This document shows positions 1-64,000 of a stretch of DNA of 64,000 nt, in pieces; position 1 is the stretch's first letter, and each line of letters starts with the position of its first letter. The position numbers and the translations under genes were made by a program. The stretch comes from Bordetella trematum (lineage in GTDB: Bacteria; Pseudomonadota; Gammaproteobacteria; Burkholderiales; Burkholderiaceae_B): NCBI RefSeq assembly GCF_900078335.1, contig NZ_FKBR01000019.1, positions 289,655 to 353,654 on the forward strand. The letters are read 5' to 3'. The notes beneath the pieces are model-generated. The model did not search any database and was not told the origin of the DNA. It saw nothing but the letters and a program-made list of their open reading frames with translations.

Positions 1-784
1 CCAGCTTGTGCCCGTGGGCGATGAAGCGCGTGCTGACCGGCAGACGCTGCCGGATGGCCTGCAGGGCGGAGTTGCCGCCATAGGCCACGACGGCGTCGGC
101 CTGCGCGTAGAGGGCGCTGGCCTCATCGCCACCGGCGCCGCGCCACCAGACCACGGCCAGGCAGTCCGCCAGGGGCGGGTGGACGTCGGCCAGCACGCGC
201 GCGAACCAACCTGCGAACAGCGGCTCGGCGCTGGGCAGCTTGCCGATGTTGCCTGCCTTGACCAGCAGGCCGCATACCAGGCTCCAGAGCGCCAGGGCCG
301 GCACATTGCCGGCCCAGCTGTGCGCCAGCAGGTCGGGGCCATAGGCGCGCACCGCGCCGCCCTTGGCGGCCGGCTGAAAGCCGTCCAGCACCTTGGGGTT
401 GGCGAAATCTTCGGCCACGAAGCGGCGCAGTTGCGGCGCGCGGAAGGTCTTGAGCAGGCCGGTCAGGCCCAGGCGAAGCATGTCGGCGTCATAGCCGGTG
501 ACCAGGGGCAGCAGGGCATCGGCCTGCTGGCGCAGCGGTTCGGCCGGGTCCAGCAGACGTGCGACGGCCCGATCGACGATGGTGATGATCTCGTCGACGC
601 CCAGCGTTTTCAGATGGATGGCGCTGGCGGCGCGCACGCGCTGCGCCAGCGCCTGCATCTGCGCCGGCGACAGGATGGGCAGCGCGACCTCCAGTTGCTG
701 GCCGTCGCGCGCGAAGGATGCCGTGTGCCAGCCGACCTCGTGCGAGGCCAGGCCGGGCAGGTAGCCGGCTTCGATCCGGCGCAC
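1..784 (-). CDS. LuxC-like acyl-CoA reductase (partial, C-terminus outside window)
   Basis: The minus frame reads about 261 residues beginning VRRIEAGYLPGL and continuing with motifs such as AKGGAVRAYGPDLLAHSWAG, and resembles the LuxC/acyl-CoA reductase family, which reduces acyl groups to aldehydes with NADPH. There is no ATG at the head of this frame. A GTG at the start used here is the first plausible codon, but the frame is open further upstream. The product may instead be the second half of a LuxE-LuxC fusion, because adding one base near 805 joins the upstream LuxE frame directly to it. The catalytic cysteine region lies beyond the window edge. The family call rests on remembered conservation and is good, while the start is uncertain. 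Confidence 0.7.
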   Translation of the reverse strand, partial: MRRIEAGYLPGLASHEVGWHTASFARDGQQLEVALPILSPAQMQALAQRVRAASAIHLKTLGVDEIITIVDRAVARLLDPAEPLRQQADALLPLVTGYDADMLRLGLTGLLKTFRAPQLRRFVAEDFANPKVLDGFQPAAKGGAVRAYGPDLLAHSWAGNVPALALWSLVCGLLVKAGNIGKLPSAEPLFAGWFARVLADVHPPLADCLAVVWWRGAGGDEASALYAQADAVVAYGGNSALQAIRQRLPVSTRFIAHGHKL

Positions 785-1875
785 GTTCGTGGCGCGCTGG
801 ACCGCAGGAATTCCTCGACCGCCAGCGAGCAGCCCTTGGCCTGGGCGCCTTCGGCGCGGCCCAGCAGCAGAAAGCCGCCCTCGGCCGGCGCCCCGACATC
901 TTCGGTCAGGATGGTGGTGACGGAATTGAAATTCCCCAGATCGCAATGCGCCAGGATGCCACGCTCGCCCTGTGGCACGTTTTGGCCGGTGACCGGATCG
1001 ACCAGGCGCGAGCGGATCCAGTGGGGCCCGGATTTGACGGACGGCAGCGTGGCGTTGCCGTCGTCGTAGAACTGGGTGCTCAGTTCGGTCATGCCGTACA
1101 TATTGATGCACAGCGTGCGCGGCACGCCCAGCAGCTCGCTCAGCTCGGCGTAGAACGCCTCCAGCGGCAGCTCGCGGGATTGTTTCTTGTAGCCGCCGGT
1201 GTCGAGAATGCGGCTGCCTGCGGGCAGGCGGAAGCGGCGGCCCTCGCGACGCAAGGCATCGATGACGTGCACAAAGCTGAAGCTCGCGCCCAGCAGGGCA
1301 TAGGGGCGGCCTTCGCCTTCGGCCTGCTCCAGCGTCTGCCACAGCGCCTGCAGGTCCATGCCTTGCGGCGTCATGAAATAGCGGCTGTTGGCGGTGCCGA
1401 AGGTCGACTTGGCCAGCGCCAGATAGTGCGCCAGCGAAGAGTTGGGCATGGCCGTCTCGTCGGGGAAGAGAATCCCCATCGGCAGCCGTTGCACACCCTG
1501 CATGAAGCGTTGCGCGAAATGGCGCGTCATCGAGAGGTCGTAGACCTCAAGGTGGGGATGAAAATGCCGCCCGCGCATGTCGGCGCGGGTGGTGCCGCTG
1601 GTCATGAAGACGCGCTCATCGGGGCGCGGCGGCTCGCAGCGCAGCTCCATGGCCTTGAAGGCGTCGATCGGCACGGGCGGGATGTCGCTCCAGGTGGTCA
1701 CGCGCCGTGGCGTGGCGCCGCGCCGCTGGCAGAAACTGCGATAGGCGGGATTGGCACCATACTGGTAGGCGAACAGTCGCAAGGCGAGCTGGTCGAACTG
1801 GGTGTCGCTGCAGCCGTCCTGGGCAATGAATTCGAGTAGATCCGCAAGCGGCGGTTCGACGTGGGTCATGAGCAT
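610..1875 (-). CDS. LuxE-like acyl-protein synthetase, 3' end probably frameshifted
   Basis: About 357 residues match the LuxE acyl-protein synthetase family, which is related to adenylate-forming ligases and passes an activated acyl group to a partner reductase. Visible motifs include FMTSGTTRADMRG (ATP-binding loop, SGTT), ILDTGGYKKQS and INMYGMTELSTQF. After EEFL (codon at 805-807) the frame turns into about 64 Arg/Cys/Pro-rich residues typical of an out-of-phase reading of GC-rich DNA, while the LuxC sequence continues in another frame. I take the true coding end to be near 805. I chose the first ATG of MLMTH because any longer start would run through the TPP aptamer; a second ATG lies two codons on. 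No strong ribosome binding site is visible. Confidence 0.7.
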   Translation of the reverse strand: MLMTHVEPPLADLLEFIAQDGCSDTQFDQLALRLFAYQYGANPAYRSFCQRRGATPRRVTTWSDIPPVPIDAFKAMELRCEPPRPDERVFMTSGTTRADMRGRHFHPHLEVYDLSMTRHFAQRFMQGVQRLPMGILFPDETAMPNSSLAHYLALAKSTFGTANSRYFMTPQGMDLQALWQTLEQAEGEGRPYALLGASFSFVHVIDALRREGRRFRLPAGSRILDTGGYKKQSRELPLEAFYAELSELLGVPRTLCINMYGMTELSTQFYDDGNATLPSVKSGPHWIRSRLVDPVTGQNVPQGERGILAHCDLGNFNSVTTILTEDVGAPAEGGFLLLGRAEGAQAKGCSLAVEEFLRSSAPRTCAGSKPATCPAWPRTRSAGTRHPSRATASNWRSRCPSCRRRRCRRWRSACAPPAPSI

Positions 1876-1935
1876 TCTGGGAGGCCGGTTGATGGATGCT
1901 CCGAAGCCCGGGTGGCCTGGCCCTGTCGAGATCAG

Positions 1936-2010
1936 TGCTCTTCTTACGCCGGCATGAACCGGGTCAAGTTCGCGGGTGTGGATCTCAGCACTGGCGTGCA
2001 CCCCGGAGCA
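1936..2010 (-). promoter_or_regulatory. TPP (thiamine pyrophosphate) riboswitch aptamer, THI element
   Basis: Read on the minus strand the segment carries the conserved THI-box blocks in order: CGGGGTGC, CTGAGA, ACCCGCGAACTTGACC, and CCGGTTCATGCCGGCGTAAGA. The ends TGCTC and GAGCA pair as P1. This matches the TPP aptamer layout known from thiC and thiM leaders. It ends about 60 bases before the LuxE-like ATG and points at that gene. I see no U-tract terminator between the aptamer and the gene, so control of translation is as likely as attenuation. Confidence 0.92.
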
Positions 2011-2096
2011 GGCCTCATGTTAACCCGCAATGCGCCGGCCGGCCCCGGCGCGGACCGGATCTGGCCGCGCGCAGGCATCCTGCGTAAACTGGCGCC

Positions 2097-2711
2097 ATGC
2101 TACGCATCGACCAACTCGGCAAGCGCTACGGCGACCACATCGTCTTTGAAGGCCTGACGCACAGGTTTGCGCCCGGCTGTCTGGCGCTGTGCGAAGAAGA
2201 CAGCACCGGCAAATCCACGCTGCTGGGCATTCTGGCGGGCGCGATCGCCCCGGATGCGGGCGAGGTCTGGATTGAGGGGCGGGCGTTGCACGGGGCTGCC
2301 GAAGGCGCGCGTCGCCGCCTGGCCTATGTGCCGGATAACTGCCTGACCGAACCGCAGCAGACCGGCCGCGGCCTGCTCGAACAGGCCGCGCAGGACAAGG
2401 GCGTGGCGCTGGATGCGGCCGTCTTCGAGCTGGCCGCGGCGCTGGGCCTGATGCCGCATCTGGACAAGCGCCTCGAGCAGATGTCGACCGGGACGCGCCG
2501 CAAGGTCTACCTGACGGCCGCGCAGCTGGGCGCGCCGGCGCTGGTGGTCGCCGATGGCCCCAGCAACGGGCTGGATGCGGCTGCCCGCGGCGTGCTGGCC
2601 GACGTGTTCCGGGCCTGGGGGCGCGATCGTGTGGTGATCTTCGCCAGCCACGACGAGGCGCTGGTCGAGGCCTGCGGCGCGCGTCGCATCGAGGTCGGCG
2701 CGTTGCGTTAA
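2097..2711 (+). CDS. ABC transporter ATP-binding protein with degenerate catalytic motifs
   Basis: This 204-residue protein has the order of an ABC nucleotide-binding domain, but its key motifs are altered. The P-loop reads EEDSTGKST (residues 33-41), so two of the usual glycines are replaced. The signature is MSTGT rather than LSGGQ. Walker B reads VVADGPSNGLD, with Gly at the position of the catalytic glutamate (residue 154). The H-loop histidine in ASHDEA (185) is kept. No permease or binding-protein gene is adjacent; the gene is divergent from the TPP-luxE unit and its stop overlaps that of the next, convergent gene by four bases. It may bind ATP weakly or have a regulatory role; activity is doubtful. 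Confidence 0.75.
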   Translation: MLRIDQLGKRYGDHIVFEGLTHRFAPGCLALCEEDSTGKSTLLGILAGAIAPDAGEVWIEGRALHGAAEGARRRLAYVPDNCLTEPQQTGRGLLEQAAQDKGVALDAAVFELAAALGLMPHLDKRLEQMSTGTRRKVYLTAAQLGAPALVVADGPSNGLDAAARGVLADVFRAWGRDRVVIFASHDEALVEACGARRIEVGALR

Positions 2712-4174
2712 TCCAGTTTTCCGATCGGGAACTGCATATCCTGGTAGCGCACGAAGCGCGAGCCGCGCATCAGGCGGTAGCCCGCCCAGATCAGCAGAAA
2801 CAAGGGGATGCCGATGTAGGTGGCGGCCGCGCCGACCCAGTCGATGCGGTCCTGCAGGAAGGCTTCGTAGTTCTGGCCCAAAGTGATGATCAGGCAGAGC
2901 GTGAACGCAAACAGCGGCCCGAAGGGAAAGAAGGGCGAGACATAGGGCAGATCAGCCAGCCTGCCTCCCTGCTTGAGATAGCCGCGCCGGAAGCGATAGT
3001 GACTCAGCGCGATGCCCAGCCAGGCGATGAAGCCCGTCATGCCAGACGTGTTCAGCAGCCAGATGTAGACCTCGTTGGGGCTGAACACGAAAGACAGAAA
3101 GCACAGCGCGGCGATCGCCGTGGTGGCCAGCAGTGCGCGCAGCGGCACGCCGTGGGCCGTGACGCGCGCAAACCAGGCCGGCGCCTTGCCTTCGCGCGCC
3201 AGTGCGTACAGCATGCGGGTGGCGGCATACATGCCGGAGTTGCCGGCCGACAGCACCGACGTGAGGACCACCGCGTTCATGATGGAGGCCGCCGCCAGCA
3301 GGCCGGCGCGCTCGAAGATGAGGGCAAAGGGGCTGACGCTGATGTCGCCCACGCCGTCGCGCAGCAGATGCGGGTCGGTGTAGGGGATCAGCAGACCGAT
3401 CACGGCAATGGCCAGCACATAGAAAAGCAGGATGCGCCAGAACACCTGGCGCACGGCGCGTGGCAGGTTGCGCGCCGGATCCTTGGATTCTCCGGCTGCA
3501 ATGCCGATCAGCTCGGTGCCCTGGAACGAGAAGCCGACCACCATGGCCACGCCGATCAGGGCGGCGAAACCGCCGGCAAAGGGCGCATCGCCGATGGTGA
3601 GGTTGTGCCAGCCGCCGGTTTCGCCGCCGCGGATGATGCCCAGCAGCATCAGCACGCCCATGGCAATGAAGGCGATCACGGCAATCACCTTGATCAGGGC
3701 GAACCAGAACTCGGCCTCGCCGAAACCGCGCGCCGACAGCGCGTTCAGGCCGAAGGTGATGGCCAGGAACAGCGCGCTCCAATAGACCCCGGGCACGTCG
3801 GGAAACCAGTAGGCCATGACCAGCTGGGCGGCCACCAGATCGACGGCGACCGTGACGGCCCAGTTGTACCAGTAGTTCCAGCCCAGGGCGAAACCGAAGC
3901 CGGGCTCGACATAGCGCGCGCCGTAGGTCGAGAACGAGCCGGCCACGGGCATGGCGGCGGCCAGTTCGCCCAGGCTGGTCATCAGGAAATAGACCATCAG
4001 GCCGATCAGGGCGTAGCCCAGCAGCGCGCCGCCCGGGCCTGCCTGGGCGATGGTGTTGCCGGAGGCCACGAACAGCCCCGTACCGATCGAGCCGCCGACG
4101 GCAATCATGGACAGGTGGCGGGCCGACAGGGTGCGGCGCAGGCCCTCCGGCGTCGAGACGTCGCGGGCGGGCAT
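2708..4174 (-). CDS. Amino-acid permease, APC superfamily (LysP-like), copy 1
   Basis: A 488-residue inner-membrane transporter with about 12 hydrophobic segments. The N-terminus carries LSMIAVGGSIGTGLFVASG, the first-helix glycine motif of the AAT/APC family, followed by GPGGALLGY and SLGELAAAMP. Length and motifs fit LysP and related basic amino-acid:H+ symporters, although substrate cannot be read from sequence. I start at ATG for MPARDVS. A TTG nine codons upstream (4201) has a good GGAAG ribosome site seven bases before it and could be the true start. It lies directly downstream of a close paralogue on the same strand. Confidence 0.88.
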   Translation of the reverse strand: MPARDVSTPEGLRRTLSARHLSMIAVGGSIGTGLFVASGNTIAQAGPGGALLGYALIGLMVYFLMTSLGELAAAMPVAGSFSTYGARYVEPGFGFALGWNYWYNWAVTVAVDLVAAQLVMAYWFPDVPGVYWSALFLAITFGLNALSARGFGEAEFWFALIKVIAVIAFIAMGVLMLLGIIRGGETGGWHNLTIGDAPFAGGFAALIGVAMVVGFSFQGTELIGIAAGESKDPARNLPRAVRQVFWRILLFYVLAIAVIGLLIPYTDPHLLRDGVGDISVSPFALIFERAGLLAAASIMNAVVLTSVLSAGNSGMYAATRMLYALAREGKAPAWFARVTAHGVPLRALLATTAIAALCFLSFVFSPNEVYIWLLNTSGMTGFIAWLGIALSHYRFRRGYLKQGGRLADLPYVSPFFPFGPLFAFTLCLIITLGQNYEAFLQDRIDWVGAAATYIGIPLFLLIWAGYRLMRGSRFVRYQDMQFPIGKLD

Positions 4175-4278
4175 GGGGGTGGCGCGATTGGGATCAGCCA
4201 AGATCGTGCTTCCTTCAGGGGGCGGGCCGGATGGGCCTGTTGGCGTAAAACGGGGGAGCATAACGCATGGGCTGGGCC

Positions 4279-5793
4279 TCAAGGGCGCGCCGCATCGTCG
4301 CCGGGGCGGGGCTCGTCCTGGTAGTCGAAACGCATATCCTGGTAGCGGATCCAGCGTGATCGGCGCATCAGCCGGTAGCCTGCCCAGGTTGCCAGGAACA
4401 GCACGATGCCGAGGTAGGTGGACAGCGCCCCGCCCCAGTCGATGCGATCCTGCAGGAAGGCCTCGTAGTTCTGGCCCAATGTGATCACCAGGCACAGCAC
4501 GAAGGCCAGCAGCGGCCCGCAGGGAAAGAGGCCGGCGCGATAGGGCAGGGCGGCCGGATCGTGGCCGTGCAGCAGGTAACCCTTGCGGAAGCGATAGTGG
4601 CTGACGGCGATGCTCAGCCAGATGATGAACTCGGTCATGCCGGCCAGATTGAGCAGCCAGATATAGACCGCCTGCGGGCTGTAGATGGCGCTGAACAGGC
4701 AAAGGCTGGCCAGGGCGGTGGTGCCGGCCAGGGCATGGACCGGCACGCCCGAGCGCGACAGGCGCGCAAAACGGCGCGGCGCCATGCCTTCGCGGGCCAT
4801 GTTGAACAGCATGCGGGTGGCCGCGTACATGCCCGAGTTGCCGGCCGACAGCACCGAGGTCAGGATGACGGCGTTCATCACGGTGGCCGCCGAGAGCAGG
4901 CCGGCCTTCTCGAACACCAGGGTGAAGGGGCTGACCGCGATGTCGCTGACATCGCTGCGCAGCAGCTGCGGGTCGGTATAAGGCAGCAGCAGGCCGATCA
5001 CGGCGATCGACAGCACGTAGAACAGCAGGATGCGCCAGAACACCCGCTTGATGGCCAGCGGCACGTTGCGGCGCGGATTCTCGGACTCGCCGGCAGCCAC
5101 GCCGACCAGCTCGGTGCCCTGGAAGGAATAGGCCACCACCATGGCCACGCCTACCAGCGTGGCGAAGTTGCCGACGAAGGGCGCCTCGCCCACACTCCAG
5201 TTGGACAGGCCCGGCGAGGGCACATCGTGCACGATGCCCGAGAGCATGGCCACCCCGGTGATCAGGAAGCACACCACGGCGATTACCTTGATCAGCGCGA
5301 ACCAGTATTCGCTTTCGCCGAAACCGCGCGCCGAAAAGGCATTCAGGCCCAGCATCAGCAGCAGGAACAGGCAGCTCCAGAGAATGCCGGGCACGTCCGG
5401 CAGCCAGTAGGCCATGACGAGCTGGGCCGCCACCAGATCCACCGCCACCACGACCGCCCAGCTGAACCAGAAGTTCCAGCCCAGGGCAAAGCCCAGGCCT
5501 TCATCGACATAGCGCGCGGCATAGGTGGCAAAGGAGCCGGGCACTGGCATGAAGGCGGCCAGTTCGCCCAGGCTGGTCATGATGAAGTAGACCATCAGGC
5601 CGAGCACGAGGTAGGTAAGCAGCGCGCCGCCGGGGCCGGCCTGGGCGATGGTGGCGCCGGAGGCCACGAACAGCCCCGTGCCGATGGCCCCGCCGATGGC
5701 GATCATGGTGAGATGGCGCGGTTTGAGCACCCGCCGCAGATGCGGGGCCTCGGCCTCGAAGGGCTGCGGCCCGGGCGAGTGGGAGGCGGACAT
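4279..5793 (-). CDS. Amino-acid permease, APC superfamily (LysP-like), copy 2
   Basis: A 504-residue membrane protein with the same fold and order of motifs as the neighbouring permease: LTMIAIGGAIGTGLFVASG near residue 30, then GPGGALLTY, SLGELAAFMP and QGTELVGVAAGES in mid-protein. The two differ most in the N-terminal tail and the C-terminus (here ending DDAARP). The ATG is supported by an AAAGGAA ribosome site. The pair looks like a tandem duplication, with both genes on the minus strand about 100 bases apart. Uptake of basic or other amino acids by proton symport is inferred from the family. Confidence 0.88.
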   Translation of the reverse strand: MSASHSPGPQPFEAEAPHLRRVLKPRHLTMIAIGGAIGTGLFVASGATIAQAGPGGALLTYLVLGLMVYFIMTSLGELAAFMPVPGSFATYAARYVDEGLGFALGWNFWFSWAVVVAVDLVAAQLVMAYWLPDVPGILWSCLFLLLMLGLNAFSARGFGESEYWFALIKVIAVVCFLITGVAMLSGIVHDVPSPGLSNWSVGEAPFVGNFATLVGVAMVVAYSFQGTELVGVAAGESENPRRNVPLAIKRVFWRILLFYVLSIAVIGLLLPYTDPQLLRSDVSDIAVSPFTLVFEKAGLLSAATVMNAVILTSVLSAGNSGMYAATRMLFNMAREGMAPRRFARLSRSGVPVHALAGTTALASLCLFSAIYSPQAVYIWLLNLAGMTEFIIWLSIAVSHYRFRKGYLLHGHDPAALPYRAGLFPCGPLLAFVLCLVITLGQNYEAFLQDRIDWGGALSTYLGIVLFLATWAGYRLMRRSRWIRYQDMRFDYQDEPRPGDDAARP

Positions 5794-5974
5794 ATCGGTG
5801 ATTCCTTTGCGTACTGATTCCGCCGCAGGCGGAAAAGAGGCGAAAGTGTATCGCGCGGGCGTCGGCCGGCTCTGTCCCCATTGTCTGAAAACCATGCGCG
5901 CCCTCTCGGGCCACAGTAAATCCATGCCAGCGCATACACTGTGGGCCGACACTGTTTTCCGGGCCTGCCCCATC

Positions 5975-7363
5975 GTGACTGATACGTCTTTTTCTTCCCT
6001 GCCCCTGTTGCCAGCCTTGCTGGAGAATCTGCAAAGCCTGGGCTTTGAACGCATGACGCCGATCCAGGCGCAAAGCCTGCCCCTGATCCTGGAGGGGCGC
6101 GATCTGATCGCGCAGGCTAAGACCGGCAGCGGCAAGACGGCAGCCTTCGGCCTGGGCGTGCTGCAGCGTCTGGATGTCGCGCGGCTGGCGCCGCAGGCCT
6201 TGCTGGTCTGCCCGACCCGCGAGCTGGCCGATCAGGTGGCCCAGGAGCTGCGTCGCCTGGCCCGGCTGATCCCGAACGTGAAAGTGCTGACGCTGTGCGG
6301 CGGGGCGGCCGCGCGTCCGCAGGCCGAGTCCCTGGCCCGGGGGGCGCATCTGGTGGTGGGCACGCCCGGACGACTGCAGGATCATCTGGCGCGCGGCAGC
6401 CTGGACCTGTCGGCACTCAATACCCTGGTGCTCGATGAGGCCGACCGCATGGTCGACATGGGCTTCTACGATGACATCGTGGCGATTGCCTCGCATTGCC
6501 CCGTCAAGCGCCAGACGCTGCTGTTTTCGGCCACCTATCCGGACAACATCCGCAAATTGTCGGCGCGCTTTCTGCGCAACCCGGCCGAGGTCAAGGTCGA
6601 GGCCCAGCATGACGCCAGCCGCATCGAGCAGGTGTTCTACGAGATCGAAGAAGAGCAGCGCCTTGACGCCGTGGCAACGCTGCTGGCGCATTACCGCCCC
6701 GTCTCCACGCTGGCTTTCTGCAATACCAAGGTGCGCAGCCACGATCTGGTCGAGCGCCTGCAGGCCGGGGGCATCAGCGCGCAGGCGCTCAATGGCGACC
6801 TGGAACAGCGCGAGCGCGACGAGATCCTGATCCAGTTCGCCAACCAGAGCTGCGCCGTGCTGGTGGCCACCGACGTGGCCGCGCGTGGGCTGGATATCCA
6901 GAACCTGGGCGCGGTGATCAACGTGGATGTCACCAAGGACACCGAGGTGCATGTGCATCGCATCGGCCGCAGCGGCCGGGGCGAGCAGAAAGGCCTGGCG
7001 TTGAGCCTGTGTTCGCCCGAGGAAATGCGCTGGGCCAATCTGATCGAGGAGTATCAGGGCCGGCCGCTGAAGTGGGCCGACATCAAGGCGCTCAAGCCCA
7101 AGGCGGATCGTCCGCTGCGTGCGCCCATGATCACCCTGAGCATCCAGGGCGGCAAAAAAGACAAACTGCGCCCCGGCGACCTGCTGGGCGCGCTGACCGG
7201 CGATGGCGGCCTGACCTTCGAGCAGGTGGGCAAGATCAACATCACCGAGTTCACCTCCTACGTGGCCCTGGACCGCCAGGTCGCCCGGGCGGCCTTCGAG
7301 CGCCTGTCCAACAGCAACATCAAGGGTCGGCGCTTTCGCATGCGCTTCCTGGAAGACGTATAG
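5975..7363 (+). CDS. dbpA: ATP-dependent RNA helicase DbpA
   Basis: This 462-residue DEAD-box helicase has the Q-motif (ERMTPIQAQSLP), motif I AKTGSGKT (48-55), motif II DEAD (154-157), motif III SAT, and motif VI HRIGRSGRG, followed by a roughly 75-residue C-terminal domain (LRPGDLLGALTGDGGLTFEQVGKI) that marks DbpA. In this family that domain binds hairpin 92 of 23S rRNA and targets the helicase to assembly of the large ribosomal subunit. Length agrees with E. coli DbpA. I use GTG (VTDTSF) as start because homology begins there; the open frame upstream reads as non-coding. The gene is divergent from the permeases. Confidence 0.93.
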   Translation: MTDTSFSSLPLLPALLENLQSLGFERMTPIQAQSLPLILEGRDLIAQAKTGSGKTAAFGLGVLQRLDVARLAPQALLVCPTRELADQVAQELRRLARLIPNVKVLTLCGGAAARPQAESLARGAHLVVGTPGRLQDHLARGSLDLSALNTLVLDEADRMVDMGFYDDIVAIASHCPVKRQTLLFSATYPDNIRKLSARFLRNPAEVKVEAQHDASRIEQVFYEIEEEQRLDAVATLLAHYRPVSTLAFCNTKVRSHDLVERLQAGGISAQALNGDLEQRERDEILIQFANQSCAVLVATDVAARGLDIQNLGAVINVDVTKDTEVHVHRIGRSGRGEQKGLALSLCSPEEMRWANLIEEYQGRPLKWADIKALKPKADRPLRAPMITLSIQGGKKDKLRPGDLLGALTGDGGLTFEQVGKINITEFTSYVALDRQVARAAFERLSNSNIKGRRFRMRFLEDV

Positions 7364-7654
7364 GCCTGTCGAAGGCGCGGCTTCAGACCTGGTGGGCGGT
7401 GCTGCCGGGGTTCCCGTTGCTCATGACGGATCCGGCTGATTCCCGGGGCGCGGGAGGTGACGCTGGTGCCGCGGCTTTGCCCTGGGGAAATACCTGGCCT
7501 GGGAGCAGGCCTACATTGTCTTAGTACGAATTGTCGTCACGCCGGGGCCGCCGGGCAGCGAACCCTCACTACACTGCATCAAGGGTTCCGCGCCCGGCCC
7601 GGGGCGGGACCGACAGACAGTGTTTGTTCCTGGTTTCTGGATAGGGGGATGGCT

Positions 7655-8227
7655 ATGTTCGGCTCGAAAGTCAATGGCAAGGTCGTGCTGTGGACGACGT
7701 TGGTGGGGGGCTTCATGAGTTCGCTCGTCAAGTGGGGGTCCGAGGTCAATATGCCGCCCCGGGTGCCGGGCGAGGTGTCGCCGCCGGGCGCCAATATCGA
7801 TGCCTGGCTGGGCTGGCTCGGATTCAACTCCCACTCCCTGGACTATGTCTACCAGGGAGCGACCATCCCCGGCGCCGTGACGCTGTATCACTGGCTGTTC
7901 AGCTTCGTGTTCGCCTTCGTGTATGTGGTCGGCTCGATCTACTGGCCCCGCATCCGGCTCTGGTATGGCGCGTGGTACGGGATCCTGATCACCGTGGTCA
8001 TGCACGGCTTGCTCATCCCTCTGTTCGGCTTCCGCAATCCGGTCTATGCCAATGGCGCGGTCGGCTGGCTCTGGAATCTCAACGGCTATGAGCTCTGGAG
8101 CGAGTTCCTGGGCCATATCTACTGGTCGGTGTCGATCGAGGTGTCGATGATCGCGGTGCTGGCGTATTTCGGGCGCCCCATCGCCGGGCGCTGGCTGCTC
8201 AAGCCCGGCGAGGCGCCAGCCTCGTGA
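7655..8227 (+). CDS. YagU-like (DUF1440) inner-membrane protein
   Basis: A roughly 190-residue integral membrane protein with conserved stretches KWGSEVNMPPR, HSLDYVYQGA, GAWYGILITVVMHG and ELWSEFLGHIYWSVSIE, as in the YagU/DUF1440 family. In E. coli YagU has been connected with acid resistance; function here is not shown. Four hydrophobic segments are evident. The second of two in-frame ATGs is chosen because AGGGGG lies six bases before it, whereas the first ATG (7649) directly abuts that site. A strong intrinsic terminator follows 26 bases after the stop. The gene stands alone. Confidence 0.8.
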   Translation: MFGSKVNGKVVLWTTLVGGFMSSLVKWGSEVNMPPRVPGEVSPPGANIDAWLGWLGFNSHSLDYVYQGATIPGAVTLYHWLFSFVFAFVYVVGSIYWPRIRLWYGAWYGILITVVMHGLLIPLFGFRNPVYANGAVGWLWNLNGYELWSEFLGHIYWSVSIEVSMIAVLAYFGRPIAGRWLLKPGEAPAS

Positions 8228-8253
8228 GTGCATCCGGGCGCAGCCTGCCCGAG

Positions 8254-8284
8254 AACCCGCAGACGGCCGTCTGCGGGTTTTTTT
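8254..8284 (+). terminator. Rho-independent terminator after the YagU-like gene
   Basis: A perfect inverted repeat with arm AACCCGCAGACGG is followed directly by a run of T. It lies downstream of the YagU-like stop and ahead of the VOC gene, so it separates the two transcripts. It is the clearest intrinsic terminator in the window. Confidence 0.93.
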
Positions 8285-8369
8285 ATTCCCGCCAGAGAGG
8301 GATGTAGGCCTGCCGCAGGCGTTCGTGACACTGTGGCATGATGCTTTTCCGTTAAGCAAGGAGAAAAAA

Positions 8370-8795
8370 ATGGGGGAAACGCAACGCGCCCGCATGGTGC
8401 CCGAGCTGCTGGTGAGCGACCTGCCGCGCAGTCTGGCGTTCTGGCGGGATCTGTGTGGTTTCGGGGTCGTCTATCAGCGCGAGGAGGAAGGCTTCGTCTT
8501 TCTCGATCTGGAGGGCGCGCAGTTCATGCTCGAAGAGGTGCGCGGCGGGGAAAACTGGATCACCGGCCCGCTGGAGGCGCCGCGTGGGCGGGGCATCAAC
8601 TTCGAAATCAAGGTGGCGTCCATCGATGCGCTGCTGGCGCGGTTGCAGGCAGCAGGCTGGCCTCTGTACCGTGCCCGCCAGGAGCGCTGGTATCGCAGCA
8701 ATGATATCGAGATCGGGGTGCATCAATTCCTGGTGCAGGACCCCGATGGCTATCTGCTGCGCTTTTCTGCCTGGCAGGGAAACCGGCCCATCTGA
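8370..8795 (+). CDS. VOC-family protein, bleomycin-resistance-like
   Basis: A 141-residue protein of the vicinal oxygen chelate fold. It has MVPELLVSDLPRSLAFWRDLCGF at the start, a central FLDLEGAQFMLEE strand and the closing FLVQDPDGYLLRFS typical of this family. The arrangement resembles ShBle-type drug-binding proteins more than metal-dependent glyoxalases; in the former, dimers sequester bleomycin-type drugs. The actual ligand is unknown. The start is well supported by AAGGAG six bases upstream of ATG. It is a single-gene unit between the terminator and a convergent diguanylate cyclase gene. Confidence 0.85.
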   Translation: MGETQRARMVPELLVSDLPRSLAFWRDLCGFGVVYQREEEGFVFLDLEGAQFMLEEVRGGENWITGPLEAPRGRGINFEIKVASIDALLARLQAAGWPLYRARQERWYRSNDIEIGVHQFLVQDPDGYLLRFSAWQGNRPI

Positions 8796-8810
8796 GGCAG
8801 GCGTGCGGCG

Positions 8811-9824
8811 TCAGGGGCGGGGCTGGCTGCGGCGCTCGCGCTTGACGTCGTACATGCGCATGTCGGCCAGGCGCAGGGCCGCGTCCGCATCGAGCCCGGT
8901 GTCGGGCAGGATGGCGATCACGCCCGTGCTGGCCCCGGCGTAGCGCAGTGTCACCCCGGGCAGGGTGTAGTCGCCGCAGGTGGCCTCCAGGATGCGCTGC
9001 TGCAAGATGGCCGCCGCCTGGGCTGCGTTGCCTTGCGAGCCGGTGGCCAGAACGAGGAATTCATCGCCGCCAAGCCGTCCGGCCATGTCGCCCGCGCGCA
9101 GGATGGCGGCGATGCGGGCGCCGACGGCGCAGAGCAGGGCATCGCCGGCCTGGTGCCCATACTGGTCGTTGATCTGTTTGAAGCCGTCCAGATCCAGCAT
9201 GCCGACCAGCACGGCGTTGCCGTCCAGCGGCGCGTGCTGCAGCAGGCGCACGAGCTGTTCGTAGAGGGCACGGCGGTTGGGCAGGCCGGTCAGGGGATCT
9301 CGCAGGGCGGCATCCAGCAGCTGGGTGTTGGCCGCCTGCAGCGCCCGCATCAGCATTTCGCGTTCGATGAAACCGGCCACCAGGCTGGAGAACAGGGCCA
9401 TGATGGCCGGCGCGTCCTGGGGCAGGGGCAGGCGGCGGCCGCTGGCCGCGCAGAGGGTGCCCAGCAGATGGCCGTCTTCGGAGCGCACGGGTGCGCTGAA
9501 GTAGGTCTGCAGACCCAGCGCACGAGCCGCATCGGAGTCTGCCCAGCGGGTCGCGACATCCTGGGTGTAGGTACAGTTTTCATCCAGGGCGCGTTTGCAC
9601 AGGGTGTCCGACCAGGTGACTTCCAGCCCTTCCGGTATCACCATGTCGCCGTCGTTGCGGGCGTAGCACACGCGCTGCACGTCGCGTTCCAGGTCGATGG
9701 TGGTCAGGTAGGTGGACTCCATGCCGGTGACCGCGCCCAGCATGTCGAGCAGGGGGCGGGTCAGTTGTTCGAGCGATTTGGCGGCCGGCAACGAGGCGGC
9801 CAGCCGGGAGATGAGAGGGTCCAT
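8811..9824 (-). CDS. GAF-GGDEF diguanylate cyclase
   Basis: This 337-residue soluble protein joins an N-terminal GAF-like sensor (about residues 15-155, with SDTLCKRAL and FSAPVRSEDGHLLGTLC) to a GGDEF domain (about 170-330). The catalytic GGDEF is intact at 252-256. An RxxD inhibitory site (RAGD, 243-246) sits five residues before it, so product feedback by c-di-GMP is expected. It should make c-di-GMP from two GTP. No transmembrane segment is seen. There are no obvious partner genes; it is transcribed alone on the minus strand. Confidence 0.9.
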   Translation of the reverse strand: MDPLISRLAASLPAAKSLEQLTRPLLDMLGAVTGMESTYLTTIDLERDVQRVCYARNDGDMVIPEGLEVTWSDTLCKRALDENCTYTQDVATRWADSDAARALGLQTYFSAPVRSEDGHLLGTLCAASGRRLPLPQDAPAIMALFSSLVAGFIEREMLMRALQAANTQLLDAALRDPLTGLPNRRALYEQLVRLLQHAPLDGNAVLVGMLDLDGFKQINDQYGHQAGDALLCAVGARIAAILRAGDMAGRLGGDEFLVLATGSQGNAAQAAAILQQRILEATCGDYTLPGVTLRYAGASTGVIAILPDTGLDADAALRLADMRMYDVKRERRSQPRP

Positions 9825-9870
9825 GCTCGGGTCTCGTCGTTGGGCGAACTCCGATCCTAGCCTGGGGATT

Positions 9871-9896
9871 CTCGGGCCGGCAAGTGCCGGCCCGAG
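9871..9896 (-). terminator. Hairpin after the TRAP/thiolase operon
   Basis: CTCGGGCCGGCA and its exact complement are separated by two bases, giving a 12-bp stem just beyond the stop of the SDR gene that ends the minus-strand operon. There is no long T-run, so it may be a pause, mRNA-stability or weak termination element. Confidence 0.5.
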
Positions 9897-9900
9897 ACGC

Positions 9901-10704
9901 TCAGAACTTGAGCGTCAGGCCGCCGTCGACGACCAGTTCGATGCCGGTTACGTAGCGCGCCTCGTCGCTGGCCAGAAAGAGTGCGGCATGGGCGACATCC
10001 CAGGCGTCGCCCATGTGGCCCATCGGCACCTGGGCATCGCGCTCGCGCCACATGCGCTGCACGTCTCCCTCGCCATACTCCTGGGCAAGGTTGGCGGCTT
10101 GCTCGACCATGGGGGTTTTCATCAGGCCGGGAATGATGGCGTTGACCCGCAAGTGGTCGGGAGCATACTGCGCCGCCGTCACCCGGGTCAGGTGGTTGAG
10201 CGCGGCCTTGGTGGTCGAGTAGGTGACATAGGGCACGCCGGTGTAACGCAGCGACGCCACCGAGGAAATATTGATGATGGAGCCGCCGCCCTGTTCGCGC
10301 ATCGCGGGGATGAACTGCTTCATGGCGAGGAAGGCGCTTTTCAGATTGATCGCGTAGACGCGGTCCCATTCCTGTTCGTCGATGTCGAGCACGCCGCCCA
10401 CACTGACGATGCCGACGTTGTTGTTGAGGATATCGACGCGCCCGAAGGCAGCCTGAGCGGCGTGCTGCACGGCGGCAATGTCGGCCTGCCGCGTGACGTC
10501 GGCCTGCAGCGCCAGGGCCTGGCCGCCTTCGGCCTGGATGAGGCGGGCGGTTTCCTGCGCCGCCTCAAGGTGGATGTCCACGCACACGACGCGGGCGCCC
10601 TCGCGGGCGAACAGCACGGCGGCCGCCTTGCCGTTGCCCCAGCCTGGGCCGCTGGAGCCGGCCCCCATGACCACGGCGGTCTTGCCTTGCAGTCTTGCGC
10701 TCAT
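9901..10704 (-). CDS. SDR-family oxidoreductase
   Basis: A 267-residue short-chain dehydrogenase. The cofactor-binding loop is GAGSSGPGWGNG near residue 14, an unusual spacing of the glycine-rich motif. It is followed by NNNVG, the catalytic serine in NISSVAS, and YSTTK (Tyr and Lys of the active site). D44 of VCVDIH suggests NAD rather than NADP. It sits 22 bases downstream of the TRAP large permease and is probably the last gene of the operon. It likely oxidises a hydroxyl group of the imported compound or its CoA ester; the substrate is unknown. Confidence 0.88.
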   Translation of the reverse strand: MSARLQGKTAVVMGAGSSGPGWGNGKAAAVLFAREGARVVCVDIHLEAAQETARLIQAEGGQALALQADVTRQADIAAVQHAAQAAFGRVDILNNNVGIVSVGGVLDIDEQEWDRVYAINLKSAFLAMKQFIPAMREQGGGSIINISSVASLRYTGVPYVTYSTTKAALNHLTRVTAAQYAPDHLRVNAIIPGLMKTPMVEQAANLAQEYGEGDVQRMWRERDAQVPMGHMGDAWDVAHAALFLASDEARYVTGIELVVDGGLTLKF

Positions 10705-10726
10705 GTTTGATCTCCTTGCCGGGGCT

Positions 10727-12046
10727 TTATTTCCCGAGCATGTTGTCGGGCAGCCAGGTCACGATGATGGGAAAGAAAAACAGGATCAGCGTGGTGACGA
10801 TTTCCATGATCACGAACCACCAGGCGCCCCGGAAGATCTGCGTGAGCGGAGTCTTCCTGTCGATGCCGGCGATGACGTAGACATTCAGGCCCATGGGCGG
10901 TGTGATCAGCCCGATCTCGCACATCTTCACCGCCAGGATGCCGAACCAGATCGGGTCGTAGCCCAGTGACACCACGGTGGGAAACATGATGGGCAGGGTG
11001 ATGACCAGCATGGAGAAGGCGTCGAGAAACATGCCCAGCGGGAAGTAGATGGCCAGCAGCAGGAAGATCACCGCCAGCGGCGGGACGTCGGCCTCGACCA
11101 CCGAGCTGGCGATCATCTGCGGGATCTGCGCCAGGCTCAGGAAGTAGCTGAAGATTCCCGCTCCGATCATGGTGAAGAGGATCATGACCGTGGTGGTGAT
11201 CGACGAGCGGCAGCTTTCGATCAGCTTGGCCCTGAGATCCGGGCGCGCCTGACGCGAGGCCAGCAGCATCACGAAGGCCACGAATGCGCCGACTGCGCCG
11301 GCCTCGGTGGGCGTGACGAAGCCCAGATAGATGCCGCCCAATACCACCAGGAACAGCAGCAACACCTGCCAGGCATCGGCCAGCGAGGCGATGCGCCGGC
11401 CCCAGGGTTCGGGCGGCAGCGTTGCGCCCGCCGTGGGGGTGGCGCGGCTGATCACCCAGATGCCGGCCATGAAAATGATCGTCGACAGAATCCCCGGGAT
11501 CACGCCGGCCACCAGCATCTTGCCGGCCGAGACTTCGGTCAGCGCGGCGTAGAAGATCAGCAGCACGCTGGGCGGGATCAGCACGCCCAATACGCCGCCG
11601 GCGGCCACGGCGCCGGCGGACAGGCGGGGGTCATAGCCGGCGCGCCGCATCTCCGGGATGGCGACCGAGCCGACGGTGGCGGCGGTGGCCACGCTGGAGC
11701 CCGAGGTGGCGGCAAAGCCGGCGCAGGTCAGGATGCTGGCCATGGCGAGACCGCCGGGACGGTGCCCGACCCATTTGCGCGCCACGCTGAACAGGCGCTG
11801 CCCCACCCCGGCATGGTGAGCGAAGGCGCCCATCAGGATGAAGAGCGGGACCACGGTCAGCAGGTAGGAGGCCGATTGGTGATAAGAAAACGCTTTCAGG
11901 CGGTTCAGGACGAAGTTGAGGTCTTCGATCATGACGATGCCGGTCACGCCGGCCAGGCCGAGTGCGGCGAAGACCGGGGTGCCGATCGCCATCAGGACGA
12001 AGATCAGGCAGGTGGCGACGGTGGTCGCGACGACGTAGTCATCCAT
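10727..12046 (-). CDS. dctM: TRAP transporter large permease, DctM type
   Basis: A 439-residue membrane protein with about 12 to 13 hydrophobic segments and family landmarks AATSGSSVATAATVGSVAIP, LGVLIPPSVLLIFYA and TPTEAGAVGAF. In TRAP systems this subunit forms the sodium-driven translocation path and works with DctQ and DctP, whose genes lie just upstream. The gap to DctQ is 10 bases, consistent with translational coupling. Substrates of the family are mainly organic acids; the ligase and thiolase of the same operon point to a carboxylate that is converted to a CoA ester. Confidence 0.93.
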   Translation of the reverse strand: MDDYVVATTVATCLIFVLMAIGTPVFAALGLAGVTGIVMIEDLNFVLNRLKAFSYHQSASYLLTVVPLFILMGAFAHHAGVGQRLFSVARKWVGHRPGGLAMASILTCAGFAATSGSSVATAATVGSVAIPEMRRAGYDPRLSAGAVAAGGVLGVLIPPSVLLIFYAALTEVSAGKMLVAGVIPGILSTIIFMAGIWVISRATPTAGATLPPEPWGRRIASLADAWQVLLLFLVVLGGIYLGFVTPTEAGAVGAFVAFVMLLASRQARPDLRAKLIESCRSSITTTVMILFTMIGAGIFSYFLSLAQIPQMIASSVVEADVPPLAVIFLLLAIYFPLGMFLDAFSMLVITLPIMFPTVVSLGYDPIWFGILAVKMCEIGLITPPMGLNVYVIAGIDRKTPLTQIFRGAWWFVIMEIVTTLILFFFPIIVTWLPDNMLGK

Positions 12047-12056
12047 GGTTTTTCCT

Positions 12057-12581
12057 TCAGGGCTCGATGCGCAGGTCGCGCTCGGGCGTGTGGCGCGGGG
12101 CGCCGCGCAGGGCTACGTACACGGCGTGAAAGGCCAGTTGCAGGCAGCCGAACCACAGGCCGATGGCCAGCGCGATCTTGGCCCACCAGATCGGGAATTC
12201 GATGTGCCCCCAGCGGAATTCGCGGATGGCGAAGGAGTGCACCGCGTCCTGGCTGGCGGGCATGGCCAGGATCAGCAGGAACAGGGCGGCAAACAGCCAG
12301 GACAGTGTCTCGGCGACGCGCGCGAGCCCGGCAGGCATGCGCTCGACCAGCAGGGTCACGCGGATATGGGCGTTGTCCAGCATGGTCCAGCCCAGGCCGA
12401 GGAACACCACCATCACCATGCTCAGTTCTGCCAGTTCGAACACGCCGGAAATGGGGCGGCCCCAGAGGCCGCGAGCGGCGGCGTCGACCGTAGTGCCGAG
12501 CATCAGGAACATGAGGAAAATCAGTGCCACCGCGCCGAATACGTTGGACACGCTGCGGAAGAAAGTTTCGATTGGCCGCAT
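12057..12581 (-). CDS. dctQ: TRAP transporter small permease, DctQ type
   Basis: A 174-residue protein with four hydrophobic segments, of the usual length for DctQ subunits. VFELAELSMVMVVFLGLGWTM and AHIRVTLLVERMP match the family's central motif. It partners the DctM subunit in the membrane. The C-terminus (RHTPERDLRIEP) is a short charged cytoplasmic tail. It is the second transport gene after dctP in a minus-strand operon. Confidence 0.9.
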   Translation of the reverse strand: MRPIETFFRSVSNVFGAVALIFLMFLMLGTTVDAAARGLWGRPISGVFELAELSMVMVVFLGLGWTMLDNAHIRVTLLVERMPAGLARVAETLSWLFAALFLLILAMPASQDAVHSFAIREFRWGHIEFPIWWAKIALAIGLWFGCLQLAFHAVYVALRGAPRHTPERDLRIEP

Positions 12582-12672
12582 GCGGCTCTCCCATCAAGGT
12601 TGCGTGCGCCCGGGACGGCCGCCGCGCCCGGGTGGGGCGCGACGGCCAACGACCTCGGCGCGAACGCCGGGG

Positions 12673-13764
12673 TCAGGTCTTGTTGGCGATTTCGGACGGC
12701 CGCAGCAGCGTGCCCTTGGGATCGTGCCGGGCGATGGCCTGGTCGATCAGCGCCTGCATGCGCGCGCCGTCGATTCCGGCCGGCTTGGCGACCTTGTCCA
12801 CCCAGCTGTTGACCTGGGCCGGCTGGATGAGCGTCTTGGCCGCCTGTTTCTGGGCGTCGTCCAGCACATGGAACTTCACGCCCTCGGCGGTGGCTTTCTT
12901 GACGTAATCCTGCAGGGCCTGATTCATGATGGCCGAGTACTGGCCGCCGTAGATCTCTTCGACGATCTCGTTGCAGTTCGCCTTGACGCTTTCCGGGAAG
13001 GCTTCCCAGGCATCGACGTTGATCACGGTGGCGGCCGGGCCATGGGGGCCGTCGCCGATGTCGGTGAAGTGCGGCGCGATTTCATGCAGCTTGTACGACA
13101 CGGCGGTGATGAAGTCGAAGCCGTAGACGCCGTCCAGCACACCGCGCTCCAGGGCGGTGTAGACCTCGGGGGCCGCCATCGGCACGGCGGTGCCGCCCAG
13201 GCGCTCGATGACGTCGGTGGCCACGCCATAGCCGCGGATGCGCTTGCCCTTGATGTCTTCCAGCGACTGGATCGGCTTGCGCGTGATGAGCGGCGCGTAG
13301 TTCCAGTTGGTCCAGTACATGACCTTGGCGCGATGGCGCTTTTCCCACTCGGTGCGCAGCGGCTCGAACTCGGCGTAGACGTCGCGGCAGACTTGCAGCA
13401 ACGCATCGGCGCGGTTCATGCGGAAGTACCATTCCAGTCCGCGCGTGACCGGCAGATCGGCCTGGTAATAGCCCGGGGAGATCAGGCTCATTTCCGAAGT
13501 GTTGTCGCGCACGGCTGGCAGGTGTTCACCGACCTTGTTGAGCGAAGCCGACCAGTAGCGGCGGGCCTTGACCACGCCGCCCGAACGTTTTTCCAGTTCG
13601 CTCAGAAACCAGCGGTCCAGCCAGGACGGTCCGGCGGTCTCCGAGACATAGCTGTCGAACTTGAATGAAACCTTGTCTTTGGCAAAAAGCGTGCCCGGCA
13701 GGCCGCCCAGGGCGCCCGCGCCGGCCAGCATGCCGCTGACCTTGATGAATTCACGACGTTTCAT
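12673..13764 (-). CDS. dctP: TRAP transporter solute-binding protein, DctP type
   Basis: A 363-residue periplasmic receptor. The N-terminus MKRREFIKVSG followed by a small-residue stretch resembles a Tat signal peptide. The mature part has family features such as GVVKARRYWSASL, a conserved arginine region in IKGKRIRGYGVATDVIERLGG, and PEVYTALERGVLDG. It captures the ligand and delivers it to DctQM. A 91-base gap to dctQ follows. The ligand is not known; the operon context suggests a carboxylic acid. Confidence 0.92.
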   Translation of the reverse strand: MKRREFIKVSGMLAGAGALGGLPGTLFAKDKVSFKFDSYVSETAGPSWLDRWFLSELEKRSGGVVKARRYWSASLNKVGEHLPAVRDNTSEMSLISPGYYQADLPVTRGLEWYFRMNRADALLQVCRDVYAEFEPLRTEWEKRHRAKVMYWTNWNYAPLITRKPIQSLEDIKGKRIRGYGVATDVIERLGGTAVPMAAPEVYTALERGVLDGVYGFDFITAVSYKLHEIAPHFTDIGDGPHGPAATVINVDAWEAFPESVKANCNEIVEEIYGGQYSAIMNQALQDYVKKATAEGVKFHVLDDAQKQAAKTLIQPAQVNSWVDKVAKPAGIDGARMQALIDQAIARHDPKGTLLRPSEIANKT

Positions 13765-13857
13765 GACTCCTCCTTTTATGGGCGCGTGGCGCCTTATATG
13801 CGGCCTGTGGCAGGCCGGTGTTCCGCCGGGGCCGAAGGCGCCCGGCGTTGCGCGTGT

Positions 13858-15384
13858 TCAGTTGCCGGCAGCGGCAGCCGCGCGCGCGCGCAGTTCGGTC
13901 TTGAGTATCTTTCCGTAGCTGTTCTTGGGAAGGTCGGCGCAGAACACATAGCGCCGTGGTTTTTTGAATGACGCCATTTCGGCCCGGCACCAGGCTTCCA
14001 GCAGGCCGGCATCCAGCGCCTGGGCGTCGTTGCGCGGCACCACGAAGGCGACCACTTCTTCGCCCCACTCAGGGTGCGGCGCGCCTACCACCGCGACCTC
14101 GAAGACACCGGGGTGGCTGGCCACGACCTCTTCGACTTCGCGCGGATAGATGTTGCTGCCGCCGGAAATGATCACGTCCTTGGAGCGGTCCGTGAGGGTG
14201 AGAAAGCCGTCTTCGCTCAGAAAGCCGATGTCGCCGGTGCGCAGCCAGCCGTTGACCAGGGTCTGCCCGGAGGCCTGGGGATTGCCCCAGTAACCGTGCA
14301 TCACGGCCGGCCCGCGCGCGACCACCTCGCCGCACTGGCCGGCGGGCAGGTCATTGAAGCCGGCATCCACCACGCGCAGGTCCATGCAGGATTGCGCGCT
14401 GCCCACCGAGGCGATGCGGGCCTCCCAGCGGGGATGGCTGCGATCGGCAATGGCCTCCTTGCGCATGGCCGTGATGGTCATGGGGCTTTCCCCCTGGCCG
14501 TAGATCTGCGCGATGACCGGGCCCAGCGCGTCCAGGGCCTGGATCATGTCGGCCGCATACATGGGGGCGCCGCCGCAAATCACGGTGCGCAGGCCGGTGA
14601 CCCGGGGCGGGGCCTCGCGCACCATGCGCTTGACCATGGTGGGGGCGGCGAACAGGCAGACGTTGTCGAGCTCGCGCGCCAGCTGGAAGATCTCGGCGCT
14701 GTCGAAGCCGCGCGACAGCGGCACCACGTGGCGCGCGCCGCTGCGCACGGCAATGAGGTTGTAGAGGCCGGCGCCGTGCGACATGGGGGCGGCGTAGATC
14801 CAGGCGTCGCGTTCGCTGACGCTGTCCACGTCGTAGGGGTAGCACAGCGTCATGGCGGCCAGGTTGCCGTGGCTGAGCATGACGCCCTTGGGACGCCCGG
14901 TCGTGCCCGAGGTATAGAACAGCCAGGCCAGCTGGCCGGTCTCGGCAAGACAGGGGGCGCTCAGGACGCCGCCGGCCTGGGTGGCGCGGGCAAAGGGCGC
15001 GCTATCGACGCCCAGCTCGCGGCAGTCGGGCGGCAACAGCTCGCGGTCCAGCGGCTCGGCGCCGTCGGTAAGGATGAGGCAGGCCTGCGCGTCGCGCGCG
15101 ATCCAGGCTGCCTCCTTGGCGTGCAGTTTGTAGTTGATGGGCACCACCACCGCGCCTATCCACCAGGCCGCGTACATGGCGGTCAGGTATTCGATGCGGT
15201 TGGGCATGTAGAGCGCGATGCGTCCGCCCGGCTGCACGCCGTAATCATCGCGCAGGGCGGCGCCCAGCGCCGCCGCGGCGCAGGCGAACTGATGGTAATC
15301 GGCTTGGCAGCGCACGCCCTGGAACAGGGCCGGCGCGGTGGGGGTCTGCAGGGCCCGCGCGTGGAGCCAGTTGGCGACGTTCAT
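13858..15384 (-). CDS. Acyl-CoA ligase (AMP-forming)
   Basis: A 508-residue member of the adenylate-forming family. The phosphate loop is YTSGTTGRPKG (157-167), followed by IYGQGESPMT, GWLRTGDIGF and a C-terminal KNSYGKILK with the catalytic lysine. It should activate a carboxylic acid with ATP and join it to CoA. The ATG lies one base after the stop of the thiolase gene (TAAG-ATG), so the two are translationally linked. The preceding thiolase and following TRAP transporter suggest uptake, activation and thiolytic cleavage of one compound class. Confidence 0.9.
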   Translation of the reverse strand: MNVANWLHARALQTPTAPALFQGVRCQADYHQFACAAAALGAALRDDYGVQPGGRIALYMPNRIEYLTAMYAAWWIGAVVVPINYKLHAKEAAWIARDAQACLILTDGAEPLDRELLPPDCRELGVDSAPFARATQAGGVLSAPCLAETGQLAWLFYTSGTTGRPKGVMLSHGNLAAMTLCYPYDVDSVSERDAWIYAAPMSHGAGLYNLIAVRSGARHVVPLSRGFDSAEIFQLARELDNVCLFAAPTMVKRMVREAPPRVTGLRTVICGGAPMYAADMIQALDALGPVIAQIYGQGESPMTITAMRKEAIADRSHPRWEARIASVGSAQSCMDLRVVDAGFNDLPAGQCGEVVARGPAVMHGYWGNPQASGQTLVNGWLRTGDIGFLSEDGFLTLTDRSKDVIISGGSNIYPREVEEVVASHPGVFEVAVVGAPHPEWGEEVVAFVVPRNDAQALDAGLLEAWCRAEMASFKKPRRYVFCADLPKNSYGKILKTELRARAAAAAGN

Positions 15385-15385
15385 C

Positions 15386-16567
15386 TTAGGCTCGCTTGGC
15401 CTCGAGTACGGAGGCGTAGTTGGCCACGGCCGCGCCGCCCATGTTGAATACCAGGCCGAAGGTCGGGGCCTGCTCGATCTGCATGTCGCCGGCGCGGCCC
15501 GTGAGCTGGCGGAATGACAGCGCGTGCATGGATACGCCGGTGGCGCCGACGGGGTGGCCCTTGGCCTTCAGGCCGCCCGACAGGTTGACCGGCAGTGCGC
15601 CGCCGCGCATCACGGTGCCGGCCTCGAGCGCCCGGTGGCCCTGGCCGGCGGGGGCCAGGCCCATGGCTTCATAGATGAGCAGTTCGGCGATAGTGAAGCA
15701 ATCGTGCACCTCGGCGAAGTCCAGGTCCTGCAGGCCGATGCCGGCGTGTTCGAGCGCGCGCGCAATGGCCAGGCGCGGGCCTTCAAAGGCCAGAAAATCG
15801 CGCTTGGACATGGGCAGGAAGTCGCTGACATGGGCCAGGCTGCGCAGAACCACCTCGCGTTGGAACTCGCGCGCGCGGGCCGCGCTGGTGAGGATCACGG
15901 CGGCCGCGCCATCGGAGACCAGCGAGCAGTCGGTCAGGCGCAGCGGCGGGGCGATCAGCGGGTTGCGTTCGGAAACGGTGTTGCAGGCCTCGACGTCCAG
16001 CGCACGCTGCATCTGCGCCAGCGGGTTGCGCAGGGCGTTGGCGTGGTTCTTGGCGGCGATGGCGGCCATGGCGGGCAGGGGATCCTGGTAGCGGCGGGTG
16101 TACTCCTGGGCGGCCAGGCCGAAAACCTGCGGAAAGCTCAGGGCAGCCTCGGCTGCGTCGTTCTGGTAGCCGGCGCCCGCCAATGCGCGGGTGACGTCGG
16201 CGGTGCTGTTGTGGGTCATTTTTTCGGCGCCCACCACCAGCACGACCTCGGCCTGGCCGGACTGGATCGCGGCCACGCCGGCCGCCAGCGCAGCCGCGCC
16301 AGAGGCGCAGGCGTTCTCGCAGCGCGTGGCCGGCGTGAAGCGCAGCTCGGGCGAAGCCTGGTGGATCAGCGAGGAGGCAAAGCCATCGCTCACCATGCCG
16401 GAATTGAAGTGGCCGAGAAACACCGCGTCGACATCGCTGGCGGGCAGGCCGGCGTCATCGAGCGCTTCGCGCGCCGCGCTGACGATCAGGTCTTCCAGGC
16501 TGAGGGCGTCCAGGCGCCCGAACTTGGTATGGCCGCTGCCGACCAGCGAAACCGGTTGTGTGTGCAT
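15386..16567 (-). CDS. Thiolase (SCP2-type acetyl-CoA C-acyltransferase)
   Basis: A 393-residue thiolase. The nucleophilic cysteine is C87 in ENACASGAAAL; the base motifs HDCFTIAELL and GHPVGATG follow in the C-terminal half. The subfamily with an N-terminal VGSGHTKFGR and HDCF resembles sterol-carrier-like thiolases often used for branched or side-chain substrates. The ATG is preceded by GAGGAGGAG, an excellent ribosome site, so the longer in-frame start was rejected. It is the first gene of the operon and is divergent from a PAS-LuxR regulator gene. Confidence 0.9.
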   Translation of the reverse strand: MHTQPVSLVGSGHTKFGRLDALSLEDLIVSAAREALDDAGLPASDVDAVFLGHFNSGMVSDGFASSLIHQASPELRFTPATRCENACASGAAALAAGVAAIQSGQAEVVLVVGAEKMTHNSTADVTRALAGAGYQNDAAEAALSFPQVFGLAAQEYTRRYQDPLPAMAAIAAKNHANALRNPLAQMQRALDVEACNTVSERNPLIAPPLRLTDCSLVSDGAAAVILTSAARAREFQREVVLRSLAHVSDFLPMSKRDFLAFEGPRLAIARALEHAGIGLQDLDFAEVHDCFTIAELLIYEAMGLAPAGQGHRALEAGTVMRGGALPVNLSGGLKAKGHPVGATGVSMHALSFRQLTGRAGDMQIEQAPTFGLVFNMGGAAVANYASVLEAKRA

Positions 16568-16613
16568 TTGCTCCTCCTCGGATAGGTTCTTTTGGCATAT
16601 GATCGTCACTAGG

Positions 16614-16663
16614 AATACGTACGTCTATAAGTGCACCCACGTACTCATGTACGTAGTTCTACG
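16614..16663. promoter_or_regulatory. Clustered palindromes between thiolase operon and PAS-LuxR gene
   Basis: Within 50 bases lie TACGTACGT, the perfect inverted repeat ACGTAC-TCAT-GTACGT (16639-16654) and, overlapping it, CGTAG-TT-CTACG (16652-16663). They occupy the short divergent intergenic gap just before the regulator's ATG. This placement suggests an operator for the adjacent LuxR-type protein acting on both genes. Binding is inferred. Confidence 0.6.
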
Positions 16664-16669
16664 CATATC

Positions 16670-17227
16670 ATGAACACACAACTCGAAGAACTTGCCTTCC
16701 GCGAATCGCCCTCGCCGCAGATCATGACCGAACACCGCAGCATCCTGCGCTGCAACAAGGCGTTTGCCTCGCTGTTCGGCTATGCCGTGGATGAGCTCAC
16801 CGGCGAGCTCATCCTGAAGCTCTATCCCTGCAGCGCCGACTACTACGAGATCGGCGAGCGCTGCCTCAATGCGCTGCGGCACAACACCACCTACGAAGAC
16901 GAGCGCTTCATGCAGCACCGCAGCAAGGAGATCTTCTGGGCCCGGGCGCGCGGGGTGACGCTCACGCCTCAGGATCCGTTTGCACTGATGATCTGGAATT
17001 TCGAGCGCATCCAGCACCGTCCCAGCAAGACCGCCACGCTCACGCCGCGCGAACAGGAGATCGCCGGCTTCATCGTCAACGGCCTGACCTGCAAGGAAAC
17101 CGCCGCCGAACTGGGGATTTCCTATCGCACGGTCGAGGTGCATCGCGGACGCCTGATGCGAAAGCTCAATGCCAAGAACACCGCCGAACTGGTGTCGCGC
17201 ATCATCCTGGTCACGCACGGCGAGTAG
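16670..17227 (+). CDS. PAS-LuxR-type transcriptional regulator
   Basis: A 185-residue protein with an N-terminal PAS-like fold (about 15-110; MTEHRSILRCNKAFASLFGYAVDELTG) and a C-terminal LuxR/FixJ helix-turn-helix (about 120-180; LTPREQEIAGFIVNGLTCKETAAELGISYRTVEVHR). It probably senses a small molecule or redox state and controls the divergent thiolase-ligase-TRAP operon. The start at MNTQLEE is preferred because the upstream in-frame ATG would cover the palindromic region. No kinase gene is adjacent. Confidence 0.85.
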   Translation: MNTQLEELAFRESPSPQIMTEHRSILRCNKAFASLFGYAVDELTGELILKLYPCSADYYEIGERCLNALRHNTTYEDERFMQHRSKEIFWARARGVTLTPQDPFALMIWNFERIQHRPSKTATLTPREQEIAGFIVNGLTCKETAAELGISYRTVEVHRGRLMRKLNAKNTAELVSRIILVTHGE

Positions 17228-17290
17228 TGGACGGCGGCAAGTTGCGGGCTGAGCGATACTGAGGCCTTGTCTGCTCAGGGGAGGCCTGTC

Positions 17291-18106
17291 GTGTCCAGAG
17301 TCCATCACGTTGTCAGCGGCCAGGCCCGTCTCGCCCTGGAGACCGCAGGCCATGGTCTGCCGGTGGTGTTTCTGCATGCCAATGTCGCGGACCGCCGCAT
17401 GTGGCAGACGCCCTTTGAGCGTCTGGCGGCGGCGCATCAGGTGATTGCCTATGACCGGCGCGGCTTCGGCCAGAGTCGCGCGGCGCTTCAGGCGCACTCG
17501 GCGGTGGCCGATCTGATGGCCGTACTGGATGCGACCTGTGGCGCGCAGCCGGCGGTGCTGGTGGGGTGCTCGCAGGGCGCCAGAATCGCCCTCGATGCCG
17601 CGTTGATGCATCCCCAGCGCGTCCACGCGCTGGTGCTGGCTTCGGCGACCATTGACGGGGCGCCTGCGCCCGAGCCCGGCGCGCCAGGCCTGGACCTCCT
17701 GCAGCAGCAGGCCGAGGCGGCCGCCTCAGGCGATGCGCAGCGGCTTATACGGCTGCGCGCGCGGCTCTGGCTGGACGGCCCGCTGGCCGCCGAAGGCCGG
17801 GTCGCCGGGGCTGCCCGAGGCTTGTTTGAAACAATGAACGCGCAGGCGCTGGCCTTGCCCGCACCGGGCGCCAGCACGGATGCCACCGATGCCTTCGCGC
17901 GTCTGGAGACGCTGCAATGTCCCGCGCTGGCGCTGTGGGGCGCCTTGGACTTCCCGCACATCCAGGCGCGCACCGAGTTGCTGGCGCGGCGTCTGCCCCA
18001 GGTCCGCGGGCAGTGCCTGCCCCAGGCCGCACACTTGCCCGGCCTGGACCAGCCCGAGGCCACGGCAGACCGCATCCGTGATTTCCTGGCCGGCCTGGCG
18101 GGCTGA
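17291..18106 (+). CDS. Alpha/beta hydrolase
   Basis: A 271-residue alpha/beta hydrolase. VVFLHANVADRRMW forms the oxyanion region, AYDRRGFGQS follows, the nucleophile serine sits in GCSQGAR, and the catalytic histidine is in AAHLPGL near the end. The acidic residue is probably in ALWGALDFPHI. GTG is chosen as start because GGGGAGG lies six bases upstream; the longer TTG frame lacks such a site. It may be an esterase or enol-lactone-type hydrolase; the substrate is unknown. The gene stands alone downstream of the PAS-LuxR regulator. Confidence 0.82.
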   Translation: MSRVHHVVSGQARLALETAGHGLPVVFLHANVADRRMWQTPFERLAAAHQVIAYDRRGFGQSRAALQAHSAVADLMAVLDATCGAQPAVLVGCSQGARIALDAALMHPQRVHALVLASATIDGAPAPEPGAPGLDLLQQQAEAAASGDAQRLIRLRARLWLDGPLAAEGRVAGAARGLFETMNAQALALPAPGASTDATDAFARLETLQCPALALWGALDFPHIQARTELLARRLPQVRGQCLPQAAHLPGLDQPEATADRIRDFLAGLAG

Positions 18107-18260
18107 GCGCGCCCCGGGGCGAGGGGGCAAGGCTTCCGAAAGACGTACGCCGCCGACGGGGCAGCCCTGCTACAGTTGGCGGTCAGAGCGTCCGGGGGGC
18201 TGTCGCGTGGGGCGGCAGGACGGTGCGGCGCTGCTTTCCAACATCATCTTCAGTCACACC

Positions 18261-19508
18261 ATGACCGTATTCCAGGGTATCGGGGTTTTATTTACGATCG
18301 TCGCGCTGTGCGGCTTCATCAATTACAAGTGGATCAAGCTGCCGGATACCTTGGGCATCACGGCGGTGGGGCTGGCGTTGTCGGCCATCGTGACTGCGAT
18401 CGGGGTCACGAATCCGGGCATGACCGAGGGCGCGCGGGCGCTTATCCAGCAGATCGATTTCACCGATGTGGTGTTCCATGGCCTGCTGAGCCTGCTGCTG
18501 TTCGCCGGCGCGCTGCACGTGGACCTGAGCCGCCTGAAGGAGCAGCGGGTCTCGATTTTCCTGTTGGCCACGGTGGGGGTGCTGATTTCCACTGCGGCCG
18601 TGGGGGCGGGCCTGTATTACCTGCTGGCGGCCATCGGGATGCCGATCAGTCTGCTGGTGTGCCTGATGTTCGGGGCCTTGATTTCGCCGACCGACCCGAT
18701 TGCGGTGCTGAGCGTGCTGAAGAAGGCCAAGGTCAATCCGGTGCTGGAGTCCAAGATCGCGGGCGAGGCGCTGTTCAACGACGGCACCGCCGTGGTGGCG
18801 TTCATGACGCTGCTGGGGCTGGCCATGGGGACGGCTACGCTGAGTGCCGAGGCCATCGCACTGTCGCTGGCGACCGAGGTCATCGGGGCCGGCGTGCTGG
18901 GTTTGATCGCCGGGTATCTGGCGACGCTGATGCTGCGCCAGCTCGACAGCTATGCGGTCGAGATCCTGATCACGCTGTCGTTGGCGACGGCCGGCTTCAG
19001 CCTGGCCGAGCAGCTGCATGTGTCGGCGCCGCTGGCGGTCGTGGTGATGGGACTGGTGATCGGCAACCTGGGCCGTCAGTCGATGTCCACCAAGACGCAG
19101 GAGCATCTGTTTTCTTTCTGGGAGCTGCTCGACGAGTTGCTCAACCTGGTGTTGTTCGGGCTGATCGGTCTGGAGGTGATCGCCCTGACGATGGATTGGG
19201 GCGTGATCTGGGTCGGCCTGCTGACGGTGCCGGTGGTGCTGGTGGCGCGCGCGGTCAGCGTGGGGATTCCGTTCTTCGTGCTGCACAACTTCCGCAAGCG
19301 CACCAGTCCGCATACGGTCGAGATCATGACCTGGGGCGGGCTGCGCGGGGGCATCTCGATTGCACTGGCCCTGTCGTTGCCGATGACGATGGAAGGGCGC
19401 GACATGATCGTGGGCATCACCTATGTGGTGGTGATCTTCAGCCTGCTGGTGCAGGCGACGACCCTGGGCCGCTTCATGGCCTTCCTCAAGCGCAAGGACG
19501 AGCTCTAG
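18261..19508 (+). CDS. Na+/H+ antiporter, CPA1 family (NhaP-like)
   Basis: A 415-residue membrane protein with about 12 hydrophobic segments. It carries CPA1 landmarks: GALISPTDPIAVLSVLKKA, then GEALFNDGTAVVAF with the ion-binding Asp, and TWGGLRGGISIALALSL near the C-terminus. It exchanges cytoplasmic Na+ (or K+) for H+ to control pH and sodium. The chosen ATG lies at the beginning of the first hydrophobic segment; its ribosome site is weak. The cytoplasmic tail is very short (LKRKDEL) compared with longer regulated antiporters. Confidence 0.9.
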   Translation: MTVFQGIGVLFTIVALCGFINYKWIKLPDTLGITAVGLALSAIVTAIGVTNPGMTEGARALIQQIDFTDVVFHGLLSLLLFAGALHVDLSRLKEQRVSIFLLATVGVLISTAAVGAGLYYLLAAIGMPISLLVCLMFGALISPTDPIAVLSVLKKAKVNPVLESKIAGEALFNDGTAVVAFMTLLGLAMGTATLSAEAIALSLATEVIGAGVLGLIAGYLATLMLRQLDSYAVEILITLSLATAGFSLAEQLHVSAPLAVVVMGLVIGNLGRQSMSTKTQEHLFSFWELLDELLNLVLFGLIGLEVIALTMDWGVIWVGLLTVPVVLVARAVSVGIPFFVLHNFRKRTSPHTVEIMTWGGLRGGISIALALSLPMTMEGRDMIVGITYVVVIFSLLVQATTLGRFMAFLKRKDEL

Positions 19509-19516
19509 CGCGGCGC

Positions 19517-19539
19517 GGCGGCGGCGTCACGCCGCCGCC
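19517..19539. terminator. GC hairpin between convergent antiporter and ygiW-like genes
   Basis: A 10-bp stem of alternating GGC/GCC with a three-base loop lies between the converging stops. No T-run follows on either strand. It may serve both transcripts, though the motif could also be chance in a GC-rich gap. Confidence 0.4.
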
Positions 19540-19545
19540 CGGGGG

Positions 19546-19974
19546 TTACATCACGCGCACGGTGTCGACATCGAATTCGACGCCGTTGCGGTCGCGATCG
19601 ATTTCGCCCTGCAGTTCGACCTGGGTTTTGTCGTCGATGGCGACCCCGGTGGGGAAGCGCTTGGCGTCGATGTCGGCACGGATGCGGCCGGTGCCGTCAT
19701 CGAAGGTGTAGTGCTTGCCGCCATCGTGAGAGACGATGCGTCCGCGCAGAATGGCCTTCTGGTCGTCACGGCCGTTCTTCAGCACTTCCTGCACGGTCAT
19801 GACCGGCACGCTGCTGGGGCCGGCGTAACCCTGTTGGGCGCTGCTGGGGGCCTGGCTCGGCCCGGTGTAGGAGGGGGCCTGGGCTTGCGCGCCTGCGGCC
19901 AGCAGGGTGGCGCTCAAGGCGGCGGCCCCGAGCAGGGTGCGTTGGCGGGTCATGCGTGAAATGAAGCGGGTCAT
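19546..19974 (-). CDS. ygiW: YgiW/BOF-family periplasmic OB-fold protein
   Basis: A 142-residue exported protein with a signal peptide ending near AGAQAQA, a Ser/Pro/Gln-rich linker, and a BOF domain (about 58-142) with VQEVLKNGRDDQKAILRGRIV, YTFDDGTGRIRADID and VELQGEIDRD. The family is periplasmic and linked to stress tolerance (peroxide, cationic peptides). It follows the sensor kinase gene by about 80 bases on the same strand. In enterobacteria ygiW neighbours qseBC, so this linkage supports both calls. Confidence 0.88.
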   Translation of the reverse strand: MTRFISRMTRQRTLLGAAALSATLLAAGAQAQAPSYTGPSQAPSSAQQGYAGPSSVPVMTVQEVLKNGRDDQKAILRGRIVSHDGGKHYTFDDGTGRIRADIDAKRFPTGVAIDDKTQVELQGEIDRDRNGVEFDVDTVRVM

Positions 19975-20054
19975 GGTGGGGCTCCTTGCGCCGCGAGGCG
20001 CATCAGGTTGAACACGGCGTCATTACAGCGGGTGAAGATGAAGGGAGTCTGAAG

Positions 20055-21446
20055 TCAGGGTCCGGCTTCGGGCTGGCCGGGCAGGATCAGTTGTGCGCCC
20101 AGGCCCAGGCCATCCAGGCCGCAGGTGAACTGCAGGGCGCCGCGATGCAGCTCGGCCACACGCGCCACGATGGACAGACCCAGGCCGCTGCCCGGCGCCT
20201 CGTTGCCCAGCACGCGGAAGAAGCGCTGCCCCAGGCGTTCGAGGTCGGGCGGCGCCACGCCGTCGCCGTCGTCCCTGACGGCCAGCACGATGGCCTCGCC
20301 CTGGCGGGTGGCGGACAGTTCCACCCGGCCGGCCGCACGGCCATAGACAATGGCGTTGTGCAGCAGATTGCGCAGCGCGGTCAGCAGGGCCTCGCGGTTG
20401 CCCACCATGCTGTCGACCCGGCAATCGAGGGTGATGGTCACGCCCCGGGCCTCGGCGTCGGCGGCATAGGCCCGCATGGCTTCGCGCATCAGCTCGGCCA
20501 CGTCGATGCGGTCGGTCAGCAGCGCCTCGGCCGACTGCGGGTCCAGGCGGGCCAGTTGCAGCAAGCTGTGGACCAGGGCGGTGCTGCGCGCCACGTCGCT
20601 GCGCAGGCGGCGCAGATGGGGGGCGGCAGCCTGGGCGCATTCGGGCGGCAGGCTGCGTTGCAGCAACTGGATGCGCGAGGCCAGCGCCGCCAGGGGCGTA
20701 CGCAGTTCGTGCGCGGCGTCGGCGGTGAAGCGCCGCTCGCCCTCCAGGGTATGCGTGACGCGATCCAGCAACTGGTTCAGCGCCGAGACCACGGTCTGGA
20801 TCTCGCGGGCGCGGCCGTCGTAGGCAAGCGGGGAGAGATCGCCGGCAGAGCGCGCCTGAAGATGGCTCGCCATGCGGCCCAGGGGCGCCACCAGCCGGTG
20901 CACCAGCCAGCCATTGACCAGGGCCAGCAGCAGCCACAGCCCGGCCAGGGGCCAGGCGAGCGATCCCAGCGTGTCGAAGATGAGGTCGTTGCGGTCTTCC
21001 CATTCCTGGCCGATCTGCACCGAAAAGCCCAGCTTGTCGTGCACGCGCACGTAGACGCGCCAGCGTTCGCCCTTGACGCTCACATCGTAGAAACGGTCGT
21101 GGCGCGCGCCTTCGGACACGAAGGGTTTGCGCGGAGCGTCGTGTCCGCGGGCGAGGATGCGGCCGTCGGGCGACAGGATCTGGTAGTCCAGGCGCAGCGC
21201 CGAGGAGGACGCACGCGGGTCGGCCTGCGGATCCTGGCCGGTGGCGCCCTCGCCGAGCGCCAGCACCAGGCGGGCGCCTTCTTCGAGGAGGTCGTCGAAC
21301 GTATCGTTGACCTCTTTCCAGGCCAGCGCCAGCACGATGGCGGTGCTGATCAGGCCGACGGCGATGCTGGAGCCCAGCGTGGTCCAGATGAGGCGGTTGC
21401 GCAGCGAATAGCTTTTGGGGCGCGAGCGGTGAGCAGAGGTGGGCAT
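20055..21446 (-). CDS. qseC: Sensor histidine kinase, QseC-like
   Basis: A 463-residue membrane kinase. It has an N-terminal membrane segment (about 20-44), a periplasmic domain of about 115 residues, a second membrane segment (about 160-182), a HAMP-like linker, then FTADAAHELRTPL with phospho-acceptor H246. The ATPase domain has NLLHNAIVYG, DDGDGVAPPD and GSGLGLSIV. It phosphorylates the neighbouring response regulator; its stop-start spacing with that gene is one base. QseC is preferred over PmrB because of the linked ygiW gene, but stimulus specificity cannot be read. Confidence 0.88.
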   Translation of the reverse strand: MPTSAHRSRPKSYSLRNRLIWTTLGSSIAVGLISTAIVLALAWKEVNDTFDDLLEEGARLVLALGEGATGQDPQADPRASSSALRLDYQILSPDGRILARGHDAPRKPFVSEGARHDRFYDVSVKGERWRVYVRVHDKLGFSVQIGQEWEDRNDLIFDTLGSLAWPLAGLWLLLALVNGWLVHRLVAPLGRMASHLQARSAGDLSPLAYDGRAREIQTVVSALNQLLDRVTHTLEGERRFTADAAHELRTPLAALASRIQLLQRSLPPECAQAAAPHLRRLRSDVARSTALVHSLLQLARLDPQSAEALLTDRIDVAELMREAMRAYAADAEARGVTITLDCRVDSMVGNREALLTALRNLLHNAIVYGRAAGRVELSATRQGEAIVLAVRDDGDGVAPPDLERLGQRFFRVLGNEAPGSGLGLSIVARVAELHRGALQFTCGLDGLGLGAQLILPGQPEAGP

Positions 21447-21447
21447 G

Positions 21448-22104
21448 TCAATCCGCCAGCCGGTAGCCCTGGCGTCGAATGGTCTTGATGACGCCGGGGG
21501 CGAGCTTGCGGCGCAGGTGGTAGATGTGGACTTCGATGGTGTTGCTTTCGACTTCGTCGCCCCAGCCGTAGAGCGCGTCTTCGAGCTGGGCGCGCGACAG
21601 CACGCCGCCGGGACGGCGCATAAGCGCATGCAGCAAGGCGAATTCGTGCGCGGTGAGATCGACCGCCTGGTCGTGGAAGGTCACGTGCTTGGCGGCCGGG
21701 TCGAGCATCAGCGCGCCATGGCGCAGCACCGGTTCGGGCTGGCCGTCATGGCGACGCAGGGCGGCGCGGATGCGGGCTGACAGTTCTTCCAGATCGAAGG
21801 GTTTGACCAGATAGTCGTCGGCGCCCAGGTCCAGGCCTTCGATGCGGTCGCGTACCGCGTCGCGCGCGGTGATGAAGATGACCGGCAGGGCCGCCCGGCG
21901 GGCCCGCAGCGTGCGCAGCAGCGCATCGCCGCTCAGTCCGGGCAGGCCGCGATCGAGCAGCAGGCATTGGTAGTCGTGGGTATCCAGGGCGGTCTGGGCC
22001 AGGTCGCCGCGGGTGACGCGGTCCACGGTATAGCCGTCCAGGGTGAGCCAGGCTTCGATGGACTCGCCCAGCGAGACGTCGTCTTCGGCCAAGAGGATGC
22101 GCAT
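21448..22104 (-). CDS. qseB: OmpR-family response regulator, QseB-like
   Basis: A 218-residue regulator with a receiver domain (1-115) containing E7/D8/D9, phospho-acceptor D51 (LLLDRGLPG), T78 of ITARD and K of LVKPF, and a winged-helix DNA-binding domain (about 125-218) with SNTIEVHIYHLRRKL and IRRQGYRL. It is the first gene of a regulator-kinase-ygiW unit on the minus strand. QseB/PmrA/BasR proteins are close relatives; the linked ygiW favours QseB. Confidence 0.9.
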   Translation of the reverse strand: MRILLAEDDVSLGESIEAWLTLDGYTVDRVTRGDLAQTALDTHDYQCLLLDRGLPGLSGDALLRTLRARRAALPVIFITARDAVRDRIEGLDLGADDYLVKPFDLEELSARIRAALRRHDGQPEPVLRHGALMLDPAAKHVTFHDQAVDLTAHEFALLHALMRRPGGVLSRAQLEDALYGWGDEVESNTIEVHIYHLRRKLAPGVIKTIRRQGYRLAD

Positions 22105-22218
22105 GTCGCGACGATAGGGGGAGGAGATGAAGGCAAGCTTAATGCATGCGGGCGGCTGGGGATAGAATGCGGCTCACTGCCGGGACGCTGCCCGGCGTCA
22201 CGCCCGCCCTCTCGGACC

Positions 22219-23202
22219 ATGACCCCTTCGATGATGTTGTTCCGTTGCCTGCTGATCGCCGGCATGGCTTTGCCGATGCCCGCCAGTGTGCAGGCCAAGC
22301 CACGCAGCCCGGCCGATCACGTTGCCGGGGAGAGCGTGGTGGCGCAATGTCATGCCCTCATGGCGGCGCATGATTTCGACAACGTCAGGCCGGTGTGTCA
22401 GCAGGCCGTGGCCGTGCTGGCCGCCAGCGCCGAAGGCAAGGCGCAAGCGCTCGACCTGCAGATCGAACTGGGCGCCCTGATGGAGAGCCCGTCCGCGCTG
22501 CGCCACGACCTGGCGCGGGCGCGGTCTATCCATCCGTCCGGCTCGCCTGAGCTGGGCGAACGGTATCTGCGGCTCGGGCATGCCGAGAATCTCGCCGGCG
22601 ACCCGATGGCGGCCCGCGCGGCGCTGGCGCAGGGCCTGACCTATCCGGGCTTGCCGGCCGCGCAGCGCGCGCGCGCCGTCCACCTGCTGGCGGCGCTCTA
22701 CGAGCGCAACCAGCAGATCGGGCAGGCGATTGCCGTCCTGGAGGGCGAGGCCGGCCCGGACGGCAGCTTGCCGGCAGGCATGGCGAAAGCCGCCAGCGAG
22801 CTGTGGCTGACGCGCATCCGCCAGGCGCAGCAACAGGCGGGCAAGGCCGAGGTTGAGTGGCTGCGCCGGCGCTGGGCGCTTTTGGAGCAGATGGTCGCTT
22901 CCGGCGAAGCGCGCCGTTATCGCAACGAGGGGACGATGGACTGCATCCTGCCCGATCCCCCGCCTCCACGCCGCCTGTCAGAAGAGGGTGACACCCTGCT
23001 GGAGTTCCAGATGGGCACCGATGCGGCCACGCTGCCGCAGTTGCATGTGCGGCAGACTTCCGGCGTGGCCTCGGTCGACCGGATCGCCTTCGGTATCGGC
23101 GAGCGCATGCAGTGTCTGCCCGGAGTCAAGGCGATCCGTTTCAGACTGCCCGTCGCTCTGCGGCTGCCGTCGGCGTCCGGGACTGCGGCTGCTGCACCCT
23201 GA
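22219..23202 (+). CDS. Secreted TPR-like protein of unknown function
   Basis: A 327-residue protein with a signal peptide (cleavage probably after ASVQA). Residues about 45-220 are helical and Ala-rich with TPR-like repeats (YLRLGHAENLAGDPMAARAALAQGL; AVHLLAALYERNQQIGQAIAVLE). The last 110 residues contain CILPDPPPP and MQCLPGVKAIRFRLPV, which suggest a small beta domain with cysteines. I do not recognise a named family. It is divergent from the two-component operon and 91 bases upstream of a PIG-L-type gene on the same strand, so the two may work together outside the cytoplasm. Confidence 0.65.
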   Translation: MTPSMMLFRCLLIAGMALPMPASVQAKPRSPADHVAGESVVAQCHALMAAHDFDNVRPVCQQAVAVLAASAEGKAQALDLQIELGALMESPSALRHDLARARSIHPSGSPELGERYLRLGHAENLAGDPMAARAALAQGLTYPGLPAAQRARAVHLLAALYERNQQIGQAIAVLEGEAGPDGSLPAGMAKAASELWLTRIRQAQQQAGKAEVEWLRRRWALLEQMVASGEARRYRNEGTMDCILPDPPPPRRLSEEGDTLLEFQMGTDAATLPQLHVRQTSGVASVDRIAFGIGERMQCLPGVKAIRFRLPVALRLPSASGTAAAAP

Positions 23203-23293
23203 CCCTGCATCCGCCGCCGGCCCGGTTGGCGGGCGGCGTTATACTTTTTCGTCGCTTTTCCGCGCCGGGACGTTCCGTCCGCGGCCTTGAACC

Positions 23294-25342
23294 ATGCGCT
23301 TTCTCCCGTCCTTGTTGCGCCCCTTGGCCAGGGCGCTGTTTTGCGTGTGCGCGATGCTGGCCGGCGCCATCGCGCAGGCCGGCGCGCCCGACTGCCATGG
23401 CATCCGCGATCTGGTGTTCGTGGCGCATCTGGATGATGACCTGCTGTTCATGAATCCGGATGTCAACGCCAACATCGAGGCCGGCGGTTGTGTCCGGGTG
23501 GTCTACCTGACGGCCAGCGACGCCGGCGAGGGCGAGGCATATATGCTGGGGCGGGAGCGGGGCGTGCGCCAGGCCTATGCTTTCATGGCGCGCCAGCCCG
23601 ATATCTGGGACGAGGGTATCGGCCTGGTCCAGGAGCGCCGCATCACCCGTTTCGTGTTGCGCGGCAATCCCCGCGTGGAGCTGTGGCATATGCGTCTGAA
23701 GGATCCCTGGCTGGGGCCGGGCTGGGGCAGCCTGACGCCACTGAGCCGTGCCGAATCCGAGGCCGGGCAGGATGTCGACACGCTTGGCTCCCAGCGCGAG
23801 ACGTATACGCGCGACGGCCTGGTCCGGGCGCTGGCCGGACTGATACAGCAGTACCATCCGAGCACGGTGCGTCATCTGGATGACACCATCAGCGTGCCCT
23901 ATACCCAGTTGTGCTGGCGATGCGCCGGCCATGGTCATCCCGACCATATCGCCAGCGCGCGCCTGGTGCGCGAAGCCATGCGCCAGGCGCCGGGCAATTA
24001 TGCCGAGATGGGCTATATCGATTACCCCAGCCAGGAGCGCGCCAGCAACCTGGGCGAGGCAGAGATGGCCGGCAAGTCGCTGGTCTTTCAGCATTACGCC
24101 TGGAACGACTACCACTATTGCGCCGGCCCCAGCGGCTGTCGCGAGCCGGCCGGGCCGGCGGCTGCCTGGGTGCAGCGTGCCTATTACGTGTCGCGGCAGG
24201 ACATTGCGCCGCAGCTGTATGCCGACGGACGTGGCGGGCTGGTGGTCTTTGCGACCGGAGAAACCAATGGCGCAGCCAACCACTGGGATCTCAACCAGCA
24301 TCGCTGGCAAAGTCTGGGCGGCAGGACGGGCGAGCCGCTGGTGTCCTTTGCCTATGCGGACGGCACTGCCGGGCTGATGGCGCGCGATCCGCTGGGCGGG
24401 GTGTGGGCCAACAAACAGCGCCATGACGGCAGTTGGCAAGGCTGGCAGGCCCTGGCCGGCACGCGGGTGCTGCAAACGCCGGTAGTGGCGCCGCTGGGCG
24501 AGGCGGCGGCCGTGGCGCTGGGATATGACGGCCGGCTGCATTGGGTGGCGCCTACCGGGATCGACGGCAGCTGGGGCCCTTGGCAGGCCTTGCCCGTCCT
24601 GGCCCGGGCGGCTGGCACGCCCGCCGTGGCGCGGGGCGCCGATAGCCGCTACGTGGTGTTTGCGAGCACCCGCGCCGGCGAGATTTTCTACACCCGCCAG
24701 CTGCCTGGTCAGGCGGGCTGGCAGGCGTGGCGGCGCATCCCGGCGCCGTCAGCGGCAGGAGGCCTGCCCGCCATCCGCAACCCCAGGCAGCAGGTCGAGC
24801 TGTACTTCCGCCAGCGCGGCAACAACCACCTGACTCGGTTGCTCGAAAGCGGCGACACCGCTGACCTGGACATGAGCTGGGGCGAGCCTGAGGATCTGGG
24901 CCTGCCTTATGTCGGCCAGGCCGCGATCGATGCGGACGCGCAGGGCTGGCCGATGCTGGCGGTGCTGGAGCGTCCGGGCGGGGCGCTGTGGCTGGTGGAA
25001 CAGGGGAAGGCGGCCAGGCTGCCGGCCGAGGCGGCGTCGCCGCCCGCCATGCTCCGGGTCGACGACAGCCTGTATCTGGTGGCGCGCAGCCCCGGGCGTG
25101 TGCAGCGCTATCAGGTGCTCTCGCGCACCCGGGGGCAATGGAACGCGCCGCTGACGCTCGATGACCTGCCTGCGGGCGGGGGCGGGCCGTTTGCAGCGCT
25201 GGCCGCCCGGCCGCAGGACGTGCCCAGACTGGGCAGCGGCGCGGGCGAGCCGGCGCGGGTCGTGCGACCGTCGGCCAGCCAGCCTGGCTCCTTGACGTTG
25301 GAGCGCCTGCCGGCGCAGACCACGCGCCCGGCGGCGCCCTGA
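23294..25342 (+). CDS. Secreted PIG-L-type deacetylase fused to a beta-propeller-like region
   Basis: A 682-residue protein with a signal peptide (cleavage near AIAQAG). Residues about 36-290 form a PIG-L/LmbE de-N-acetylase domain: the metal motif is HLDDD (45-49) and the third ligand is in GHGHPDH. The family removes acetyl groups from GlcNAc-type sugars using zinc. Residues about 300-650 contain repeated blades with W-G-x-W/W-Q-x-W motifs (GSWQGWQALAGT, GSWGPWQALPV, AGWQAWRRIP), like sialidase or fucose-lectin propellers. This suggests a carbohydrate-directed deacetylase in the periplasm or outside. The C-terminus is disordered and Pro/Ala-rich. Confidence 0.85.
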   Translation: MRFLPSLLRPLARALFCVCAMLAGAIAQAGAPDCHGIRDLVFVAHLDDDLLFMNPDVNANIEAGGCVRVVYLTASDAGEGEAYMLGRERGVRQAYAFMARQPDIWDEGIGLVQERRITRFVLRGNPRVELWHMRLKDPWLGPGWGSLTPLSRAESEAGQDVDTLGSQRETYTRDGLVRALAGLIQQYHPSTVRHLDDTISVPYTQLCWRCAGHGHPDHIASARLVREAMRQAPGNYAEMGYIDYPSQERASNLGEAEMAGKSLVFQHYAWNDYHYCAGPSGCREPAGPAAAWVQRAYYVSRQDIAPQLYADGRGGLVVFATGETNGAANHWDLNQHRWQSLGGRTGEPLVSFAYADGTAGLMARDPLGGVWANKQRHDGSWQGWQALAGTRVLQTPVVAPLGEAAAVALGYDGRLHWVAPTGIDGSWGPWQALPVLARAAGTPAVARGADSRYVVFASTRAGEIFYTRQLPGQAGWQAWRRIPAPSAAGGLPAIRNPRQQVELYFRQRGNNHLTRLLESGDTADLDMSWGEPEDLGLPYVGQAAIDADAQGWPMLAVLERPGGALWLVEQGKAARLPAEAASPPAMLRVDDSLYLVARSPGRVQRYQVLSRTRGQWNAPLTLDDLPAGGGGPFAALAARPQDVPRLGSGAGEPARVVRPSASQPGSLTLERLPAQTTRPAAP

Positions 25343-25366
25343 GCTCCGGCTTGCCCCTGGCCGGCC

Positions 25367-26026
25367 CTAGCGCGCCAGGAAATTGCGCTCGGTATAGCGG
25401 GCGCTTTTGCGCAGCATGGCCTGATTGAGCGCGCCGGCCAGAACGGCATCGCGTTCCTGATAGGCCTCCACGACGCGCAGGCGGTCGCGACCCATCTCGG
25501 CCAGTTGCGCCGGGCTCAGCCAGCCCAGGCGCCGGAACCACGCGATGCGCCATTGCAGCGATGCCAGCACCTGCAGGATGAGCGCGTTGCCGCCCAGGCG
25601 GTATTCGGTATCCAGGTAGCGCTCGATGCCGCGCAAGTGATCCTCGAGCGCGAGCTGTGCGCCGTGTTGGGCGAGCCATTGCGCCTGGGCGTGCAGATCC
25701 GCCAGGTCGGCGTCGCTTGCCTGGTGCACGATGATGTCGGACAGGTGCGCGTGCAAGGCCATGCGCAAACCATACAGATCACGGATGGCCTGCACGGAGA
25801 CGGGCGCCACGCGCGGACGCTTGTGCGTCTCCAGAATCACCAGACCATGATGTGCCAGCACCAGCAGCGCTTCGCGCACGGGGGTGCGGCTGGTGCCGAA
25901 GCGTGCGGCCAGTTCAACCGAGTTGATCACGCTGTCGGCCGGGATGCGCCCGGCGATGATGTCGCTGCGCACGGCATCGACAATGGTCTGCACGGCAATG
26001 TCTTCCTTGTTCTCAAGCGCTTTCAC
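25367..26026 (-). CDS. GntR-family regulator (FadR/FCD subgroup)
   Basis: A 219-residue regulator with a winged HTH (about 10-70; ELAARFGTSRTPVREALLVLAHHGLV) and an all-helical FCD ligand domain (about 80-205; GLRMALHAHLSDIIVH). GTG is taken as start because AAGGAGG lies six bases upstream; an in-frame ATG 33 bases earlier is not as well placed. It is divergent from an MFS transporter gene and probably controls it, with the ligand being the transported compound. Confidence 0.88.
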   Translation of the reverse strand: MKALENKEDIAVQTIVDAVRSDIIAGRIPADSVINSVELAARFGTSRTPVREALLVLAHHGLVILETHKRPRVAPVSVQAIRDLYGLRMALHAHLSDIIVHQASDADLADLHAQAQWLAQHGAQLALEDHLRGIERYLDTEYRLGGNALILQVLASLQWRIAWFRRLGWLSPAQLAEMGRDRLRVVEAYQERDAVLAGALNQAMLRKSARYTERNFLAR

Positions 26027-26062
26027 GGCTGGCCTCCTTTTTCCGAGCATAGTACCCACTCG

Positions 26063-26139
26063 TTAAAGTGTCGACATATTGTCAGGGTAATTCCGGTATT
26101 ACGCGGATTTATGGGTGTATTTATATTAAAGTGCACACA
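26063..26139. promoter_or_regulatory. Repeated 14-mer in the GntR-MFS divergent region
   Basis: TTAAAGTGTCGACA (26063-26076) and TTAAAGTGCACACA (26126-26139) are near-identical direct repeats 63 bases apart, close to six helical turns. The second lies just before the MFS ribosome site. Binding by the adjacent GntR regulator is inferred. Confidence 0.55.
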
Positions 26140-26162
26140 CTATTAGAAAAGGAGAGGAGATC

Positions 26163-27536
26163 ATGGCTACCCTGGACGCCTCAGCCCGCCTGGAGCGGCT
26201 GCCGTTTCGCGGCCCGGTTCTGAGGCTGGTGCTGATCATTGCGCTCGGCGGTTTTTTCGAGCTCTACGATCTGTTCCTGACGACCTATATCGTGCCGACC
26301 CTGCTTAAGGACGGCATCTATAGCCTGAAGACCGCCAATGTTTTCGACATGCATGCGGTGGCCAGTTTCGTGGCGGCGCTCTTTCTGGGGATGTTCGTCG
26401 GGGCGGGCCTGCTGGGGCGGCTGCCCGACCGCTTCGGGCGCAAGGCGGTCTTTACCTACGCCCTGATCGGCTACAGCGTCTGCACCCTGGTGATGGCCTT
26501 CCAGACCGAGGCTCTGTGGATCAACGTCTGGCGCTTTCTGGCGGCTGTCGGGATCGGGCTGGAGCAGGTCACCATCGTGACCTATACCTCGGAGCTGGTG
26601 GCCAGCCGTTATCGCGGCCGCGCCATCGCCCTGACGCAGACCATTTCCTTCGTGGCCATGCCGGTGGTTGCCACCGTGTCGTGGCTGTTGATCCCGCATG
26701 CCTTTCTGGGCCTGGAGGGCTGGCGCTGGGTGGTGATCCTGGGCGCCCTGGGGGCGGTGTTCATCTGGGTGCTGCGTCGTGCGTTGCCCGAGTCCGCCCT
26801 GTGGCTGGAGAGCAAGGGCCGCCATGCCGAGGCCAGCGAGGTGCTGGACCGGCTAGAAAGTCAGGTGTATGGCGACCGTTCGCCGCCGCCCGCGGCCGTG
26901 CCGCGGGATGCAGCGGGCGCACCGCCGGCGCCATTGGAGGGCAGGCGCTGGGCGGCCCTGTTCGGCCCGGGGGTGCGCCGGCTGGTGTTGATGATGGTGG
27001 TGGTCAATGTCTGCATCACGGTGGGCTATTACGGCTTCGCCTCCTGGGTGCCGACCCTGCTCGTCTCCAAGGGCATCACCACCGTGAAATCGCTGGAGTA
27101 CAGCCTGTTGATGGCCGTGGCCGCGCCGTTGGCGCCCCTGCTGTCCATGCTGGTGGCCGATCGCATCGAGCGCAAGTTGCAGGTCATGCTCAGCTGCACC
27201 TTCTGCGCCGTGCTGGGGCTGGCCTTTGCTGCCCAGAGCGTGCCGGCCGTGGTGATCGTGCTGGGCTTTCTGCTGACGCTGAACAACGGCTGGATGTCCT
27301 CCAGCTATCACACCTATCAGGCCGAACTGTTCCCGGTCGCCATCCGCGCCCAGGCGGTGGGTTTTGTTTATTCGTGGAGCCGTTTTTCGGCGGTGTTCTG
27401 CGCCTATGTCATTTCCTATCTACTGGCGCGATACGGCAACGCGGGCGTATTCGCGTTCATCACCGGCAGCATGTTGTTGATCGTGTTGACCTTGTGGCGC
27501 TTCGGTCCCAAGACCAACCGCCTGGTGTCGCGATGA
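26163..27536 (+). CDS. MFS transporter (metabolite:H+ symporter type)
   Basis: A 457-residue transporter with 12 predicted membrane segments. It has the GRLPDRFGRKAVF loop between helices 2 and 3, RYRGRAIALTQ, and PESALWLESKGRHAEA in the central loop, as in the sugar/organic-acid MFS subfamilies. AGGAGAGGAG lies just before the ATG. It is divergent from a GntR regulator and followed by an alpha/beta hydrolase, so it likely imports an ester or lactone, or the acid freed from it. The substrate is unknown. Confidence 0.87.
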   Translation: MATLDASARLERLPFRGPVLRLVLIIALGGFFELYDLFLTTYIVPTLLKDGIYSLKTANVFDMHAVASFVAALFLGMFVGAGLLGRLPDRFGRKAVFTYALIGYSVCTLVMAFQTEALWINVWRFLAAVGIGLEQVTIVTYTSELVASRYRGRAIALTQTISFVAMPVVATVSWLLIPHAFLGLEGWRWVVILGALGAVFIWVLRRALPESALWLESKGRHAEASEVLDRLESQVYGDRSPPPAAVPRDAAGAPPAPLEGRRWAALFGPGVRRLVLMMVVVNVCITVGYYGFASWVPTLLVSKGITTVKSLEYSLLMAVAAPLAPLLSMLVADRIERKLQVMLSCTFCAVLGLAFAAQSVPAVVIVLGFLLTLNNGWMSSSYHTYQAELFPVAIRAQAVGFVYSWSRFSAVFCAYVISYLLARYGNAGVFAFITGSMLLIVLTLWRFGPKTNRLVSR

Positions 27537-27555
27537 GGCGGGAGGCGCGCAAACC

Positions 27556-28530
27556 ATGATCTGTCTGGATCGTATCGAAGGCTGGCATGTGGGCGGCGAA
27601 TTGCGCCGCCTGGAGGGGTTTTCAAGCCAGGCGCATGCCAGCACCGGCCTGTCTTTCGAGGGCAATGGCTGGCATATGGTGGGGCAGATGTACGCCCAGT
27701 GTTTTCACGTGGCGCAGCCGCGGCTGTCGGTGCCGCTGGCGCTGTGGCATGGCGGCGGCATGAGTGGCGCCACCTGGGAAACCACCCCCGATGGCCGGCC
27801 AGGCTGGCTGTCTTTCTTCCTGCGTGAGTCCTTCAGCGTGGTGCTGTGTGACGGTTTCGAGCGCGGCCGGGCTTCGTTGCCGGCGTGGCCGCAGGCCTTT
27901 GATGGCGTGCCGGAGTATCGGGCGCTGGACGCCGTCTGGCATCACTTCCGTTTCGGGCCGCCGGCTGGGGCGGGGCTGCCGCTGGCGGCTCCCCGCGCAG
28001 CCGCCTACGCGGGCCAGCAGTTTCCGGTGGAACAGCTGGCCCACTTCGCCCGCCAGTTCGTGCCGCGTTTCACCAACTCCGATGATTGTGCGCGGGCCGC
28101 CTATGGCGCCTTGCTGCAGCGCCTGGAGGCGTGTGCCGTGATCGGCCACAGCCAGGGCGCAGCGTATGCGCTGGATGCGGCCCTGGCAGAACCGCGCCGC
28201 GTGGCGGCGGTGGTGGCGCTGGAGCCGCCGGTCAGCCAGGCCTGCCTGCAGCGGCTGAAGAGCGCGCCGCCGGGCCCGTTGCCGCCGCACTGCCTGATCT
28301 TCGGCGACCATATCCGCCAGCGTCACGCCACCTGGGAGCCTTTCCTGCACAACGCCATGGCGTATTGCGAGGAGCTGGCCGCACGCGACGTGCCGGTGAG
28401 CTTTATCGAATTGCCCGAACGGGGCATCCGGGGCAACAGCCATATGCTGCACATGGACGCCAACAGCGATTGCATCGCTGCGCTGGCGCGCGACTGGCTG
28501 CTGGGCCTGCCGGGGCTGGCGCGCGGTTGA
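27556..28530 (+). CDS. Alpha/beta hydrolase
   Basis: A 324-residue alpha/beta hydrolase. PLALWHGGGMSGATWE forms the oxyanion loop region, VVLCDGFERGRAS follows a strand, the nucleophile serine lies in IGHSQGA, and the catalytic histidine probably in GNSHMLHMD. No signal peptide is visible. It begins 19 bases after the MFS gene, so the two form an operon in which an imported compound may be hydrolysed. The long insertion between strands (about 100-190) is the cap. Confidence 0.82.
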   Translation: MICLDRIEGWHVGGELRRLEGFSSQAHASTGLSFEGNGWHMVGQMYAQCFHVAQPRLSVPLALWHGGGMSGATWETTPDGRPGWLSFFLRESFSVVLCDGFERGRASLPAWPQAFDGVPEYRALDAVWHHFRFGPPAGAGLPLAAPRAAAYAGQQFPVEQLAHFARQFVPRFTNSDDCARAAYGALLQRLEACAVIGHSQGAAYALDAALAEPRRVAAVVALEPPVSQACLQRLKSAPPGPLPPHCLIFGDHIRQRHATWEPFLHNAMAYCEELAARDVPVSFIELPERGIRGNSHMLHMDANSDCIAALARDWLLGLPGLARG

Positions 28531-28545
28531 ACGGGGCGTGCCGCT

Positions 28546-29352
28546 TCAGTCTTCGAGCGCTTCGTGCACGCCGTCGGCGCCGCGCTTCCAGTAACTGGAG
28601 GCGCGGATGCGGCTTTTGTCGATCTTGTGCTGCTCCACCATGACTGCGCGCACAGCTTTGGCGTCAGCCGATTCGGCAGCCACCCACACATAGCCCTCGC
28701 CTTGCGGCAGTTGCAGCGCGGCGGCGGCTTCGGCCAGGCTGGGGTCGCCGGCATCGCGCGCCAGCCAGCGGATGCTGGCGTTGGCGCGGGTGGTCAGCGG
28801 CATCTGGTTGATGGCCGACGGAACTTCGATCACTACCAGCGCCCGGGCGCCGGCCGGCAGTTCTTCCAGCCGGCGTGCAATGGCGGGCAGGGCCGTTTCA
28901 TCGCCGATCAGCACATGCCAGTCGAACGCCGCCGGCACCACGAAAGAGCCGCGCGGGCCGGCGATGGCGAGCGGCTGGCCTGGTTGCGCCTGGGCGGCCC
29001 AGGCGCCGGCCGGCCCGTCGCCGTGCAGCACGAAATCCAGCACCAGTTCACGCCTGCCGGCGTCGTAGAGGCGCGGGGTGTAGTCGCGCGCAGCCGGGCG
29101 TGGGGCGTCTTCGCGAAAGCGGGCGCCGTCGGGGCCGATCTCGGGCAGCGCCACGGGCTGTCCGGGTTCGGGGGCGAAGAAAATCTTGACGTGATCGTCG
29201 AACGAGGCGGTCACGAAGTCCTGCAGGTCATCGCCCTGGACGGTGATGCGGGCCAGCAGGCCGCCGGCCAGGGGCTCGACCCGGGTGACGGTGAGCTGAC
29301 GCAGCTTCAGGGGGTGGCGCACGCGTTCGACGCGCAGATCAGGGGTATTCAT
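28546..29352 (-). CDS. yqjH: Siderophore-interacting ferric reductase, YqjH-like
   Basis: A 268-residue member of the SIP/ViuB family. The FAD-binding motif is RDYTPR, with the following GPRGSFVVP loop; the C-terminal part has IGDETALPAIARRLEELP for NAD(P)H binding. In E. coli YqjH reduces ferric siderophores with NADPH to release iron. The start at ATG of MNTPDL has GGAG upstream; a GTG two codons earlier is possible. It lies 18 bases after the PadR-type regulator gene in one operon, matching the yqjI-yqjH pair of enterobacteria, where the two genes are divergent. Confidence 0.9.
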   Translation of the reverse strand: MNTPDLRVERVRHPLKLRQLTVTRVEPLAGGLLARITVQGDDLQDFVTASFDDHVKIFFAPEPGQPVALPEIGPDGARFREDAPRPAARDYTPRLYDAGRRELVLDFVLHGDGPAGAWAAQAQPGQPLAIAGPRGSFVVPAAFDWHVLIGDETALPAIARRLEELPAGARALVVIEVPSAINQMPLTTRANASIRWLARDAGDPSLAEAAAALQLPQGEGYVWVAAESADAKAVRAVMVEQHKIDKSRIRASSYWKRGADGVHEALED

Positions 29353-29370
29353 AGGCACTCCGATTGGGGT

Positions 29371-30063
29371 TCAGGGACAGGCCGGATCGGTGATGGCCTG
29401 AACCGCCTGGCGCAGAATGTCGGCCACGCGGCGTTGCTCGGCCGGAGCAGCGCTGCTGGTCTTGAGCAGGGCCTGACGCAGGGCCTTGTGCGCATCCACG
29501 TATTCCTGGACCCAGCCGGTGGCGAGATCTTCGCCCTGTGATCCGGTCTGGCGGGGTTCTCCGCTCCAGGCCTGGCGCATCCACTCCATCTTGCGTCCGA
29601 TGTGGCGCAGCTTTTCAAGCAGCAGATCGACGTGTTCACGGTGGGCCTGCAGGCGCGCTAGGCCGTCGGGGGCAAGGTGGTAGCGCTTCTTGCTGCCTTC
29701 GCGTTCGACGGTGGCCTGACCGAGCTCTTCCAGATAGGTCAGCGCCGGATACACCATGCCGGGGCTCGGGGTGTAGTAACCGTTGCTCAAGGTGCTCAGG
29801 GCCTTGATGAGTTCGTAGCCGTGGCTGGGATGCTGTTCAAGCAGGCTCAGCAGCAGGAGCTGCAGGTCATCGGCGCCGACTTTGCGGCCACGTGTCCATT
29901 CGGCGCCGCCGCGCCCGCCGTCGTGGCCGTGGCCATGTCCGGACTCGGCCCCGGCACTCTGGCCGCGGTGACCGGACAGCGGGCGCGCTGCATGGCGGCC
30001 GCCCTGTGCGGGGCGGCCGAGACGGCGGCGGGGAAGGTCGGAGAGATACTGAGGGGGGCGCAT
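29371..30063 (-). CDS. yqjI: PadR-family metal-responsive repressor, YqjI-like
   Basis: A 230-residue regulator. The first 60 residues are basic and His/Gly-rich, with GHGHGHDGG at 42-50, a probable metal-binding region. A PadR winged helix follows (about 65-140; LLLLSLLEQHPSHGYELIKAL, YTPSPGMVYPALTYLEELG, KKRYHLAPDG), then a helical dimerisation tail. E. coli YqjI, with a similar metal-binding extension, responds to nickel or iron and represses yqjH. The start has AGGAGG in good position. Autoregulation through the palindromes upstream is expected. Confidence 0.9.
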   Translation of the reverse strand: MRPPQYLSDLPRRRLGRPAQGGRHAARPLSGHRGQSAGAESGHGHGHDGGRGGAEWTRGRKVGADDLQLLLLSLLEQHPSHGYELIKALSTLSNGYYTPSPGMVYPALTYLEELGQATVEREGSKKRYHLAPDGLARLQAHREHVDLLLEKLRHIGRKMEWMRQAWSGEPRQTGSQGEDLATGWVQEYVDAHKALRQALLKTSSAAPAEQRRVADILRQAVQAITDPACP

Positions 30064-30130
30064 GGCGATCCTCCTGGCAAGCGGGTCGGGCTGCCGCATC
30101 CCGGCGGCAGACGCCGCAGGAGGCGGATGG

Positions 30131-30161
30131 ATATATCTTAAGATATATATCGTACGATATA
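30131..30161. promoter_or_regulatory. Double palindromic operator of the yqjI-yqjH-like operon
   Basis: Two overlapping perfect palindromes, ATATATCTTAAGATATAT (30131-30148) and TATATCGTACGATATA (30146-30161), lie about 70-100 bases before the PadR gene's ATG. The AT-rich 31-base block stands out in GC-rich DNA. PadR/YqjI regulators bind such sites, so this is the likely operator and promoter core. Confidence 0.85.
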
Positions 30162-30178
30162 GGCTGGTCTGCCGTCCG

Positions 30179-30517
30179 TCAAGGCCCGAGGACGTGGATT
30201 GCCAGGAAAGTGGGCAGCAAACGCTCAAGGCCGAAGCGCGGGCGGGGAGGCCATGCCGCCAGGACATGCCCGAGCAGCAAGCCGGCGCGCAGCGCGGCAA
30301 AGCTGGCTTGCCACACCGGTGCGATGTCGGGGATTTGCCGATTGGAAATGGGGTGGACGGCGATCTCGAAGGCGCCCGCGCCAGAGCGCGACGGCTCGCG
30401 CACGTCGTCCGGGCGGGCGGCGGCCATCATTTTCAGCCGGTCGGCACCCTGGGCAGGGGCGACAGGCAGGGTGTTTGCCTGTGAAACAGGCAAAACCGCC
30501 TCGGCGCGGGCCGCCAT
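30179..30517 (-). CDS. Doubtful small frame, 112 residues
   Basis: An open frame from ATG encodes 112 residues with a mixed composition and a hydrophobic helix-like part (WQASFAALRAGLLLGHVLAAW). It resembles no family I know. It lies downstream of poxB and upstream of the yqjI operator, and no good ribosome site is evident. It may be a gene remnant or chance in GC-rich DNA. Confidence 0.2.
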   Translation of the reverse strand: MAARAEAVLPVSQANTLPVAPAQGADRLKMMAAARPDDVREPSRSGAGAFEIAVHPISNRQIPDIAPVWQASFAALRAGLLLGHVLAAWPPRPRFGLERLLPTFLAIHVLGP

Positions 30518-30537
30518 GGGCGCGCCGACATCCTGGC

Positions 30538-30569
30538 GCGCCCGGCCGGCCAGGCGGCCGGCCGGGCGC
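30538..30569 (-). terminator. Hairpin after poxB
   Basis: A perfect 14-bp GC stem (arm CCCGGCCGGCC extended by GCG) with a four-base loop begins seven bases beyond the poxB stop. There is no T-run, so its action as a terminator is inferred from position and strength. Confidence 0.5.
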
Positions 30570-30575
30570 CGGGCC

Positions 30576-32309
30576 TTAGCGGCCCAGCAGGTTTTCCTTG
30601 GCGAGGTCCAGCACCTCGTCGCCGCGCCCGCTCATGACGGCGCGCAAGGCCCACAGGCCGAAGCCCTTGACCTGGGCCGCCGTGACGGTCGGCGGCATGG
30701 ACAGCTCCTGCTTGGCGGTCAGCACGTCCAGCACGGCCGGGCCCGGGTGGGCCAGCCATTCGGCCACGGCCGCCGGCAGGTCGGCGGCATCCTCGACACG
30801 GATGCCGTGGATGCCCATGGCACGCGCCATGGCGGCGAAGTCGGGGTTGTCCAGATCGGTGCCGACCTCGACAAAGCCGCTGGCCTTCATTTCCAGCGCC
30901 ACGAAGCCCAGCACGCCATTGTTGAAGATGGCGATCTTGGCCGGGATGTTCTCCTGCTTGAGGGTGATGAGATCGCCCATCAGCATGGAGAAGCCGCCGT
31001 CGCCCGACAGCGAAATCACCTGCCGTTGCGGCTGGGCGGTCTTGATGCCCAGCGCCTGCGGCATGGCGTTGGCCATCGAGCCGTGCACCAGCGATCCCAC
31101 CAGGCGGCGCTTGCCGTTCATCTTCAGGTAGCGCGCCGCCCAGATGGTGGGCGTGCCCACGTCGAAGGTGAACACGGCGTCGTCATCGGCGGCCTCGGAA
31201 ATGGTGCGCGCCAGATACTGCGGATGAATGAGCTTCTTGCCGGGCGAGGCGACGGCGAGGTCATCGAGCGTTTTGCGGGCGCGTTGGTAGTGCGCGCGGC
31301 TGTCTTCCAGATGCTTGCCGTCCTTCTTGCCGTCGAGCTTGGGCAACAGGGCCTGCAACGTGGCGTTGACATCGCCCACCACGCCGAGATCCAGCTTGGC
31401 GCGGCGGCCGAGCTGCTCGGCGCGCAGGTCGACCTGCGCGATCTTGATCCCGGTGGGCAGGAACTGCTTGTAGGGGAAGTCGGTGCCCAACATCAGCAGC
31501 ACGTCGCAGGCGTGCATGGCGGCGTAGCCGGAGGAAAAGCCGATCAGCCCGGTCATGCCGACGTCAAAGGGGTTGTCGTACTCGACGAATTCCTTGCCGC
31601 CCAGCGCATGCACGATGGGGCTTTGCAGCGCCTGGGCCACCTGCATCAGCGCGTCGTGTGCGCCAGCGCAACCCCGGCCGCAGAACAGCGTGACGCGCTT
31701 GCCGGCATTGAGCAGGTCGGCCAGCGCCTGCAGTTCGGGCTCGGCCGGCACCACGCGCGGGGCCTTGGGCAGCAGCCCGGCCGGCGGCGAGGGCGCGCGC
31801 GCCGGCGCCTTGGCCAGCAGGATGTCGCCCGGGATGACGATGACGGCCACGCCGCGCCGGCCGACGGCGGCGCGGATGGCATTCTCCAGCACATAGGGCA
31901 TCTGGGCCGGATCGGAGACCATCTCGCAGTACACGCTGCATTCGCGGAACAGGTTCTCGGGGTGGGTTTCCTGGAAATAGCCGCCGCCGATCTCGGAAGA
32001 CGGGATCTGCGCGGCGATGGCCAGCACCGGCGTACGGCTGCGCTGCGCGTCGAACAGGCCATTGATCAGGTGCAGGTTGCCGGGGCCGCAGGAGCCGGCG
32101 CAGACCGCCAGCTCGCCGGTCACCTGGGATTCGCCGCTGGCGGCGAAGGCGGCTGCCTCTTCGTGGCGCACATGCACCCAGCGCATGGTCTTACTGGTGC
32201 GCAGGGCTTCGGTCAAACCGTTCAGGCTGTCGCCGACGACGCCATAAATGCGTTGAACGCCGGCTTGGTCAAGCGTCTGGATCATCAGGTCAGCGATGTT
32301 TTGCGACAT
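30576..32309 (-). CDS. poxB: Pyruvate dehydrogenase (quinone), PoxB
   Basis: A 577-residue thiamine-diphosphate enzyme. The N-terminal domain has the catalytic glutamate region HVRHEEAAAFAASGES and GSCGPGNLHLINGL; the C-terminal domain has the ThDP motif GDGGFSMLMGDLITLKQENIPAKIAIFNN (GDG...NN). PoxB decarboxylates pyruvate to acetate and CO2 and passes electrons to ubiquinone at the membrane; the C-terminus (LDLAKENLLGR) fits the lipid-activated helix of that enzyme. The start is supported by AAGAGGAA upstream. It is divergent from the mechanosensitive channel genes. Confidence 0.92.
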   Translation of the reverse strand: MSQNIADLMIQTLDQAGVQRIYGVVGDSLNGLTEALRTSKTMRWVHVRHEEAAAFAASGESQVTGELAVCAGSCGPGNLHLINGLFDAQRSRTPVLAIAAQIPSSEIGGGYFQETHPENLFRECSVYCEMVSDPAQMPYVLENAIRAAVGRRGVAVIVIPGDILLAKAPARAPSPPAGLLPKAPRVVPAEPELQALADLLNAGKRVTLFCGRGCAGAHDALMQVAQALQSPIVHALGGKEFVEYDNPFDVGMTGLIGFSSGYAAMHACDVLLMLGTDFPYKQFLPTGIKIAQVDLRAEQLGRRAKLDLGVVGDVNATLQALLPKLDGKKDGKHLEDSRAHYQRARKTLDDLAVASPGKKLIHPQYLARTISEAADDDAVFTFDVGTPTIWAARYLKMNGKRRLVGSLVHGSMANAMPQALGIKTAQPQRQVISLSGDGGFSMLMGDLITLKQENIPAKIAIFNNGVLGFVALEMKASGFVEVGTDLDNPDFAAMARAMGIHGIRVEDAADLPAAVAEWLAHPGPAVLDVLTAKQELSMPPTVTAAQVKGFGLWALRAVMSGRGDEVLDLAKENLLGR

Positions 32310-32627
32310 AGATTCCTCTTGGGTGCGGGAGATGGGCGGTGCAGGAAAGACATTGCCGGAAAAACCGGCGCTGCCCTGGGCCATTGCCCTCGGACGGGTC
32401 ATGCTGTGGGCGGCGCGCTCAGACGTTGTGGCGGTTGACCCGCAACGTCCGGCGGCCTGGTGCTGGCGCTTGCTTGCCCTATTATGAAGCGCATCAGACT
32501 GATTTACTATGACGGGGCGCAAGCCGTCGGGACGGGCTGTCGGGCGACTGCAAGTGAAACGCCGGGCGGGTTGCCGTCAACCGGGGCTCCTGTATCGACG
32601 GGCGCCGCTCTCGGGCGGGCCATTGAC
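32310..32627. other. Divergent intergenic region between poxB and mscS-like gene
   Basis: This 318-base gap must hold the promoters of both units. I see no clear inverted repeat, riboswitch or small gene in it. An open frame continues upstream of the channel start but lacks homology. Confidence 0.5.
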
Positions 32628-33683
32628 ATGACCATGACCGAAGATCGTTTCACGACCTATCTTTCCCTGGGCGGCGTGGCCGCGTTGCTGGTGGGCGCCG
32701 CCATTCTGGTGGCCCTGTTCAAGCGGCGGGGCCGCAAATGGCACATGAGCATCACGCTGCACCTCATCCAGCTTGCCCTGCTGTGCACGCTGGTGCTGAC
32801 GTTGCGGCATCTGGCACTGTTGCTGGTGCATGACGAAGCCGCCGACCTGGGCTTCATCTCGGAGCGGGCGCTGAACCTGACGGCATCCTTTGCCATCATC
32901 TGCCTGGTGCTCAACCAGCTGTTCGAACTGATCAACCGGCTGGTGCGGCGACAGATCCAGAAGGGGAGCGACCCGACGTCTTCGCGGGTATTGTCGCGCG
33001 TGCTGAAGGTCGCCATCGCGCTGACCTTTCTGTTCCTGTTCGGCGAGCACTTCGGCATCGGGATCTCGGGCCTGCTGGCCTTCGGCGGGCTGGGCGGCAT
33101 CGCCATCGGCCTGGCCGGGCAGAACATCCTGAGCAATTTCTTCTCGGGCATGATGCTGTACTTCGACCGGCCCTTCAATATCGGCGACTGGGTGCGCTCG
33201 CCGGATCGCAAGATCGAGGGCGTGGTTTCCGAGATCGGCTGGCGGATCACCAAGATCATCACCTTCGACAACCGGCCGCTGTACGTGCCGAACTCGCTGT
33301 TCACCTCGATCAGCGTGGAGAACCCCAGCCGCATGACCAATCGCCGCATCAGCACCACGCTGGGTTTGCGCTACGAGGATGCCGACAAGATCGGCCCTAT
33401 CATCGAAGACGTGCGCAAGATGCTGCAAGGCAACGACAAGATCGACCAGACCCAGGACCTGCTGGTGTATTTCAATGCCTTTGGCGAGTCGTCGCTGAAC
33501 ATCATGGTCTATTGCTTCACCAAGACCACCGGCTGGGCGGCCTGGCTGCAAGCCCAACAGGAGGTCTATCTGAAGCTGATCGAGATCGTGCATGGCCATG
33601 GCGCGGATTTCGCCTTTCCCTCGCAGACGCTCTATGTCGAGGGCGAGCCGGCAACGCGCCCTGCCGCGCCCTTGTCCCAATGA
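32628..33683 (+). CDS. Small-conductance mechanosensitive channel (MscS family), first
   Basis: A 351-residue membrane protein. Several N-terminal membrane segments precede the pore helix and beta domain: SGLLAFGGLGGIAIGLAGQNILSNFFSGMMLYFDRPFNIGDWV is the Gly/Ala-packed TM3 and the conserved entry to the cytoplasmic vestibule. The rest (ITKIITFDNRPLYVPNSLF, NPSRMTNRRI) is the cytoplasmic cage. It opens on osmotic downshock to release solutes. The ATG of MTMTEDRF is chosen at the first recognisable sequence. Its stop region overlaps the start region of a second channel gene. Confidence 0.88.
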   Translation: MTMTEDRFTTYLSLGGVAALLVGAAILVALFKRRGRKWHMSITLHLIQLALLCTLVLTLRHLALLLVHDEAADLGFISERALNLTASFAIICLVLNQLFELINRLVRRQIQKGSDPTSSRVLSRVLKVAIALTFLFLFGEHFGIGISGLLAFGGLGGIAIGLAGQNILSNFFSGMMLYFDRPFNIGDWVRSPDRKIEGVVSEIGWRITKIITFDNRPLYVPNSLFTSISVENPSRMTNRRISTTLGLRYEDADKIGPIIEDVRKMLQGNDKIDQTQDLLVYFNAFGESSLNIMVYCFTKTTGWAAWLQAQQEVYLKLIEIVHGHGADFAFPSQTLYVEGEPATRPAAPLSQ

Positions 33684-33691
33684 GGTCCGCC

Positions 33692-35368
33692 ATGGCTGCA
33701 CTCCGTTCCCTGTCCGTCCTGCTGCAAGGCTGGCGGCTGTTGTGCCTGGCCTGTCTGCTGGGCTGGCAAGGGCTGGCGCTCGGCGCTCCCGGCCTGCTCG
33801 AGCCGATCAACCGGGCCAGCCCGAGCGAGACCTACCAGTCTTTCCTGGCTGCCGCGCATCGGCTCGAAGAAGACTACACCCAGTATCTGCACGATCTCGA
33901 TCCGCAACGCATCGTCACGCTGCGCCGCGAACTGGCGCGCATGCGCCTGCTGTTCGACCTGAGCGAGGTGCCGCCGGCCAGCCGCGCCAAGGTGGGCAAC
34001 GCGGCCATCGGCTATCTCTACGATGTGCTGGCGCGCCTGCCGCCGGTGGCGCCCGACAGCCTGCCCGGCCACGATGCCGCTTCGTTGGCAGACATGCCGG
34101 CGCGCTGGTCGATCCCGGGCACCGATATCCAGTTGCAGCGCATGACCGAAGGGCCGCAGGCGGGCGACTATCTGATCTCGGCCGAGAGCGTGAAGAATCT
34201 GCCGGAGTACTACGAAAGCGTGCGCAAGTTGCCGGTGCTGGCCGACAGACGCTATCCGGACTTCCACATCGAGCAGATCAACGTGGCCGGCCCGTGGATC
34301 CCCGCAAAGTGGGTCAGCACCTTGCCGCAATCCCTGCGCAAGCCCTATCTGAGCACACCGCTCTGGAAGATCCTGGCTGTCGCGGCGGTCGCCCTGCTTG
34401 GCACGCTGGTGTTTCTGCTGTGGGCCCGCTTTGCGTGGGCGCGTTCGCGCGGCCACACCGAGCTGTCCCTGCTGGGGTGGCGGCTCAGCATTCCGCTGGC
34501 CCTGCTGCTCATCTCGACCGTGTGCGAGTGGCTGGTGCGGGCCCAGGTCAATCCCTCCGGGATCTTCGCGGCCAGCGAGAACCTGCTCGCCTCGGCCATC
34601 TATCACCTGGGCGTGGCGGGCACGGCCTGGTACGGCGTGTATTTCCTGTTCGAGCTGGTGATTCGTTCGCCACGCATCCCGGCCAACAGCTACGACGCGC
34701 ACTTGCTGAGGTTGTCGGCCAGGGTGCTGTCGATCTTCGCCGTGGCCACGACGTTGGTGCTGGGCGCCAACGATATCGGCATCCCCGCCGTTGGCGTGCT
34801 GGCCGGCCTGGGCGTCGGGGGGGTGGCACTGGCGCTGGCGTCGCAGGCCACGATCGAGAACCTGATCTCGGGTGTCTCCCTGTTTGCCGACCGTCCATTC
34901 CGGGTCGGCGACTGGATCGAGTTCGATGACAGCGCCGCACGCGTGGAGCGGGTCGGGCCGCGCTCCACGCGTCTGCGCATGCGCGCCGGCACCTTGTGCA
35001 CGGTGCCCAATACCGATCTGCTCAAGATGCACATCACCAACCTGAGCGAGCGCAGCAATTGCTATCTCGATCAGGTGCTGCCCTTGCATGGCGACAGCCC
35101 GGCCGACGCGGTCGAGCTGCTGATGGCGTCGCTGCGCGAGTTCCTGCTGCAGGAGCCGCTGGTCGAGCAGGACAGAGGCTGGCCGCGCATCCATGTGGTG
35201 GCCATGCAGCCCGGGCGCATCGACCTGCGCCTGAGCGCCACGGTGCTCACGCCCGATAATGCGCAATTCCTGGCCTTCCAGAGCCGGCTGATCCTGCTGG
35301 CCAGGCAGCGCATGGATGAGCTGGGCCTGCGCCTGGCCGTGCCGCTGCCGACCGCCGCTCAGGGCTGA
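33692..35368 (+). CDS. MscS-family channel with N-terminal periplasmic domain, second
   Basis: A 558-residue protein. A signal peptide (ending near LALGA) leads into a roughly 200-residue periplasmic region (VEPI-type helical, RYPDFHIEQINVAGPWIPAKW), then about five membrane segments and an MscS core: VGVLAGLGVGGVALALASQATIENLISGVSLFADRPFRVGDWI. The C-terminal cage is shorter than in the first channel's relatives. Start is the second ATG, with GAGG six bases upstream; the first ATG (33680) overlaps the previous stop as ATGA. The two channels form an operon. Confidence 0.87.
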   Translation: MAALRSLSVLLQGWRLLCLACLLGWQGLALGAPGLLEPINRASPSETYQSFLAAAHRLEEDYTQYLHDLDPQRIVTLRRELARMRLLFDLSEVPPASRAKVGNAAIGYLYDVLARLPPVAPDSLPGHDAASLADMPARWSIPGTDIQLQRMTEGPQAGDYLISAESVKNLPEYYESVRKLPVLADRRYPDFHIEQINVAGPWIPAKWVSTLPQSLRKPYLSTPLWKILAVAAVALLGTLVFLLWARFAWARSRGHTELSLLGWRLSIPLALLLISTVCEWLVRAQVNPSGIFAASENLLASAIYHLGVAGTAWYGVYFLFELVIRSPRIPANSYDAHLLRLSARVLSIFAVATTLVLGANDIGIPAVGVLAGLGVGGVALALASQATIENLISGVSLFADRPFRVGDWIEFDDSAARVERVGPRSTRLRMRAGTLCTVPNTDLLKMHITNLSERSNCYLDQVLPLHGDSPADAVELLMASLREFLLQEPLVEQDRGWPRIHVVAMQPGRIDLRLSATVLTPDNAQFLAFQSRLILLARQRMDELGLRLAVPLPTAAQG

Positions 35369-35520
35369 GCGCTGCGCGGCCGCGCCGGCTATCGCCGGCC
35401 GGGTGTCTCCCGGCCGGGCCGGCGCGTCCCGCACTCCACCGATCCCGCCTTGCTTGTCCCGCCCGCCGGGATCCAGGCCCCTGTGCGCCTGCCCGGTAGA
35501 CTGGCTGCCTGGAATCATTT

Positions 35521-35619
35521 TTTCACCAAACGGCTGGATTTCACGTTTACTAGGGTATTCCCGCCCCTATATTGTGGTGAAAGTGAAATTTACTTATTAT
35601 TTTTTAAACCTGAGTGAAA
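35521..35619 (+). promoter_or_regulatory. Five GTGAAA/TTTCAC hexamers upstream of XRE-cupin gene
   Basis: TTTCAC occurs at 35521 and 35539, and GTGAAA at 35577, 35583 (in tandem) and 35614, all within 100 bases before the regulator's ATG. The region is AT-rich relative to its surroundings. This is a likely operator for the XRE-cupin protein or a paralogue. Confidence 0.6.
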
Positions 35620-35635
35620 TCAGGAGGGCTATTTC

Positions 35636-36250
35636 ATGAAAAACGCTAAACCCGAAGACAGCCAGATCTCTGCTGATGAGCACGACAAGGCCCTGGGCGA
35701 GCGCCTGCGGGCAGCGCGTCTGCAGCAGGGGCTCAAGCTCAAGGACGTCGCCGAGCGCACGGAGATGTCGATCGCCCTGATCAGCCAGGTCGAGCGCGGC
35801 ATCAGCTCGCCGTCGATGCGCACGCTGCGTGCGATCTGCCGCGCGTTGGGCATCGACGGCGCCAGTCTGCTGGCTCCGGCCCCGGGCGCTGCGCCCGGCG
35901 ATGAGCAGAGCGAGTTCACCGTTCGGGTTGCGGCGCGCACGCCGCTGAAACTGGGCAACAACGGCGTGACCAAGTACCGGATCACGCCCGCCAGCTGCGC
36001 CACCCTGGAAGGCTTTCTGATGGAGCTTGAACCCGGCGCGGCATCGGACCCCGGGTTTCTGGTGCAGGCAAGCGACAAGATCGGCTATGTGCTCAGCGGC
36101 AAGCTGCAGGTTTTCGTGGATGACAAGTCCTTTCTGCTGGAGGCCGGCGACAGCTATGGTTTTTCCGGCAGCCATCCCTACCGGTGGCAGAACGGCTGGG
36201 ATGAAAAAACCGTTTTTCTGGTCGTCAACAGCAACCACTTCTATGTCTGA
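35636..36250 (+). CDS. XRE-cupin transcriptional regulator (PuuR type)
   Basis: A 204-residue regulator. The N-terminal HTH (about 18-78; LGERLRAARLQQGLKLKDVAERTEMSIALISQVERG) is followed by a linker and a C-terminal cupin domain (about 120-204; DKIGYVLSGKLQVFVDDKSFLLEAGDSYGF, HPYRWQN). Regulators of this build sense amines, amino acids or related metabolites. It heads a plus-strand cluster with a transporter, an FAD oxidoreductase and a cupin, which it probably controls. GGAGGG precedes the ATG. Confidence 0.9.
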   Translation: MKNAKPEDSQISADEHDKALGERLRAARLQQGLKLKDVAERTEMSIALISQVERGISSPSMRTLRAICRALGIDGASLLAPAPGAAPGDEQSEFTVRVAARTPLKLGNNGVTKYRITPASCATLEGFLMELEPGAASDPGFLVQASDKIGYVLSGKLQVFVDDKSFLLEAGDSYGFSGSHPYRWQNGWDEKTVFLVVNSNHFYV

Positions 36251-36337
36251 CGGCCGGGTTTTCATGTTTCACCACTTCATTCCAACCAGCACCAACAGAT
36301 AAGGGCCGCACAACGGCCCGGCAAGGGACATCTCGCA

Positions 36338-37636
36338 ATGAACTCGTCTTCCACTTCGATAGGCATGCGCGGGGAGCGCGCCGCAGCCCCCCAGCGCACA
36401 GGCAAGCTGCGCGATATCGTGGCCGCCAACATCGGCGCATTCTTCGAGTGGTATGACCTGTTGGTCTACGCGTTGTTCGCTCTGCCGATTGCGCGTCTGT
36501 TCTTTCCCTCCGACGATCCCCAGACGGCCCTGCTGTTCAGCTTTCTGACCTTTGCCAGTTCCTATCTGATCCGCCCGGTGGGCGCGGTGCTGCTGGGCAT
36601 CTATGCCGACAAGAAGGGGCGCAAGGCGGCCCTGTCGCTGACGGCCACGCTGATGCTGATCGGCACGGCCTTGATGGCGCTGATTCCCACTTACGCCAGC
36701 ATCGGCGCGCTGGCGCCCGTGGCCCTGGTGGCGGGCCGCCTGCTGCAGGGCTTTTCGGCCGGCGGGGAGTTCGGCACGGCCAACTCCTATCTGACGGAGC
36801 AGAATCCACGCCTGAAGTCCTTCCTGGCCAGCCTGCAGTTCTCGACCACGGGCCTGGCGCTGGTGGTATCGGCCCTGTTCGCCTATCTGATCAACCATTA
36901 TCTGAGCGATGCGCAGATCGACAGCTGGGGCTGGCGCCTGCCTTTCCTGTTCGGCTGCCTGATCGGGCCGGTGGCGCTGTACATCCGTTTCAAGATCGAT
37001 GAAACGCCCGAGTTCGACGAAGCAAAGGCGCAACGCGCCGCGCCCCTGCGCGAGACTTTCCGGCTGCACAAACGCTATCTGCTGCTGGGGGCGCTGATCG
37101 TGGCGGCGGGCAATGTGGCCAGCTACCTGAACATCTACATGCCCACGTTTGCCATCAACAATCTGGGCATCTCCCGCGACGACGCCTTCGTGGCCTCGAT
37201 CTGCAGCGGCCTGGTGTGCACCTTTCTGCCCATGCTGGGCGGGCTGGCTGCCGACCGCTTCGGAGCGGTCAAGACGATGGCCGCCGCCCTGGTGGTGGGC
37301 CTGATCATCATCGTGCCGGCGTTCCGGATGCTGACCGGCGCGCCCTCGTTCGCCTCGCTGGTGGTGTTCCAGTGCCTGATGTCGCTGGTGTTCTTCAGCT
37401 TCTATTTCGCGCCGGTCGGTTCGCTGCTGGCCCAGCTGTTTCCCACCTCCTGCCGCACCACGGGGGTGTCCATCGCCTATGTGGCCTCGCAAACCTTCTT
37501 CGGCGGCGTCACGCCGGTGGTGGTGGGTTTCCTGGTGACGCGCACCGGCACCATCATGTCGCCGGCCTACTACCTGATCATCATCGGCCTGGTGGCGCTG
37601 TGCGCGCTGGCCAGCGTGCGCGCCAAGGTGCGCTGA
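36338..37636 (+). CDS. MFS transporter, MHS (ProP-like) family
   Basis: A 432-residue transporter with 12 membrane segments. The N-terminus has ANIGAFFEWYDLLVYALFALPIARLFF and RPVGAVLLGIYADKKGRKAAL, typical of the metabolite:H+ symporter group (shikimate, citrate, proline/betaine, dicarboxylate). RLLQGFSAGGEFGTANSYL is the conserved helix 4 region. It is 87 bases downstream of the regulator gene and precedes an FAD oxidase, so the likely cargo is an amine or amino acid oxidised by that enzyme. Confidence 0.88.
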   Translation: MNSSSTSIGMRGERAAAPQRTGKLRDIVAANIGAFFEWYDLLVYALFALPIARLFFPSDDPQTALLFSFLTFASSYLIRPVGAVLLGIYADKKGRKAALSLTATLMLIGTALMALIPTYASIGALAPVALVAGRLLQGFSAGGEFGTANSYLTEQNPRLKSFLASLQFSTTGLALVVSALFAYLINHYLSDAQIDSWGWRLPFLFGCLIGPVALYIRFKIDETPEFDEAKAQRAAPLRETFRLHKRYLLLGALIVAAGNVASYLNIYMPTFAINNLGISRDDAFVASICSGLVCTFLPMLGGLAADRFGAVKTMAAALVVGLIIIVPAFRMLTGAPSFASLVVFQCLMSLVFFSFYFAPVGSLLAQLFPTSCRTTGVSIAYVASQTFFGGVTPVVVGFLVTRTGTIMSPAYYLIIIGLVALCALASVRAKVR

Positions 37637-37670
37637 GTTTCCGCCCATCGTTCTAGAAGGTATGCGAGGC

Positions 37671-38936
37671 ATGCAAAAGCAACTTCCCAACAGCGTCGAT
37701 GTCGCCATCATCGGCGCCGGCATCATCGGCATCAGCACGGCCTGGGCGCTGGCCCGCGCAGGCCTGCGGGTTGCCGTATTCGAGAAGGGCGCGATCGGGG
37801 CGGAGCAGTCCTCGCGCAACTGGGGCTGGATCCGATCGGTCAAGCGCGATCACTGCGAGCTGCCGCTGGCCCTGCGCGCCAATGCCTTGTGGCAGGCGCT
37901 GCAGCAGCAGGTCGACGTGGGCTATCGCCAGCGGGGGCTGGCCTACCTGGCCGCCAGCGCCGCCGAGATGGAGGGTTATGCCAAATGGCTGCAAGCCGCG
38001 CGTCCCTATGGCATCAGCGCGCGTCTGGTCGAGGCGCAGGCGCTGCCCGCCTTGCTCGGCGCACCCAGCGCGCGCGATTGGCAGGGGGCGCTCTATAGCG
38101 CCGAGGATGGCGTGGCCGAGCCGCAATTGGCCACGGCCGCAATCGCCGGGCTGGCGCGCGAGGCGGGCTGTCAGATCTTCGAGCACTGCGCGGCGCGCGG
38201 CCTGGATGTGGCCGCCGGGCGCGTGCGCGGGGTGGTGACCGAGAGCGGGGTGGTCGCCGCCGCGGCCGTGGTGCTGGCCGGCGGCGCATGGTCGCGCCTG
38301 TTCTGCGGCAATAGCGGGGTGTCCTTTCCGCAGCTCAAGGTGCATGCCTCGGTGCTGCGCACCACACCGCTGGAAAGCGGCATGGACCTGGCCATCAATG
38401 GTGGCGACTTTACCTGCCGCAAACGTGCCGATGGCGGCTACAGCGTTTCGCAGCTGGGGGCCTCGACGGCCGACCTCACGCCGGACAGCATCCGCCTCAT
38501 GCGCCAGTTTCTGCCGGCCTGGATGGCCGAACGCAAGTATCTCAAGTTGCGTGTGGGGCGGCGTTTTCTCGAAGAGTGGCGCATGCCGCGCCGCTTCGCG
38601 CTGGATGCGCCCACGCCCTTCGAGCAGCACCGCATCCTGGACCCGCAGCCGGGCATGGCGGCGATTTCTACTGCCCTGGAAAAACTCAAGGCGGCCTTTC
38701 CCGCCTTCGGCGCGGCGCAGGTCGCCGGCGCCTGGGCCGGCATGATCGACGTCACGCCCGATGCCCTGCCCGTGATGTCGGCCGTGGATGCCGTGCCGGG
38801 TTTCTTTCTGGCATCGGGCTTCTCGGGCCATGGCTTCGGCATCGGCCCGGCTGCCGGCGAACTGATGAGCGAGCTGGTCCAGGGCAAGCCGCCCAGTGTG
38901 GATGCGACGCCCTTCCGGCTCTCGCGTTTCGCCTGA
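37671..38936 (+). CDS. FAD-dependent amine/amino-acid oxidoreductase (DAO family)
   Basis: A roughly 421-residue flavoenzyme. The dinucleotide motif is VAIIGAGIIGISTAWALARAGLRVAVFEKG near the N-terminus. SSRNWGWIRSVKRD follows in the FAD site, and GSGFSGHGFGIGPAAGELMSELV-like sequence closes the fold (here ASGFSGHGFGIGPAAG). Members oxidise D-amino acids, sarcosine, gamma-glutamyl amines or similar. The neighbours suggest polyamine or unusual amino-acid catabolism; the substrate is not fixed. An ATG nine bases upstream (37662) is an alternative start. Confidence 0.88.
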   Translation: MQKQLPNSVDVAIIGAGIIGISTAWALARAGLRVAVFEKGAIGAEQSSRNWGWIRSVKRDHCELPLALRANALWQALQQQVDVGYRQRGLAYLAASAAEMEGYAKWLQAARPYGISARLVEAQALPALLGAPSARDWQGALYSAEDGVAEPQLATAAIAGLAREAGCQIFEHCAARGLDVAAGRVRGVVTESGVVAAAAVVLAGGAWSRLFCGNSGVSFPQLKVHASVLRTTPLESGMDLAINGGDFTCRKRADGGYSVSQLGASTADLTPDSIRLMRQFLPAWMAERKYLKLRVGRRFLEEWRMPRRFALDAPTPFEQHRILDPQPGMAAISTALEKLKAAFPAFGAAQVAGAWAGMIDVTPDALPVMSAVDAVPGFFLASGFSGHGFGIGPAAGELMSELVQGKPPSVDATPFRLSRFA

Positions 38937-38968
38937 TTTTTTGTCACTGTTTTTTTGGAGAGACCTTA

Positions 38969-39328
38969 GTGCCTGATACCAACATGCGATTGATCCGTTT
39001 CAATGGCGGTCCGATGCGCCAGCCCACGGCCGGCAAGCCCAAGCATCCCCTGACGGGCGACGCCGCCTTTCTCAGCGAGAAGGCATTCGAGAGTGCGGCC
39101 GGGCGCGCCGGCGTCTGGGAAAGCACGGCCGGTACGTTTCAGGCCAACAATGCCGGCTACATCGAGTTCGGCTACATCGTCGAAGGCGCCTGCCGCCTGG
39201 TCGACCCGGATGGCACGGTGCACGCCCTGGCCGTGGGCGATGCCTTCGTCATGCCGGAGGGTTACAACGGCCGCTGGGAGATCGACGCGTTCGTAAAGAA
39301 GATCTTCTTCATCAGCATGACGCAGTAA
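38969..39328 (+). CDS. Cupin-domain protein (DUF861-like)
   Basis: A 119-residue single-cupin protein. AGVWESTAGTFQANNAGYIEFGYIVEGACRLVDPDG and VGDAFVMPEGYNGRWEI fit the DUF861/(S)-ureidoglycine aminohydrolase-like fold. GTG is taken as the start, with GGAGAG six bases upstream; ATG of MRLIRF lies five codons on. As the last gene of the cluster it may process the product of the FAD oxidase or bind it. No catalytic role can be read directly. Confidence 0.82.
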   Translation: MPDTNMRLIRFNGGPMRQPTAGKPKHPLTGDAAFLSEKAFESAAGRAGVWESTAGTFQANNAGYIEFGYIVEGACRLVDPDGTVHALAVGDAFVMPEGYNGRWEIDAFVKKIFFISMTQ

Positions 39329-39350
39329 GTCCGCGCGCCGCGTGGAAAGC

Positions 39351-39380
39351 GCAACGGCCTGCCTCGCGGCAGGCCGTTGC
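39351..39380. terminator. Strong hairpin between convergent cupin and GTPase genes
   Basis: GCAACGGCCTGCC and its exact complement flank a TCGC loop, giving a 13-bp stem between the two converging stops. It probably serves as a bidirectional terminator, although only short T content follows on either side. Confidence 0.7.
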
Positions 39381-39408
39381 GTCTGGTGCGTGCCGCAAGC
39401 AGCCGGGC

Positions 39409-40941
39409 TCAGTGCGCCTGGCCGGGATGACGCAGGGCCCGGCCGATCGCGCTCAGGCGGGCGTCGCTGTCCGCCAGCGCGGCCTGCAGCGCTTCGGCCT
39501 GACGCCGCAGTCGTGCCAGGGCGTCGCGGGCCTGCGCCAGGGCGTCTTCGACATACTGTGTCAGTTGCCTGTGCAAGCCGTGTTCGAGCTGGCGGTAATG
39601 TGCCAGGGGGTCCGCCGCGGCGTCGGCGGCGTCGAGATCTTCGAGTGCCAGTGCCGGGGCCGCCAGCGTGAGCCGGTAGTCGCCCAGCAAGATCTCGCGG
39701 GCATGGCGGCAGGCCTGCTCCAGGGCGGCGTTGAGGCCGTTGGCCAGGGCCTGCGGATCCGGGTGGTCGGCCTGGGCCTGCAACTGTGCCGCCAGCCCGG
39801 GCAACAGGTCGCGCAGACCTGCCTTGACGAAAGCCGGCGCAAGTGTCTCAAGGTCGGCGCTTGCCGTGTCGCAGGCCGCAAGCAGCGCCTGCAGTTGCGG
39901 TTGCAGAGCCTGTCGCTGGGCGTGGCTGAGGTTTTCCTCGGCGTGGTGCAGCAGCACTTCGGCGGGCTTGCGCGCCTTGTAGGCCAGCACCGGCTGCATC
40001 AGCGCGAGCAGCGCCGCGTACAGGCGACCGAAGCCGGCTTCGGCCAGCGCTGCCGGCGTCTGCTCGTGTTCATTGGCCATGCGGGCCGAGACGGACAGCG
40101 GGGGGTGCAGGCGCGTCGCATCCACGCCGAGCGTGGCCAGCTTGTCGGCGGCGCGTTGCCGTACATCCTGTTCCTGCTCCTGGCGGTTGGCGGGTGTCTT
40201 GTTGCACAGCACCTTGACGATCTCGCCGTCGAGCTCGTCTTCCTCGTAGCGGTCGCTGCGGGTGATGATGGGCAGCAGGGGCTTGCCACGCAGCAGTTCG
40301 CGACCGAGCTCGTCGAGCTCCTGCACCTGGCCGGGCGAGGCCGAGCTGGTCAGCCACAACACTCCGTCGGCGCTGTCCAGATAGCGGCGGGTGAGTGCGG
40401 CGTTGTCCGCGTCCATCGAGTGCAGGCCGGGCGTGTCCAGCAACACCAGGCGTTCGCCCAGTTGCACGCCCTGCAGTTGCTGGGTGGTTTCGGTGGCGCC
40501 TTCCTGCAAGGGGGCGGACAGGGTGTGCACACCCTGGGCGTCGCAACGGAAGTAGCGCACCGGCAGGCCGTGGGCCTGCAGGCGGGCGGCCAGCAGGTTG
40601 CACAGCGAACTCTTGCCGGCATTGAATTTGCCGAAGAGAAGCAGGATGACCTGCTCGTCGAAGTGGGCGGCGACCTGGCGGGCCGGATCGAGCGCGGCCA
40701 GCTGCCCGGCTTCCCGGGTGCTCAGTTCATGCAGGCAGCGCACCACGGCTGCCGCCAGCCGGGCGGGCCCGGCCTGGGCATCCAGGCCGGCCTCGTGCAG
40801 GGGATGGGCGGCCGCGAGGGCCAGGCGGTCCCGGCGCCAGGTCTGCAGGGCGTCGATGGCGGCATTGACTTCGGGGCCGGCGCCGGCGCGGCTTTGTACC
40901 GCGCTCAGCAGCGCGGTTTCCAGGTTCACATCGCCGGGCAT
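39409..40941 (-). CDS. Dynamin-like GTPase, second of a pair
   Basis: A 510-residue protein. A helical N-terminus precedes a GTPase domain with P-loop GKFNAGKSS (104-112), a switch region TETTQQLQG, G3 DTPGLHS and a TRSD-type G4. The remaining 250 residues are long, Ala/Leu/Gln-rich helices with coiled-coil character (EALQAALADSDARLSAI), as in bacterial dynamin-like proteins. Such proteins remodel or protect membranes. Its start overlaps the end of the preceding GTPase gene by 16 bases, so the two are probably made together as partners. Confidence 0.8.
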   Translation of the reverse strand: MPGDVNLETALLSAVQSRAGAGPEVNAAIDALQTWRRDRLALAAAHPLHEAGLDAQAGPARLAAAVVRCLHELSTREAGQLAALDPARQVAAHFDEQVILLLFGKFNAGKSSLCNLLAARLQAHGLPVRYFRCDAQGVHTLSAPLQEGATETTQQLQGVQLGERLVLLDTPGLHSMDADNAALTRRYLDSADGVLWLTSSASPGQVQELDELGRELLRGKPLLPIITRSDRYEEDELDGEIVKVLCNKTPANRQEQEQDVRQRAADKLATLGVDATRLHPPLSVSARMANEHEQTPAALAEAGFGRLYAALLALMQPVLAYKARKPAEVLLHHAEENLSHAQRQALQPQLQALLAACDTASADLETLAPAFVKAGLRDLLPGLAAQLQAQADHPDPQALANGLNAALEQACRHAREILLGDYRLTLAAPALALEDLDAADAAADPLAHYRQLEHGLHRQLTQYVEDALAQARDALARLRRQAEALQAALADSDARLSAIGRALRHPGQAH

Positions 40942-42194
40942 GCCGCGGCCTCCAGCTGGTCCAGTTCGGTCAGGGCGCGGCGGGCGGTGTCGATGGCTGC
41001 GCCGGCGGCCGCGATGCGCGCGGCCAGCGCCTGCTGATCGTCGCTCAAGGGGAAGTAGGCGCTGAAGTCGCGGTGCAGGCGTTCGCGCCCGGCCGCCTCG
41101 CAGAACATACGGCGCAACTGATGGCGGCCTTTGACCGACACGCCCAGCACCGCAATCATGACGGTGTTCAGGCTGGGCGCAAACGTTTTCCGGGCCGCGG
41201 GCAGTTCGTGCACTCCATGGCCGGCCAGGAAGCTGTCGATCTCGATGCAGGCGCGCGAGTAGGCGATCTGGATGCGATTGCGTTCGGCCTTGCCCGCCGT
41301 GAGCACATAGGCGTCGCGCGCCTGGTCCGGCACGCTGGCGTGGTCGGCGCCCAGGCTGTCGAGCAGCTCGGCGATGCCGGTGGCGGCTTTTTCGATGACC
41401 GCCTGCAGGCCGGCGGAGAAGGCCTGCCGTTGCTGCGCCTGGGTGTGCAGCAGATGCGACTGCAGCGCCGTATGCTGCGCCAGCGCGTCCTGCAGCGCGC
41501 TGCGCAGCGTATGGCAGCGCGTCGCGACCTCATGGCGGCGGGCCTGGGGCACGCCAGCCAGCGCCTGTTCAAGCGCCTGGCGCAGTTCGGGCAGCCCGCT
41601 GCGGGCCTGCAGCAGGGGTTTGTCGCCTTCGATGCCCTGGCGATGGCGCGTGGCCGACACGGCATGGATGACGAGCTGCGGCACTTGCGCCAGCAGGGCG
41701 CTCTCGATGGCCTGCCGTTCGGCCTCATCGCCGAGCTGGTCGATCTGGGTGAGGGCGAATACGGTCTGACGGTGCGTCAGCCGGGCGTCGGCCAGCAGCG
41801 CCTGCAGCAGGTCGCGCTCCTGGCCGTCGAGTTCCCCGGCCTTGGCGGCATGCACGAAAAGCCGGATGTCGGCCAGCAGCCAGCTTGCCTGATGGGCGTG
41901 GTCGTCATCGGCGCGGGCCACGTCGGCGTCCAGGCCCGGCGCGTCGAGCCAGCGCGCCTGAGCATGCTCGGCCTGCGCCAGCGCGACGGTTTCGCGCCGG
42001 TCGGCCACGGCGAAGACATCTTTGCCCAGCAACTCGTTGAGCAGGCGGCTCTTGCCGTGGTTGTACTTGCCGGTCACGGCAATGATGGGCGGGGTGTGCC
42101 GCGCCAGCTGGCGCAGGCGGGCCAGATCGTCGTGACGATCGGGCAGGATGGCGGTGATGGCGCAGGATGGCTGCGCGAGGGATTGCTGAGTCAC
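40926..42194 (-). CDS. Dynamin-like GTPase, first of a pair
   Basis: A 422-residue protein. The P-loop is GKYNHGKS (42-49), G3 is DAPGL (84-88) and G4 reads TQID. After the G domain come helical segments with Gln/Leu-rich coiled coil (HTALQSHLLHTQAQQRQAFSAGLQAVI) and a short hydrophobic stretch near FAPSLNTVMIAVLGVSVKG. GTG is the start: AGGAGAA lies seven bases upstream. It differs from the downstream GTPase in sequence but shares domain order, as in heteromeric bacterial dynamins. The function is not known from sequence. Confidence 0.78.
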   Translation of the reverse strand: MTQQSLAQPSCAITAILPDRHDDLARLRQLARHTPPIIAVTGKYNHGKSRLLNELLGKDVFAVADRRETVALAQAEHAQARWLDAPGLDADVARADDDHAHQASWLLADIRLFVHAAKAGELDGQERDLLQALLADARLTHRQTVFALTQIDQLGDEAERQAIESALLAQVPQLVIHAVSATRHRQGIEGDKPLLQARSGLPELRQALEQALAGVPQARRHEVATRCHTLRSALQDALAQHTALQSHLLHTQAQQRQAFSAGLQAVIEKAATGIAELLDSLGADHASVPDQARDAYVLTAGKAERNRIQIAYSRACIEIDSFLAGHGVHELPAARKTFAPSLNTVMIAVLGVSVKGRHQLRRMFCEAAGRERLHRDFSAYFPLSDDQQALAARIAAAGAAIDTARRALTELDQLEAAACPAM

Positions 42195-42271
42195 GCGTCT
42201 TCTCCTGAATGGCCCGCCGGCCCCGGCAGGGCGGGCGGGCCGGGCCGCGCCGGCTGACGCGGCGGCGGGGG

Positions 42272-43051
42272 TCAGCCCTTGTGGCCGCCAGCCACGAACA
42301 TCACCTGGCCGGTGATGTACGAGGCTTCGGGCGCGGCCAGGAAACAGATGGCCGCGGCGACTTCGTCGGTGCTGCCCATGCGATGCATGGGCGTGGTGTC
42401 CAGGCAGTCGGCATACATCTCGCGGTTCCAGGCCTGATCCTGCTCTGACGGCGCTTCGGTATTGCGTGGAATGGCGCGCACGCCATTGTCCAGCGCTCCG
42501 GGCGAGACGCAGTTGACCCGCACGCCGCTGTCGGCCAGTTCGAGCGCCATGCACACGGTGGCCGCGTGCACGCCGCCCTTGGAGGCCGAGTAAGGCACCC
42601 GGTAGATGCCGCGGGTGGCGTTGGAGCCCACGTTGACGATGGCGCCGCTGCCCTGGCGGCGCATGACCGGCACCACTTCGCGGCAGGACCACAGGGTGGG
42701 CCACAGCGAGCGGCGCACTTCGCGTTCCATCTGCTCCGGGGTGTACTCCCAGAAGGGTCTGGTCCAGATGGTGCCGCCCACGTTGTGGACCGACACGTCG
42801 ATGCGGCCATGCTGATCGAGCGCGTACTCGACCATGCGCTGCGCCCCGGCGTGGGTTTCCAGGTCGGCGTCGATGAAGGAGGCCCGGCCGCCCTGCGCCA
42901 GGATTTCCTGGGCCACGGCCTGGCCTTGCTCCACGGCGCGGTCGACCAGCACCAGCGTGGCGCCTTCCCGGGCCAGGCGCAGCGCGGTTGCACGCCCCAC
43001 GCCTTGCGCCGCGCCGGTGACCAGGGCGATCTGCTTGTCGAATCGGTTCAT
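42272..43051 (-). CDS. benD: 1,6-dihydroxycyclohexa-2,4-diene-1-carboxylate dehydrogenase BenD
   Basis: A 259-residue SDR. The cofactor loop is TGAAQGVG (12-19), the NAD-specific Asp is in VLVDRA, and YSASK (154-158) gives Tyr and Lys. The segment NVGGTIWTRPFWEYTPEQ followed by EVRRSLWPTLWSCRE is the signature of BenD, which oxidises the benzoate cis-diol to catechol with NAD. The catechol enzymes CatA and CatB are in the same cluster. The benzoate dioxygenase genes benABC, usually just upstream of benD, are not in this window. Confidence 0.92.
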   Translation of the reverse strand: MNRFDKQIALVTGAAQGVGRATALRLAREGATLVLVDRAVEQGQAVAQEILAQGGRASFIDADLETHAGAQRMVEYALDQHGRIDVSVHNVGGTIWTRPFWEYTPEQMEREVRRSLWPTLWSCREVVPVMRRQGSGAIVNVGSNATRGIYRVPYSASKGGVHAATVCMALELADSGVRVNCVSPGALDNGVRAIPRNTEAPSEQDQAWNREMYADCLDTTPMHRMGSTDEVAAAICFLAAPEASYITGQVMFVAGGHKG

Positions 43052-43068
43052 GCTTGCTCTTCCTTCTT

Positions 43069-44394
43069 TCAGGCGCTGCGCGAGGTCGCGGAGCGGGTAT
43101 TGACGGCCAGCACGGCCAGCAGCGCGCCGATCAGCGGCACGGCCAGCACCATGAAGAAGCCCGACGGACCGAACCAGGCCAGGAAGCTGCCGCCGATGGC
43201 CGAGCCGATGATAGCGCCGGCGCGGCCGATGCCGATCGACCAGCCGGTCGCCGTGGCGCGCAGCGCCGTCGGATAGGCGTCGATGATGAGATAGTTCAAG
43301 GCCAGTTGCTGCCCGCCGATACCCAGGCCGGCCGCACCCACCAGGATGAAGACCAGGGTCCAGTCGGTGCCGGCGTAACCCAGGCCCAGCGCGACCACGA
43401 TGCCCAGCGCGAACATGGCGATCAGCAGCGTGCGGGTGGGCACGCGCGGCATCAGGTACGACAGCGGGAAGGCGCAGATGATGAACACCAGGTTGACCGT
43501 GAAGGTGCCCATGGGCGCCTGTTCGGCCGGCAGTCCGGCGGCCTTGAGTACGGTGGGCAGCCACGACAGCAGCATGAACCAGGCGACCCAGTTCAGCAGG
43601 TACACGGCCCAGATGGCCAGCGTCTGGCGGGCGTAGCCGCCGGTGAACAGCGCCTTGACGCTGCCGCGCACCTTGGCCTCTTCGGGCACGGTGAAGACGG
43701 TGCCGGCCGGCTGGGCCTGGCCGGTGATCTTGGCCAGGATGCGGGCCACGTACTGCTGGCCGCCGGCGTCGCCGCGCACGGCCTTGAATTGCAGCGACTC
43801 GGGCAGGATGAAGGCCAGTACCACCAGCAGGGCCAGGGGCGCGACGCCGCCGACCACGAAGATGCCTTCCCAGCCGATCACGGGAAGCATGCGCGCGGCC
43901 AGCAGGCCACCGAGCATGGCGCCGGCCGGCAGACCCAGCAGCACGCCGGTGATGACCGTGCCGCGCAGGCGCGAGGGCGAGTATTCCGCTGCCAGCGCCA
44001 GCACGATGGGCGTGCAGCCGCCCATGCCCAGGCCGGCGATGAAGCGCAGCACCAGGATCTGCCAGGTTTCGGTGGCGCCGGCGGTCACCAGGGTGGCGAC
44101 GCCGAAGATGGCCACGCCGATCATGGCCGTGGGCCGGCGGCCCAGGCGGTCGCCGATCAGGCCGAGCAGCATGGCGCCGACGGTCATGCCGACGATGCCG
44201 GCGGTAAGAATGGGGGCCAGCTCATTGGCCTCAAGCTGGAATGCGGCAAGAATGGCCGGGCCGGTAAAGGCCATGGCCTGGGTGTCGAAACCGTCGAACA
44301 GGGCGATCAGAAAGCACAGGATGAGGACGCGCCATTGAAAGGCGCCCATGCGTTCTTTGTCGATCAGGGTCGGAATGGAGAGTGCTGCTGCCAT
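43069..44394 (-). CDS. benK: Aromatic acid:H+ symporter, BenK-like (AAHS family)
   Basis: A 441-residue MFS transporter. FLIALFDGFDTQAMAF (helix 1) and GDRLGRRPTAM (loop 2-3) are AAHS-type motifs, and RFIAGLGMGGCTPIVLALAAEYSP matches the family's helix 4. Members carry benzoate, 4-hydroxybenzoate or muconate. Its place between benD and catA supports benzoate as substrate; PcaK or MucK type specificity remains possible. GAGGAG lies before the ATG. It ends 17 bases before benD. Confidence 0.88.
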   Translation of the reverse strand: MAAALSIPTLIDKERMGAFQWRVLILCFLIALFDGFDTQAMAFTGPAILAAFQLEANELAPILTAGIVGMTVGAMLLGLIGDRLGRRPTAMIGVAIFGVATLVTAGATETWQILVLRFIAGLGMGGCTPIVLALAAEYSPSRLRGTVITGVLLGLPAGAMLGGLLAARMLPVIGWEGIFVVGGVAPLALLVVLAFILPESLQFKAVRGDAGGQQYVARILAKITGQAQPAGTVFTVPEEAKVRGSVKALFTGGYARQTLAIWAVYLLNWVAWFMLLSWLPTVLKAAGLPAEQAPMGTFTVNLVFIICAFPLSYLMPRVPTRTLLIAMFALGIVVALGLGYAGTDWTLVFILVGAAGLGIGGQQLALNYLIIDAYPTALRATATGWSIGIGRAGAIIGSAIGGSFLAWFGPSGFFMVLAVPLIGALLAVLAVNTRSATSRSA

Positions 44395-44542
44395 GAGTGT
44401 CTCCTCGCGCGGATGCGGAGTCGGATCTTTATAAGGGGGCCGCCGTGCCGTGTGGCGCGACGATTGGTGCAATTCGCAATCAGGGGGGCTGGCCTGCCGG
44501 GCGTTTCCGCGCGGCAGGCCGGGGAAGGGGATTGGGGCGTGA

Positions 44543-45478
44543 TCAGGCCTTGGCCGAAGCGCGCAGACGGTTGACCAGCTGGTTGTCCTGGCCCTGGACC
44601 AGGCCGGTCAGCACGAAATCGAACACGATTTCCTTGTACGCGTCTTCCTTCAGGCCCAGTCCGGCGCCACCGGTCTTCTCGGTGACGGGCGGGATCAGGT
44701 CTTCACGCGTGGCATAGGCGAAGTCGTCCCAGATCAGCGGATCGCCCTCGATATTGAACTGGGTCGTCAGCTTGCGGTGCTGCTCGGAGGTCACGAAGAA
44801 GTGCACGTGGGCCGGGCGGTTGCCGTGGCGGCCCAGGCCGTTGAGCAGTTGCTGCGTGGCGCCATGCGGCGGACAGCCGTAGCCGACCGGCATCAGGGTG
44901 CGGAATTCGTACTTGCCCTGGGCATCGGTGCGGACTGCGCCGCGCAGGTTGAAGTCGGTCTGCGCGCCGGTGGGGTCGAAGTGCGAGTAAAAGCCCTTGG
45001 AGTTGGCGTGCCAGCATTCGACGATGGCATTGGCCACCGGCTTGCCGTCCAGGTCGGCCACGGTGCCGCGGATGACCAGCGGGCCCGCATCTTCGTCGGG
45101 ATCCAGGTCCATCTTGCACAGGCCGTCCTTGACCGGCGCGCCGGCCACGTAGAGCGGGCCTTCGATGGTGCGCGGGGTGCCGCCCTCGATGCCGGCCTGC
45201 TTGTCCTCGGCGTCCATGCGGATGTCGAGCAGCTTTTCCAGGCCCAGGCCGGCAGCCAGCAGCGCGGCTTCGCCGTCGCGGCCCAGCTGGTTCAGATAGT
45301 TCACGCCGGCCCAGATTTCATCGGGCGTGATGTCCAGGTCGTCGATGGCCTTGAACAGGTCGGCCAGCAGACGGTTGATGATCTGCTTGACGCGCGGGTT
45401 GCCTTCTGCGCCTTCGATATTGGTGGCTGCCTTGAGCAGGTCCTGGACTTCCTGGGTGTCGAAAACCTTGATGGTCAT
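44543..45478 (-). CDS. catA: Catechol 1,2-dioxygenase CatA
   Basis: A 311-residue intradiol dioxygenase. The iron ligands are Y164, Y200, H224 and H226 (in SKGFYSH, PVGYGCP and RPAHVHF), at the classical positions. The helical N-terminal dimerisation domain (1-100) and PLYVAGAP are present. It opens catechol to cis,cis-muconate. It is 41 bases downstream of catB and upstream of benK. Length equals that of Pseudomonas and Acinetobacter enzymes. Confidence 0.96.
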   Translation of the reverse strand: MTIKVFDTQEVQDLLKAATNIEGAEGNPRVKQIINRLLADLFKAIDDLDITPDEIWAGVNYLNQLGRDGEAALLAAGLGLEKLLDIRMDAEDKQAGIEGGTPRTIEGPLYVAGAPVKDGLCKMDLDPDEDAGPLVIRGTVADLDGKPVANAIVECWHANSKGFYSHFDPTGAQTDFNLRGAVRTDAQGKYEFRTLMPVGYGCPPHGATQQLLNGLGRHGNRPAHVHFFVTSEQHRKLTTQFNIEGDPLIWDDFAYATREDLIPPVTEKTGGAGLGLKEDAYKEIVFDFVLTGLVQGQDNQLVNRLRASAKA

Positions 45479-45519
45479 GGTCGTTGTCTCCGGGGGAAAT
45501 GGAATACGGGCACTTGTCT

Positions 45520-46665
45520 TCAGTGCGAGGTGTGGGTGACCTTGGTCAGGCCCGCCCGGGTGAAGCGCTTGATCTTGTCTTCATCCAGTTCGATGCCCAG
45601 GCCGGGGCCGTTGGGGACGGTCAGCTCGAAGTCGCTGTAGTCCAGGGGCTTGGTCAGGATCTCTTCGGTGATCAGCAAGGGGCCGAACAACTCGGTGCCC
45701 CATTGCAGGTTGGCGAAGCTGGCGAACAGGTGGGCCGAAGCCAGGGTGCTGACCGCGCCTTCGAGCATGGTGCCACCGTACAGTTCGATGCCGGCAGCGT
45801 CGGCGATGGCCGCCACGCGCTGGGCGGCGAACAGGCCGCCGCTTTGTTCAATCTTGATCGCGAAGACGTCGGCGCCATGGCCGCGCGCGATCTCGAAAGC
45901 GGTGTCGGGGCCCTGGAGCACCTCGTCGGCCATCAGGGCCACCGGGAAGCGCCCCATCAGGCGCGCCAGCGCGGCGGCGCTGGCGACCGGCTGTTCGACC
46001 AGTTCGCAGCCGGCCTCGGCCAGCGCCGGGATGGCCCAGGCGGCCTGGGTTTCGCTCCAGGCCATGTTGACGTCCACGCGCACGGCGGCGCGCTCGCCCA
46101 GCGCCCGCTTGATGGCGGCCACGTGCTGGATGTCGCTGTGGGGGTCGCGCGCGCCGATCTTCAGCTTGAAGATGCGGTGGCGGCGGGTGTCGAGCATTTT
46201 CTCGGCTTCGGCGATGTCGCGCGCGGTGTCGCCCGAGGCCAGCGTCCAGGCGACCGGCAGGCGGTCGCGACGTCGTCCGCCCAGCAGTTCGCTGAGCGGC
46301 ACGCCCAGGCGCTTGCCCTGGGCATCGAGCAGCGCCGTCTCCAGCGCGCTCTTGGCGAAGTGGTTCACCTTGACCAGCTTGCCCAGGTGGGTCATGAGCG
46401 CCTGGATGCGGGTGGCGTCCTGGCCGATCATGGCCGGGCCGAGGTAGGCGTCGATCGCCAGTTTCATGGCTTCCGGGCTTTCCGGGCCGTAGGCCATGCC
46501 GGCGATGGTGGTGCCCTCGCCGATGCCCGTGACGCCGTCGCTACAGGTCACCTTGACCAGCATCAGAGTCTGGCCGTACATGGTGGCCACGGACAGCTTG
46601 TGAGGCCGGATGGTGGGCAGATCGATCAAAGAGGTTTCGATGCGTTCGATGGTCACTACAGACAT
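45520..46665 (-). CDS. catB: Muconate cycloisomerase CatB
   Basis: A 381-residue enolase-superfamily enzyme. The KxK motif is at 167-169 (FKLKI), metal ligands D198 (VRVDVN), E224 (ELVEQP) and D247 (MADEVL), and the second base K271 (AIKIEQS). It cyclises cis,cis-muconate to muconolactone. It is the first gene of the cat/ben cluster, immediately behind the operator-promoter region. The next enzymes, CatC and the CatD-type hydrolase, are not nearby. Confidence 0.95.
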   Translation of the reverse strand: MSVVTIERIETSLIDLPTIRPHKLSVATMYGQTLMLVKVTCSDGVTGIGEGTTIAGMAYGPESPEAMKLAIDAYLGPAMIGQDATRIQALMTHLGKLVKVNHFAKSALETALLDAQGKRLGVPLSELLGGRRRDRLPVAWTLASGDTARDIAEAEKMLDTRRHRIFKLKIGARDPHSDIQHVAAIKRALGERAAVRVDVNMAWSETQAAWAIPALAEAGCELVEQPVASAAALARLMGRFPVALMADEVLQGPDTAFEIARGHGADVFAIKIEQSGGLFAAQRVAAIADAAGIELYGGTMLEGAVSTLASAHLFASFANLQWGTELFGPLLITEEILTKPLDYSDFELTVPNGPGLGIELDEDKIKRFTRAGLTKVTHTSH

Positions 46666-46700
46666 GGAGCAAGCCGCGAAGTTGAAGGTTACAGGGGCGA

Positions 46701-46731
46701 TTTATAGGATTCCGGCCCCATCCGCGTCCAA
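46701..46731 (-). promoter_or_regulatory. Probable catBA promoter
   Basis: On the minus strand TTGGAC (46731-46726) and TATAAA (46706-46701) fit sigma-70 boxes with a 19-base spacer, slightly long, as is common for activator-dependent promoters. Transcription would begin about 30 bases before the catB ATG. Confidence 0.6.
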
Positions 46732-46750
46732 TACTTTTGCGGGGTCGTTG

Positions 46751-46787
46751 ATACCTTAAAGGTATTGAAATGCCTGCGGGTATACCC
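46751..46787. promoter_or_regulatory. LysR-type operator, ATAC-N7-GTAT, upstream of catB
   Basis: ATACCTTAAAGGTAT (46751-46765) is a perfect 7-1-7 palindrome and an exact match to the ATAC-N7-GTAT site of BenM/CatM. It is centred about 64 bases before the inferred start of transcription, the usual place for a LysR recognition site. A second palindrome, GGGTATACCC (46778-46787), lies upstream of it. No cognate regulator gene is in the window. Confidence 0.8.
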
Positions 46788-47105
46788 GTAGAGCCGCGCG
46801 AAAAGCCATACTTTCCAGGCACTTCCGAGCCTTGCCTGCGCGGCACAGCCAGGCCTGTCCCGCAGCGCTCGGGCGGCGTGTGCGGCGCGGGCAATGCGTG
46901 TCTTCCTGTAACAGCGCGTCGGCCCGGGCGGGCAGCGGCAGCGCCGGGCAGGGCGCTGCCGAGCCGGGTAAACGGCTTGTGCGGCACGCCTGCCGCGGCC
47001 CTGCCGGCGTGAGAATTTGAAACGCTTTGGCGCGCCGTCACGGCGGGGCGCCACCTTGGACACGTAGAATCAGCGCTGTTACGGTCCTCGAAAAAGGTGA
47101 ATACG

Positions 47106-47912
47106 ATGCAAGGAAAGGCTCTGTTGGCCGCGACGCTGGTGGCGTTGTTGCAGGCCTGCGCCCCGGTTTCCTCCCCCGACGAAGGATCTGCCATGACTCC
47201 AACCGCCACGGCGCCGGCTTCGGCGCTTTCCCTGACCGCCTACGAGTGGTATCTGACCTCGGCCACCGACAAGGCGGGTCAGCCGCTGGCGGCATTGCAG
47301 CCGGGCCTGCAGCAGCCGTTGAAGCTGTTGTTCAATCAGGACGGCATGAGCATCCAGGGTGGTTGCAATACCCAATTCGGCGGGTATCGCCATCAGGGCG
47401 ATCTGCTGCAGGTGGCCAATCTCGCTTCCACCATGAAGGCCTGCGAGCCGACGCTGATGAAGCTCGACGCCGAAATGGGCCGCCTGATGAAGGGCGACAT
47501 GCAGGCCCGGCTGGAGGGGCAGGGCAGTGATCCGCGTCTGGTGCTGGTGGCGCAGGATGGCAGCGTGCTGACTTTCACCGGCGAGCCCACGCCGGAAACC
47601 CGCTACGGCAGCCCGGCCGAGCGCATCTTCCTGGAGGTTGCGCCTGATCGCGTCGCCTGCAACGATCCGCTGATCCGCAACCGCCAATGCCTGCAGGTGC
47701 GTGAGCGCAAGTACAGCGAAGCCGGCGTACTGCTGCCGGCCCAGGGGCCGTGGGAACCCATGTATGCCAACATCCAGGGTTATACCCACCAGGATGGCGC
47801 GCGCGCCGTGTTGCGCGTGAATCGCTACGAATGGAAAAACCCGCCGGCCGACGCTTCGTCCAAGGTCTACGTCCTGGACATGGTGGTCGAGCAGCACGCC
47901 CCCGGGCGTTGA
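47106..47912 (+). CDS. META/HslJ-domain lipoprotein with DUF4377 domain
   Basis: A 268-residue envelope protein. LLQAC near residue 20 is a lipobox. Residues about 45-165 form an HslJ-like META domain (YEWYLTSATDKAGQPL, LLFNQDGMSIQGGCNTQFGGY, TMKACEPTLMKLD); residues about 180-265 resemble DUF4377 (FLEVAPDRVACNDPLIRNRQCLQVRE). The family is linked to heat shock and novobiocin resistance in E. coli, without a known mechanism. AAAGGTGA six bases before ATG supports this start. It is followed by a terminator. Confidence 0.85.
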   Translation: MQGKALLAATLVALLQACAPVSSPDEGSAMTPTATAPASALSLTAYEWYLTSATDKAGQPLAALQPGLQQPLKLLFNQDGMSIQGGCNTQFGGYRHQGDLLQVANLASTMKACEPTLMKLDAEMGRLMKGDMQARLEGQGSDPRLVLVAQDGSVLTFTGEPTPETRYGSPAERIFLEVAPDRVACNDPLIRNRQCLQVRERKYSEAGVLLPAQGPWEPMYANIQGYTHQDGARAVLRVNRYEWKNPPADASSKVYVLDMVVEQHAPGR

Positions 47913-47960
47913 TGCGCAGCGGGCAGCCACTGGCTGCCCGGCCTGCCCCGCCAGACCCCG

Positions 47961-47995
47961 GCCACGGTGGAATCCCGCTTCCCCGTGGCTTTTTT
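47961..47995 (+). terminator. Rho-independent terminator after the lipoprotein gene
   Basis: GCCACGG and CCGTGGC form a stem with a 15-base loop and are followed by six T. It lies about 50 bases after the stop and before the convergent IclR gene. Confidence 0.75.
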
Positions 47996-48046
47996 GCGCC
48001 CTCATTCGTCGCAGCCGCTGCCGGATCCACCGCCGGGCAGTGCGCC

Positions 48047-48823
48047 CTAAAGCCGGCCTTGCAGTTTGTCCAGTTCGCGGCGCAGGAGGCTGGCGGTCTC
48101 GGCCTGACGCTTGATGGGCATGCGATCGGTGATGGCGCTCACGCTCATGGCCAGCATGGCCTGGCCGTCGGGCCGCGTGAGCGCACAGCCCACGCCCAGC
48201 GCGCCGCGCACGGCATAGTTGGGCATCACGGCGTAGCCGCGTTGCCGGGTGTTGAGCCGCAGGCGATGAATCATTTCGGTGGAGATGCCGCCGTATTGTT
48301 CATAGGTGGCCGAGTTGGCCTGCACGATGGCGCAGGCCTGGGCTTCGGGCAGCGCCGCCAGCAAGGCCATGCCCGAAGAGCCCACGCCCAGCGGATGGCG
48401 CTTGCCGGGATAGCTGGCAAGGATCTGCATCGGATAGTCGCCGATCTCCCGATGGATGCACACCGAGTGCACGCCGTCGATGCCAACCAGGAAAAAGGCA
48501 TCGCCCACTTCGCGCGCCAGCCGGCGCATGCCTTCGACGGCCTGTTGCAGCAGGCTTTCGCTCAGGCCGGGCGGCGTCCAGGGACGCGCCGGCGCGCGCT
48601 CGGCGGCCTCGCCGATGAAAAAGCGCTTGCCGGCTTCGTTGCGGCGCACCCAGCCGCGGGTTTCCAGGGCCAGGAAGATGCGCTGGACGGCGATGCGGTC
48701 AATGCCGGTGTGCGCGGCGACCTCCGTGGCGCCCATGCCCTGTGGCGCCGCCGCGCGCAGGGTGTCCAGCACCGTCAGGCCTTTGAGCAGGGTGCTCGGG
48801 CCGCGTGTCTGCGTGGCAGGCAT
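48047..48823 (-). CDS. IclR-family transcriptional regulator
   Basis: A 258-residue regulator with an N-terminal winged helix (about 15-70; LLKGLTVLDTLRAAAPQGMGATEVAAHTGIDRIAVQRIFLALETRGWV) and a ligand domain (about 95-250; HPLGVGSSGMALLAALP, NYAVRGALGVGCAL). IclR proteins sense aromatic or organic acids. It is divergent from a Bug receptor-CoA transferase-hydratase operon, which it likely controls. ATG is chosen five bases after AGGA; TTG and ATG codons just upstream are alternatives. Confidence 0.9.
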   Translation of the reverse strand: MPATQTRGPSTLLKGLTVLDTLRAAAPQGMGATEVAAHTGIDRIAVQRIFLALETRGWVRRNEAGKRFFIGEAAERAPARPWTPPGLSESLLQQAVEGMRRLAREVGDAFFLVGIDGVHSVCIHREIGDYPMQILASYPGKRHPLGVGSSGMALLAALPEAQACAIVQANSATYEQYGGISTEMIHRLRLNTRQRGYAVMPNYAVRGALGVGCALTRPDGQAMLAMSVSAITDRMPIKRQAETASLLRRELDKLQGRL

Positions 48824-48845
48824 CATTATCCTCAATGGTTATATC

Positions 48846-48890
48846 GTTCATTATTTGAACATCATCTTACGGCGTGCTGTTCATTGTTTC
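48846..48890. promoter_or_regulatory. Candidate IclR operator
   Basis: GTTCA-TTATT-TGAAC (48846-48860) is a perfect inverted repeat, and a further GTTCATTGTTTC lies at 48879. They occupy the gap between the divergent IclR and Bug genes. The role is inferred from place and symmetry. Confidence 0.6.
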
Positions 48891-48929
48891 TACTATCCGC
48901 CTGCCAATAACAATTCGGAGGCAGACAAC

Positions 48930-49922
48930 ATGCAGCACGCTTTTCTCGGGCGTTTGCCCGTTTACGCATATCGGCTGGCGGTTGCGCTGGCCCTATCGGC
49001 CGGACCTGGCGCCGCTGCCCAGGCGGCCTATCCCGAGGCGCCGGTCTCATTGGTGGTGGGATTTGCCGCGGGTGGCCCGACCGACGCCATGGCGCGCGTC
49101 ATCGCCACCGAATTGTCGGAGCAGCTTAAACAATCGGTGATCGTGGAAAACAAGCCGGGCGCAGGCAGCAATATCGCCGCCGCCCAGGTCGCGCGCGCCA
49201 AGCCGGACGGGCACACCTTGCTGATGGTCGCCGTGACCAGCGCCATCAACCAGACGCTGTATGCCAAGCCCGGCTTCAATCTGGGCCAGGATTTCGCGCC
49301 CGTGGGCCTGGTGGGCAAGGTCCCCAGCCTGCTGGTGGTCAACCCGTCGCTGCCGGTGCATAGCGTGGCCGAGCTGGTCGACTACGCCAGGCAGCATCCC
49401 GGCAAGCTGACCTTCGCCTCCTCGGGCAACGGTACCTCCATCCACATCGCGGGCGAGATGTTCCGCAGCGCAGCCGACATCGACGTCACCCATGTGCCCT
49501 TTAAAGGCAGCGCGCCGGCCGGCGTGGCCGTGATGGGCGGGCAGGTCTCCTACATGTTCGACAACGTGCCCACGGTCTGGCCGTTCGTGCAGTCCGGCCG
49601 CATGCGGGCGCTGGCCGTCACGACCCGCGATCGCCTGGCCAGCGCGCCCGATCTTCCGACCATGGCCGAATCGGGCTTTCCCGAGTTCGATGTCGCGTCC
49701 TGGTATGGACTGATCGCGCCGGCCGGCACGCCGCCGCAAGTGATCAAGACGCTTGATCAAGCCTTGCAGGCCGTGATTGCGCGGCCGGATTTCCAGCAAC
49801 GCATGCAGGGCATGGGCGTGCTGGTGCAGCCGGGCTCGCCGGCCGAGTTCGGCGCCTTCATGAATGCCGAAACCGAACGCTGGGCGCCCATCGTGCGCGC
49901 CTCGGGCGCTCGCATCGACTGA
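48930..49922 (+). CDS. Tripartite tricarboxylate-type receptor (Bug family), first
   Basis: A 330-residue periplasmic binding protein with a signal peptide ending near AAQAA. Family motifs are VSLVVGFAAGGPTDAMARV, VIVENKPGAGSNIAAAQVA, the TFASSGNGTSIHIAGEMF ligand loop and VTHVPFKGSAPAGVAVMGGQV. Bug proteins capture carboxylates and are greatly expanded in Bordetella-type genomes. Membrane TctA/TctB partners are not nearby. CGGAGG precedes the ATG. It starts an operon with CoA-ester enzymes. Confidence 0.93.
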   Translation: MQHAFLGRLPVYAYRLAVALALSAGPGAAAQAAYPEAPVSLVVGFAAGGPTDAMARVIATELSEQLKQSVIVENKPGAGSNIAAAQVARAKPDGHTLLMVAVTSAINQTLYAKPGFNLGQDFAPVGLVGKVPSLLVVNPSLPVHSVAELVDYARQHPGKLTFASSGNGTSIHIAGEMFRSAADIDVTHVPFKGSAPAGVAVMGGQVSYMFDNVPTVWPFVQSGRMRALAVTTRDRLASAPDLPTMAESGFPEFDVASWYGLIAPAGTPPQVIKTLDQALQAVIARPDFQQRMQGMGVLVQPGSPAEFGAFMNAETERWAPIVRASGARID

Positions 49923-49932
49923 CGGAGAAGAC

Positions 49933-51126
49933 ATGACGATGGTAGTTGGCAAGTCCGCCCTGGACGGGGTGGTGGTGCTGGACGTCTCGCGCGTGCTGGC
50001 AGGGCCCTTTGCCGCCCAGATGCTGGGCGACCACGGCGCCGAAGTGATCAAGCTGGAATCTTTCGACGGCGACGATACGCGTGGCTACGGCCCGCCCTTC
50101 GTGGACGGCGATGCGCCGTATTACCTCGGCCTGAACCGCAACAAGCGGGATGTGGCGGTGGATCTCTCGGGTCCGTCCGGGCGTGAGCTGCTGTTTCGCA
50201 TGCTGGAGCAGGTGGACGTGCTGGTGGAAAACTTCAAACTGAGCACCTGGCGCAAATGGGGCATCGCGCATCCCGGCGAGTTGCTGGAGCGCTTTCCCCG
50301 CCTGATCCACTGCCGCGTCTCGGGCTTTGGCGAGACGGGCGAGTTCGGCGGTCTGCCGGGCTATGACGCTGCGGTGCAGGCGCTCTCGGGGCTGATGTCG
50401 ATCAACGGCGATCCCGCCCTCGATCCGGTGCGCATCGGCATTCCGCTGGTCGACACCAGCACTGGCATGAATGCCGTGATCGGGGTGTTGCTGGCGCTGT
50501 ACGAGCGCGAGAAGTCCGGGCGGGGCCAGTCGGTGGAGATCACCCTGTTCGACACGGCGCTGGGCATGCTGCATCCCCATACGGCCAATGCCCTCAATGG
50601 CGGGGCTTCGGCGCGCACCGGCAACGGCCATCCCAACATCGTGCCGTATGACCTGTTTCCGACAGCCACGCAGAAGCTTTTCATCGCCATCGGCAACGAC
50701 CGCCAGTTCGGCCTGCTGTGCCAGGAACTGGGGTGCCCGGCCCTGGCCGAAGACGTGCGCTATCGGCGCAATCGCGATCGCGTGGCGCATCGCGACAGCC
50801 TGCGCGAAACCCTGGTGCAACAGTTGGCGCAGATCGATGGTCAGGCGCTGTTTCATCGGCTGATGGCGCTGGGCGTGCCGTGCGCGCCCATGCTCTCGGT
50901 CGAGCAGGCCCTGGCGCTCGATCACACCGCCACCCGCCAGATGCAGGTGAGCGTGGACGGGGTGTCCATGGCGGGCATCCCGATCAAGCTGCAGCGCACG
51001 CCGGGCGGCGTGCGGCGCGGTCCGCCGCGTATCGGGCAGCACAGTGAGGAGGTCATGCGCCGCTTTGGCTTTGCCCCCGAGGAAATCGCCCAGGCCCTGG
51101 CCAGCGGCGCGTTGCGTCAGGCCTGA
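49933..51126 (+). CDS. Class III CoA transferase (CaiB/BaiF)
   Basis: A 397-residue enzyme of the formyl-CoA transferase family. DVSRVLAGPFAAQMLGDHGAEVIKLE opens the fold, LNRNKRDVAVDLSGPSGRELLFRML follows, and the nucleophilic aspartate is in PGYDAAVQALSGLM. It moves CoA from one acid to another, probably activating the acid brought in by the flanking Bug receptors. It begins ten bases after the first receptor's stop. The donor and acceptor are unknown. Confidence 0.92.
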   Translation: MTMVVGKSALDGVVVLDVSRVLAGPFAAQMLGDHGAEVIKLESFDGDDTRGYGPPFVDGDAPYYLGLNRNKRDVAVDLSGPSGRELLFRMLEQVDVLVENFKLSTWRKWGIAHPGELLERFPRLIHCRVSGFGETGEFGGLPGYDAAVQALSGLMSINGDPALDPVRIGIPLVDTSTGMNAVIGVLLALYEREKSGRGQSVEITLFDTALGMLHPHTANALNGGASARTGNGHPNIVPYDLFPTATQKLFIAIGNDRQFGLLCQELGCPALAEDVRYRRNRDRVAHRDSLRETLVQQLAQIDGQALFHRLMALGVPCAPMLSVEQALALDHTATRQMQVSVDGVSMAGIPIKLQRTPGGVRRGPPRIGQHSEEVMRRFGFAPEEIAQALASGALRQA

Positions 51127-51147
51127 GGCCGCAAGGAGGAGAACACC

Positions 51148-51915
51148 ATGATAGACATCCAGGAAAGCGGCCCCTTGGCCGTCATCACCTACGACCGCGG
51201 CGAGCGCCGCAACGCACTGTCGCTGCAGGCCATGGAGGCCCTTATCGGCGTGGCCCAGCAGTATCAGGGTCGTTTCGACATTTCGGCGATCGTGCTGGCC
51301 GGCAGCGCCCAGGCCTTTTCGGCCGGGGTCGATCTGAAGGATCCGGCCCGCTGGGCGCTGGAGGGGAAATCGCTGGACGAGCGGCGCCACATCGCCGCCA
51401 CTGGCGCGCGTCTGTGCCAGGCCTGGGAGAGCCTGCCGCAACTGACCATCGCCGCCGTGGAGGGCTGCAACGTCGGCGGGGGAATCGCGCTCACGCTGGC
51501 CTGCGATTGGCGCGTGATGGCCAATGACGCCTTTCTGTATGTGCCGGAAGTGCAGATCGGCATCCCGCTGGTGTGGCACACCGTGCCGCGGCTGGTGGCG
51601 CGTGTGGGGGCTTCGCGCGCCAAGCAGATCATGTTGCTGGGCGAGAAGATGAGCGCGGCTACGGCATTGGATTGGGGCTTGGCCGACTGGCTCGCCGAGC
51701 CGGGTCAGGCGCTGGCGCGCGCCCGCGCGCTGGCCGGGCGCGTGACGCAGTCGCCCGGGCATGTGGTCAAGATGAGCAAGCAGAGCGTCAACGCCTACGC
51801 CAACGCGCTTAACTATGTGAGTACCTATATGGACGTGGATCAGGCCTTGCTGTGCGGCCAGAGCGCCGAGGCCAGTCAGGCGCGCGAGCAATTCCACACC
51901 GGAGAACCGCGATGA
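51148..51915 (+). CDS. Enoyl-CoA hydratase/isomerase
   Basis: A 255-residue crotonase-fold protein. The oxyanion-hole motifs are FSAGVDLKD and EGCNVGGGIALTLACDWRV; the residue after CDWRV and the PEVQIGIPLVWHTVPRL helix are in family positions. The usual first catalytic glutamate region reads VGGGIALT, so hydratase activity is not assured and another crotonase reaction is possible. Its stop overlaps the start of the second Bug gene as ATGA, indicating coupling. Confidence 0.87.
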   Translation: MIDIQESGPLAVITYDRGERRNALSLQAMEALIGVAQQYQGRFDISAIVLAGSAQAFSAGVDLKDPARWALEGKSLDERRHIAATGARLCQAWESLPQLTIAAVEGCNVGGGIALTLACDWRVMANDAFLYVPEVQIGIPLVWHTVPRLVARVGASRAKQIMLLGEKMSAATALDWGLADWLAEPGQALARARALAGRVTQSPGHVVKMSKQSVNAYANALNYVSTYMDVDQALLCGQSAEASQAREQFHTGEPR

Positions 51916-52892
51916 ACAAGCTGATACAGCGCGCCGTGACGGCGCTGGCGCTGGCCGGTCTGTCGGCCGCAGCCCAGGCGCAATGGCCCGAGCGGCCCAT
52001 CACCTGGGTGGTGCCGTTCGCCGCCGGCGGGCCGATGGATACGGTCTCGCGGCCCATCGCCAAGAAGATGGGCGAGCTGCTCGGCACGGCCGTGGTGGTC
52101 GAGAACCGGCCGGGCGCGGGCGGGGCCATCGGCATGAATCACGTCTCGCGCGCCGCGCCCGATGGCTACACCATCGGTATCGGCAGCGTGGGCACCCAGA
52201 CCATCGTGCCCAACATCACCCAGCCGGCGCCCTATGATCCCCTGACCTCGTTCTCCAATATCGGCCTGCTCGGGCGCTATACCAACGTGCTGCTGGTGCC
52301 GGGCGGCTCGGCGCTGGGCAGTGTGCCGCAACTGCTGGCGCAGGCGCGCGATCCGCAGGCCAACGTCACCTATGGGTCGGCCGGCGAAGGCTCGTCCAAT
52401 CACCTGTCGGGCGCGCTGCTGGGCGCGCTCAGCGGGGGCGCCATGACGCATGTTCCCTATCGTGGCAGCGCACCGGCGCTGACCGATCTGCTGGCCGGAC
52501 GCACCACTTTCATGTTCGACACGCTCAACACGACCATGGGGCGCATCAAGGACGGCAGTCTGCGGCCGCTGGCCGTCTCGGGGCATAAGCGTTCGCCCTT
52601 CCTGCCGGACGTGCCCACGCTGGATGAGGCCGGCGTGCAGGGTTACGGCGAGGCGGGCGGGGAACTCTGGTGGGGCGTGGTCGGCCCGCCGGCCATCCCG
52701 GCGGCCACGCGGGACAAGCTCAACGCGGCCCTGCGCCAGGCGCTCGATTCGCCCGACGTCCAGGATCAGCTGCAGCGCCAGTATGTGGAGATCTGGAGCA
52801 GCACGCCGCAAGGCTTCGAGGACGTGGTGCGCGCCAGCCACGACAAGTGGCGCGGGCTGGTGGCGCGCTCGGCCAAGCCGGCCACGCCCTGA
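51912..52892 (+). CDS. Tripartite tricarboxylate-type receptor (Bug family), second
   Basis: A 326-residue periplasmic receptor with a signal peptide ending at AAQAQ. ITWVVPFAAGGPMDTVSRPIAKKM, VVVENRPGAGGAIGMNHV, and MTHVPYRGSAPALTDLLAGRTTFMFD are the family landmarks. It is clearly different from the first receptor of the operon, so the two may take related but distinct acids or be separate in signalling and transport. No transmembrane subunits are linked. Confidence 0.93.
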   Translation: MNKLIQRAVTALALAGLSAAAQAQWPERPITWVVPFAAGGPMDTVSRPIAKKMGELLGTAVVVENRPGAGGAIGMNHVSRAAPDGYTIGIGSVGTQTIVPNITQPAPYDPLTSFSNIGLLGRYTNVLLVPGGSALGSVPQLLAQARDPQANVTYGSAGEGSSNHLSGALLGALSGGAMTHVPYRGSAPALTDLLAGRTTFMFDTLNTTMGRIKDGSLRPLAVSGHKRSPFLPDVPTLDEAGVQGYGEAGGELWWGVVGPPAIPAATRDKLNAALRQALDSPDVQDQLQRQYVEIWSSTPQGFEDVVRASHDKWRGLVARSAKPATP

Positions 52893-53013
52893 AACCGCGG
52901 CGGCGGCATTGGCGATGCCGCCGCCCTGCCCGGCGTTCGCGCGGCCGGCCGCCTCTGGCATACTCGGGCTGTCCGGCCGAGGATGGCGTGGCGGGTTTTC
53001 AAGGAGTATGACG

Positions 53014-53181
53014 GTGAAGCGCGAACAATACCTGGTGGCGGGGATCCCCGCCGTGATCATAGTCGGCCTGCTGGCGCTGTATCGACCCGAGGCATTGACC
53101 CTGCCGGTTTACATCATCATCGGTTTCGTCTGCGGCGGCCTGGCCGCGGCCGTGTCGGTGTTCGGCAAGAAGAAAAAATAA
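53014..53181 (+). CDS. Small membrane protein, 55 residues
   Basis: A very short protein with two hydrophobic segments (VAGIPAVIIVGLLAL and LPVYIIIGFVCGGLAAAVSVF) and a basic tail KKKK. GTG is preferred because AAGGAG lies seven bases upstream; an ATG two codons earlier is too close to that site. It is a single unit between the Bug operon and the convergent arsH gene. I do not recognise a family. Confidence 0.65.
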   Translation: MKREQYLVAGIPAVIIVGLLALYRPEALTLPVYIIIGFVCGGLAAAVSVFGKKKK

Positions 53182-53194
53182 GGCCCGGCGGCCA

Positions 53195-53920
53195 TCATAG
53201 GGCCGCCTGATTCATGCGCCGCGAGAGCGCCTGGGCACTTTCGCGGCGCTCGCTGTATCGATCGGCCAGGTAGGGTGCTGCCGCTCGCGTGAGCAGGGTG
53301 AACTTCACCAATTCCTCCATGACATCGACGATACGGTCGTAATAGGGCGAGGGCCGCATACGGCCAGCCTCGTCGAACTCTTGCCAGGCGCGCGCGACCG
53401 ACGACTGATTGGGGATGGTGAGCATGCGCATCCAGCGACCCAGCACGCGCATCTGATTGACGGCGTTAAAGGACTGGGACCCGCCGCTGACCTGCATCAG
53501 GGCCAGCGTCTTGCCTTGCGTGGGCCGCATGGCGCCCTCTGTCAGAGGGATCCAGTCGATCTGGGTTTTCATCAGCCCCGTCATGGCGCCATGGCGTTCG
53601 GGAGAGCTCCACACCATGCCTTCCGCCCACTGTACCGCTGCGCGCAGTTCCACCACCTTGGGGTGGTCGGCGGGCGCGTCGTCCACCAGCGGCAGGCCGG
53701 CCGGGTTGAACGTGCGGGTTTCGGCGCCGAAGGCGCGCAACAGACGAGCCGCCTCTTCACTGGCATAACGGCTGAACGAGCGCTCGCGCAAAGAGCCGTA
53801 CAGCAGCAGGATGCGAGGGGCAGGCGCCTCGGGCAGGCCCAGGCCTTTGGCGATGTCGAGGTCGGCAAGTCCGGGGTCGAGATGGGGAAGATCGTTCAGG
53901 GAAGGGGGGACAGCATTCAT
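53195..53920 (-). CDS. arsH: ArsH, NADPH-dependent flavoprotein of organoarsenical resistance
   Basis: A 241-residue flavodoxin-fold protein. [38 protein letters not shown] is the FMN-binding start, and [24 protein letters not shown] and [21 protein letters not shown] are typical of ArsH. Members oxidise trivalent organoarsenicals, protecting the cell. Its ATG overlaps the stop of the upstream ArsC-type gene by four bases, so it is translated with it. No arsR, arsB or acr3 is nearby. Confidence 0.94.
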
Positions 53921-54702
53921 AGTGAAATCTCCCGGGCCAGGAAGTCTGCTCCGGTGGATGGTTTCAAGCTGGCAGGCGGCAGCCCGGCGCTGCGCCAGCC
54001 GCCCGAGGTCATGGCCGGTCCGGCCTGCGAGGCGTTCGTCCAGAGCTGGCGAGCGCCCCGGTCAAAGGCGCGTCGGGATGCCAGCGCCAGGACGCCGGCC
54101 ATCGTGCCGGCGTCGCGCCACACCGGCTCAGGTGCGATGCCGTGCAGCCAGGCATGGCCGTCGGCTGTCGAGACGGCGGCATGGGCGACCCTGTCGCCGT
54201 CGGTGGTGGCATAGCGATAGGCAAGGGCGCCGGTCGGCAGGTCGGGCAGGCCGGCGGCCCGCCACGCCTGCTTCAGGCCCGGATCGTCCAGCTCGACGAG
54301 GCTGTCGCGCAGCAGAGGCGTGCCATCCTCTTTTTCGAGCCGCAGGCCAGCGGCACCGGGCAGCAGGTCCAGCATCAGGTCGGAGGGCCGGCACAGGCGC
54401 ACACCCGCCGGGCTTTCCAGCAGGGGGCGATTGATCAGGATCGGATGACGTTGCATGTGTTCCAGCCGTTGCGCGTCGCTCCAATGGGGCGCGTCCAATC
54501 CCAGCGCGTGATACGGCGAACCCTTGATGCGCAACAGCTCTTGCAGCCGCAGCCCGCTGGCCTGCGCCAGCCGCAGCAGCTGGGCCGGGGGAGGGGGCTG
54601 CTCCAGGTAGAGGATGACGACGGGCTTCAGGCCCAGGCGCAGGAGATTGTGCAGCACATTGCGCGAAGTCCCGCAGTCCGGGTTGTGATAGAGGGTCAGC
54701 AT
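53917..54702 (-). CDS. arsC: ArsC-type arsenate reductase fused to a GNAT-like domain
   Basis: A 261-residue protein. Residues 1-115 are an ArsC domain: nucleophile C10 in [10 protein letters not shown]92, R102 and R105 (INRPLL...GVRLCRP), as in glutaredoxin-dependent arsenate reductases of about 140 residues. Residues about 118-261 are extra and resemble a GNAT acetyltransferase of the ArsN kind ([50 protein letters not shown]). This would join arsenate reduction to acetylation, perhaps of an arsenic-containing compound. The GNAT loop is not perfect, so its activity is uncertain. It heads an arsC-arsH unit. Confidence 0.8.
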
Positions 54703-54719
54703 GAGAGCGTGTGTGGCAA

Positions 54720-54750
54720 TTTTGATTCGATATTACGACGATTATCAAAA
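54720..54750. promoter_or_regulatory. Inverted repeat between arsC-arsH and the DUF2946 gene
   Basis: TTTTGAT (54720-54726) and ATCAAAA (54744-54750) flank a 17-base AT-rich centre in the 99-base divergent gap. It could be an operator for a regulator acting on the ars genes or on both units. No regulator gene is adjacent. Confidence 0.5.
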
Positions 54751-54801
54751 CATTGACAAGTGTCTAGGCATCGCCGGTGGGGACTGCATTAGAATCCCCG
54801 C

Positions 54802-55233
54802 ATGGCTGCCATTGCCCCTTGGGGTCTTGCTTCGCTGTTAGGCCACGTCCGCGCCGCCCTGCCGTTGTGGGGCTTGCTGGCGGCCGTGCTGCTGCGCGGC
54901 CTGATCCCGGCCGGCTACATGCCGGACCCGGGTGCGCTCAAGCTGGGCCAGCTCGAACTGACCCTGTGCACGGCGAGCGGCGAGCGGCTCGCCTTTTCGC
55001 TGCCGGCGGAGGGCCTGGCCACGTCAGGCGCGCCGCACGACCATGGCGTGGCGTCGGATCCGGACTGCCCCTTCGGCCTGCTCTCGCAGGTGACGCCGGC
55101 CTTGCTGGCACTTGCCTTCTGGTGGCCCTGGCGCCCGTCGCAGCGCCTGGCGCGCCGCCGGGCCTGGGCTGCGCCACCTCCCGCTATCCGCCTGACCGGC
55201 CCCGCCCTGGGGCCACGCGCGCCTCCCTGTTGA
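54802..55233 (+). CDS. DUF2946-like membrane-associated protein
   Basis: A 143-residue protein. LPLWGLLAAVLLRGLIPAGYMPD at the start, LTLCTASGER, the HDHG site, CPFGLLSQ, and a second hydrophobic segment (LLALAFWWPW) match the DUF2946 family, often found beside copper or TonB-linked genes. Cysteines and His suggest metal contact. The basic, Pro-rich C-terminus is less conserved. It is divergent from the arsC-arsH unit. Confidence 0.75.
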   Translation: MAAIAPWGLASLLGHVRAALPLWGLLAAVLLRGLIPAGYMPDPGALKLGQLELTLCTASGERLAFSLPAEGLATSGAPHDHGVASDPDCPFGLLSQVTPALLALAFWWPWRPSQRLARRRAWAAPPPAIRLTGPALGPRAPPC

Positions 55234-55389
55234 GATTGCCGCGCGCTGCCCTGCTGGGCCGCGCGCCGAGACCCGGAGGGCCGGCCCTGTGCGCGCAGGC
55301 TGCGCGCAGCGCATGGCTCACTTGATCATCGGGTGTCCGGGCATGGCCCTGCCGCGAGGCGGCGGGCCTGCCGGGCTCAGGAGCGATCC

Positions 55390-55821
55390 ATGTTGCGTAG
55401 ACGATTATTGGCCAAAGGGGGCGGCGCCGATCGCCAGGCCCTGGCCGCAGGCTTGTTCGAGTTTCTGGGGCTGGTCGATGAAATCGGCCGGGGGGTGATG
55501 TTGCTCAAGCCCATGCTGCCGGCGGGTCGACGCCTGCTGGCGCAGGTGCTGGAAGAAATGGGACTGCCCAGACTCAGGGGCCGGGGCGGCTTTCAGCTGA
55601 TGGGCGGGCGCACCGTCAGCATCCGGGAGCTGTCGGGAAAACCATTGGGCAAGGTCGGGCCGGTGATCTTCGGGCTCGATCTGGATGCCGAGGATCTGCG
55701 TTATCTCGAAAGCCTGCCGGACTGGCATGCCCTGGTTGAGGTCAGCACGGCCACGGGGCGCCTGCCGGCCCGGGCCGGGCAGGCGCCGGTAGAGATCATC
55801 TACGACGCCAGCCCGGCCTGA
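55390..55821 (+). CDS. Unknown protein, 143 residues
   Basis: A soluble-looking protein of unknown family. MLRRRLLAKGGGADRQALAAG leads to helices and a beta-rich C-terminal half (GGFQLMGGRTVSIRELSGKPLGKVGPVIFGLDLDAEDLRYLESLPDW). AGGAG lies six to seven bases before the ATG. It follows the DUF2946 gene by 156 bases and precedes a long hairpin shared with prpF. No function can be assigned. Confidence 0.6.
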   Translation: MLRRRLLAKGGGADRQALAAGLFEFLGLVDEIGRGVMLLKPMLPAGRRLLAQVLEEMGLPRLRGRGGFQLMGGRTVSIRELSGKPLGKVGPVIFGLDLDAEDLRYLESLPDWHALVEVSTATGRLPARAGQAPVEIIYDASPA

Positions 55822-55822
55822 A

Positions 55823-55859
55823 GCCCGTGTGCGCCGCGCACGGCGTGGCGCACACGGGC
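55823..55859. terminator. Hairpin between convergent unknown gene and prpF
   Basis: CCCGTGTGCGCC and its exact complement form a stem of 13 bp including the flanking G-C, with an 11-base loop, in the gap between the two stops. It probably serves both transcripts, though T-runs are lacking. Confidence 0.6.
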
Positions 55860-55865
55860 GGCGGG

Positions 55866-57044
55866 TCAGCCGGGGATGCGGACCCAGCCTTCCATCAGCA
55901 CGCGCGCGCTGCGCGACATGATGGCCTTGGTGACGGTCCACTCGCCATCGACCAGCTTGGCTTCGGCGCCCACGCGCAGGGTGCCCGAGGGGTGGCCGAA
56001 GCGCACGCCGTCGCGCTCGCCGCCGCCGGCGGCCTGGTTGACCAGGGTGCCCGGTACGGCGGCTGCCGTACCGATGGCCACCGAAGCCGTGCCCATCATG
56101 GCGTGATGCAGCTTGCCCATGGACAGGGCGCGCACCAGCAGGTCGACGTCGCCGGCGGCGATGGTCTTGCCGCTGGAGGCGACGTAGTCGGTGGGCGGGG
56201 CCACGAAGGCGACTTTGGGCGTGTGCTGGCGCGAAGCGGCTTCGTCCAGGGATTTGATCAGGCCCATGCGCAGCGCGCCGTGCGCGCGAATGGTTTCCAG
56301 GCGCGCGAGTGCGGCGGGATCGCCGTTGATGGCCTCCTGCAGTTCGGTGCCGTTGTAGCCCAGCGCCTCGGCCTGCAGGAAGATGGTCGGGATGCCGGAG
56401 TTGATCATGGTGGCCTGGAAGCTGCCCACACCCGGCACTTCCAGGGTGTCGACCAGATTGCCGGTGGGGAACATCGAGCCGCCTTCTTCGCCATCATCGG
56501 CCGGATCGAGGAACTCCAGGCGCACTTCGGCGGCGGGGAAGGTCACGCCGTCAAGCTCGAAATCACCCGTCTCCTGCACCGCACCGTCGGTGATGGGCAC
56601 GTGGGCCACGATGGTCTTGCCAATATTGGCTTGCCAGATGCGCACCACGGCCACGCCGTTGCGCGGCACGCGGTCGGGGTCGACCAGGCCGTTGGTGATG
56701 GCGAAGGGACCCACGGCGGCCGACAGGTTGCCGCAGTTGCCGCTCCAGTCCACGAAGGGCTGGTCGATGGAGACCTGGCCGAACAGATAGTCCACGTCAT
56801 GGTCGGGACGGCTGCTCTTGGCCAGGATGACGGTCTTGCTGGTGCTGGACGTGGCAGCGCCCATGCCGTCGATCTGTTTGCCGTAAGGGTCGGGGCTGCC
56901 GATCACGCGCAAGAGCAGGGCATCGCGCGCTGCGCCCGGGACCTGCGCGGCTTCGGGCAGATCCGTCAGTTTGAAGAACACGCCTTTGCTGGTGCCGCCG
57001 CGCATGTAGGTGGCGGGGATCCGGATCTGGGGTGCGTGGGCCAT
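55866..57044 (-). CDS. prpF: PrpF, 2-methylaconitate isomerase
   Basis: A 392-residue member of the PrpF family. TYMRGGTSKGVFFKLTDLPEA opens the protein, and SGNCGNLSAAVGPFAI and SSTSKTVIL are conserved active-site stretches; the second half ends ATKAIMSRSARVLMEG-like (VTKAIMSRSARVLMEGWV). It isomerises the AcnD product so that 2-methylisocitrate can be made from 2-methylcitrate. AGGAGG precedes the ATG. It follows acnD by 73 bases. Confidence 0.95.
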   Translation of the reverse strand: MAHAPQIRIPATYMRGGTSKGVFFKLTDLPEAAQVPGAARDALLLRVIGSPDPYGKQIDGMGAATSSTSKTVILAKSSRPDHDVDYLFGQVSIDQPFVDWSGNCGNLSAAVGPFAITNGLVDPDRVPRNGVAVVRIWQANIGKTIVAHVPITDGAVQETGDFELDGVTFPAAEVRLEFLDPADDGEEGGSMFPTGNLVDTLEVPGVGSFQATMINSGIPTIFLQAEALGYNGTELQEAINGDPAALARLETIRAHGALRMGLIKSLDEAASRQHTPKVAFVAPPTDYVASSGKTIAAGDVDLLVRALSMGKLHHAMMGTASVAIGTAAAVPGTLVNQAAGGGERDGVRFGHPSGTLRVGAEAKLVDGEWTVTKAIMSRSARVLMEGWVRIPG

Positions 57045-57117
57045 GCTGGCCTCCTGATAGCGGGGTTCGTAGGGGGGGCAGGCGGGCCGGCGCGATATCG
57101 CGCCCGCCCGCCCGGGA

Positions 57118-59724
57118 TCAGCCTGCCTGGCGGGCTGCGTCGGCTTCCAGGAAGTCCTGGGCGAAACGCTGCAGCACGCCGCCGGCCTCATAGATCGACA
57201 CTTCTTCGGCGGTGTCCAGACGGCAGGTCACCGGCACTTCGACCGTCTGGCCGTCGCGGTGATGGATGACCAGCGTCAGGTCGGCGCGCGGCTTGCGCTC
57301 GCCGATCACGTCATAGGTCTCGGTGCCGTCCAGGCCCAGCGTCTTGCGGTCGGTGCCGGGCTTGAACTCCAGCGGCAGCACGCCCATGCCGATCAGGTTG
57401 GTGCGGTGGATGCGTTCGAAGCCTTCGGCCACGATGGCTTCGACGCCGGCCAGGCGCACGCCCTTGGCGGCCCAGTCACGCGAGGAGCCCTGGCCATAGT
57501 CGGCGCCGGCAACGATGATCAGCGGCTGCTTGCGTTCCATGTAGGTTTCGATGGCTTCCCACATGCGCATGGTCTTGCCTTCGGGTTCGACGCGGGCCAG
57601 CGAGCCCTGGCGCACGTTCCCCTGCTCGTCGAGCACCATCTCGTTGAACAGCTTCGGGTTGGCGAAGGTGGCACGCTGCGCGGTCAGGTGATCGCCGCGG
57701 TGGGTCGCGTAGGAGTTGAAGTCCTCCTCGGGCAGGCCCATCTTGGCGAGGTATTCGCCGGCGGCGCTGTCGGCCAAAATGGCGTTCGACGGCGACAGGT
57801 GGTCGGTGGTGATGTTGTCGCCCAGCAGAGCCAGCGGACGCATGCCGCGCAGCGTGCGCTCGCCGGCCAGCGCGCCTTCCCAGTACGGCGGGCGGCGGAT
57901 GTAGGTGCTTTGCGGACGCCACTGGTACAAGGGGCTCACGCTGCTGCGGCTTTCGGCGCGCACGGCGAACATGGGTTCGTACACCTTGCGGAACTGCTCC
58001 GGCTTGACCGAGGCCGCCACCACGGCGTCGATTTCTTCATCGCTGGGCCAGAGGTCCTTCAGGCGGATCTCCTTGCCGTCGGGGCCGACGCCCAGCACAT
58101 CCTGCTCGATGTCGAAACGCATCGTGCCGGCGATCGCGTAGGCCACCACCAGCGGGGGCGAGGCCAGGAAGGCCTGCTTGGCATAGGGGTGGATGCGGCC
58201 ATCGAAGTTGCGGTTGCCGGAGAGCACGGCGGTCGCATAGAGGTCGCGGTCGATGATTTCCTGCTGGATCACGGGGTCCAGCGCGCCCGACATGCCGTTG
58301 CAAGTGGTACAGGCAAAGGCCACCACGCCAAAGCCGAGTTTTTCCAGCTCGGCGGTCAGGCCGGCTTCGTCCAGGTACAGGGCCACGGCCTTGGATCCGG
58401 GAGCCAGCGAGGTCTTGACCCAGGGCTTGCGGCTCAGCCCGGCGCGGTTGGCGTTGCGCGCCAGCAGGCCGGCGGCGATCACGTTGCGCGGGTTGCTGGT
58501 GTTGGTGCAGCTGGTGATGGCGGCGATGATGACGGCGCCGTCGGGCATCAGGCCCGGCTCGTGCTGCACCGGCGCGGCGATGCCGCGTTCGGCCAGGTCG
58601 GACACTGCCAGGCGGCGATGCGGGTTGGACGGGCCGGCCAGGGTGCGCACCACGGAGGACAGGTCAAAGCGCAGCACGCGCTCGAATTCTGCCTTCTTGA
58701 GCGTGTCCGACCACAGGCCGGCTTCCTTGGCGTAGGTTTCGACCAGGCGCACCTGGGCATCGTCGCGGCCGGTCAGCTTGAGGTATTCGATGGTCTGGCT
58801 GTCGATGGAGAACATCGCCGCCGTGGCGCCGTACTCCGGCGCCATGTTGGAGATGGTGGCGCGGTCGCCCAGCGTCAGGCTGGCAGCGCCCTCGCCGTAG
58901 AACTCCAGATAGGCGCCCACCACCTTTTCCTTGCGCAGGAATTCGGTCAGTGTGAGCACGATGTCGGTGGCGGTGATGCCCGGCTGGCGGCGGCCGGTCA
59001 GTTCGACGCCGACGATATCCGGCAGGCGCATCCAGGACGCGCGGCCCAGCATGACGTTTTCGGCCTCCAGGCCGCCCACGCCGATGGCCAGCACGCCCAG
59101 CGCGTCGACGTGCGGGGTGTGGCTGTCGGTGCCGACCAGGGTGTCGGGGTAGGCCACGCCCTGCTGGGCCTGGATGACCGGCGACATGCGCTCCAGGTTG
59201 ATCTGGTGCATGATGCCGTTGCCCGGCGGCACGACTTCGACGTTCTCGAAGGCTTCGCGGGTCCAGTCGATGAAGTGGAAGCGGTCTTCGTTGCGGCGGT
59301 CTTCGATGGCGCGGTTCTTCTCGAAGGCGTCGGGCTCGAAGCCGCCGTGCTCCACGGCCAGCGAGTGGTCAACGATCAGCTGCACGGGCACGACCGGATT
59401 CACCTTGGCCGGGTCGCCGCCTTTTTCGGCGATGGCATCGCGCAGGCCGGCCAGGTCCACCAGGGCGGTCTGGCCCAGGATGTCATGGCACACCACGCGG
59501 GCGGGGAACCACGGGAAATCCAGGTCGCGGCGACGTTCGATCAGCTGACGCAGCGCATCGTCGAGCATCGCCGGGTCACAGCGGCGCACCAGGTTCTCGG
59601 CCAGCACGCGCGAGGTATACGGCAGGCGCTCGTAGGCGCCGGGAGACAGCGCCTCGACGGCGGCGCGTGCATCGAAATAATCCAGGCTGGTGCCCGGCAG
59701 GGGCTTGCGATAGTTGGTGTTCAT
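57118..59724 (-). CDS. acnD: Fe/S-dependent 2-methylisocitrate dehydratase AcnD
   Basis: An 868-residue aconitase-family enzyme. The [4Fe-4S] cysteines are in TSCTNTSNP and the CTTCNG motif; VGTDSHTPHVDALGVLAIGVGG and the C-terminal GADYGQGSSRDWAAKG swivel-domain motif are present. Its linkage to PrpF marks AcnD rather than AcnA. In the methylcitrate cycle it dehydrates 2-methylcitrate from propionyl-CoA. Its ATG overlaps the upstream regulator's stop. The usual partners prpB and prpC are not in the window. Confidence 0.95.
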   Translation of the reverse strand: MNTNYRKPLPGTSLDYFDARAAVEALSPGAYERLPYTSRVLAENLVRRCDPAMLDDALRQLIERRRDLDFPWFPARVVCHDILGQTALVDLAGLRDAIAEKGGDPAKVNPVVPVQLIVDHSLAVEHGGFEPDAFEKNRAIEDRRNEDRFHFIDWTREAFENVEVVPPGNGIMHQINLERMSPVIQAQQGVAYPDTLVGTDSHTPHVDALGVLAIGVGGLEAENVMLGRASWMRLPDIVGVELTGRRQPGITATDIVLTLTEFLRKEKVVGAYLEFYGEGAASLTLGDRATISNMAPEYGATAAMFSIDSQTIEYLKLTGRDDAQVRLVETYAKEAGLWSDTLKKAEFERVLRFDLSSVVRTLAGPSNPHRRLAVSDLAERGIAAPVQHEPGLMPDGAVIIAAITSCTNTSNPRNVIAAGLLARNANRAGLSRKPWVKTSLAPGSKAVALYLDEAGLTAELEKLGFGVVAFACTTCNGMSGALDPVIQQEIIDRDLYATAVLSGNRNFDGRIHPYAKQAFLASPPLVVAYAIAGTMRFDIEQDVLGVGPDGKEIRLKDLWPSDEEIDAVVAASVKPEQFRKVYEPMFAVRAESRSSVSPLYQWRPQSTYIRRPPYWEGALAGERTLRGMRPLALLGDNITTDHLSPSNAILADSAAGEYLAKMGLPEEDFNSYATHRGDHLTAQRATFANPKLFNEMVLDEQGNVRQGSLARVEPEGKTMRMWEAIETYMERKQPLIIVAGADYGQGSSRDWAAKGVRLAGVEAIVAEGFERIHRTNLIGMGVLPLEFKPGTDRKTLGLDGTETYDVIGERKPRADLTLVIHHRDGQTVEVPVTCRLDTAEEVSIYEAGGVLQRFAQDFLEADAARQAG

Positions 59725-60434
59725 GCCTCGGTGCGCTCCAGGTTGCCCTGTGCGATCTGGTTTTCAATGTTGAGACGCGATGCGCGGATGTGGCGGCGCA
59801 TCAGGAGTTCAGCCAATTCACCGTCGCCATCGCCGATGGCGTCGAGAATGCGGTGGTGCTCGGCGTAGGCCTGCCGGGGTCGGTGTGGCGTGGCCGAGTA
59901 CTGGATTCGGTACATGCGGGCAAGCTGGTAGAGCTCGTCGCACAGCAGGCGGATCAGCATCTGGTTGCCGCTGGCCTGCACGATGCGATAGTGAAAGTCG
60001 TAGTCGCCTTCCTGGAGGTAGTAGCCGCGCCCGGACTGGAAGGCTTCGTCGCGTTCATGGGCCTGCAGCACGCGGCGCAGCTCATCCATGGCGGCCGGCG
60101 TGATGCGTTCGGCGGCCAGGCGGCAGGCCATGCCCTCGAGCGACTCGCGGATCTGGTAGAGCTCGCACAACTCCTGCTGCGACAGCGACACCACGCGCGC
60201 GCCCACGTGCGGCACGCGCACCAGCAGCTTCTGTCCTTCCAGGCGGTGGATGGCTTCACGCAGCGGCCCCCGGCTGATGCCGTAGGTGCGCGAGAGCTCC
60301 AGCTCCGAGACCTTGCTGCCCGGCGCAATCTCACCCTGGACAATGGCCGACAGGATCTGCCGGAAAGCCTGATCCGAGAGGGTTTCCGATTCACCGCCGC
60401 TGGGCAGGGGGAGGGGCAGGATTTTGGACTTCAT
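59721..60434 (-). CDS. GntR-family regulator of the acnD-prpF operon
   Basis: A 237-residue FadR-type regulator. The winged helix (about 20-80; ELELSRTYGISRGPLREAIHRLEGQKLLVRVPHVGARVV) is followed by an FCD ligand domain (about 95-225; YQIRESLEGMACRLAAERI, HHRILDAIGDGDGELAELLMRRHI). It overlaps acnD by four bases and likely represses the operon until propionate-derived metabolites appear. The operator copies described separately flank its start codon. Confidence 0.9.
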   Translation of the reverse strand: MKSKILPLPLPSGGESETLSDQAFRQILSAIVQGEIAPGSKVSELELSRTYGISRGPLREAIHRLEGQKLLVRVPHVGARVVSLSQQELCELYQIRESLEGMACRLAAERITPAAMDELRRVLQAHERDEAFQSGRGYYLQEGDYDFHYRIVQASGNQMLIRLLCDELYQLARMYRIQYSATPHRPRQAYAEHHRILDAIGDGDGELAELLMRRHIRASRLNIENQIAQGNLERTEA

Positions 60435-60508
60435 GTCGACAATCGCTAAGCAGTTGGCCCTCGGATTATAGGAAAAACGTCCTGCAAAAGCTAGATTGTC
60501 AACAATCC
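60434..60508. promoter_or_regulatory. Two copies of a GntR-type operator motif
   Basis: TGTCGACAATC (60434-60444) overlaps the regulator's start codon, and TGTCAACAATC (60498-60508) lies 64 bases away; the latter is within the perfect repeat GATTGT-CA-ACAATC (60495-60508). The second copy overlaps the 3' end of the upstream lysR frame. Autorepression is inferred. Confidence 0.65.
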
Positions 60509-61417
60509 GGGGCCTGGGGGGATGGTGCCGTGGCGTTGTGCGATACGCATGAGCAGGGCGTTGAGGTCGGCGATCACGCTGCGGGTGTCGTCGGCCCGCC
60601 AGGCCAGCGCCGAGGGCATGGCGGGCAGGTCGATGGGCACGAAGGCGATGTTGGGGGTGTCGTAGTAGCGCTGGGCGCGACGGGTGATCATGAAGACGCC
60701 CTGGCGCGAGGTGACGACCGAGATGGCTTCGCGGATGGTGCGCACGGTCGGGCCGTCGGCGATGGGGCGGCCGCTGGGGGTATAGCGCGGGAAGTGGTAG
60801 TCGCTCCACTCGTTGCTGACCGAGCCCGGCACCAGGCGCGCCAGTTTCTCGTGGGCCAGGCATTCGGGGCTGATCAGGGTTTCGCCGGCCAGGGGATGAT
60901 CGCGCGGCACGCAGAGCATGCGCTGATCCAGCATCACGATGGGTCCGCGCCGCAGGCCTTCGCCGCCCAGCGGCAGGCGGCAGAAGGCGACATCGACTGC
61001 CCCATCGGTGATGGCGGAGAAGTGGCTCACGTAGGTCAGCTCCACAAACTCCAGGTTCACGCCGGGATAGAGCGCGGTGAATTCGCTGACCAGCGGCTGA
61101 TGCAGCTCATAGAAGCCGCCGCCCAGAAAACCGATCTTGAGTTCGCGCTTGCGCCCGGACGCGATCAGCCGGCATTCCTGCCAGGCGGTGTTCAGGCGCA
61201 GCACGGCCGGCCCGGCCTCCTGGCGCAATGCCTCGCCCAGCGCAGTGAGCGCCACGCGCCGGCTGCTGCGATCGAAGAGGGCGCCGCCCAGGGCGTGTTC
61301 CAGATTGCGCACGGCCTCAGACACGCTGGACTGGCTCATGTGCAGGCGCTGGGCGGCATTGCCGAAATGCAGCAGTTCGGCCACGGCCAGAAAGCACTCC
61401 AGTTGTCGTAGTTCCAT
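60491..61417 (-). CDS. LysR-family transcriptional regulator
   Basis: A 308-residue LysR protein. The N-terminal helix-turn-helix is MELRQLECFLAVAELLHFGNAAQRLHMSQSSVSEAVRNLEHALG, and the substrate-binding domain begins near residue 90 (LKIGFLGGGFYELHQPLVSEFTALYPGVNLEFVE). It is divergent from a hydrolase-MHS transporter-SDR cluster, which it probably activates. AGGAA precedes the ATG. Its stop lies inside the GntR operator. Confidence 0.92.
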   Translation of the reverse strand: MELRQLECFLAVAELLHFGNAAQRLHMSQSSVSEAVRNLEHALGGALFDRSSRRVALTALGEALRQEAGPAVLRLNTAWQECRLIASGRKRELKIGFLGGGFYELHQPLVSEFTALYPGVNLEFVELTYVSHFSAITDGAVDVAFCRLPLGGEGLRRGPIVMLDQRMLCVPRDHPLAGETLISPECLAHEKLARLVPGSVSNEWSDYHFPRYTPSGRPIADGPTVRTIREAISVVTSRQGVFMITRRAQRYYDTPNIAFVPIDLPAMPSALAWRADDTRSVIADLNALLMRIAQRHGTIPPGPGLLTI

Positions 61418-61447
61418 GAGATTCCTGTCGGGAGAGGGAAAATGATT

Positions 61448-61537
61448 GATCGGCAAAGCCGATCGATCGGGGTGTTTTTTCTGCTTGTTCGCCTTGGGGC
61501 CGCCTCGCATACTTTCGCCAGGAATTTTGAATCCTGG
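61448..61537. promoter_or_regulatory. Palindromes between lysR and hydrolase genes
   Basis: GATCGGC-AAA-GCCGATC (61448-61464) and CCAGGA-N8-TCCTGG (61518-61537) occupy the 130-base divergent gap. The second lies close to the hydrolase start and contains a T-N11-A-like core. They may be LysR sites, which is inferred from place. Confidence 0.5.
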
Positions 61538-61547
61538 AGCGTGAAGT

Positions 61548-62489
61548 ATGCAGTCTGGAAAGGGTTCCCGAGATGCCGGGAAAGGTCAAGCCATGTCGGG
61601 TGATCAATCGGTCGAATCGATTGAATTTACGGTGGCGGGCGACACGATCAGGGGGCGGTTCTATTTGCCGGCTGCAGGCGACGGGCCTTGGCCGGTGGTG
61701 GTGCTGGCGCATGGCTGGGCCATGAATGCCGGCGGCGACCTGGAAGACTATGCCGCCGCCTTCGTGGCGCGCGGCTGCGCGGCGTTGACCTTCGACTTCC
61801 GCCGGCTGGGCCGCAGCGACGGCCTGCCGCGCCAGGAAATCGATCCCTGGGCGCAGATCGAGGATTTCCGCGCGGCCATATCGTACGTGCGCCGGCGTGC
61901 CGAGGTGCGCCCGGACAAGGTAGGCATCTGGGGGTCGAGCTACAGCGGCGGCCATGTGCTGGTGGTGGCGGCTCTGGACCGTCGCGTGGCCTGCGTGGTG
62001 AGCCAGGTGCCGACCATCGATGGCCATGCCGCCGGGCAGCGCCGCGCCGGCGCCGCAGCGCTGCGCCAGCGGCTGCAGGACGACCGCGAGCAGCGCGATG
62101 CCGGCCTGCCGCCGGGCGAGATCGGCCTGATCGATCCGGACAGCACTGCGGCGGTGGCCTATCCCGGAAGAGACTCCTATGAGTACATGAGCGCCGAGGC
62201 GCGCCGTTGCCCGGCCTGGGAGAACCGCGTGACCCTGCGCTCGCTGGAGCTGGCGCGCGCCTATCTGCCTGGCGCCTATATCCGCCGCATCGCGCCCACG
62301 CCATTGCTGATGATCGTGGCCGACGACGATGTGCTGACGCCGACCGATCTGCAGCAGCGTAGTTATCAGCAGGCCTTTGAACCCAAATCGCTGTTGCAGC
62401 TGCCCGGCGGGCATTACAGCGTTTACCAGGAACACTTCGCGATCACCAGCCAGGCGGCCGCGGATTGGTTCGAGAAGCATCTCAAATAA
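61548..62489 (+). CDS. Alpha/beta hydrolase
   Basis: A 313-residue hydrolase. VVVLAHGWAMNAGGDLEDYAAAFVARG holds the oxyanion region, the nucleophile serine is in IWGSSYSGGH, the aspartate in IVADDDVLTP and the histidine in GGHYSVYQ. It resembles dienelactone hydrolase or X-Pro-peptidase-like esterases. Start is the first ATG, with GGAG about eight bases upstream; MSGDQSV 15 codons on is possible. It precedes a transporter by 23 bases. Confidence 0.83.
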   Translation: MQSGKGSRDAGKGQAMSGDQSVESIEFTVAGDTIRGRFYLPAAGDGPWPVVVLAHGWAMNAGGDLEDYAAAFVARGCAALTFDFRRLGRSDGLPRQEIDPWAQIEDFRAAISYVRRRAEVRPDKVGIWGSSYSGGHVLVVAALDRRVACVVSQVPTIDGHAAGQRRAGAAALRQRLQDDREQRDAGLPPGEIGLIDPDSTAAVAYPGRDSYEYMSAEARRCPAWENRVTLRSLELARAYLPGAYIRRIAPTPLLMIVADDDVLTPTDLQQRSYQQAFEPKSLLQLPGGHYSVYQEHFAITSQAAADWFEKHLK

Positions 62490-62512
62490 ATCATTCATCA
62501 GGAGGGGACACT

Positions 62513-63811
62513 ATGGAACACCTACAACGCGCAACCGAGGGGCAGAAGAAATCCCTGCGCGCCGCCGCCATCGGCAATGCCCTGGAGTGGTTCGACTGGA
62601 CGCTCTACGGCACCTTCTCGGTCTATCTGGCCGCCAATCTGTTTGAACGCGCCGATCCCAAATCGGCCCTGCTGGCGACGCTGGCCGTCTTTGCCGGGGG
62701 CTTTATCGCCCGGCCGGTCGGCGGCTGGCTGTTTGGCAAGGTGGGCGACACCATCGGGCGCAAGCGAACCCTGGTCATGACCATGATGCTGCTGGCGCTG
62801 AGCAGCGTGGGCATCGCCCTGATCCCGACCTATGACAGCATCGGGCTGGCCGCCTCGGGGTTGCTGCTGTTCTTTCGCCTGCTGCAGGGTCTGGCGCATG
62901 GCGGCGAGTCCGGCGTGTCGTATACCTATGTGGCCGAGATCGCGCCCAAGGAGCGGCGCGGCCTGTGGTCCAGCTCGGTGTTCGTCAGCGTGTCCATCGG
63001 CGTGATGGCGGCCACGGCCCTGGCCGCCGCGCTGGCCTCCGCCCTGGGCAGCGAGGCCATGGCCGACTATGGCTGGCGTATCGGCTTCGCCATGGGCGGG
63101 GTGGTGGGGCTGTATGCGCTGGTGCTGCGCCGCAGTGCCGAGGAGTCCGAGGTGTTTGCCGAGCAGCGCAGCGAGGCGGCGCCGGTCAAGCTGACGATGC
63201 GCCAGAAGCTGCGCATCGCCGTGAACATCGTGATGATTTCGGCGGCCTCGAATATTGCCTATTACACCTGGGTGACTTTTGCGCCGGCCACGGCCATCGC
63301 CCAGGGCATGGACGCCGCCGGCGCCTACCGGGCCAGCCTGATGGCGCAGTTGCTGTGCCTGTTCTGGCTGCCTGTCTGCGGCTGGCTGTCGGACCGCTTC
63401 GGTCGCAAGCCGGTGGTCATCGCCTGGGGCCTGTCGGTGATGGCCGTGACCTACCCGATCTCGGTGATCGTCACGACTGAACCGATGTCGTTGTTCATTG
63501 CCCAGGGGCTTGGCCTGGCGGCGTGGTCGCTGATCGCGGCGATCTATCCGGCCATCGTGTCCGAGCAGGTGCCGACGCAGGCGCGCGCCCAGGGCGTGGG
63601 CCTGGTGTCTTCGCTGTCGGTGGCCATTTTCGGCGGCACCGCGCCCTATCTCAATGCCTACCTGTCCGGCAGCGGACAGCACCACGTCTACCTCATCTAC
63701 GTGATGGTGCTGGGCTTGCTGGCGGTGGTGGCGGGCTTCCTGATCCGTGAAACCAAGGGAGTGGACCTGGCCGATATCCGTGCAGACGGATCGCTGGCCA
63801 CGGACCGCTGA
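62513..63811 (+). CDS. MFS transporter, MHS (ProP-like) family
   Basis: A 432-residue transporter with 12 membrane segments. IGNALEWFDWTLYGTFSVYLAANLF, PVGGWLFGKVGDTIGRKRTL and LLQGLAHGGESGVSYTYVAEIAP are typical of metabolite:H+ symporters for carboxylates. CAGGAGGGG precedes the ATG. It belongs to the LysR-controlled cluster, between a hydrolase and an SDR, and likely imports the compound these enzymes process. Confidence 0.88.
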   Translation: MEHLQRATEGQKKSLRAAAIGNALEWFDWTLYGTFSVYLAANLFERADPKSALLATLAVFAGGFIARPVGGWLFGKVGDTIGRKRTLVMTMMLLALSSVGIALIPTYDSIGLAASGLLLFFRLLQGLAHGGESGVSYTYVAEIAPKERRGLWSSSVFVSVSIGVMAATALAAALASALGSEAMADYGWRIGFAMGGVVGLYALVLRRSAEESEVFAEQRSEAAPVKLTMRQKLRIAVNIVMISAASNIAYYTWVTFAPATAIAQGMDAAGAYRASLMAQLLCLFWLPVCGWLSDRFGRKPVVIAWGLSVMAVTYPISVIVTTEPMSLFIAQGLGLAAWSLIAAIYPAIVSEQVPTQARAQGVGLVSSLSVAIFGGTAPYLNAYLSGSGQHHVYLIYVMVLGLLAVVAGFLIRETKGVDLADIRADGSLATDR

Positions 63812-63839
63812 ATCGACTTCTCTACAACGTGGCTCAACG

Positions 63840-64000
63840 ATGGAAAAACTGAATAGTCTTATCGACCTGTCCGGCAAGGTGGCCGTGGTGACCGGGGCGG
63901 CCGGCGGTATCGGCGCCCGGATCGTGCAGACGCTGCGTGCGGCGGGCGCCACGGTGGTGCCCACCGACATCCAGCCGCAGCCGGGGCAGGACGACTTCAT
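63840..64000 (+). CDS. SDR-family oxidoreductase (partial, cut by window end)
   Basis: Only 53 residues are visible. GKVAVVTGAAGGIGARIVQTLRAAGATVVPTDIQ is a standard short-chain dehydrogenase cofactor loop; T and D of VPTDIQ favour NAD. It starts 29 bases after the MHS transporter and belongs to the same cluster. Substrate cannot be judged. Confidence 0.85.
   Translation, partial: MEKLNSLIDLSGKVAVVTGAAGGIGARIVQTLRAAGATVVPTDIQPQPGQDDF

Follow-up and report, generated by a model that had tools for sequence, protein, structure and literature searches.

The DNA analysed here (the window, 64,000 nucleotides) carries on its minus strand a TPP riboswitch aptamer followed by genes for a LuxE-like acyl-protein synthetase and a LuxC-like acyl-CoA reductase. 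The initial annotation had described the same arrangement: it quoted the THI-box blocks, which are present, and it placed a LuxE-like gene, not a thiamine gene, next on this strand with the LuxC-like gene after it, which the family scores listed below bear out. It also proposed running the Rfam TPP model on the region. With cmscan, RF00059 scored 57.4 bits (gathering score 54.3; E 1.2e-8) at window 2015-1924, minus strand; the match covers model positions 1-105, that is, a full-length aptamer, and it is the only Rfam match above its gathering score within the window. The interval first given, 1876-2010, contains most of the aptamer, but the aptamer itself lies at 1924-2015, and 1876-1923 is leader before luxE. 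The features of the locus are the following:

1..784, minus strand: luxC-like acyl-CoA reductase gene, first part (PF05893, 277.6 bits against a cut-off of 21)
784-782, minus strand: possible luxC start GTG; the usual ATG position, 790-788, reads ACG
610..1869, minus strand: luxE-like acyl-protein synthetase gene (PF04443, 65.9 bits against a cut-off of 24.9)
790-1869, minus strand: part of luxE that is homologous to relatives
1869-1867, minus strand: luxE-like start ATG, a start codon conserved in the alignment of relatives
1870..1875, minus strand: ATGCTC directly before the luxE start codon, the complement of 1896-1901 (GAGCAT); it may sequester the start site
1898..1909, minus strand: candidate switch element GGGCTTCGGAGC, whose alternative partners could be the 5' strand of P1 or the luxE ribosome-binding site and start
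1924-2015, minus strand: TPP riboswitch aptamer (THI element, RF00059), a Rfam covariance match
2004..2010, minus strand: 5' strand of aptamer helix P1, TGCTCCG, complementary to leader 1897-1903; core of inverted repeat I1

The initial annotation spoke of a gene pair. Both genes do lie behind the aptamer, with 54 nt between it and luxE, but they make up one third of a six-gene operon. This operon crosses the left edge of the window, and the genes outside were read on the same contig (locus L008, 11016-17001). It consists of the luxE-like and luxC-like genes and of genes for an ABC ATPase, a permease, an NMT1/THI5-type binding protein, and a short-chain dehydrogenase (SDR), all on one strand and overlapping or separated by short gaps. 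The importer part (binding protein PF09084, 161.4 bits; ATPase PF00005; permease PF00528) has the gene composition of the ThiXYZ type. We found no ThDP-dependent enzyme among the six operon genes that could be the reason for TPP control.

At the junction of luxE and luxC, nine relatives present an ATGA overlap of stop and start codons, which reads ACGA in the window (790-787). Both the stop codon of luxE and the ATG of luxC are lost by this change; thus, luxE reads through, its frame extending 60 codons (stop included) to 610, and luxC has to start elsewhere. The change may have impaired the operon copy in the window, or it may be an error of the draft assembly. The host assembly comprises 4.4 Mb in 50 contigs. 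The host genome has a second, weaker TPP site 5' of thiC (43 bits, below the cut-off).

Conservation of the aptamer and the gene order

We scanned named genomes with an alignment of 18 LuxE sequences and confirmed at least 389 relatives. The best 80 loci of these 389 were used for the counts, which therefore describe the closest relatives. Among the matches listed, the closest named LuxE relatives belonged to Achromobacter and Bordetella, which suggests a Bordetella-like host within the Burkholderiales. The complete order luxE, luxC, ATPase, permease, binding protein, and SDR was found on one strand in 72/80 loci (blastp, at least 50% identity to the proteins of the window), and contig ends interrupted it in the remaining eight.

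The initial annotation had suggested inspecting whether the aptamer is kept upstream of luxE in related genomes, and it is. Of the same 80 loci, 79 have a Rfam TPP aptamer 5' of luxE at a distance below 1.3 kb (coordinate match within the contig), and 36 of these 79 exceed the Rfam gathering score. The sole miss was L101, whose contig starts about 265 bp before luxE. The distance from aptamer to luxE was at most 134 nt in 60/79 genomes. Our own covariance model of the clade, R1, agreed in 79/80 loci and also matched L010-L013; it is not independent, 13 of these aptamers being its building set. It scored the window aptamer at 89.1 bits, with the window sequence in its building set.

The association of the TPP aptamer with this operon is kept in Beta-, Alpha-, and Gammaproteobacteria. 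For plasmid records, 26 were matched by DNA and five loci were read. Four of the five presented an aptamer above the gathering score: Azospirillum lipoferum, two Pantoea, and Pseudomonas silvicola. The Azospirillum lipoferum plasmid carries all six genes in the same order, and that of Pseudomonas silvicola carries luxE, luxC, and SDR pieces. Both Pantoea plasmids (L011 and L013) keep the aptamer, luxE, luxC, and SDR without adjoining importer genes of this type, which points to luxE-luxC-SDR as the core of the operon. Next to these Pantoea cores lie genes for peptidases and a further set of ABC genes. A Caballeronia locus (L014) was rejected as a relative since its DNA match (query 1096-1531) lies only in a divergent ABC ATPase gene and it has no luxE match.

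As a control, we used two genome samples with a LuxE match in 18/151 and 8/369 genomes, the genome of the window being in both. R1 matched in 16/17 loci inside this LuxE clade vs. 0/9 outside it, in flanks of about 1.5 kb; among the nine outside loci, L040 has a LuxE score under the cut-off. The in-clade genome G076 (L020/L125) carries all six genes and no TPP aptamer by R1 or by Rfam (E up to 1, L125 4400-6200). Its operon spans L125 5963-11807, and a tRNA gene is found about 1 kb upstream. Besides, a distant type of LuxE-LuxC pair (21-24% LuxE identity) is present in part of the family's genomes (L015, L016, and L017), with no TPP aptamer in the flanks searched.

The leader of luxE

In the window, the pairing between the P1 5' strand and the leader is exact over 7 bases. 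Inverted repeat I8 (1870-1875/1896-1901) has 6/6 pairs with 20 nt between its arms and could sequester the luxE start. Across 12 leaders from close relatives, the candidate switch element hardly varies. A CTTCGGAGC-like element 3' of the aptamer is common to the leaders; it is complementary on one side to the 5' strand of P1 and on the other to the sequence at the ribosome-binding site.

We compared the duplexes of element and start site in 50 leaders (49 of the 80 loci plus the window), for which the element was picked by eye and the start codons were called by a script, some of them looking wrong. The mean was -16.0 kcal/mol for a leader's own duplex, -13.4 for swapped, and -10.5 for shuffled ones. 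In 5000 permutations, a mean as good as the own one never occurred, relatedness being uncorrected. The median of their own shuffles was beaten by 45/50 leaders and the 5% quantile by 29/50. The duplex of the window itself is weak (-9.0, with its start misplaced). Complementarity to P1 is present in most relatives, and it beats shuffles at 5% in only 1/49 single leaders. We rejected the fold of the window leader as proof of switching because its free energy is no better than that of shuffles (z 0.25).

In this exploratory comparison, the leader pairings fit a putative translational repression by TPP. When TPP is scarce, the aptamer would stay open, the switch element would pair with the P1 5' strand, and the luxE start would be free. 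When TPP is bound, P1 would form, the switch element would pair over the luxE start site, and translation would be off.

Thiamine genes in the operon and in the genomes that carry it

The initial annotation offered two readings of the odd gene content: a thiamine-related role for the acyl reductase pair or the loss of an intervening gene. The second finds no support in the genome of the window, where the gap is 54 nt and the aligned Bordetella and Achromobacter relatives are similar. It does hold elsewhere. In 15 of the best 80 loci of 389, 12 of them titled Ramlibacter, a gene lies between the aptamer and luxE, and it is thiD (TIGR00097, 316 bits against 205, one copy scanned). Four Variovorax loci (L090, L092, L095, and L099) have a gap of 252-280 bp at this place, and in both of the loci read the gap contains thiD remnants (L095 9719-10005 and L099 4729-4973); here, thiD was apparently lost after insertion. 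The initial annotation had named as evidence against the link a thiamine gene conserved at this place in close relatives. Such a gene appears only in a more distant group, mostly Ramlibacter, where its insertion strengthens the link to thiamine rather than explaining it away.

Other thiamine genes join the operon at its far end. By scanning, we detected a ThiE-domain gene (PF02581) 3' of the SDR gene in the Ramlibacter loci L094, L106, and L109; in L103 and L104, a gene of this type is assigned from its position. The ThiE-domain genes of L106 and L109 score below the NCBI thiE cut-off (129.1 and 123.6 vs. 145.1). Beyond the SDR gene, L096 carries a thiO-type gene (TIGR02352, 208.2 bits, below the cut-off of 250.8), a 72-codon open reading frame at the expected place of thiS, thiG, and a thiE-type gene. 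The thiamine role is thus strongly supported by a ThiXYZ-like importer, by an aptamer kept in three proteobacterial classes, and by thiD, thiE-type, or thiO-thiG genes that share the operon in some relatives, and we regard it as near certain.

ThiC was present in 69 of 81 carriers, so the operon would be a supplement for most of them. It was not found in 12/81 genomes (4/50 and 8/31). Four of these are isolates: Ramlibacter montanisoli, R. monticola, R. paludis, and R. cellulosilyticus. The other eight are MAGs, in which the missing ThiC may be due to genome incompleteness. Ten of the 12 belong to the 15 loci with thiD, and the others are L101, cut by the contig end, and L119. Of the first 50 genomes, nine have this thiD and four lack ThiC; all four would belong to the nine by chance with a probability of 5.5e-4, relatedness being uncorrected.

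The four ThiC-less isolates retain ThiG, ThiD, and the ThiE domain, and their ThiG lies behind their second TPP site. The thiD of the operon is their only ThiD match above 300 bits; the second match has 109-122 bits in each. Since ThiC is absent and the other three are kept, these isolates seem to make thiazole and to need pyrimidine from outside. FAMP (aminopyrimidine) salvage employs ThiY, a deformylase, and TenA. We found TenA in 5/13 genomes examined, including two of the four ThiC-less isolates, and rejected it as a general partner of the operon on this count. It was not found in the genome of the window or in the other two ThiC-less isolates; thus, the route through FAMP and TenA is not what the carriers have in common.

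Possible function of the operon

At the protein level, the fold of the binding protein was modelled from 25 sequences (pLDDT 82). The predicted fold was closest to ThiY (3ix1; Z 32.2, 292 aligned residues, rmsd 2.4), followed by the thiamin-bound binder 4nmy (Z 30.4), Thi5 HMP synthases (27), and sulphonate binders (about 26). With Foldseek, ThiY and 4nmy were tied at 1e-20. ThiY-type folds differ in their ligand, which counts against reading the substrate from the fold. For the LuxE-like protein, the only solved relative at E 0.001 was LuxE of 7xc6, and the C-terminal KGCS motifs of the two align. This motif is invariant in 18/18 sequences, and we take its cysteine to be the acyl carrier. Cys296 of LuxC, in QQGCYSP, is invariant in 11/11 sequences, and the YxxxK pair of the SDR is kept in 11/11. 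Scores far below the NCBIfam cut-offs for the luminescence equivalogs (LuxE 62.6 vs. 550, LuxC 75.2 vs. 750) make both proteins relatives of those families, not members.

A LuxE-type ligase, a LuxC-type reductase, and an SDR together suggest a path from acid through aldehyde to alcohol. The reading we lean towards is a salvage operon, repressed by TPP, that would import a thiamine-derived carboxylic acid and reduce it via the aldehyde to HMP. The most likely substrate is 4-amino-2-methylpyrimidine-5-carboxylate, a known breakdown product of thiamine. What makes this pyrimidine acid the best fit is that the operon gains thiD and that the missing enzyme is ThiC, not ThiG. The ABC importer with its ThiY/THI5-type binding protein would take up the acid. 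The LuxE-like enzyme would use ATP to turn the carboxylate into an acyl-adenylate and keep the acyl group on its cysteine, and the LuxC-like enzyme would receive it as a thioester and reduce it with NADPH to the aldehyde. The SDR would then turn the aldehyde into the alcohol, HMP, which ThiD would phosphorylate and whose product ThiE would couple to thiazole. We infer each of these enzymatic steps from protein families.

A different substrate seems unlikely to us. It could be thiamine acetic acid, converted to thiamine, or 4-methylthiazole-5-acetic acid, converted to the thiazole alcohol. The former is, together with FAMP, a known thiamine metabolite (Amos and Neal 1970, as cited in PMC7575681), and a thiamin-bound protein was the second-best fold match of the binding protein. 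However, ThiG, ThiD, and the ThiE domain, all kept in the four ThiC-less isolates, would be superfluous for the salvage of whole thiamine. The part these isolates miss is the pyrimidine and not the thiazole, and the gene that joins the operon in 15/80 loci, thiD, encodes the pyrimidine kinase.

We also doubt that the importer is an ordinary FAMP/HMP ThiXYZ, next to which LuxE, LuxC, and the SDR would recycle an aldehyde or acid of thiamine turnover, or would serve a non-thiamine acid that is merely co-regulated. The two Pantoea plasmids keep the aptamer with luxE, luxC, and SDR in the absence of the importer, which argues that TPP control targets the reductase module itself. The binding protein is closest in fold to ThiY, a FAMP binder, and most carriers have ThiC, both of which count for this reading; TenA, the enzyme of the FAMP route, was found in 5/13 genomes examined and missed in that of the window, which counts against it. 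Finally, it is very improbable that the aptamer is misplaced and serves a lost thiamine gene with luxE and luxC as bystanders: such loss does occur, as the two Variovorax loci show, but the aptamer precedes luxE in 79/80 loci, the six-gene order is kept in 72/80 (best 80 of 389), distances of at most 134 nt in 60/79 leave no room for another gene, and the conservation counts (79/80, and 16/17 vs. 0/9 in the clade control) rule out a chance aptamer.

The proposed salvage of a pyrimidine acid can be compared with known systems. As in ThiXYZ, a pyrimidine importer regulated by TPP, an ABC ATPase, one permease, and an NMT1/THI5-family binding protein of predicted ThiY-like fold stand behind a TPP riboswitch. 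Unlike ThiXYZ, the binding protein is 18% identical to ThiY over the aligned part, genes for an acid reductase and an SDR belong to the same operon, and TenA was found in only 5/13 carriers examined. As in the fatty acid reductase of the luciferase system (LuxC-LuxE, with LuxD), genes for a LuxE-type ligase and a LuxC-type reductase adjoin, the KGCS motif is common with LuxE of 7xc6, and the LuxC cysteine is conserved (11/11). In contrast to that system, the six operon genes include no luxD, luxA, or luxB and present an SDR and a thiamine-type importer instead. FAMP salvage and the proposed route would both return damaged thiamine pyrimidine to HMP, the former with hydrolases acting on an amine and the latter, judging from the families, with an acid ligase and two reductases. 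Use of carboxythiazole (cHET) as a thiamine precursor has been reported (PMC5899164) and likewise makes a carboxylated thiamine moiety an exchangeable precursor. There, however, the moiety is the thiazole and not the pyrimidine, and the opening of the abstract mentions no acid reductase or TPP-controlled operon of this kind.

TPP control of importers for thiamine and its precursors is well known (PMC3766115), and the main text of that study contains no occurrence of LuxE, reductase, Bordetella, Comamonas, or Comamonadaceae. In the open full-text literature, supplements, RegPrecise, and subscription papers apart, we found no description of a LuxE-LuxC acid reductase linked to thiamine. RegPrecise or supplements may list the association without a proposed chemistry. 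We give an even chance to the wider reading that this is an undescribed B1 route, in which a pyrimidine acid that others excrete as thiamine waste would be taken up and reduced in two steps to HMP, some ThiC-less Ramlibacter would live on it, and a Lux-type LuxE-LuxC pair would have been recruited from fatty-aldehyde chemistry and, together with an SDR, placed under a TPP riboswitch.

This gives a testable function to LuxE-LuxC homologues that carry the annotations 'long-chain fatty acid-CoA ligase' and 'acyl-CoA reductase' (Azospirillum and Pantoea records), and under the salvage reading a breakdown product of thiamine would have a use. HMP, FAMP, AmMP, HET, and cHET are measured in environmental studies (PMC10881298). 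If the reading is true, a pyrimidine carboxylate joins these exchangeable B1 vitamers, it may explain the pyrimidine source of some ThiC-less bacteria that make thiazole, and an enzyme pair of the bioluminescence type has been recruited for vitamin repair.

Regarding the neighborhood of the operon, genes for a KdgT-type permease, a D-threonate-kinase-like protein, a PdxA-like protein, and a GntR protein lie in a row beside it on the other strand, beyond the edge of the window (L008 6765-10967). Divergent from the riboswitch, window 2097-2711 is a lone open reading frame of 204 residues that looks by eye like an ABC ATPase. The usual Walker A motif is GxxGxGKS/T, and the corresponding region here reads EEDSTGKST. 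Window 2708-5800, on the minus strand, encodes two similar proteins in tandem that, also by eye, resemble amino acid permeases.
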